From IMG/VR virus record IMGVR_UViG_3300028829_005240, positions 1 through 23,291 of that record: a DNA stretch of 23,291 nt. One strand, given 5' to 3'. Below the pieces are notes generated by a model, which was given only the letters and a program-made list of their open reading frames with translations, was not told the DNA's origin and did not search any database. The translations under genes and the position numbers were made by a program. Origin of the DNA: a virus. How positions within the stretch are numbered: position 1 is the stretch's first letter; every line of letters starts with the position of its first letter. Below are positions 1-23,291 of this stretch, in pieces.

Positions 1-87
1 TTTTGGGAAGTCATTTAAGAATTCTCGCATTGAAGCGTAGCTTTTGACGATTTCACCAGATTGGATATTTTGGATTGCAAATTTCAT
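1..87 (-). CDS. Unidentified protein, N-terminal 29 residues only (runs off left edge)
   Basis: An open frame on the minus strand starts at ATG 87-85 and is still open at the left edge. It reads MKFAIQNIQSGEIVK and onwards, ending at ...NDFPK at the boundary. A good ribosome binding site (AAGGA, 95-99 on the minus strand) lies 7 bases upstream of the ATG, and a consensus sigma70 promoter lies at 127-154, so both start and direction are well supported. The visible residues do not identify a family. The leftward direction and host-type promoter suggest an early gene (inference). Confidence 0.6.
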   Translation of the reverse strand, partial: MKFAIQNIQSGEIVKSYASMREFLNDFPK

Positions 88-126
88 TTTTAAGTCCTTA
101 GTAGTATTGTTGTTTGTCATGCTTCT

Positions 127-154
127 ATTATACATATATCGGCAGATTTGTCAA
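127..154 (-). promoter_or_regulatory. Consensus sigma70 promoter for the leftward edge gene
   Basis: On the minus strand a perfect -35 box TTGACA (154-149) is followed by 16 bases and a perfect -10 box TATAAT (132-127). A TG directly precedes the -10 box. It lies about 40 bases upstream of the leftward start codon at 87. It is the only perfect two-box sigma70 promoter I noticed in the window and contrasts with the one-box motif ahead of rightward genes. Confidence 0.8.
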
Positions 155-205
155 CCCCTCTGCACCCTAATTCCGAAAGTTTTTAAGAAATAGTTCCAAT
201 CGTCG

Positions 206-288
206 TAAGTTGTTGCTACACAAGGACTTATGTCGAGACGGCCTGCCCTACCTTACCTAAGTTGTTACTATCAAAGGACTTACGTCGA
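206..288. repeat. Two imperfect 31-base direct repeats, 52 bases apart
   Basis: Positions 206-236 and 258-288 are the same length and match at 26 of 31 bases. Shared cores are TAAGTTGTT and AAGGACTTA followed by YGTCGA. The nine-base core AAGGACTTA also occurs inverted at 91-99, where it overlaps the ribosome site of the leftward edge gene. Repeats beside an early promoter could be operator or replication-protein sites; the sequence does not decide. Confidence 0.55.
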
Positions 289-469
289 TTCGAGAAAAAT
301 CCAGTTTTTTACCGGATTTGCTATTGACAAAAGGGGGGTGGTAAAGTAACTTGTGGAACTTTTGCCGTGATGTATACCCCCAACGTAAGGGTGGTTTGTT
401 TGCAGTAAGGGGCAATTTACTGTATGTCTTACCCAATCTATAAAGATAAAATATAAATATATTTTTATA

Positions 470-1492
470 TCATTTTGAATCAGATTGAATCTCATTCGCC
501 TCTTCTTCGTCCCATTTGTCGCTCTTCGCAAGATTGTCGTACCACCATAATGGCTGTAGATTAGTGTAATGCCAAGCCGCCTTCAATTGCTCGTCCATAT
601 CATCGCCCGTAAAGTCGAAACTAGCAAGAGGTCTAATGTGATCCAAATGCCATCCGAATTGCCCCCTGTTCTCCCAAGTCATACCGTCTACAAACTGGTT
701 CTCAATATGTTCTATAAGCTCCTTAGAGGTGCAGCCATAGTAATCAAATGTTTTCCTTTTATGTTCCCATTTCTCTAAAGTTTCATCATCTTTACACCTA
801 ATATTATCGAGATGTTTTTTAAATGATTTTCTCGCGTTATGAACGGCCCTGAAAATAGGATCTTCTTTTCTTTTCTTTTTATTATACGCTTTTACGTACT
901 CGATTCTACGCTCCCTATCTTCATAATATCTCTCTAGTGCCTTTTTATTTCTTCTCTTGCGATCTTTTTCTGTCATTTTGTCAACTCGCCGTCTGCTTTC
1001 AGCTTTAACGCACTCTTTGCACTTTGGGTAAAACCTCAATCCTTTGGTTTGATAAAAATTTTCAAGATTTGTTACTAGTGTCTTTTTACAACCCGTACAA
1101 ACATGTAGATCTCCTTCTTTTCTAGGCTCTGGTTTAGGTTTAGCGTTTCTTACTTTACGTTTACGTTCGCGTCTTTCTTTATTTCTGCAAGGTCTACATT
1201 GTCTCGTTAGGCTATTATTTCCTTGTGGTACAAAATTATGCGCGTTGAAATCTTTTGTCTTCTTGCATGTTCTACATGTTATAACTTTGGTTCTGCTTAC
1301 AAAGTCTGGTATGTTATGTTCTGATCTTATTTTATGGACAATATGTCTGTTAATTGATAAGAATTTACACTCTTTGTTTATTTTGGCTGATATTGCAGCG
1401 TCTGTTAGGGTGAATTCAATGCCTTCACTTTCAATTAATTCTACCACTCTTTTTGCTATTGCTGATCTTACAGTGTTATAAATATTTTCCAT
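470..1492 (-). CDS. HNH endonuclease with two zinc ribbons, free-standing homing type
   Basis: Probable DNA-cutting HNH nuclease of 340 residues. The C-terminal domain shows the phage-type HNH signature: WHLDH at 281-285, then HYTNLQPLWWYDN at 308-320, with the catalytic His in the first element. Upstream are four CxxC pairs (C73/C76, C99/C102, C132/C135, C158/C161) that fit two four-cysteine zinc ribbons, and a very basic Lys/Arg-rich helix region at about 104-230 that probably contacts DNA. The N-terminal 60 residues resemble no domain I recognise. The start is supported by AGAGGA about 6 bases before ATG 1492. It follows the DUF1289 gene by 45 bases in the same direction and is likely co-transcribed. 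Such genes are usually selfish mobile genes, but a packaging or host-DNA role cannot be excluded. Confidence 0.85.
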   Translation of the reverse strand: MENIYNTVRSAIAKRVVELIESEGIEFTLTDAAISAKINKECKFLSINRHIVHKIRSEHNIPDFVSRTKVITCRTCKKTKDFNAHNFVPQGNNSLTRQCRPCRNKERRERKRKVRNAKPKPEPRKEGDLHVCTGCKKTLVTNLENFYQTKGLRFYPKCKECVKAESRRRVDKMTEKDRKRRNKKALERYYEDRERRIEYVKAYNKKKRKEDPIFRAVHNARKSFKKHLDNIRCKDDETLEKWEHKRKTFDYYGCTSKELIEHIENQFVDGMTWENRGQFGWHLDHIRPLASFDFTGDDMDEQLKAAWHYTNLQPLWWYDNLAKSDKWDEEEANEIQSDSK

Positions 1493-1537
1493 TAATTCCT
1501 CTCTATTTTAACTGCTCTACACAAGGCGCATTTATAT

Positions 1538-1738
1538 TTATTTTTCCCTATCATCAGAAAGACCTTCGTCCCGCAGTGCTTGCATACGGCTGAGTCGTAA
1601 ACTACCTTCGGTGATGATTTTTTGTTTTTCTTCGTCATTAGCACCTCCCCAGATCCTTAAATCCCTAACGGTCATTCCACAGCCCACACAAACATTGTCT
1701 TGATTAAGCGAACATATTCTTACACACGGAGATTTCAT
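1538..1738 (-). CDS. DUF1289 small cysteine protein
   Basis: A 66-residue protein that matches the DUF1289 family in length and pattern: SPCVRIC near the N-terminus, then VCVGCGMT, giving four cysteines (C5, C9, C17, C20), followed by an RxW region (R29 to W30). Bacterial members are small presumed metal- or Fe-S-binding proteins of unknown function, so no role can be assigned. The start at 1738 has GAGGGA a short distance upstream. A hairpin-rich stretch lies immediately upstream (1752-1890) and would form its leader if transcription begins beyond it. Family assignment is firm; function is unknown. Confidence 0.85.
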   Translation of the reverse strand: MKSPCVRICSLNQDNVCVGCGMTVRDLRIWGGANDEEKQKIITEGSLRLSRMQALRDEGLSDDREK

Positions 1739-1770
1739 ATAAATTCCCTCTTTATAAACCCCTAGCTTTT

Positions 1771-1876
1771 ATCCTACCAAGCAAGTACCGGCAGGATATG
1801 AGATACTTATTAGTGAGCCACCAATCAGACGCTTGCTTGGATTTGATCCTTGGGTGGGAGCTATCAACCCACAACT
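1771..1876 (-). ncRNA. Candidate structured leader RNA upstream of the DUF1289 gene
   Basis: On the minus strand there are four stems. (a) ATCCTGCC / GGTAGGAT, 8 bp with one G-U, 11-base loop (1797-1771). (b) ATTGGTG / CACTAAT, 7 bp with one G-U, loop GCT (within 1808-1825). (c) GTGGG / CCCAC, 9-base loop (near 1855-1873). (d) A long-range 9-bp pair CCAAGCAAG (1840-1832) with CTTGCTTGG (1785-1777), which overlaps and so excludes stem (a). In (a) and (b) the plus strand would have an A-C mismatch where the minus strand has G-U. Mutually exclusive pairings resemble an attenuator or riboswitch, but I match it to no known class. Confidence 0.3.
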
Positions 1877-2146
1877 AAGTACTTATACTTAATTTTTTAT
1901 TACTAAAACCTGCCGTCTGCCAAATGTATCAGGCGCGGGTAACACCTGACTCCAACTCCTAACCATCCTTAATAATTTTTATATCTGGTATTTCTACCGT
2001 CCAAGCGCCACGAACAGGACAAATTTTTTACGTGACAGCGTTATATAAGATTATCAATTCTAAGTATCCGTAGATAAATGTATTCGACTATAGTAATACC
2101 CTTATTATGACTAAATTTCAAGATTTTTACGTAAAAAGCTTTGTTT

Positions 2147-2164
2147 GTGTATATTATATATGTA
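2147..2164 (+). promoter_or_regulatory. GTGTATA promoter-like motif, copy 1
   Basis: GTGTATATTATATATGTA lies 46 bases ahead of the first rightward start codon (2193). It is the first of five similar motifs (also at 10173, 12181, 15236, 19094), each in a short gap just before a gene. There is no obvious -35 box, as in the one-box late promoters of T4-like phages. It would drive the transcript that carries the sigma factor gene at 2958. Confidence 0.6.
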
Positions 2165-2192
2165 AATAGGTAACATTCAAATAGGAATTGAA

Positions 2193-2339
2193 ATGAACAA
2201 AACCGCAAAGGCATGTAAGGCCACTCTTTGCTGCAAAGCAACTGCCGCTCTAAAAAGGGTTGTAGCCGAAGAACTAGAAAAGGAAGACAAGCCCCTACAG
2301 GAATTACTGGATGACCAAAAACCCGAAGACGAGAAATAG
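2193..2339 (+). CDS. Small cysteine-containing protein of unknown function, 48 residues
   Basis: ATG at 2193 follows AGGA (2183-2186) with good spacing and a promoter-like motif 46 bases upstream, so this short frame is probably real. It encodes 48 residues: a basic N-terminal half with three cysteines (C8, C13, C14; local KATLCCKAT) and an acidic C-terminal half rich in Glu, Asp and Lys. It has no signal peptide or membrane segment. The next gene starts inside it with a 29-base overlap, typical of coupled phage genes. Not recognised. Confidence 0.6.
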   Translation: MNKTAKACKATLCCKATAALKRVVAEELEKEDKPLQELLDDQKPEDEK

Positions 2340-2961
2340 CTTTTTTTGCTGCGCAACAGCAGTTGATAGCGACATTATACTCTCTAACATCGCCGCTCTT
2401 AAAGAGGTGCCTTGTCCAATACAGCATATATCAGCTGCACTACTAGACAATTGCCTCTTAGCCAATTTTCAACCCGATGAACTATTCTTTTACGAATTAA
2501 CAGAATATAAAAACGGAATTCGCCAACCAGACAATGAGCTTGAAAAAGAGCGCGGTATTGGCTGCATAAAACTAGAAGACGGTAAAACAACTCTAGACAG
2601 GATTACCCCTTTATCTTCTATAGACGGCCCTATAAACAGAAACATAAATTTCACTGAAGATAAAAAACTATTTCTACAAACATATATACCAAAAGACTAT
2701 ATAGAACTATTCTCTTCCCCTAATACTATATTAGCCACAGAGGTCGCTGGATGCCCCTCTCCCGTTGAACTACAGGATCACACGCTACTTGGCCGTCTAA
2801 ATGGTACAATCCAGTCCGTAGACCAACAAGAGCTATGGTCCCTCATCTTAAAAAATACCCAAAAACCCACCCAAGGCATGATTAGGTTCAACAAGAAGGA
2901 CAAGTGCTTTGAAGGATATGACGGGAAAAAGTGGCGCGCTTTAATGTGGGGTGAAGAATGA
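2311..2961 (+). CDS. Hypothetical protein with virion-type C-terminal motif
   Basis: A protein of 216 residues. The last 28 residues match a motif that closes many phage fibre and structural proteins, in which GMIRFN is followed by FEGYDG and a WxAL element (here KKWRALMW). The N-terminal two thirds are not recognised; they carry CC at 13-14, like the CC of the preceding peptide. The chosen ATG 2311 lies inside the preceding gene with AGGA 8 bases upstream. Its stop overlaps the sigma factor start by four bases, so the genes are translationally coupled. A structural role is inferred from the terminal motif only. Confidence 0.6.
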   Translation: MTKNPKTRNSFFCCATAVDSDIILSNIAALKEVPCPIQHISAALLDNCLLANFQPDELFFYELTEYKNGIRQPDNELEKERGIGCIKLEDGKTTLDRITPLSSIDGPINRNINFTEDKKLFLQTYIPKDYIELFSSPNTILATEVAGCPSPVELQDHTLLGRLNGTIQSVDQQELWSLILKNTQKPTQGMIRFNKKDKCFEGYDGKKWRALMWGEE

Positions 2962-3473
2962 AAATACCATCCAATATGACAGAACAACAGGTTATGGATA
3001 TCATAACAAAGGTCTGCGAACGATCAGCACCAAGGTATACGTTTTACGGCTACGATCCAAAAGATATGATTCAAGAGGCGAATATTATTTGTATCGAGGC
3101 TCTTGAGAGATACGATGAAAAGCGGCCTCTTGAAAACTTTCTGGCGTCTAATTTGAGCAATAGACTAAAGAACTTTGTGAGGGACAATCATTTTGTTTCT
3201 TGTAGTGATGAGAATCGGGCAAAGGTTTACCAGCCAGCACAGCTGGATAATGATAATAGTGTACAGCACTGGATAGACGTAAGACTTAACTGGCTTGATC
3301 AAATAGATAAAGAGCAGATATTTAATATACTGGACAAGGAATTACCGGCCTCTATGAGGCTAGACTATCTTAAAATGCAAAACGATGTGTATATTGCAAA
3401 ATCTAGACGAGAAGAGATAGTGGACAAAATACAGGAGATCTTAGAAGGTTATGGATACTATGAAGAAGGGTAG
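2958..3473 (+). CDS. Sigma-70-like factor, T4 gp55-like late sigma candidate
   Basis: A small protein (171 residues) with a recognisable sigma region 2. At about 26-80 it has YGYDPKDMIQEA, then an ALERYD segment, then SNLSNRLKNFVRDNHF, the order of region 2 in which acidic DxxQE residues bind the core RNA polymerase clamp and the following helix reads the -10 box. There is no clear region 4, so it should recognise a -10-like element without a -35, like the late sigma gp55 of T4 (similar size). The C-terminal tail (120-165) is helical and charged; in gp55 that part contacts the sliding clamp, which cannot be judged here. It overlaps the genes on both sides. Five GTGTATA motifs in the window are plausible targets. 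Confidence 0.75.
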   Translation: MKIPSNMTEQQVMDIITKVCERSAPRYTFYGYDPKDMIQEANIICIEALERYDEKRPLENFLASNLSNRLKNFVRDNHFVSCSDENRAKVYQPAQLDNDNSVQHWIDVRLNWLDQIDKEQIFNILDKELPASMRLDYLKMQNDVYIAKSRREEIVDKIQEILEGYGYYEEG

Positions 3474-4272
3474 GATTTCCAAACAGGAAGAATCCTACAT
3501 AAAACAAAATTTAGAAGCCGGTCACGAAAAGATAGCTGGCGAATTAAACAGAGATCCAGATAGTGTTCTTGAATTTATTCGTCGCAAGGTTGTTAGTGGT
3601 GATTTCAAAAACCCTTCGTGGCTTGATGCGCACGATCCAGAGCGGCAGGCTGAATACGAATTAACAATACGTCCATACTGGAATGAACTTAAAAAACAGT
3701 TTACAGATGAAGAGCTACAGCTTTTTAAGTACCACTGGTCAAGAGTGGTATCTCAATTTAAAGATGATGTTACGCCAACTGAAGAAATGCAGGTAGTGGA
3801 TCTTATTAAACTTGAATTACTCATGAATAGATCTCTTGAGGGCAATAAAACAAACATTCAAGAGATATCAAGGCTGGAATCCATGCTAGAGGCCGAGAGA
3901 GCGCACTCTAGAGAGGCTCAAGATGCTGACGCGATATTCAACATGGAGCGACAAGTGGCCTCTTACAAAGCCTCTCAGGAGTCCCTAAACAAAGACTATC
4001 GAGAACTGCAAACCAAGAAGAACTCCATGCTCAAAGAAATGAAGGCAACCAGAGAGCAAAGAGTCAAGAGACTAGAAGATAGCAAACACAATTTCACAAG
4101 CTGGCTGGCTCACCTTGCCACAAGTCCAGAGCTAACAAAAGAGTATGGGGCTACGATGGAGAAGATGAGAATGTCGATGCAAAAAGAGAAAGAGCGATTG
4201 TCTGAATTTCATAAATATAACGATGAGTCTGTTGACCAACCTTTCCTAACTCCAGATACAGTTAAAGACTAA
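3451..4272 (+). CDS. Probable terminase small subunit (HTH plus coiled coil)
   Basis: The N-terminus (about 5-45) looks like a helix-turn-helix DNA-binding unit (ISKQEESYI, then IAGELNRDPDSVLEFIRR). A long charged helical region with coiled-coil character follows at about 120-245, as in large-type small terminases, which recognise the packaging site and oligomerise. Length is 273 residues. Two in-frame starts exist: ATG 3451 is only 2 bases after AGAAGG (3443-3448), whereas ATG 3460 lies 11 bases after it, so translation may begin at 3460 and lose three residues. It overlaps the sigma gene. The large subunit lies almost 4 kb downstream instead of adjacent. The assignment rests on architecture and position, not on a family signature. 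Confidence 0.55.
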   Translation: MDTMKKGRISKQEESYIKQNLEAGHEKIAGELNRDPDSVLEFIRRKVVSGDFKNPSWLDAHDPERQAEYELTIRPYWNELKKQFTDEELQLFKYHWSRVVSQFKDDVTPTEEMQVVDLIKLELLMNRSLEGNKTNIQEISRLESMLEAERAHSREAQDADAIFNMERQVASYKASQESLNKDYRELQTKKNSMLKEMKATREQRVKRLEDSKHNFTSWLAHLATSPELTKEYGATMEKMRMSMQKEKERLSEFHKYNDESVDQPFLTPDTVKD

Positions 4273-4275
4273 ACC

Positions 4276-4830
4276 ATGAAAGATTGGATACAAGAAGAAG
4301 ACGATAAATATAGCTGGCTATACGAAAATGGATATCCAATAGGAAATCCAATGAGGATAGTTAATAAATATGGCCTTTTAAAAGAACAAAGCTGTATAGA
4401 TCTCGGTTGCGGTAGAGCCTCTTTAAGTAAATATTTCATATCCTATACTGGTGTTGATGTTTCAAAATACATAATAGAGCATAATAAGAAAGCTAGGTCT
4501 GGCGACTATTTCCACGGATCTTTGGATAAACTTAGCGATATTAGATTTAATCGTAGCAATTTTGATATAGCTATATGTTCAGATGTCATGGAGCATATAC
4601 CAGAAACTGAAGTAAGTAATGTCTTGCGCGCTATTTCTAATTTAGACGCCAAAGCCTTTTATTTTGCCATATCAACAAGAAAATCAGTTCTACTAGATAA
4701 AGAAAATAAAAACTTACACCTTTCCGTTTTTTCAAGTGATAAATGGGCTTCTCTGATATCTGAATTTTTGTCTATAGACCATGAAGAAAAATCCCCTACG
4801 CTTTATACGATTAAATGCACTGGGAGATAA
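4276..4830 (+). CDS. Class I SAM-dependent methyltransferase
   Basis: A Rossmann-fold methyltransferase of 184 residues. Motif I is DLGCGRASL (42-50), the acidic ribose-binding residue is D61 in TGVDVS, and motif IV is FDIAICSDVMEHIP (96-109), typical of small-molecule or sugar methyltransferases rather than DNA methylases (no NPPY or PC motif). It starts 3 bases after the small terminase stop with a poor ribosome site, so it is probably coupled. The next three genes are a sialyltransferase-like enzyme, a cupin and GDP-mannose dehydratase, which suggests that it methylates a sugar or glycan. The substrate cannot be deduced. Confidence 0.8.
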   Translation: MKDWIQEEDDKYSWLYENGYPIGNPMRIVNKYGLLKEQSCIDLGCGRASLSKYFISYTGVDVSKYIIEHNKKARSGDYFHGSLDKLSDIRFNRSNFDIAICSDVMEHIPETEVSNVLRAISNLDAKAFYFAISTRKSVLLDKENKNLHLSVFSSDKWASLISEFLSIDHEEKSPTLYTIKCTGR

Positions 4831-4836
4831 ATAATT

Positions 4837-5349
4837 ATGATTATAATAGTTGGAAACGGAACATCTATATTAGATAAAAAAAATGGAAAACTGATAGATT
4901 CGTTTGATGAGGTTGTTAGATTCAACAGTTTTAGAATAAAGGGCTACGAGGAGTATACAGGAGAAAAAACTACGACTTGGTTCACATGTAACTCTCACCA
5001 CATAAAAGAGATAAATTCTTTCAAGAGTGTTTATGTTCATACTTGGGAGTGGGACAAAAATAAATGTCAACTATTCAAATCATTTCATAAGGTTAGAGAC
5101 GATTGTATTAAAACAGACAGGGGGTTCGTCAGATCAAGTATTCCATTGTCAACTCCTAGTACGGGCTTGATAGCTATATATATGATCTTACAAAATTTTC
5201 CAAAAGTAACAATTACTGGATTTGACTGGTGGGACAGAGAAGATCATCATTATGCAGATAAGCAAATAAGAGGAACCTTACATAAACCAAAAGAAGAATT
5301 AGAATTCATTAAAAAACTTATTGATTCTGATAGGGTTGAATTCTTATGA
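4837..5349 (+). CDS. GT29 family (sialyltransferase-like) glycosyltransferase
   Basis: A 170-residue protein showing the compact GT29 pattern: a GNGTSIL loop at 6-12, FDEVVRFNSF at 23-32, GYEEYTGEKTTTWF, then PLSTPSTGLIAI (103-114) corresponding to the S-motif, TGFDWW near 128-132, and H149-x4-E154 (HKPKEE) matching the HxxxxE very-small motif. Known GT29 enzymes transfer sialic acid from CMP-sugar, but short bacterial and viral relatives may use other donors. It has no signal or membrane segment, so it acts in the host cytoplasm. GGAGAT lies upstream of ATG 4837. Its stop overlaps the next ATG (ATGA). Confidence 0.75.
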   Translation: MIIIVGNGTSILDKKNGKLIDSFDEVVRFNSFRIKGYEEYTGEKTTTWFTCNSHHIKEINSFKSVYVHTWEWDKNKCQLFKSFHKVRDDCIKTDRGFVRSSIPLSTPSTGLIAIYMILQNFPKVTITGFDWWDREDHHYADKQIRGTLHKPKEELEFIKKLIDSDRVEFL

Positions 5350-5705
5350 ATAAACAAGGCAAAATATGGGGTCAAACTGTAGAATTATTCAGTAAAAACA
5401 ATGTTTCTATAAATAGACTAGAAACCAAAAAAAACAGTTGCTGTTCAAAACACTACCATGAACATAAGTATAATACTTTTTTTGTTGAGACAGGCAAGGT
5501 GCTAATACAGGAATGGAAAAACGATTACAACTTAATTGACGAAACAACTTTAAAGTCTGGAGAAAAATGCTTAATACCACCTAAAAATTATCACAGATTC
5601 ATAAGCCTTGAAGACAGCGTTGTGTATGAGATATACCATGTTGAACTTTTAAATGAAGACATTATAAGAGAAGACACTGGACAGGAAACTTTTAAAGAGG
5701 AATAA
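5346..5705 (+). CDS. Single-domain cupin
   Basis: A 119-residue single cupin barrel. Cupin motif 1 is HYHEHKYNTFFVETG (36-50) with metal-ligand candidates H36, H38, H40 and E48; motif 2 is LIPPKNYHRF (76-85) with H83. The pattern resembles the C-terminal cupin of type II phosphomannose isomerases, which would fit the dehydratase next door that consumes GDP-mannose, but a single cupin could also be a sugar epimerase, isomerase or binding protein. It is translationally coupled to the upstream glycosyltransferase (ATGA overlap) and ends one base before the next start; its 3' end supplies the AGAGGA ribosome site of the dehydratase. Confidence 0.75.
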   Translation: MNKQGKIWGQTVELFSKNNVSINRLETKKNSCCSKHYHEHKYNTFFVETGKVLIQEWKNDYNLIDETTLKSGEKCLIPPKNYHRFISLEDSVVYEIYHVELLNEDIIREDTGQETFKEE

Positions 5706-5706
5706 A

Positions 5707-6810
5707 ATGAAAGCTATTATCACAGGAATTACAGGTCAAGACGGCAGTCACTTAGCGGACCTTTTGCTTGAAAAGGGTTACGATGTAGTAGGTGTTTCAA
5801 GAAGGAGCAGCACAGACAATACAGATAGAATTAAACATATTCTTGATCACGAACGATTCAGTTTGGCTCAGGGTGATATAACTGACGCACATTCAATCAT
5901 TAATATATTCAAAGCACACGAAGACGTAAATGAAATTTATAATCTAGCCGCCCAAAGTCACGTCGCTGTATCATTTAATCAGCCGGGCTTGACTTGGGAT
6001 ATAACTGGTAAGGGGTGCTTAAATATACTACAGAGCATAAAAGACCTAGAAATGATAAACGCTAGATTCTACCAAGCCAGTAGTAGTGAAATGTTTGGTA
6101 GCAATTACGATACAAGAACAAGAGATGGAGACTTTGATAACAAGTTGCCCATTGAGAAATTCCAAAACGAAGAAACAAAATTCCTTCCCCAATCCCCTTA
6201 TGCTATTTCTAAATGCGCCGCTCACTATATGACAAGGCTCTACAGGGAAGGGTACGGTCTACATGCTAGCGCAGGTATATTGTTCAACCATGAAGGACCA
6301 AGACGTGGTGAGAATTTTGTAACTAGAAAGATTACTAAATGGATTGGTAATTTTATTAAATGGTGTGCCACCAACGACGTATCGCCAATAGAATTATCTA
6401 ATTTAGTAATTGATGACGATGAGATATATATTTCTGGAAGAAAAGATAAATCACAAGGTTTACAATTTCCTAAACTAAGACTTGGTAATCTAGAGGCGTA
6501 TAGAGACTGGGGATTTGCTGGCGACTATTGCGAAGCTATGTGGCTAATGCTACAAAAAGATTGTCCAGACGACTATGTAATTTGCACCGGAGAAACTCAC
6601 ACGGTCACAGAATTTCTACAGATAGCTTTTGGATGTGTTGGCATAAACGAGTGGTCTAACTTCGTTGTCGTAGACCCAGAGTTCTACAGGCCAGCAGAAG
6701 TAGATTATCTAAGAGGTGATTGCTCAAAAGCAAAAGAGAAACTTGAATGGAAACCCAAACACTCATTTGAAGATCTAGTAAAGATGATGGTCATGAGTGA
6801 TTTAGCATGA
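5707..6810 (+). CDS. gmd: GDP-mannose 4,6-dehydratase
   Basis: Converts GDP-D-mannose to GDP-4-keto-6-deoxy-D-mannose, the entry step to GDP-fucose, GDP-rhamnose and related sugars. It is a short-chain dehydrogenase-type protein of 367 residues. The NADP-binding loop GITGQDGSH lies at 7-15, the catalytic SSSE segment at 125-128, and Y165/K169 form the YxxxK pair (YAISK). The diagnostic stretch FNHEGPRRGENFVTRKIT is at 193-210. Compared with cellular enzymes it has about 12 extra residues at 134-155 and about 30 extra at 220-256. RBS AGAGGA precedes ATG 5707. No reductase or epimerase that would finish the sugar is in this window. Its stop overlaps the next start by 4 bases. Confidence 0.92.
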   Translation: MKAIITGITGQDGSHLADLLLEKGYDVVGVSRRSSTDNTDRIKHILDHERFSLAQGDITDAHSIINIFKAHEDVNEIYNLAAQSHVAVSFNQPGLTWDITGKGCLNILQSIKDLEMINARFYQASSSEMFGSNYDTRTRDGDFDNKLPIEKFQNEETKFLPQSPYAISKCAAHYMTRLYREGYGLHASAGILFNHEGPRRGENFVTRKITKWIGNFIKWCATNDVSPIELSNLVIDDDEIYISGRKDKSQGLQFPKLRLGNLEAYRDWGFAGDYCEAMWLMLQKDCPDDYVICTGETHTVTEFLQIAFGCVGINEWSNFVVVDPEFYRPAEVDYLRGDCSKAKEKLEWKPKHSFEDLVKMMVMSDLA

Positions 6811-7082
6811 CAAATAGAGACTATAACGATCCGGTATACAGAGATTGGAGAAGTAAAGTTTTCTCTAGAGATAAAAGAAAGTGTCAAATGCCCGGATGTA
6901 AAAAGAGAAAACATTTAAATGCCCATCATATACAAAAGTGGGCTAGCGCTTCCGCTTTGAGATTTGACATTGACAACGGAATTACCTTATGCTACGGGTG
7001 TCACAAAAGAGTTACGGGACACGAAAGTATATATCAATCATTATTTCAAAGTATAGTGAGAAAAAATAATGGCAAAAATTAG
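6807..7082 (+). CDS. Small HNH endonuclease
   Basis: A minimal HNH nuclease of 91 residues: C26 and C31 form a zinc pair with C62xxC65 (LCYGCH), the catalytic element is AHH at 39-41, N57 is in DNGITLC, and further His residues are H66 and H72. It lacks the long zinc-ribbon region of the leftward HNH gene, so the two are not duplicates. It is coupled on both sides: its start overlaps the dehydratase stop and its end overlaps the next gene by 14 bases. HNH genes close to large terminases often help packaging, but an ERCC4-type nuclease stands between, so a homing or DNA-repair role is equally possible. Confidence 0.85.
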   Translation: MTNRDYNDPVYRDWRSKVFSRDKRKCQMPGCKKRKHLNAHHIQKWASASALRFDIDNGITLCYGCHKRVTGHESIYQSLFQSIVRKNNGKN

Positions 7083-7566
7083 ACCTTTTACAATAATAAA
7101 AGACACAAGAGAAAAACAAGGATATACATTCGCAGCTTCTAGAACTAAATACCATGTATGTAAAGGTATGGTAAATAGAAAACTAGATACTGGCGACTAT
7201 AGCATCGAAGGTCTTGAAGACAAAATCTGTATAGAAAGAAAAGCTAGCGTTGTAGAACTTGCCAATAATGTAGGTGTAGGCAGTCGCAGGTTTGAGGCAG
7301 AGATAGAAAGAATGAAAGACTTCCCCCACAAGTTTCTAGTCCTAGAATTTTCCTTGACTGACTTGATGGACTTCCCAGAGGGATCAGATGTCCCAGATAG
7401 AGAGATTAAAAATCTAAGGATTACAAATAAATATATGTTAAGATTTTTAATGGAGTTACAAATAAATCATAACGTTAATGTTATATTCTGCGATTCAAAG
7501 AAAAATGCCAAATGGACTGTCCTTAGTATACTAAAAAGAATAAATGAAAAGTACGCATCGGAGTAA
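7069..7566 (+). CDS. ERCC4/XPF-type nuclease domain protein
   Basis: A 165-residue single-domain nuclease with the ERCC4 signature: DTREKQ at 12-17, LDTGDYSI at 39-46, and IERKAS at 55-60, giving the acidic and basic catalytic set of the restriction-like fold. Cellular XPF and Mus81 proteins cut branched DNA with this domain joined to an HhH2 domain, which is missing here. Phage versions probably process branched replication or recombination intermediates before packaging (inference). The start overlaps the HNH gene by 14 bases with no strong ribosome site of its own, indicating coupling. Confidence 0.8.
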   Translation: MAKIRPFTIIKDTREKQGYTFAASRTKYHVCKGMVNRKLDTGDYSIEGLEDKICIERKASVVELANNVGVGSRRFEAEIERMKDFPHKFLVLEFSLTDLMDFPEGSDVPDREIKNLRITNKYMLRFLMELQINHNVNVIFCDSKKNAKWTVLSILKRINEKYASE

Positions 7567-7568
7567 TC

Positions 7569-8183
7569 ATGACAGCAAATCGCGACACTGTTGGCGAAAT
7601 TCACGCATACAACTTGGATGTTAAAAACAGAGAGATATATATTAATGAATTTGACGACTCTGGAGATACGGGCGGTGTTGATCACCGCATGTTACAGAAC
7701 TTTACTAAAAATATAAATATATTAAAAAATACAAATAGAGACCCGATAACTATACATATGCAGACAGTCGGAGGTTGTTGGTACTCTGGAATGGGTATAT
7801 ACGACGCTATTAAATGTTGCAAGTGTAAAACAACGTTTATAGGGTATGGTCAATTATGTTCTATGGGTACTATTATCATACAGGCTGCATCAAGAAGGAT
7901 AGTTACAGAAAACTCAACATTTATGGTTCACTGGGGTAGCAGCGAAATAACCGGCCATTATCTTAGTGCGCAGAATCTCGCTGCTTTTGAAAAAGGGGCT
8001 GGAGATAAAATGTTAAGCATCTACGCTGAAAAATGTCATAAAACTGGAAAGTATTTTAAAGACCGTGGGGATAGCTTGTCAAAAACTAAAGCATACATAA
8101 AAAGAAAACTAAACAATGGCGATTGGTACATGGAAGCTGCTGAAGCTGTTTACTATGGTTTCGCTGACGGAATATACAAATGA
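7569..8183 (+). CDS. ClpP-like serine protease
   Basis: A 204-residue protein with the complete ClpP catalytic set by pattern: nucleophile S98 in GQLCSMGT (compare GQAASMG in ClpP), H121 in FMVHWGSS, and D185 in NNGDWYMEAAEAVYYGFAD, which aligns with the segment around the catalytic Asp of ClpP. The GGCWYSGMGIYDAI stretch (68-81) matches the oxyanion region. ClpP-like proteins serve as prohead proteases in many phages, and the position before the large terminase suits this. However, the gene at 12207 encodes another probable prohead protease, so its target is unclear. GGAG precedes ATG 7569 and the stop overlaps the terminase start (ATGA). Confidence 0.85.
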   Translation: MTANRDTVGEIHAYNLDVKNREIYINEFDDSGDTGGVDHRMLQNFTKNINILKNTNRDPITIHMQTVGGCWYSGMGIYDAIKCCKCKTTFIGYGQLCSMGTIIIQAASRRIVTENSTFMVHWGSSEITGHYLSAQNLAAFEKGAGDKMLSIYAEKCHKTGKYFKDRGDSLSKTKAYIKRKLNNGDWYMEAAEAVYYGFADGIYK

Positions 8184-10171
8184 ATGAATTAAAAAATATA
8201 GATGAAGCTTGGTTAAATCTTGACGATATAAAAAAAGAAGATTTAATAAATCCCTTTGAAATGGTTAGCTTCAAAGATGAAGATTACCACCTAAGATTAA
8301 TATGGCTAATGACAAGGCCAGAATATTTCTCTTTTCTTTGCAAGCACGTATTTAATATTAATATATTACCATCTCAAGCGTTATTTTTATGCGAGATGTG
8401 GAATAGAAAATTCCCAATGCTTATAGCTAGTCGTGGTTTTGGTAAATCATTTATTCTATCTCTATATTCTATGATTCGCGCTTTAATTCTACCAGATAGA
8501 AAAGTAGTGGTTGTAGGTGCTGCATTTAGACAATCTAAGGTGTTGTTTGAGTACATGGAGACAATTTGGAACAACGCACCAATTTTAAGGAGTATGTGTG
8601 ATGCGAATAGTGGACCACGTAGGGATGTGGACCGTTGTGTTATGCGGATTAATAAATCCCGTATTACTTGTCTTCCTTTGGGAGACGGGCAGAAGATTAG
8701 AGGTCAGCGTGCTAACGATATTATATCTGATGAGTTTGCATCAATCCCGCGAGATATATTTGAGACAGTTGTCGCTGGTTTCGCTGCGGTTAGTTCAGAT
8801 CCCATTGAGAATGTTAAGAGGATTGCTGCAAAGAAAAGAGCCGCCGAACTTGGAATAGAAATAGAAGAATCTACAGAGGACATAATAGAAAAGAAAGACA
8901 ATCAAATTATACTAAGTGGTACTGCCTATTATGACTTTAATCACTTTGCCGACTACTGGAAAAAATGGAAAGCTATAATAAAAAGCCAAGGTAAGCAAAA
9001 TAGACTCAGAGACATATTTGGTGAAGATCCACCAAAAGACTTTAATTGGAAAGACTACTCCATAATACGTATTCCATATGAACTTTTACCAGAAGGCTTT
9101 ATGGACGCCTCGCAGGTCGCCAGATCGAAGGCTACAGTTCATGCTGGTATATATCAAATGGAGTTTGGCGCGTGCTTCACGCGCGATTCTCAGGGCTTTT
9201 TTAAGAGAACGCTAATTGAGCAGTGCGTAGCAAACGAACAGACAGATGAAACAAAGGCCATCTTAGACATAAACAAAAACCCTATAGTGTTTGAAGCAAA
9301 GTTAATGGGTGACAAAGATAAGAAATATGTCTTTGGCATTGACCCAGCTTCTGAGGTTGACAACTTTAGTATTGTAGTATTAGAATTACATAACGGACAT
9401 AGAAAAATAGTTCACTGCTGGACTACCAACAGAGGTGAACATAAAGAAAAAGTTAAAAGAGGATATTCTAAAGAGACTGATTTTTATGGATATTGCGTTA
9501 GGAAAATTAGAGATTTGATGAAATTATTTCCGTGTTATCACATAGCACTTGATGCTCAAGGTGGTGGCATAGCCGTAATGGAGGGTTTACATGACAAGGA
9601 TAAAATACAAGATGGAGAACTTCCAATATGGCCTGTTATAGTTGACGATAAACCTAAAGACACAGACGGCGAGCAGGGATTACATTTATTAGAAATGTGT
9701 CAGTTTGCAAAACACGAATGGTTGGCAGAAGCCAATCATGGAATGAGGAAAGACTTTGAAGACAGAGCGTTGCTCTTTCCAAGGTTTGACTCTGTTAGCT
9801 TGGGTATATCTAGCGCAGAAGACGCTATGACGGGTAGACTGTTCGACACCTTGGAGCAATGTGTCATGGAGATAGAAGAGCTAAAAGACGAATTAGCTAT
9901 GATCCAGATGACGCAAACCGCTTCGGGTAGAGATAAATGGGATACCCCAGAAAGTGTTGTCGGAACCGGAAAAAAGGGCAAACAGAGAAAGGATAGGTAT
10001 TCTTCTCTTTTAATGGCTAATATGGCAGCTAGAATTATAGACAGGACACCTGAACAAGCAGAGTATAATTTTTACGGAGGTTTCGCTACAAGTTCTAAAT
10101 CCAAGAAAAAAGAAAAAGATTTATACATTGGGCCTAGTTGGTTTACAAATTCTATGAAAGATGTCTATTAA
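8180..10171 (+). CDS. Terminase large subunit
   Basis: ATP-driven DNA packaging motor with nuclease, 663 residues. The ATPase domain has Walker A ASRGFGKS at 83-90 and Walker B IISDE at 181-185. The C-terminal RNase H-like nuclease has D388 in VFGIDPASE and D458 in IALDAQGGG as metal ligands. At 663 residues it is large for the family; part of the extra length is a charged insertion between ATPase and nuclease (about 205-240). The gene begins at an ATGA overlap with the ClpP-like gene. A GTGTATA motif follows directly after the stop, so the portal gene probably has its own promoter. Confidence 0.95.
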   Translation: MNELKNIDEAWLNLDDIKKEDLINPFEMVSFKDEDYHLRLIWLMTRPEYFSFLCKHVFNINILPSQALFLCEMWNRKFPMLIASRGFGKSFILSLYSMIRALILPDRKVVVVGAAFRQSKVLFEYMETIWNNAPILRSMCDANSGPRRDVDRCVMRINKSRITCLPLGDGQKIRGQRANDIISDEFASIPRDIFETVVAGFAAVSSDPIENVKRIAAKKRAAELGIEIEESTEDIIEKKDNQIILSGTAYYDFNHFADYWKKWKAIIKSQGKQNRLRDIFGEDPPKDFNWKDYSIIRIPYELLPEGFMDASQVARSKATVHAGIYQMEFGACFTRDSQGFFKRTLIEQCVANEQTDETKAILDINKNPIVFEAKLMGDKDKKYVFGIDPASEVDNFSIVVLELHNGHRKIVHCWTTNRGEHKEKVKRGYSKETDFYGYCVRKIRDLMKLFPCYHIALDAQGGGIAVMEGLHDKDKIQDGELPIWPVIVDDKPKDTDGEQGLHLLEMCQFAKHEWLAEANHGMRKDFEDRALLFPRFDSVSLGISSAEDAMTGRLFDTLEQCVMEIEELKDELAMIQMTQTASGRDKWDTPESVVGTGKKGKQRKDRYSSLLMANMAARIIDRTPEQAEYNFYGGFATSSKSKKKEKDLYIGPSWFTNSMKDVY

Positions 10172-10172
10172 C

Positions 10173-10190
10173 GTGTATAATATAAATGTA
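10173..10190 (+). promoter_or_regulatory. GTGTATA promoter-like motif, copy 2
   Basis: GTGTATAATATAAATGTA starts two bases after the terminase stop codon and 50 bases before the portal ATG. It contains the string TATAATATAAAT, overlapping both a sigma70 -10 (TATAAT) and something close to the T4 late box (TATAAATA). No -35 box can be placed convincingly in the terminase 3' end. Just downstream, ATTCCAATT is repeated at 10190-10208. Confidence 0.6.
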
Positions 10191-10222
10191 TTCCAATTCC
10201 ATTCCAATTGCTTGGAGAGACA

Positions 10223-12148
10223 ATGAGCGAAAATCATATTATAACGTGGGACGAAGGCAATCAACAGAGCAAAAAAGATGCTTTTGAAAAATTTTCTGGA
10301 TCAATAGACGCTTATGAAGGCGTGTCGAAAGCTTCTAGATTCCACAGAGACTTTATTGACGTTGAACCAAATCGCTCAGTTAAACCGTCGTTTACTCATC
10401 AAGACTACTACGCCTTTCGGCCAGAAGAACAAGTTCCAACCAAGCAGAAGCGCATTATAAAAATGTGCATGGACGCTTATGACAAAGTTGGAATCATACG
10501 CAATATAATTGATCTAATGGGTGATTTTGGATGTCAAGGAATTAATATAGTTCATGAAAACGAAAGTGTAGAAAAATTCTTTAAGCAATGGTTTAAGAAG
10601 ATTGATGGCAAAGAGCGCTCAGAAAGATTTCTTAATAATCTATACAGGACCGGGCAAACTGTAGTATACAGAAGTAATGCAAACATTACTCCAGATATAA
10701 CTAAATACATAAAGTCTATGGCTAATGATATAACCGTAGAACTGCCAGATATAGAGCGAAATCAAATACCTTGGAGATATAATTTCTTTAATCCCTTAAA
10801 TATTGATATGAAGAATGGAAATATCAATATGTTCTTGGGTGTTAGAAACTACGAAATAGATTCTGGTGCTTTTCTAGATAACTTCAAAGAAGGTTCTGTA
10901 CCAGCACACGTACTAGATACACTTCCTCCAACCGTAAAACAAGCCATAAAGAAAGGTCAGAAGAAAATAGACCTAGAAAAAGATAGACTGTCTATATTCT
11001 ACTACAAGAAAGACGATTGGCAAAGATGGGCGAACCCACTTGTTTATGCTATTTTAGACGATATAGTTATGCTAGAAAAGATGAGATTAGCTGACATGTC
11101 TGCCCTTGATGGTGCGATCTCTAACATTAGATTGTGGACACTTGGTAATCTTGATCATAAAATTTTGCCAAACAAAACCGCTATCAACAAGTTAAGGAAT
11201 ATCCTAGCAAGTAACACTGGCGGTGGTACAATGGAGCTAGTTATATATGCTGGACTTGGCGTACCTCCAACACTTACGGGAATGGCTAATAACGGTGGTG
11301 GATTTACTAATAACTTCATATCGTTAAAAACTTTAGTCGAAAGGTTACAGTACGGTCGCGATCAACTAACTAAATTCTGGGAGAGGGAGCTTGAGCTTGT
11401 TCGTCGCGCTATGGGTTTTAGAAAGCCAGCCCATGTTGTTTACGATCAAATGAGCCTATCTGACGAGTCGTCAGAAAAGAACTTGCTAATCCAACTTGCA
11501 GATAGGGATATTATCTCCCATGAGACTGTACTTGAGAGATTTAAAGAAGTTCCTTCTGTTGAGAAAATGAGACTAAAAAGAGAAGATAAGGCTAGAAATT
11601 CAGATAAATTACCTGAAAAAGCAAGCCCATTTCACAACCCTAATAAAGATTTTGAGATTGAAAAGATGGATAAGCAGGCAGAGATAAATGAAAAAGTTGC
11701 TGAAAACAAAGAGCGATCAAAACCAAAAGAACCCGCAGGTCGCCCTTTAAACAAGAAAGACGAAGAGCCGCGAAAAAAGAGGGTAGAAACACCAAAGTCC
11801 AAGCCGGGAGTTGCTGAACTTATATTATGGGCTGGAAGTTCTTATGACGTTATTTCTGAAAACTTCAATAAAGCATTCTTGGCAATAAACGAAAAGAAAA
11901 ATATGAGATCTTTAACTAAAGCGCAAGTTTCAGATCTTGAAAAAATGAAAATGGATGTATTACTAAATGTAAAACCATTATCAGAAATCAAAAACGACGA
12001 TTTTAAAAACGTTCTTTATGGAAACAAGAAGATGCCAGAATTTTTTAGAAAACATCTAGAAGAAAATAAGATATCAACAGAATACATGTCTATAGAAGAA
12101 TATAAAAGATCAGCTATCGCTTCGTATGTCGATTATGTCTTAGCCTAA
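10223..12148 (+). CDS. Portal protein
   Basis: Dodecameric head vertex protein through which DNA enters, 641 residues. Identification rests on position (after the large terminase, before the protease/scaffold and capsid) and on portal-like features: a YDKVGIIRNIIDLMGDFGCQGINI core, a long helical stem region around WANPLVYAILDDIVMLEKMRLADM, and the turn GVPPTLTGMANNGGGF typical of the wing/clip part. The C-terminal third (about 465-530) is a charged Lys/Glu/Pro-rich linker followed by a helical tail. I chose ATG 10223 over an upstream TTG at 10208 because GGAGA (10214-10218) is well placed only for the ATG. Confidence 0.85.
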   Translation: MSENHIITWDEGNQQSKKDAFEKFSGSIDAYEGVSKASRFHRDFIDVEPNRSVKPSFTHQDYYAFRPEEQVPTKQKRIIKMCMDAYDKVGIIRNIIDLMGDFGCQGINIVHENESVEKFFKQWFKKIDGKERSERFLNNLYRTGQTVVYRSNANITPDITKYIKSMANDITVELPDIERNQIPWRYNFFNPLNIDMKNGNINMFLGVRNYEIDSGAFLDNFKEGSVPAHVLDTLPPTVKQAIKKGQKKIDLEKDRLSIFYYKKDDWQRWANPLVYAILDDIVMLEKMRLADMSALDGAISNIRLWTLGNLDHKILPNKTAINKLRNILASNTGGGTMELVIYAGLGVPPTLTGMANNGGGFTNNFISLKTLVERLQYGRDQLTKFWERELELVRRAMGFRKPAHVVYDQMSLSDESSEKNLLIQLADRDIISHETVLERFKEVPSVEKMRLKREDKARNSDKLPEKASPFHNPNKDFEIEKMDKQAEINEKVAENKERSKPKEPAGRPLNKKDEEPRKKRVETPKSKPGVAELILWAGSSYDVISENFNKAFLAINEKKNMRSLTKAQVSDLEKMKMDVLLNVKPLSEIKNDDFKNVLYGNKKMPEFFRKHLEENKISTEYMSIEEYKRSAIASYVDYVLA

Positions 12149-12180
12149 AAATAGCTGTTTTTAATAAAAATAATTTTTTA

Positions 12181-12196
12181 GTGTATATTTATTTTA
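12181..12196 (+). promoter_or_regulatory. GTGTATA promoter-like motif, copy 3
   Basis: GTGTATATTTATTTTA lies 26 bases before the protease-scaffold ATG, after an AT-rich gap that starts with the short palindrome AAAAATAGCTGTTTTTA. It diverges from the other copies after GTGTATA, so it is the weakest of the five. Its close spacing would give a short leader in which the ribosome site AGAGG (12196-12200) sits near the RNA 5' end. Confidence 0.45.
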
Positions 12197-12206
12197 GAGG
12201 TAATTT

Positions 12207-13637
12207 ATGACAATAAAAATATTCCAAAACGAAATAAATGACGGCATTGGCGAACTCGTAAAGAGTACGGCTAGTGTTGCGTATTGTTCTGAGGCATCAG
12301 TAAGAACAAATGTAACTGAATCTGATATAGTACACGCTTCTCAGAAAATTGTTGCAGAGAATAAAGACCAAATAGACTTATATTATTTAGAGTCTGTTTT
12401 AGTGTCTTGCGGTTGGAATAAAAACGACGACGTGTTTATGCCAGAGGCAACTTGGGCAGCAAGAAACACGCCAGAAGACAAACAATTTAATTTCATGCAC
12501 GATGAAAATGATATCATCGGACATAAAGCTGTAGCCAATGACTCAGAAATGCCTGAAGATTTTGATATTATCACTCAAGCTGTTCTCTATAACAGTTGGA
12601 CTGGTGGTGAAAATCGTGAAAGGATGGAGAAAATAATTTCCGAAATAGAAGAAGGCAAGTGGTACGTTTCTATGGAGTGCCTTTTTGCTGGATTTGATTA
12701 TGCGTTAACTAATGCTGATGGCGATAAGAAAATTTTGGCTAGAGATGAAGAATCTTCCTTTCTAACAAAACATCTCAGAGTTTACGGCGGTAGTGGAGAG
12801 TATGAAGGTTATAAACTAGGTCGCGCACTTTCTAACATTGCTTTTTCTGGTAAGGGTTTGGTCTCTAAACCCGCTAATCCAAGAAGTGTTATTTTAAAGA
12901 GTGTTGCTTTCAATTTAGATGACAATTCTGATTTTAATATAGGAGATTTCAATATGTCAGATAACTTGCTAGAAAAGCAGCTGGAAGAAGTTCGCGCTGA
13001 ACTTACCGCTGCTAAAGCTGAGAATGAGGCTGCTAAAGCTAAAATTGAAGAAGCAAAAGATAAAGAATTTGCTTCCAAAGTAGAGGCTTTTGAGGCTGAA
13101 GTTCAAGAAAAAGATTCAAGTATTGCTGAACTTGAAGAGAGCATCAAAAGTACACAAGCTCGCGTTGCCGAACTTGAAGACGCTCTTGCAAAATCCCAAG
13201 AAGATCTCACGGTCGCCATGAAAGACATGGACGAAATGAAAAAGAAAGAAAAGATGGAGAAGCGTAAAGCTGCTCTTGTAGAAGCTGGATTCGATGAAGA
13301 AGACGTAGATGCAGCTCTTGCGGCATTTGACGGCCTTGCCGACGAAGCATTTGATTCTGTAGTTGCTATGTATGGCAAAAAACCAAAAGCCAAAAAAGAA
13401 GCAGAAGCTGGTATGCCTCCCGAACTCAAGGAAGCGATTGAAAAGAAGAAAGAGAAAGAAGAAAAAGAAGCTAAAGCCGAAGATGAGGCTGAAGCAGAGG
13501 AAATTACCCCAGAAGCTTTTGAAGAAGTAGAAACATCTGAAGCTACTCTTGTAACCGAAAGCTCCGATGACCAGCTTGAGTCCACTCGCGCAAATATTGC
13601 CGATTGGCTTTCAAATAACGTATTCTCACAAAAGTAA
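12207..13637 (+). CDS. Prohead protease fused to capsid scaffold
   Basis: A 476-residue protein in two parts. Residues 60-235 look like an HK97/T4-type prohead protease: FNFMHDENDIIGHKA gives H98 and KWYVSMECLFAGFDY gives S155, the His and Ser of that family with similar spacing, and GLVSKPANPRSVI (218-230) resembles the end of the domain. From 250 on it is an Ala/Glu/Lys coiled coil (to about 350), a short helical unit (MEKRKAALVEAGFDEEDVDAAL region), and an acidic tail (395-460), as expected of a scaffold core. Phage proteases of this type mature the capsid and cut the scaffold. An internal ribosome site and in-frame ATG at 12954 probably produce the scaffold alone. RBS AGAGG precedes ATG 12207. 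Confidence 0.8.
   Translation: MTIKIFQNEINDGIGELVKSTASVAYCSEASVRTNVTESDIVHASQKIVAENKDQIDLYYLESVLVSCGWNKNDDVFMPEATWAARNTPEDKQFNFMHDENDIIGHKAVANDSEMPEDFDIITQAVLYNSWTGGENRERMEKIISEIEEGKWYVSMECLFAGFDYALTNADGDKKILARDEESSFLTKHLRVYGGSGEYEGYKLGRALSNIAFSGKGLVSKPANPRSVILKSVAFNLDDNSDFNIGDFNMSDNLLEKQLEEVRAELTAAKAENEAAKAKIEEAKDKEFASKVEAFEAEVQEKDSSIAELEESIKSTQARVAELEDALAKSQEDLTVAMKDMDEMKKKEKMEKRKAALVEAGFDEEDVDAALAAFDGLADEAFDSVVAMYGKKPKAKKEAEAGMPPELKEAIEKKKEKEEKEAKAEDEAEAEEITPEAFEEVETSEATLVTESSDDQLESTRANIADWLSNNVFSQK
12954..13637 (+). CDS. Capsid scaffold from internal in-frame start (nested in protease gene)
   Basis: ATG 12954 is in frame with the protease-scaffold gene (its codon 250) and is preceded by AGGAG (12941-12945) at 8 bases, a better ribosome site than that of the full gene. 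Translation from it gives 227 residues starting MSDNLLEKQLEEV, exactly the coiled-coil scaffold without the protease. This is the arrangement of lambda C/Nu3, where the scaffold is made in excess from an internal start. The adjacent genes downstream use the same AGGAG-type sites. No new stop or frame change is needed. Inference from sequence only. Confidence 0.65.
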   Translation: MSDNLLEKQLEEVRAELTAAKAENEAAKAKIEEAKDKEFASKVEAFEAEVQEKDSSIAELEESIKSTQARVAELEDALAKSQEDLTVAMKDMDEMKKKEKMEKRKAALVEAGFDEEDVDAALAAFDGLADEAFDSVVAMYGKKPKAKKEAEAGMPPELKEAIEKKKEKEEKEAKAEDEAEAEEITPEAFEEVETSEATLVTESSDDQLESTRANIADWLSNNVFSQK

Positions 13638-13658
13638 TCAAAATAGGAGATTAAAACT

Positions 13659-14138
13659 ATGGCTCTTAAAGCAGATAGATACGAAGAATCAACTGATATT
13701 AGTTTCTTCTACAACGAAGGTACTGCCACTCGCGGTGGCGCTGTCGTTCTTGATGCAGCTGTTGCTTCTGGCGCAGCTATGGATCAAGGCGGAAACAAAG
13801 TTAAATATGGAACTGCTGGCGTACCAGTAGGTATCCTTCTTAATGACGTTGTTAACAAAGACTTAACCAGAACACATCTTAACCAATATAAAGATGAAGT
13901 TCAAAAAGGCGGTAAGGTTACTGTTCTAACCCGTGGTTGGGTTCTTACAGACATGATCGAAACCAGCATTGATCCAGCTGCTGGAGAAATCGCTTACGTT
14001 TCAGCATCTGAAGCTGGTGATTTGACCAATGTTGCTCCGGGTAGCTCTGGAAGTTTGGCTGTTGGCCGTTTTATGTCTCAAAAAGACGCAGACGGTTATG
14101 CTAAAGTTTATATCAACCTGCCCGGTATCGTAGCCTAA
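13659..14138 (+). CDS. Probable capsid decoration (head-stabilising) protein
   Basis: A 159-residue protein located between scaffold and major capsid genes, where decoration proteins usually are. The sequence is beta-rich and Gly/Ala/Val-rich, with RGGAVVLDAAVASG at about 25-38, a VPVGILLNDVV segment, a GGKVTVLTRGWV strand pair, and a final AVGRFMSQKDADGYAKVYINL. The pattern resembles small phage head-stabilising beta-barrels, but I cannot tie it to one named family. Ribosome site AGGAG precedes ATG 13659. Like the capsid gene it is visibly richer in G and C at third positions than its neighbours, in line with high expression. Confidence 0.65.
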   Translation: MALKADRYEESTDISFFYNEGTATRGGAVVLDAAVASGAAMDQGGNKVKYGTAGVPVGILLNDVVNKDLTRTHLNQYKDEVQKGGKVTVLTRGWVLTDMIETSIDPAAGEIAYVSASEAGDLTNVAPGSSGSLAVGRFMSQKDADGYAKVYINLPGIVA

Positions 14139-14164
14139 TTAACACATAAAAGGAGATAAATACA

Positions 14165-15172
14165 ATGTCATATAAAGAAAGACCAAGTGAAGAGTTTATC
14201 ACATTGCTTCGCCGCTCTGGTGATAATGATCAAAATGTAGCTTTTGCTGCCCAAAGAGAGTTTGCACAAGCTTTGGAACTTCCTCTGCGCAAGGGCGTTT
14301 TGGTTGGTAATATTCTCGGTAATATTTTCGAGACTATTCAAGTCGAGCCGGGTGGAAGCACTGAGTATCCATTGGATCTTATCAGTCCGGGACTTGAGGG
14401 TGAGCATGTCGCTTACACCAACCCCGGTCATGGTCGCGTTCCTGAGAGATCAGTCGAAGGCGATTACGTAATGATCCCAACCTACAGCATTACATCAAGT
14501 ATTGATTACTTGCTTCGTTTTGCTCGCGAGGCTCGTTGGGACATTGTTGGTCGCGCTATGCAAGTTTTAGAGGCCGGATTCGTCAAAAAGATGAATGATG
14601 ACGGATGGCACACTCTGCTTGCTGCTGGTGTTGATCGTAACATTTTGGTTTATGACGGTGATGCAACCGCTGGCATGTTCTCCAAGAGACTTGTTAGCTT
14701 GCTTCAAACTGTTATGCGTCGTAACGCTGGTGGTAACACTGGCTCTGGAAATCGCGGTCGATTGACCGACTTGTACGTTTCACCAGAAGCACTTGAAGAT
14801 GTTCGCAACTGGGGATTTGATCAGATCTCTGACGCAACCAGAACTGCTATCTACAATGCGGGTGGCGACGGCGCTCCAATCACTAATGTGTTCGGAGTTA
14901 GCCTACACGATCTAGATGAACTTGGAGAAGGTCAGGAATATCAAGATTTCTTCACCGGTTCACTTGGTGGTAGCGTTGCTGGTGGCGATACTGAATTGGT
15001 AGTTGGTCTCGACCAAGGCGCTAACGACAGCTTTGTTATGCCAATGAAGCAAGCTGTTCAAGTCTTTGAAGATCCTACCCTTCACAGACAGCAAAGAGCA
15101 GGCTACTACGGGTTCGCTGAACTCGGCTTTGGCGTTCTTGATAACAGAAGAATCCTCTTGGGTTCATTCTAA
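14165..15172 (+). CDS. Major capsid protein
   Basis: A 335-residue HK97-fold type capsid protein, judged by length, position and composition. It shows an N-terminal helix and loop, a conserved central segment (IPTYSITSSIDYLLRFAREARWDIVGRAM region, about 102-132), a DLYVSPEALEDVRNW helix near 201-215, and a C-terminal QRAGYYGFAELGFGVLDNRRI strand that is typical of phage capsids. There is no long N-terminal delta region, consistent with a separately encoded scaffold. Ribosome site AAAGGAGAT precedes ATG 14165. Codons are C- and G-richer than in most of the window. A rho-independent terminator follows 27 bases after the stop. Confidence 0.9.
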   Translation: MSYKERPSEEFITLLRRSGDNDQNVAFAAQREFAQALELPLRKGVLVGNILGNIFETIQVEPGGSTEYPLDLISPGLEGEHVAYTNPGHGRVPERSVEGDYVMIPTYSITSSIDYLLRFAREARWDIVGRAMQVLEAGFVKKMNDDGWHTLLAAGVDRNILVYDGDATAGMFSKRLVSLLQTVMRRNAGGNTGSGNRGRLTDLYVSPEALEDVRNWGFDQISDATRTAIYNAGGDGAPITNVFGVSLHDLDELGEGQEYQDFFTGSLGGSVAGGDTELVVGLDQGANDSFVMPMKQAVQVFEDPTLHRQQRAGYYGFAELGFGVLDNRRILLGSF

Positions 15173-15198
15173 GTTAAAGTCAGATTTGTAAACTACAT

Positions 15199-15234
15199 AA
15201 GGGTTCCTTCTTTTTTGGGGGGGAACCCTTTTTT
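15199..15234 (+). terminator. Rho-independent terminator after the capsid gene
   Basis: The stem AAGGGTTCC (15199-15207) pairs perfectly with GGAACCCTT (15222-15230), with a 14-base loop containing a T run and a G run, followed by TTTT (15231-15234). It is the strongest terminator in the window and closes the head gene transcript. The next promoter-like motif begins two bases later. Confidence 0.88.
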
Positions 15235-15235
15235 A

Positions 15236-15253
15236 GTGTATAATACAATAAAT
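15236..15253 (+). promoter_or_regulatory. GTGTATA promoter-like motif, copy 4
   Basis: GTGTATAATACAATAAAT begins directly after the capsid terminator and 45 bases before the next start codon. Because the terminator hairpin occupies the -35 position, a standard sigma70 -35 box cannot be present there, which supports a one-box promoter read by the phage sigma factor. Confidence 0.62.
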
Positions 15254-15280
15254 GTCTATATTTAGGAATAGGAGTCTATA

Positions 15281-15748
15281 ATGAGTACTGCTTTGTCGGA
15301 CTATCTAGAGTCTGGTTTATTACATCATATATTTAAAGGTCAGGATTTTCTAAAACCTGACGAAATAGCTATTGCGCTTTGTAGCGGCGTGCCAGTAGAT
15401 TCTGACACTGGTGAAACAATTCCTGAACTACCCAGTGGTGTTAACGGAAGCGGCACTGGTTATACTAGGATAAGTCTTGGAGACCCTTCTACTCAAGGCG
15501 ACACCGCTTGGATCTACGAGCAACAAGGTCATGATTACGGAAGTGGTCTTATTAAAAACTCAGGTTCTATAGTCTTTGAAAAAGCTCTTATAGACTGGGG
15601 TTTTGTTTCTGGGATAGCCATCACTGACGATTCTCAATATGGATCTGGTAATCTTTTGATGCACTCTGAGCTAAGTAACCCAAGAATCATTTACAAAGGT
15701 GACGCTGTAAAATTTGATGTAACAAATCTTAAAATTAAATTTAATTAA
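15281..15748 (+). CDS. Small virion-associated protein, tail-fibre-like family
   Basis: A 155-residue protein resembling a widespread phage family that begins with a LSDYLESGLLHHIF-type helix (5-18), continues with a DEIAIALCSGVP strand carrying short acidic loops, has GYTRISLG in the middle, and ends with FEKALIDWGFVSGIAITDD, then a GSGNLLMHSEL turn and a short strand (DVTNLKIKF). Members are found near neck, decoration and fibre genes; their exact position in the virion is unsettled. Ribosome site AGGAG precedes ATG 15281 and a new promoter-like motif lies 45 bases upstream. Followed after 9 bases by the YadA-like fibre gene. Confidence 0.65.
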   Translation: MSTALSDYLESGLLHHIFKGQDFLKPDEIAIALCSGVPVDSDTGETIPELPSGVNGSGTGYTRISLGDPSTQGDTAWIYEQQGHDYGSGLIKNSGSIVFEKALIDWGFVSGIAITDDSQYGSGNLLMHSELSNPRIIYKGDAVKFDVTNLKIKFN

Positions 15749-15757
15749 GGTAGGGCT

Positions 15758-16894
15758 ATGGCCGAGTATTCAGAAAATGACTTTATCCTATCATTAGACA
15801 ATTACCTTCCTGATAACTCTACCCAACAGATATCCCCTAAAGATATTAGAGATTCTCTCGTCAATTTAGTTGATTCTAGTCATAGGTTTCTAGAGATTCA
15901 CAGTATAAAAGCTGTGAACATTGAGTCTGATGATTTAAGACAAACTCGCGTTGGTGAGCTTTCGTTAGGTAAATTATATCTACCTTACGAGTCAGGTGAA
16001 GATAATAGCGCATTTGGTTACGCATCTTTACACGGTAACGTTTTTGGACACGGAAACACATCGGCTGGATCTTACTCCCTTTCATGTAATTTAGATGGCG
16101 ATTTTAATGTAGCTGTTGGATTTTCATCTTTAATAGGTAATGTAGACGGAGAAGGAAATGTTGCGGTTGGAACAAAAAGTTTATACCACGGAAGAAAAGG
16201 TAGCTATAATATAGCGATAGGTCATGGGGCTGGATACTACACTAACAACAATGACAGCTATCAATTTTATTTAGGTTCTCACCCAGAGGTGTCTGGATCT
16301 TGCTGTTTTGATGGTTCTGGTACACCTCTTCTTCGTGGTGATTTGCAAGAGCTAAAACTTGCGATTGGAACTAACGAAATCCATAACTATGGGACTCTTC
16401 AGGTTTCTGGAGATGCTTCACCAACAACAACTAGAGTTTCACATCTTGGAAATGACAACAGGGCTTGGAGATCAGTAAATGGTCAATTAATATTTCCAAA
16501 TTCTGACACGGTTGAGTCTAAATCAAATATAATACCATGCTATGACGGTCTTGATCTTGGAACTCCTGATCTTAGGTGGGATGGTTTTTTCAGAGACGTT
16601 GAAGTGTATGGAGACTTGACGGTTAACGGCGAAACTGTTTGTCCGTCTGGTTCTGGTTTACAGAGGTTTGCTGAAGGTTTCTTTATTGAAGACATATCCA
16701 CACCCTCTTCTTTCTGTAGTCCTACCTCTGGGTTGTTTAGGGAAAAAAGGACGTGCGATGGCGTATGTGAAGATGGCGATACTTTTTATGCTATAAACAG
16801 GGATGAATTTTTACAGATATCAAGCGGTGTCTATGGTCAAGTAGCGAGACATGGAACTGAATGGAGGCCGATTTGGGTTAGCTGTAACGTTTAG
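15758..16894 (+). CDS. Fibre protein with YadA-like head repeats
   Basis: A 378-residue virion fibre. The N-terminus carries ISPKDIRDSLVNLVDSS (25-41), a short element common at the start of phage fibre proteins. Residues 83-160 are a left-handed beta-roll repeat of NxAxGxxSL type (NSAFGYASLHG, FNVAVGFSSLIG, NVAVGTKSLYHG, YNIAIGHGAG), the pattern of trimeric YadA head domains, which form a trimeric shaft. The rest is beta-rich and ends with a Cys-containing region (CSPTSGLF, then TCDGVCEDGD) and FLQISSGVYGQVARHG near the C-terminus. The cysteines are unusual for a shaft and could bind metal or cross-link. AAGG precedes ATG 15758. Confidence 0.75.
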   Translation: MAEYSENDFILSLDNYLPDNSTQQISPKDIRDSLVNLVDSSHRFLEIHSIKAVNIESDDLRQTRVGELSLGKLYLPYESGEDNSAFGYASLHGNVFGHGNTSAGSYSLSCNLDGDFNVAVGFSSLIGNVDGEGNVAVGTKSLYHGRKGSYNIAIGHGAGYYTNNNDSYQFYLGSHPEVSGSCCFDGSGTPLLRGDLQELKLAIGTNEIHNYGTLQVSGDASPTTTRVSHLGNDNRAWRSVNGQLIFPNSDTVESKSNIIPCYDGLDLGTPDLRWDGFFRDVEVYGDLTVNGETVCPSGSGLQRFAEGFFIEDISTPSSFCSPTSGLFREKRTCDGVCEDGDTFYAINRDEFLQISSGVYGQVARHGTEWRPIWVSCNV

Positions 16895-16917
16895 AGTAAA
16901 ATTCACAAGGAAAATTA

Positions 16918-17967
16918 ATGAGGAAAATAACCATAGGAATGGCGCACCATTCGGACTTTCACGGTGCTTACTTTAGTATTCAAGATATAATTAAAGAGTT
17001 AAGATTTAATAAAAGGGAAGATTTACTAGATAGACTTGAATTTATAGTTATTGAAAACGCAAAAGATAACGAACACGCACAAGCTGTTAAAAACCTACAA
17101 TGTGGAACTGGACTTGGTGGAAAATTTAGAGTTATAGATTTTCCAGACTCTCAAGGGACTTCCGCTACTAGGAATAAAATTATTGAAGAAGCAAAAACTG
17201 ATTTTGTTCTTGTTATGGATTGTCATGTTCTATTATGCCCAGTTGTACAAACTTTAGATAAATTATTTGAATTTATAGATAGATATCCAAACACAAAACA
17301 TTTATATCAAGGTCCACTGGTCTATGATAACTTAACTATGATTTCCACTCATTTCAATAATGAATGGGATGGACAAATGTGGGGTAGATGGGGTGCAGCT
17401 TGGACCTGTAGGTGCAAAAATAAAAACTTCAGTGTAATAAACGAAGATGACAAATGTAAATTTGTTGAACTTGAGAAGCAGAATCAGATTAACTATTGCG
17501 ACCATTGTTTTACAATTTTTCCGCAACAAGTAAATTTTCCCGGACATGAAAGCTTACTTAATAAAATTGGGTTTTCAAAACTTGGGTTTGATAAAAATGA
17601 GAGTGAGTTTGAAATATTTTCACAAGGGCTTGGATTGTTTTTTACGTCGAAAAAATCTTGGCTTGGATTCAACGAACATTGTAGAGGTTTTGGTGGAGAG
17701 GAGTGTTATATACATGAAAAATACAGGAAAGCTGGCAGAAAAGCATTATGTTTACCATTTTTAAAGTGGTTACATAGGTTTGCTAGACCAGACGGTGTTA
17801 AGTATGAACTAACAATAGAAAATAAGGTTAGAAATTACGTTTTAGAGTTTAGCGAACTTAAACTTGACTTACACCCTGTATATGAATATTTTGTAAAAAA
17901 ATTAAATTTTAATGAAGATAGTTACAATAAATTTCTAGAAGAATCAAAACAAATATACGGTAATTAA
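16918..17967 (+). CDS. GT27-like glycosyltransferase (polypeptide GalNAc-transferase-type motifs)
   Basis: A 349-residue GT-A fold glycosyltransferase. After an N-terminal nucleotide-binding half it has GTSATRNKIIEEAKTDFVLVMDCH (80-103); the DCH at 101-103 matches the DxH metal motif of animal polypeptide GalNAc-transferases rather than the usual DxD. Residues 249-273 (LGFNEHCRGFGGEECYIHEKYRKAG) match the Gal/GalNAc-T motif (GGEN/ExxxS.R.W..GG), and H286 in KWLHRF sits where those enzymes have a third metal ligand. An insert carries C164, C166, C180 and C194xxC197, possibly a zinc site. It has no signal or membrane segment and no lectin domain. Its stop is one base before the ATG of the mucin-like gene. 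Other GT2-like sugars are possible. Confidence 0.7.
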   Translation: MRKITIGMAHHSDFHGAYFSIQDIIKELRFNKREDLLDRLEFIVIENAKDNEHAQAVKNLQCGTGLGGKFRVIDFPDSQGTSATRNKIIEEAKTDFVLVMDCHVLLCPVVQTLDKLFEFIDRYPNTKHLYQGPLVYDNLTMISTHFNNEWDGQMWGRWGAAWTCRCKNKNFSVINEDDKCKFVELEKQNQINYCDHCFTIFPQQVNFPGHESLLNKIGFSKLGFDKNESEFEIFSQGLGLFFTSKKSWLGFNEHCRGFGGEECYIHEKYRKAGRKALCLPFLKWLHRFARPDGVKYELTIENKVRNYVLEFSELKLDLHPVYEYFVKKLNFNEDSYNKFLEESKQIYGN

Positions 17968-17968
17968 A

Positions 17969-19069
17969 ATGGGTAGACCTTCTACTTGTGGTTGTCCATG
18001 CCCAACGACAACTACTACAACTACAACGACTACGACGGAAGCCCCGGTGTACTCTTGTCGTATTTGTGCCGGTAGCGCTCTTGAGCCATTTTCTCAATCT
18101 TACCATTGTATTGACGGTGAAGATATAACGCAAGAGGAGTGCGAACTTATTGAAGGTTTCTGGGTTCCGTTCGCTTGTGATAACCAAGTTCTAGCGGGTG
18201 TCGGTCCTAATTGTCCAGCATTATGTAGAACATCATATGAATACGGTCTTCTGTTTAATGAAGATGCGCCCCTTCCCGGTCCTAGTAATGCATTTAGGGA
18301 CGAGGTTATGACTGAACATAATGGTTCATGGCTCCTATCTTCATTTCTCGGTGGTACTTTTACATCCAACAACTTTAATAGCGATAACTGCAACCCTACC
18401 GGTGACAGCGCCGGAGGTAGTTTAAGATATTCTTTTAACTTAACCAAAGGTTCTACCATTAGTATTCAAATGGAAGCCTCTGCCTCAGTTGGACAAAAGG
18501 TTTCGCAATTCTTTGTTATACCTCAACTTGGAGTTTCTCAAGGCGTGGGTTTGGGCGGTCCAAATTGCTCTTGCGAATGTCCATCAAAAAATATAAATAC
18601 TTACAGACGAACTTTCAATTATTCTATTGAAGATGAAGGTTGTTATAGCATTTTTACCGGAGGGTCAATAGAAGGAGTGGATAATTCTTTCACTGTTAGA
18701 ATAGGGGTTAATGGAACCTTTAGTGGCGATTCTGACGGTACGAATATAGTAGAAACCTGTAGACCTTGCGATACAACAACCACCACGACGCCGTCTCCAG
18801 CTACAACCACCACAACCGTAGCTCCAACCACTACTACCACGACCGTAGCTCCAACCACTACTACCACGACCGCAGCTCCAACCACTACTACCACGACCGC
18901 AGCTCCAACCACTACTACCACGACCGCAGCTCCAACCACTACTACCACAACCGTAGCTCCAACCACTACGACGCCGTCTCCAGCTACAACCACCACGACC
19001 GCAGCTCCAACCACCACAACTACAACAGAAAATCCCATACCTGACGGTGGTGGTGGCCCTTCCCCTTAA
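17969..19069 (+). CDS. Mucin-like protein with Thr-rich tracts and Cys-rich core
   Basis: A 366-residue protein. The N-terminus MGRPSTCGCPCP is followed by eleven consecutive threonines (13-23) and EAP. The core (27-268) is Cys-rich (for example C30, C33, C47, C58, C70, C82, C86, C200, C202, C204, C264, C267) with beta-like stretches. The C-terminus (269-353) is almost only Thr, Pro, Ala and Val in repeats such as VAPTTTTTT, ending in ENPIPDGGGGPSP. This is the composition of O-glycosylated mucin stalks, and the GT27-like gene ends one base upstream. No signal peptide is present, so modification would occur in the host cytoplasm. It has no clear ribosome site, so it is probably coupled to that gene. 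Function as a decorated virion spike or surface protein is inference. Confidence 0.75.
   Translation: MGRPSTCGCPCPTTTTTTTTTTTEAPVYSCRICAGSALEPFSQSYHCIDGEDITQEECELIEGFWVPFACDNQVLAGVGPNCPALCRTSYEYGLLFNEDAPLPGPSNAFRDEVMTEHNGSWLLSSFLGGTFTSNNFNSDNCNPTGDSAGGSLRYSFNLTKGSTISIQMEASASVGQKVSQFFVIPQLGVSQGVGLGGPNCSCECPSKNINTYRRTFNYSIEDEGCYSIFTGGSIEGVDNSFTVRIGVNGTFSGDSDGTNIVETCRPCDTTTTTTPSPATTTTTVAPTTTTTTVAPTTTTTTAAPTTTTTTAAPTTTTTTAAPTTTTTTVAPTTTTPSPATTTTTAAPTTTTTTENPIPDGGGGPSP
18818..19027 (+). repeat. In-frame 27-bp tandem repeats encoding a Thr-Pro-Ala stalk
   Basis: Five head-to-tail 27-bp units at 18818-18952 start GTAGCTCCAACC or GCAGCTCCAACC and differ at only one or two bases (Val/Ala codon and one silent change). 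They are followed by a longer degenerate copy (from 18953) and a last unit at 19001-19027. The segment ACGCCGTCTCCAGCTACAAC occurs at both 18788 and 18969, flanking the array. All units keep the frame, so copy number can change without frameshift. The N-terminal Thr tract (18005-18037) mixes all four Thr codons and is not a simple DNA repeat. Confidence 0.9.
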
Positions 19070-19093
19070 TCATATTAAATAATTTCACTAAAA

Positions 19094-19108
19094 GTGTATA
19101 ATATCTCA
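19094..19108 (+). promoter_or_regulatory. GTGTATA promoter-like motif, copy 5
   Basis: GTGTATAATATCTCA lies in the 78-base gap between the mucin-like gene and the giant fibre gene, 54 bases before the fibre ATG. It is identical to copies 2 and 4 over GTGTATAATA. No terminator-like hairpin is visible between the mucin-like gene stop and this motif. Confidence 0.6.
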
Positions 19109-19147
19109 AGAGATAAAAATAAATTCATATATTAACGGAATATTAAA

Positions 19148-22100
19148 ATGGCACTAATTATAGCAGACAGAGTAAAGGAAACCACTATTACTAGTGGTAG
19201 CGGAAGGATTACTCTCAGTGGAGCTACATTTGGTGGATTTCAAACCTTTTCTGACGCAATAGGTGACGGAAATACAACCTACTATTGTATACAAAATTTT
19301 GATAAATTTGAGATTGGTCTTGGAGTATACAGGTCTAGTGATAACACTCTGAGTAGAGACACTGTACTGCAAAGTTCAAATTCTGACAACCTAATTAGTC
19401 TTACAGGGGCTAGCGTTGTATTCTGTGTAATTCCGGCAGACAAGTCGTTATACATAAATGAATCAGGTGATGCAGAGCTTCCAGTGCCTTTAACACTAAA
19501 AAGGTCAGACAGTGGCGATTATTGGCAAACGTTCTCTACAGACCATAGCAATAGAGTTGCCTCCTTTTATATACATGAGAGTGCTGACCCCACTTGGAAA
19601 ATCGGCCTTAAAACAACGTCTTCTGACATGGTGGCGCCATACTATGCTTATGTTTCTGCTAAAGATGGCTTTGTTGAATTAAGAGGTAATTCTTCTTCTA
19701 TTTTAAGTATAGGTGATGGCAATTCTGAAGGTTTGCAAGTAAACCATCAATTTAAAAATGTTATAGATATTAGAAAGAATGGCGGTGAAATTGCTATTCA
19801 GAACTTAGATTTGAACTCAGATGAAACGACAACTGCTAAAAACACATCTATAGCATATACCGTTTTTTCTGTTGAGTCTAGCGCAAGCCATGCTGCCGAT
19901 CTTCAAACTTGGAGTGTGACAACTGACGAAAAAGCTTCTTTAAATCAGTACGGTGACTTTGAAACAGTCGGTAACGTTATTTCTCCAAGTGGTAAATTTT
20001 CGGCGGTTAGGTTTAACGATACTTCTATTCAGACAACCGCTGGATTACCCTACGGTAGCGGAAGTTTAATAGATCAAAACACACAAAATATAGTCACTAA
20101 CAGTGGTTACTTTCAATCCTATATAGACAGTAGAGATGTTGCGATTAGCGGTTGGACTGAGGGTTATATAGATCAGACTAGTGGTAATTTACAATTTGAA
20201 ATATCTCAAGTTTCTTCTGATTTGTCTTCAACGTCTGGTTATTTTGAATCAAGAGTAGACCAGCTAGATTCTGATGTTTCTTACGTTTCTGGAATTGCCG
20301 TCTTTGCTTCTGGTCACAATTTACAGTCTGTCACAGATAATGGTAGCGTTACTACGAATGCTATAACTGTAAATAATAATATCACGGCTAGTAGTGGTTT
20401 ATTTGATTCTTTAGATATGACCCCTATTGCGGAAGCTAATTATCCTCCTCATCAAGAGGGTGTTCTTTTTTATGATAATGAAAACCATACATTAAGTTTA
20501 TATAATGACGAAGCAGATGTAACTCTACAGCTTGGTCAAGAGGAATTCCTAAGAGTTAGAAATAATACGGGCGCAACTATCGAGAACGGAACTGCCGTTC
20601 TTATTAATGGCGCACATGGAAATGCTGCACCCACTATCTCAGGCGCGATTGCTAATTCAGAATCTTCCTCTCAGGTTGTTGGTCTTGCTACACATAGTAT
20701 TGAGAATAATTCTTTTGGCTATGTTACAACCTATGGTATCGTTAGGGACATAGATACCTCTAGCTTCTCTGCTGGCGATGAAATATTCTTATCTGCAACA
20801 GAAGTTGGTAGTGGTGTAAATGTTTCTCCCGTGATTCCTAATTACAAGGTTACTATTGGTCACGTAATAAGAAGTCATTCCAATGGTTCCGTCTTGGTTC
20901 AAGTCGGACATCCAAAATTAGGTGGTGGCGATTTAAAGTCAGAATCAGTACTTAATCTTAGTGGTGTGCCGTTTGTTAGTCAAATTGCCGACACTACCGC
21001 AGGCGGATCGCTTACAGATTCATTATTTGTATTTGATAGTGGTAATCGTCAACTACAACTTGGTAGTGGTTTACAGCTTCTAGATGGTCAACCCTCCAAC
21101 ACAACTAATGTTTTATATAATGATGGCGGAGACCTATATTTTAACGGATCTGAAATTGGTGTAAGTGGTGAAAGTCTTGACTTTGCTGGCAATATACTTA
21201 CATACAATAATAGCAAGGGTGGTAGTTTTACCGCTGACCTTTCTAGTCTATCTACTTTTGACACCAGTGGTGTAAGTCTAGGTTACTCTGCTGGTACATT
21301 AACATATACTAATAATGCTGGTGGAAGTTTTGATGTAGATCTTTCAAGTATAAGTGGTGATGTTTACGCTATGATTGTAGATGGCGCACCCACAACTCTT
21401 GACACGCTTAATGAGATTGCGGCGGCTTTAAACGATGACGCTAACTTGGCAAACACTCTAACTAATTTAATATCTACAACTAGCGGTAATCTACAAACGC
21501 AGATTACAAGCAATGATGGTGATATAGCAACAGTTTCGGGTATAGCAGCTAAAACATTTACAGTTACAGCAAGTAGTTCAACCAATTATACCTTTGACGG
21601 AATGGGGCTGAATAGCGCTTCTGATCCAACTATTTACTTACACAAAGGTCATACTTACTATTTTGACAAACAAACATCTAGTCATCCACTTAGAATATCC
21701 GCTAGTGACGGTGGCTCAGTTTATCAAGACGCAGATGGTAATAATGTAGAAATTACTGGACAGGGCATATTAACATTTGAAGTTCCTCAGAATGCCCCAG
21801 ACAAATTATACTACTATTGTACCTCTCATCCTTCTTCTATGAAGGGTCTTATTTACACAACTGCGGATGGTTCTTTATCTGGATACTTTGAATCTCGCGC
21901 AGACCAAGCCGACGCCGACATCTCAACGGTTTCTGGTTTACTTTACGACGACACTGCTATATCTGGTTATTTCGAGTCTAGATCGGACGAGTCTGACGCC
22001 AACAACTCCGTCGTGTCTGGGTTACTTTACAACTACTGGACGGTTTCTGATGGCGTCAACTCTGAGAACATACTAGCTAATCAACAGGTTACATTCAGCG

Positions 22101-23291
22101 GGGTTGGAGGAAGCGTTGTTTCTTACGACTCTAGTTCAAATACCGTTTCTATAAGCGGTTCATCAGATCCAACAGGTGTTGTCAGTGGTGTATCTTTCTT
22201 TGGCGATGACGGAATTTTAACTGGTAATAATACATTTACGTATGACGGTCAAGACATAAGAGTTAGTGGCGCTATATTTTCTAGCAACGCTACATTTAAC
22301 TCATTGTTAAATGTTAGTGGTGTTTCTACGTTTGGTGCAGGAGTAAAAACAAAGCTTAACAGTGAGTCAGATGGCGCAACTATAACCTTTGATATGGATC
22401 AGTCAAATACCCACAGTACAACTCTTGGTGGAAACAGAACTCTTGCTGTATCCAATGTTGATGCTGGACAAAAGTTCACAATAAGGTTAGCGCAAGACGG
22501 CACAGGTAATCGTGAAGTTAATTGGTGGAGTAATATAAACTGGATTATATCTAACAGCGGTGAACCTACACTTAATTCTGGTGTTAATGAGGTAGATTAC
22601 TTTGGTTTTCTTTGTACTAGCGGTGGATATTACGACGGATTCCACATGACAGAGTTAGCCGCAGGCGGCGGAGGCGGAGGCGGAGGAACTACTTACAATA
22701 TTGCTAGCGGCTTACCTTATGCTTCTGGAGAATACTATCTACAAGAGATAAATCAAAACGCAGCGGACATCGTGACGGTTTCTGGGTTGATTGGCACAGG
22801 AGGAGGAACCGGAAGCGGATTGCCATACGCCTCTGGAGATTATTATTTAAACAGTATAAATACGGTCTCTGGTTTAATTCCTAACAATACATTTAACATA
22901 ACTGGTGGTGATGGTAGTAATTACACAATAGATGGAATGGGTCTAAACAGCGCATCCGATCCAACGATGTATTTACACAAAGGGCATACCTATGTATTTA
23001 ATAAAACATTTTCTGGTCATCCATTTGCGGTTTCTGCTACTGATGGTGGTAGCGTCTATTCGGACGCTGACGGAACCAATATAGAAATTGGATCTTCTGC
23101 TGGATCTGTTGCTTTTGAAGTTCCACAAGATGCTCCAGACAAACTTTATTATTATTGTACTGCTCACCCATCTAACATGAAGGGTGTTATTTATACAACT
23201 ACGGATGGTTCTCTTTCAGGATACTTTGAGTCAAGGGTAGATACTAACGCCGCTGATATTATCACGGTTTCTGGTTTAACTGGCGGTGGAG
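19148..23291 (+). CDS. Giant modular tail fibre / virion adhesin, open at right edge
   Basis: An uninterrupted frame of at least 1,381 codons from ATG 19148 to the right edge. The N-terminus MALIIADRVKETTITSGSG with FQTFSDAIGDGNTTYY is a conserved phage virion domain. Further modules follow in order: heptad-like SGYFESRVDQ coiled-coil linkers; an EFLRVRNNTGATIENGTAVL module (about 20540-20910) common in phage fibres; beta-rich GGSF repeats; a helical TLDTLNEIAAALNDD segment; cupredoxin-like domain 1 (21551-21862); a second ESR linker pair; an ATITFDMDQSNTHSTTLGGNRTL beta domain (about 22370-22650); a run of eight glycines (22664-22687); and cupredoxin-like domain 2 (22892-23200) followed by another linker. 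The weak ribosome site (ACGGA) is offset by its own promoter-like motif. No receptor-binding tip is reached. Confidence 0.88.
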   Translation, partial: MALIIADRVKETTITSGSGRITLSGATFGGFQTFSDAIGDGNTTYYCIQNFDKFEIGLGVYRSSDNTLSRDTVLQSSNSDNLISLTGASVVFCVIPADKSLYINESGDAELPVPLTLKRSDSGDYWQTFSTDHSNRVASFYIHESADPTWKIGLKTTSSDMVAPYYAYVSAKDGFVELRGNSSSILSIGDGNSEGLQVNHQFKNVIDIRKNGGEIAIQNLDLNSDETTTAKNTSIAYTVFSVESSASHAADLQTWSVTTDEKASLNQYGDFETVGNVISPSGKFSAVRFNDTSIQTTAGLPYGSGSLIDQNTQNIVTNSGYFQSYIDSRDVAISGWTEGYIDQTSGNLQFEISQVSSDLSSTSGYFESRVDQLDSDVSYVSGIAVFASGHNLQSVTDNGSVTTNAITVNNNITASSGLFDSLDMTPIAEANYPPHQEGVLFYDNENHTLSLYNDEADVTLQLGQEEFLRVRNNTGATIENGTAVLINGAHGNAAPTISGAIANSESSSQVVGLATHSIENNSFGYVTTYGIVRDIDTSSFSAGDEIFLSATEVGSGVNVSPVIPNYKVTIGHVIRSHSNGSVLVQVGHPKLGGGDLKSESVLNLSGVPFVSQIADTTAGGSLTDSLFVFDSGNRQLQLGSGLQLLDGQPSNTTNVLYNDGGDLYFNGSEIGVSGESLDFAGNILTYNNSKGGSFTADLSSLSTFDTSGVSLGYSAGTLTYTNNAGGSFDVDLSSISGDVYAMIVDGAPTTLDTLNEIAAALNDDANLANTLTNLISTTSGNLQTQITSNDGDIATVSGIAAKTFTVTASSSTNYTFDGMGLNSASDPTIYLHKGHTYYFDKQTSSHPLRISASDGGSVYQDADGNNVEITGQGILTFEVPQNAPDKLYYYCTSHPSSMKGLIYTTADGSLSGYFESRADQADADISTVSGLLYDDTAISGYFESRSDESDANNSVVSGLLYNYWTVSDGVNSENILANQQVTFSGVGGSVVSYDSSSNTVSISGSSDPTGVVSGVSFFGDDGILTGNNTFTYDGQDIRVSGAIFSSNATFNSLLNVSGVSTFGAGVKTKLNSESDGATITFDMDQSNTHSTTLGGNRTLAVSNVDAGQKFTIRLAQDGTGNREVNWWSNINWIISNSGEPTLNSGVNEVDYFGFLCTSGGYYDGFHMTELAAGGGGGGGGTTYNIASGLPYASGEYYLQEINQNAADIVTVSGLIGTGGGTGSGLPYASGDYYLNSINTVSGLIPNNTFNITGGDGSNYTIDGMGLNSASDPTMYLHKGHTYVFNKTFSGHPFAVSATDGGSVYSDADGTNIEIGSSAGSVAFEVPQDAPDKLYYYCTAHPSNMKGVIYTTTDGSLSGYFESRVDTNAADIITVSGLTGGG
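21551..21862 (+). other. Cupredoxin-like domain 1 in the giant fibre
   Basis: About 104 residues from KTFTVTASSS to KGLIYTT. The end YYYCTSHPSSMKG has the C-x2-H-x3-M pattern of type I copper loops (as plastocyanin, azurin, amicyanin), and an earlier His in QTSSHPLRIS (near 21680) could be the fourth ligand, with the expected order His...Cys-His-Met. The YLHKGHTYYFD strand matches the start of the fold. Copper binding is plausible but unproven. Confidence 0.65.
22892..23200 (+). other. Cupredoxin-like domain 2 in the giant fibre (duplicate)
   Basis: This repeats domain 1 after 1,341 bases, with identical stretches such as GMGLNSASDPT, YLHKGHTY, PDKLYYYCT and the following DGSLSGYFESR linker. 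The ligand set is again His (SGHPF), C-x2-H-x3-M (CTAHPSNM). Differences lie mostly in loops (for example the residues around the first His), as in a duplication followed by divergence. Confidence 0.65.

Follow-up and report, generated by a model that had tools for sequence, protein, structure and literature searches.

Does a tailed phage encode, in two adjacent genes, both an enzyme for mucin-type protein O-glycosylation and the protein that this enzyme modifies? The question is raised by the window, i.e., the whole 23,291-base virus record analyzed here, a fragment of an uncultured tailed phage in which a glycosyltransferase gene is directly followed by a gene for a protein with long threonine tracts (Table 1). 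The original prediction that the transferase gene ends one base before the Thr gene agrees with the open reading frames, both of which lie on the same strand. Polypeptide GalNAc-transferases, which in animals initiate the sugar coats of mucins, constitute family GT27; they are retaining, use UDP-GalNAc as the donor and Ser/Thr as the acceptor, and usually, albeit not universally, carry a C-terminal ricin-type lectin domain.

Table 1. Features of the window (window positions) and, in the last rows, loci combining phrog_4417 with poly-Thr genes (positions within the respective loci).
Feature	Positions	Strand	Basis or comment
Terminase gene	8180-10171	+	
Portal-like gene	after terminase, before major-capsid-like gene	+	Gene order
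Major-capsid-like gene	14165-15172	+	Gene order
Head-fibre-like gene	15281-15748	+	
Tail-spike-like structural gene, upstream of transferase	15758-16894	+	PHROG virion/tail spike
GT-A glycosyltransferase, GT27-like fold, 349 aa, putative protein O-glycosyltransferase	16918-17967	+	Pfam, AlphaFold2, PDB folds
DxH metal-site motif D101-C-H103	17218-17226	+	D101, H103 invariant in 34 relatives
F258-GGEE...G273...P280...H286 block	17689-17775	+	Ungapped against GalNAc-T2 W331-GGEN...G346...P353...H359
Cys-containing poly-Thr protein, 366 aa, probable acceptor	17969-19069	+	Virion structural gene region
Thr11 run, residues 13-23	18005-18037	+	Mixed Thr codons
C-terminal Thr/Pro/Ala mucin-like tail, residues 269-353	18773-19027	+	
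Tail fibre / baseplate connector gene, runs off the window end	19148-23290	+	phrog_677, E 6.5e-36
phrog_4417 and poly-Thr, L408	3238-4852		
phrog_4417 and poly-Thr, L409	3348-4912		
phrog_4417 and poly-Thr, L410	2450-4879		
phrog_4417 and poly-Thr, L411	2238-3852		
phrog_4417 and poly-Thr, L412-L417			

The terminase is 23–26% identical to those of cultured phages among the matches listed. The portal-like and capsid-like genes, for which a PHROG search gave no match, are presumably what their names say, on the strength of gene order and general knowledge. The transferase gene lies within the virion structural module, with capsid-, head-fibre- and tail-spike-like genes before it and the tail fibre gene after it, and the Thr protein is a putative virion protein; since a tail fibre / baseplate connector gene is situated downstream, the pair is assigned to the tail module. 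The tail fibre protein contains two domain copies ending in YYYC(T)(S/A)HPS(S/N)MKG, which resembles a type I copper (cupredoxin) site; a Pfam search of these copies gave no match. Directly before the terminase gene, an open reading frame at 7569–8183 looks like a ClpP-like protease, as judged by its sequence. The window also contains a sugar cassette at 4276–6810, comprising a methyltransferase, a 170-aa GT29 (sialyltransferase)-like protein (PF00777, E 7e-18), a cupin, and a GDP-mannose 4,6-dehydratase. The GT29-like sialyltransferase was considered as a fixed partner of the pair and rejected: a GT29 match is found in 5 of 50 relatives' records, three of them above the family cut-off, and hence the cassette genes are no fixed part of the system.

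The catalytic motifs on which the original prediction relied, D101-C-H103, GGEE at residues 259–262, and H286, are all present in the transferase, and D101, H103, G259, G260, E261, E262, and H286 are invariant among 34 phage relatives. The DxH motif and the GGE-11-G-6-P-5-H block are nearly invariant in 61 bacterial relatives as well. In alignment A1, the block stands in exact register with G332...H359 of GalNAc-T2, with W331/F258, G332-G333-E334/G259-G260-E261, G346/G273, P353/P280, and H359/H286 aligned without a gap. Residues 331–362 of GalNAc-T2 were confirmed in PDB sequences; H359 is a known ligand of Mn.

The AlphaFold2 model of the transferase, built from 34 sequences, has a mean pLDDT of 93.5. 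All 50 matches listed in a Foldseek search against the PDB are polypeptide GalNAc-transferases (E 3.6e-13 to 2.5e-10), including T1, T2, T4, T7, T10, T12, TgT3, and PGANT9 from human, mouse, fly, and Toxoplasma. The comparison with GT27 and GT2 structures proposed as a check thus places the predicted fold closest to the polypeptide GalNAc-transferases and not to another GT2 clade. The TM-scores over the query are 0.48–0.59 among the matches listed, and values of 0.5–0.6 mean the same fold, not the same acceptor; the modeled fold supports a peptide acceptor.

Sequence searches are less specific. Pfam yields only the generic GT2 family (PF00535, E 9e-8), and NCBIfam gives only weak generic matches to exopolysaccharide and mycofactocin transferases. 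No PHROG profile matches the transferase at E ≤ 0.1, so that phrog_4417, discussed below, is unmatched too, and a tblastn search of the window transferase and two distant relatives against 50,697 INPHARED phage records found no relative. Membership in GT27 by sequence was rejected, as an hmmsearch of the A1 profile against PDB sequences returned no GT27 protein at E ≤ 10 and, of GT2, weak matches only. The claimed likeness to GalNAc-transferases therefore stands for the fold, the DxH and GGE motifs, and the register of H286, but not for the sequence profile, and because sequence profiles fail to reach GT27, we describe the enzyme as GT27-like and do not file it as a member of that family. With GT27 enzymes such as human GalNAc-T2 and Toxoplasma GalNAc-T3 it shares the GT-A fold, both motifs, and a histidine at the spacing of T2 H359, and it adjoins a protein of the Thr/Pro-rich type that GT27 enzymes accept. 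Unlike them, it has no profile match to GT27, has F in place of the W of WGGEN, and belongs to a phage or bacterial family that is presumably cytoplasmic; nor is there a ricin-type (beta-trefoil) lectin domain, either in the 349-aa transferase by Pfam or in the listed families of its phage and bacterial relatives.

A single-sequence search identified 46 IMG/VR loci with relatives of the transferase, and a profile search identified at least 401 IMG/VR stretches and at least 97 bacterial stretches encoding them, of which 80 viral and 80 bacterial ones were retained. Pairing was scored as the maximum number of Thr in any 50 residues (Thr-rich being at least 18 in viruses and 15 in bacteria) over clusters of 60% identity with enough flank on both sides. 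A Thr-rich gene is immediately adjacent to the transferase gene in 19/23 viral clusters and lies within three genes in 21/23. Thr-rich stretches were observed in 21/55 immediate neighbors of viral clusters vs. 0/148 open reading frames at least four genes away (Fisher p = 4e-14). The Thr modules reside on the downstream gene, the upstream gene, or both, and the pairing still holds in relatives of about 35% identity, as it does in some bacteria. Among bacterial clusters, the excess of Thr-rich neighbors is weaker but real (7/59 neighbors vs. 3/230 distant open reading frames, p = 8e-4, at a threshold of 15 and with prophage loci unsorted). The pairing of transferase and Thr genes is real and conserved.

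The expectation that homologous transferases would have Thr-rich neighbors thus holds for most viral clusters and fails in one phage subclade (15 loci), where the transferase is in place and its neighbors have no Thr runs; most contigs with Thr runs, in turn, have no such enzyme. An unbiased search for Thr11 runs yielded at least 80 loci, and the window-type transferase was found, among the matches listed, in 3 of 80 contigs (at the +1 position in two of them), so poly-Thr is commoner than this enzyme. Pfam analysis of 58 other immediate neighbors of Thr-run genes revealed few further glycosyltransferases, and hence most Thr-run genes have no recognizable transferase directly beside them. Within the window's capsid clade, counted over relatives whose contigs continue for 2 kb or more downstream of the capsid gene, the association is weak: seven have the enzyme and a Thr gene, seven the enzyme only, 12 a Thr gene only, and 30 neither (p = 0.2). 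Of the 12 with a Thr gene only, 7 reach or approach a contig end and 3 lack mucin-like character.

The Thr protein itself has no match in Pfam, PHROG, or INPHARED (tblastn, 50,697 phage records) and is mosaic and fast-evolving; its alignable columns are mainly Thr, plus a few others. It contains 83 Thr encoded by ACC (32), ACT (22), ACG (15), and ACA (14). Both predicted Thr segments are there: the 11 consecutive Thr near the N-terminus and the C-terminal Thr/Pro/Ala repeats, with 56 Thr, 13 Pro, and 13 Ala in the 92 residues 265–356. The N-terminal run is encoded as ACG ACA ACT ACT ACA ACT ACA ACG ACT ACG ACG; with all four Thr codons mixed in this way, it is repetitive as a protein and not as DNA, which points to selection on the protein rather than slippage. 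The C-terminal region is a tandem repeat at the DNA level too, with PTTTTTT(A/V)A units. All 76 Thr runs examined in neighbors of the transferase use 2–4 codons, and 72 of them use 3–4, again indicative of selection on the protein. The tail-spike-like gene upstream of the transferase has no Thr tail in the window; its homologs in close relatives bear PTTTTTT modules as a tail or linker, and this structural protein is a possible second candidate acceptor in the sister phages.

The commonest neighbor of Thr-run genes is phrog_4417, a family of unknown function found at the +1 position in 8/57 loci. Its AlphaFold2 model (pLDDT 86) has a GT-A fold nearest to WbbM, UGGT, glycogenin, and GT6, and not to the GalNAc-transferases; it has DxD and GGAQ motifs, as against DxH and GGEE in the window transferase, and is absent from the A1-profile matches in the neighbor set. 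An assignment of the +1 gene of these other Thr-run phages to the methyltransferase domain of the fused enzymes described below was tried and rejected, as the domain profile did not match and the gene has a GT-A fold. More than 70 cultured phage records contain phrog_4417, and in all 11 of those examined, several of them mutually related, a Thr-rich stretch is present in a nearby protein. Examples are the tail end of orf13 of Lactococcus 1706 (Thr-rich, GVTTTTTTTTTTHHD), orf50 of bIL285, the major tail protein of Enterococcus phiFL1A, and, in Lactobacillus iLp84, a Thr-rich capsid protein plus a 34%-Thr protein; the example from Enterococcus 9183 is weak, its longest run being at most three Thr, and the Thr tail is a few genes away from phrog_4417 in this phage, bIL285, and vipetofem. 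The ten phrog_4417 loci of Table 1 come from cultured phages of Lactococcus, Enterococcus, Lactobacillus, Staphylococcus, and others, with poly-Thr-tailed tail or capsid proteins beside or near the family. Like the window transferase, phrog_4417 is a gene of transferase fold in the head-tail module, beside or near poly-Thr-tailed proteins. It is thus a second GT-A family, unrelated to the window transferase and independently paired with poly-Thr virion proteins, and this convergence, seen in gene neighborhoods and models, offers the strongest argument that poly-Thr stretches of phage virion proteins serve as glycosylation acceptors.

Many distant phage relatives of the window transferase are fused to a C-terminal domain, in some of which Pfam recognizes similarity to sugar O-methyltransferases (Methyltransf_24, CmcI) and DUF6171, and bacterial relatives bear GT25, Hpr_kinase_C, PqqD, TPR, sulfotransferase, FucT_N, or methyltransferase domains. 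Such fusions would fit an enzyme that initiates or elaborates protein-linked glycans. Alignment A4 includes 13 consecutively numbered loci (L031–L043) and other fused relatives that combine the transferase, a sugar O-methyltransferase-like domain, and DUF6171; small Cys-rich DUF6171-like proteins are also localized near three other Thr-run genes (L213, L239, L262). At eight bacterial loci, small Thr-tailed proteins near the relatives have a leader-like start, RR...ILAG...W.KP...PAHAQT, and this pattern would suggest a distinct family of exported acceptor proteins. A PqqD-like (RiPP recognition element) domain was observed on Thr-tailed proteins, with a strong Pfam match in L164, a weak one in L178, and by resemblance only in L186; it occurs on the transferase itself in L151, and 8 of 61 bacterial members have PqqD, hinting at a possible leader-guided recognition.

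Two known systems are comparable. Some bacterial relatives bear TPR domains, as FlmG-type enzymes presumably do. PMC7591256 describes FlmG as a modular enzyme for O-glycosylation of flagellin in the bacterial cytoplasm. Glycosylation of phage virions has already been shown in a few mycobacteriophages: in Che8, Corndog, and Myrna, the phage's own transferases glycosylate proteins of the capsid and the tail tube (Freeman, 2023, cited in PMC12363180). The window resembles these systems in having a putative phage-encoded transferase for virion proteins; neither for the window enzyme nor for two distant members of its family did the INPHARED search give a relative. Glycosylation of poly-Thr in phages, or the poly-Thr pairing, is not reported in the open-access literature searched, which takes in only a minority of subscription papers and preprints.

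We conclude, with a probability of about 0.7, that the transferase is a soluble, metal-dependent GT-A protein O-glycosyltransferase that adds sugars to the poly-Thr/Pro stretches of the adjacent protein. It would bind a metal through D101, H103, and H286, together with a nucleotide sugar, and pass the sugar from this donor to hydroxyl groups of Thr within an extended Thr/Pro stretch of its neighbor, the peptide PTTTTTTAAPTTTTTT being a putative acceptor substrate. Transfer would occur in the cytoplasm of the infected cell, before virion assembly, and the product would be a virion surface protein with a stiff glycosylated segment of mucin-like character. The glycan may receive further sugars or methyl groups from partner enzymes, and the phage might benefit through protection, spacing, adhesion, or evasion. 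The sugar would most likely be GalNAc or GlcNAc.

A variant compatible with this explanation is that the enzyme is a protein O-glycosyltransferase of non-mucin chemistry, transferring, e.g., a hexose or a methylated deoxysugar that partners later extend or methylate. The sugar O-methyltransferase-like, GT25, FucT_N, and sulfotransferase domains fused to relatives, and the GDP-mannose 4,6-dehydratase and GT29-like genes of the window, are in its favor, whereas the proximity of the modeled fold to GalNAc-transferases weakly favors a HexNAc donor; we consider this variant a serious possibility, though one we would not expect to prevail. It is improbable that the enzyme glycosylates virion proteins mainly at sites other than the Thr runs and that these runs are unmodified flexible linkers, common in tail modules. 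Such a situation would be consistent with the wide occurrence of Thr runs in contigs without the window-type transferase and with the subclade having the transferase and no Thr runs, but it sits poorly with the absence of Thr-rich stretches from all 148 distant open reading frames of the same contigs, with the retention of pairing in some bacteria and among relatives of only about 35% identity, and with the independent placement of phrog_4417 beside Thr runs.

An ordinary GT2 enzyme that remodels the host surface polysaccharide or a lipid-linked sugar, causing seroconversion or superinfection exclusion, and that is in the tail module by chance, is less probable still. The Pfam assignment to GT2 only, the weak NCBIfam similarity to exopolysaccharide and mycofactocin transferases, and the sugar-metabolism genes at 4276–6810 could be read in this way; against it, all 50 PDB fold matches listed are peptide-acting GalNAc-transferases, and adjacency to Thr-rich genes is conserved. 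A trivial explanation, that the Thr repeats result from assembly or slippage and the pairing is a coincidence, could draw on the DNA-level repetition of the C-terminal region, but the mixed codons, the open frames, and the recurrence in dozens of independent contigs with differing repeat units rule it out for practical purposes.

The pairing of a GT27-like transferase with poly-Thr proteins in hundreds of viruses and some bacteria suggests that phages put mucin-like sugar chains on their own particles. On a broader view, which we advance tentatively and at somewhat less than even odds, there exists an unrecognized prokaryotic and viral mucin-type O-glycosylation, with a soluble GT27-like family in hundreds of uncultured phages and several bacterial phyla acting on dedicated poly-Thr/Pro acceptor modules; this system might be a bacterial or viral counterpart, or even the forerunner, of mucin glycosylation in animals, and two or more unrelated transferase families would have been recruited by phages to the same end. 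Should the proposed function of the pairing hold, virion glycosylation on encoded poly-Thr tags would be common in environmental phages, with at least two transferase families and with relatives in bacteria. It would explain many phage proteins whose Thr runs have had no explanation, would supply simple means of producing mucin-like glycoproteins in the bacterial cytoplasm, and would bear on the origin of mucin-type O-glycosylation.

Follow-up and report, generated by a model that had tools for sequence, protein, structure and literature searches.

A marine bacterial virus from IMG/VR, whose whole 23,291-base record served as the window of this analysis, ends in a long tail-fibre gene encoding two domains with a predicted cupredoxin fold, each carrying His, Cys, His and Met as a complete putative type 1 copper ligand set. 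We favour, as the probable reading, a modular fibre with two copper-binding cupredoxin knobs in which the occupied site would make the knob more rigid and mould its contact surface. The original prediction, that a tail-fibre protein contains a cupredoxin-like fold together with the ligands of a type 1 copper site, was supported by an AlphaFold2 model, by structural matches to cupredoxins and by ligand conservation.

The fibre gene occupies positions 19,148–23,290 on the + strand as a single open frame of 1381 aa in the ORF list. It is stop-free up to the contig end, where the 3' end of the gene is cut; since the window is the entire record, further copies of the domain could exist past the contig end. 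The PHROG families matched by the frame were mostly tail families, several of them tail-fibre families, with phrog_677 (baseplate wedge tail fiber protein connector) at the top (6.5e-36). Among phage records, Roseobacter phage CRP-6 gave the best overall match, a putative tail fiber protein to which the N-terminal part aligned. An N-terminal fibre domain (19,148–19,513, +) was common to the fibres of other contigs carrying the module: by alignment (43–64% identity) and BLASTP mapping, the first ~110 residues of the frame recurred in long frames of those contigs. The product is placed in the virion by the annotation of its relatives only.

A terminase gene and a head protein gene lie upstream of the fibre gene in the window. 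The terminase had no more than 23–26% identity to its matches, which came from Bacillus phages and a Microcystis phage. The probable head protein (14,165–15,169), assigned by position, had no match among 50,697 phage records; the phage looks distant from cultured ones. A sugar-modification cassette (4276–6810 and 16,918–17,967) comprises genes for a methyltransferase, a GT29-like protein of the sialyltransferase family (Pfam, 7e-18), a cupin and a GDP-mannose 4,6-dehydratase, with a GT2 glycosyltransferase beside the fibre genes. Directly 5' of the fibre gene (17,969–19,069) lies a gene whose product has Cys in its N-terminal part and a tail of mucin-like poly-Thr/Ala-Pro character, the latter encoded by a 27-base tandem repeat (18,809–19,014). 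PADLOC returned no defence-protein match.

The two domains, each ~105 residues long and 70% identical as proteins, were located where they had been predicted, at 21,545–21,877 (copy 1, +; sequence matches, alignment, AlphaFold2 and structure comparison) and 22,889–23,215 (copy 2, +; sequence matches to copy 1 and alignment), each with its upstream His. Both copies contain YYYCTxHPSxMKG, with a His in S(S/G)HP ~45 residues upstream. In copy 1, the first ligand position is His846 in SSHPL (21,683–21,685, +; homologue and codon alignments), and the ligand loop YYYCTSHPSSMKG (21,809–21,847, +; motif scan and codon alignment) supplies Cys891, His894 and Met898, with codons starting at 21,818, 21,827 and 21,839. 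The corresponding positions in copy 2, identified by motif scan and codon alignment, are His1291 in SGHPF (23,018–23,020, +) and Cys1337, His1340 and Met1344 in the loop YYYCTAHPSNMKG (23,147–23,185, +), with codons starting at 23,156, 23,165 and 23,177. The type 1 ligand order His-Cys-His-Met, with two to four residues from the Cys to the second His, is thus present in both copies. The distance between the Cys motifs is 1,338 bases, and not 1,341 as first described. The pattern C-x2-H-x2/3-M occurs in the 1381-aa frame at these two sites only; its chance expectation was a mean of 0.001 per shuffled protein, and two occurrences were seen in 0 of 20,000 shuffles. Each domain is followed by a linker with a YFESR...TVSG repeat (21,873–21,952 after copy 1; 23,211–23,290 after copy 2, reaching the contig end; both +), recognised as a repeat family.

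The repeat spans the whole domains beyond the motif, with an identical residue at 76 of 108 aligned codons; the same 108 codons show 34 synonymous and 32 residue differences. A well-supported cluster in the tree joined copy 2 to the domains of loci L010 and L007 and left copy 1 outside. Copy 2 was 87% identical to the L010 domain, its highest value in other phages, vs 70% to copy 1. The motif had been described as a duplication, a description that does not hold in its simple form because copy 2 clusters with domains from other phages; with the many synonymous differences between the copies, this placement also rules out a recent tandem duplication. Judged from these comparisons, the copies appear to be older paralogues or modules exchanged among phage fibres and not a fresh duplication. 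In near relatives whose gene is complete, a single copy was detected, and two or three copies per gene also occur elsewhere, in L016, L132, L145, L154, L155 and L195.

The AlphaFold2 model of copy 1, for which an alignment of 74 sequences was the input, was an all-strand domain with a mean pLDDT of 94.6 and a pTM of 0.87, and corresponds to the Greek-key beta-sandwich of cupredoxins. Its top match among solved structures was the N-terminal cupredoxin domain of a three-domain nitrite reductase (Z 12.6, rmsd 2.2 over 97 residues), with rusticyanin (Z 10.4) and then multicopper oxidases and small laccases behind it; Foldseek against solved structures gave an E value of 8e-6. The nitrite reductase is that of Hyphomicrobium denitrificans (2dv6), a copper enzyme whose N-terminal domain is the closest structural match to the phage domain at 20% identity; there the domain is part of an enzyme, whereas here it belongs to a fibre without a nitrite reductase match. 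Among predicted viral structures, the best matches were mostly cyanophage proteins, several of them tail parts. None of the PDB matches listed was a phage-derived solved structure of the domain, and the cryo-EM paper on P-SCSP1u does not mention a cupredoxin.

At the sequence level, the link to solved cupredoxins was weak and alignment-dependent. A profile of 17 relatives matched nitrite reductase (8e-5), fern plastocyanin (6e-4) and amicyanins (about 0.04–0.2) in the PDB, and in the profile alignment the phage His, Cys, His and Met coincided with those of fern plastocyanin. The His, Cys, His and Met of plastocyanin are established copper ligands. The broader 74-sequence profile found no solved cupredoxin in the PDB at 0.01. 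Against Pfam PF00127 (Copper-bind) the two copies scored 15.1 and 15.2 bits vs a curated cut-off of 21.2, and 30 of the 74 family members matched it at E ≤0.1. Weak matches to PF25489 (At5g54830-like) were obtained for 28 of the 74, the best being a haloarchaeal member (E 2e-5) that scored 25.0 vs a cut-off of 27; copy 1 had no match to this family at E 0.1. None of ten members checked individually reached a Pfam or NCBIfam cut-off. Because the profile link is weak and the Pfam scores lie below cut-off, we regard the domain as a cupredoxin-fold family unnamed by these libraries. It shares the ligand order and the C-x2-H loop with plastocyanin and amicyanin (PF00127), which are soluble electron carriers, whereas the phage domain is built into a fibre and has Pro after the first His. 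Antibody-chain matches of single sequences (best E 0.02) were low-quality matches to YYC and were rejected as a sign of immunoglobulin relation, as were Coronavirus S1, TIG and other weak Pfam matches under cut-off. The haloarchaeal member, L184 (4001–4294), which gave the best PF25489 match, and L195 (4001–4291) are domains in large proteins of Halobellus, one of whose frames has two copies.

Among 74 diverse homologues, the ligand columns were occupied by H in 72, C in 72, H in 72 and M in 74, so that the ligands do not vary freely; free variation had been named as the outcome that would refute the prediction. Losses were mostly joint for H, C and H. The residue after the first His was Pro in 73 of the 74; at this position, Asn or Ser is frequent in classical blue copper proteins. 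Because homology searches favour sequences that keep the motif, we built a ligand-blind profile with the four ligand columns blanked and used it to search all fetched loci anew, including 80 relatives of a ligand-less domain. Of the 146 distinct domains obtained (≤85% alike to one another), 120 had all of H, C and H, 22 had none and four were mixed; as 80 of the loci had been fetched with a ligand-less query, the proportion 22 of 146 does not estimate a population frequency. The ten other conserved residues were kept equally well in both states (mean 9.2 of 10 with all four ligands, 9.4–9.5 with three or four missing). On the best tree, reconstructed with the ligand columns left out, the ligand-less state required about 4–5 changes, at least two of them on well-supported branches; the two independent pairs on such branches are too few for a significance test. 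Mostly joint loss is the pattern that a shared metal site would predict, though few events lie behind it. These alignments give the ligands of the two domains the look of a metal site. A structural relic, which the original prediction had left open, is unlikely for the branch to which the window belongs, given the retention in 72–74 of 74 homologues and the mostly joint loss of H, C and H.

The ligand-less domains form a large branch (L206–L285) in phage structural proteins, in which S-S-Y, Y-N-Q or F-A-Q replace H-C-H, and their host proteins matched phrog_677 and structural families. The L256 domain, modelled from its own branch and a few ligand-bearing relatives, was again a cupredoxin (pLDDT 94.9; rusticyanin Z 11.0, nitrite reductase Z 10.8), with AcoP and rusticyanin as the best Foldseek matches. 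Since a ligand-less branch has the same predicted fold, metal appears unnecessary for the domain to fold as a cupredoxin. The knob is useful even when metal-free, and most of the lineages sampled have kept the metal site as an extra trait. Most ligand-less domains retain the Met, which may therefore also serve packing.

A tblastn search with copy 1 found the domain in 343 of 50,697 phage records, nearly all of them Synechococcus or Prochlorococcus phages and none above 60% identity, and the carrier proteins, most often labelled as baseplate wedge/tail-fibre connector, had annotations that ranged from gp9-like connector through proximal tail fibre and tail fibre to hypothetical. Retrieval from IMG/VR with a ligand-free peptide pattern yielded at least 521 confirmed relatives, of which 80 loci were kept for ORF analysis; of their 77 ORFs closed at the 3' end, 59 terminated ≤15 residues past the domain, which is thus often C-terminal. 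The bacterial and archaeal genome collection held 25 loci with the domain, many in marine Euryarchaeota, and some of the bacterial and archaeal loci may be phage sequence binned with its host. Each copy in the window matched phrog_677 on its own (E 2.8e-27 and 7.5e-26). In the gp9-like connector of cyanomyoviruses (e.g. Synechococcus phage S-SSM5), a member of phrog_677, the C-terminal ~100 residues are this domain, with the four ligands alike. The connector has one domain closing a ~400-residue protein (about 410), whereas the window protein has two domains inside a fibre of >1381 residues with another N-terminus, and BLASTP to S-SSM5 gp9 covered little beyond the domain copies. Cyanophage plastocyanin (petE) is a separate metabolic gene (PMC2984593).

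In the reading that we favour, the gene would encode a tail fibre of modular build that carries two cupredoxin-fold knobs as insertions, each with its complete putative ligand set and a C-x2-H-x3-M loop like that of plastocyanin and amicyanin. Each knob would acquire one copper ion outside the cytoplasm, and the filled site would stiffen the knob and shape its surface in a part of the tail that touches the host or other tail proteins. Phage assembly is cytoplasmic and free copper is scarce there, so filling of the knob with copper after lysis is likely. We infer that the metal is copper, that virions have the site occupied and that it serves structure or adhesion in preference to electron transfer. 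A plain beta-sandwich knob for protein or sugar contact, its His, Cys, His and Met being a relic or core packing, would fit the ligand-less branch, which folds with equal confidence (pLDDT 94.9; rusticyanin Z 11.0) and stays in tail proteins, as well as the weak Pfam matches to carbohydrate-binding and Ig-like domains. We nevertheless hold it to be improbable, since few columns are more strongly conserved than those of the ligands, H, C and H mostly disappear as a set, and all four ligands are kept in both old, diverged copies. The metal could instead be a different one, for instance zinc, or else Cu(I) that lacks blue chemistry, acting as a purely structural clamp. Type 1 ligand sets bind several soft metals, and a Cupredoxin_1 domain with zinc bound (4hcg, Z 9.2) was among the structural matches, yet Met as fourth ligand, found in 74 of 74 homologues, fits copper better than zinc. 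That argument is weakened by the Met of most ligand-less domains, kept there perhaps for packing; overall, we think a clamp of this kind unlikely.

We give a similarly small chance to the possibility, drawn by analogy, that the fibre brings redox-active copper to the host, for electron exchange at the cell surface, as a redox trigger of the tail or, after the 'Ferrojan horse' idea, as bait for host copper receptors. The full type 1 ligand set is the electron-transfer set of plastocyanin-type proteins, relatives of the domain occur also in marine archaea and bacteria, and iron-binding HxH motifs in phage fibres have been published together with the Trojan horse idea (PMC11705849). HxH tail fibres of the T4 gp37 type resemble the present proposal in binding metal in a phage fibre but differ in their ligands, and no HxH motif occurs in the 1381 residues of the window protein. 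Against a redox or bait function, there is no partner protein, no redox gene was recognised beside the fibre gene within the window, structural proteins carry the domain internally or at their end, and ligand-less branches occupy similar tail proteins; no finding of this analysis points to electron transfer.

The fold and the ligand set are themselves known. The open-access papers searched contained no description of a type 1-like site that is both widespread and strictly conserved in phage tail parts, and no earlier report of cupredoxin domains in phage fibres. From the retained ligands, marine phage tails probably bind copper, with candidate sites in hundreds of cyanobacterial viruses. A bolder reading, which we consider doubtful, is that the tails of marine phages, above all of cyanophages, are loaded with copper at type 1 sites and that this copper matters for infection, some lineages having lost the site and kept the knob; the copper could then serve as a redox trigger or as bait, or make contact with copper proteins of the host. 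Should the site hold copper, annotation as connector, tail fibre or hypothetical protein would have overlooked a metalloprotein domain that is very common in marine phage tails. Ligand-bearing and ligand-less domains of one fold offer a natural comparison, and because cultured cyanophages with the domain exist (Syn9, S-SSM5, P-SSM2), the copper question is directly testable. If the site is filled with copper, that element would join the metals possibly carried by virions in the ocean, where iron has been proposed.
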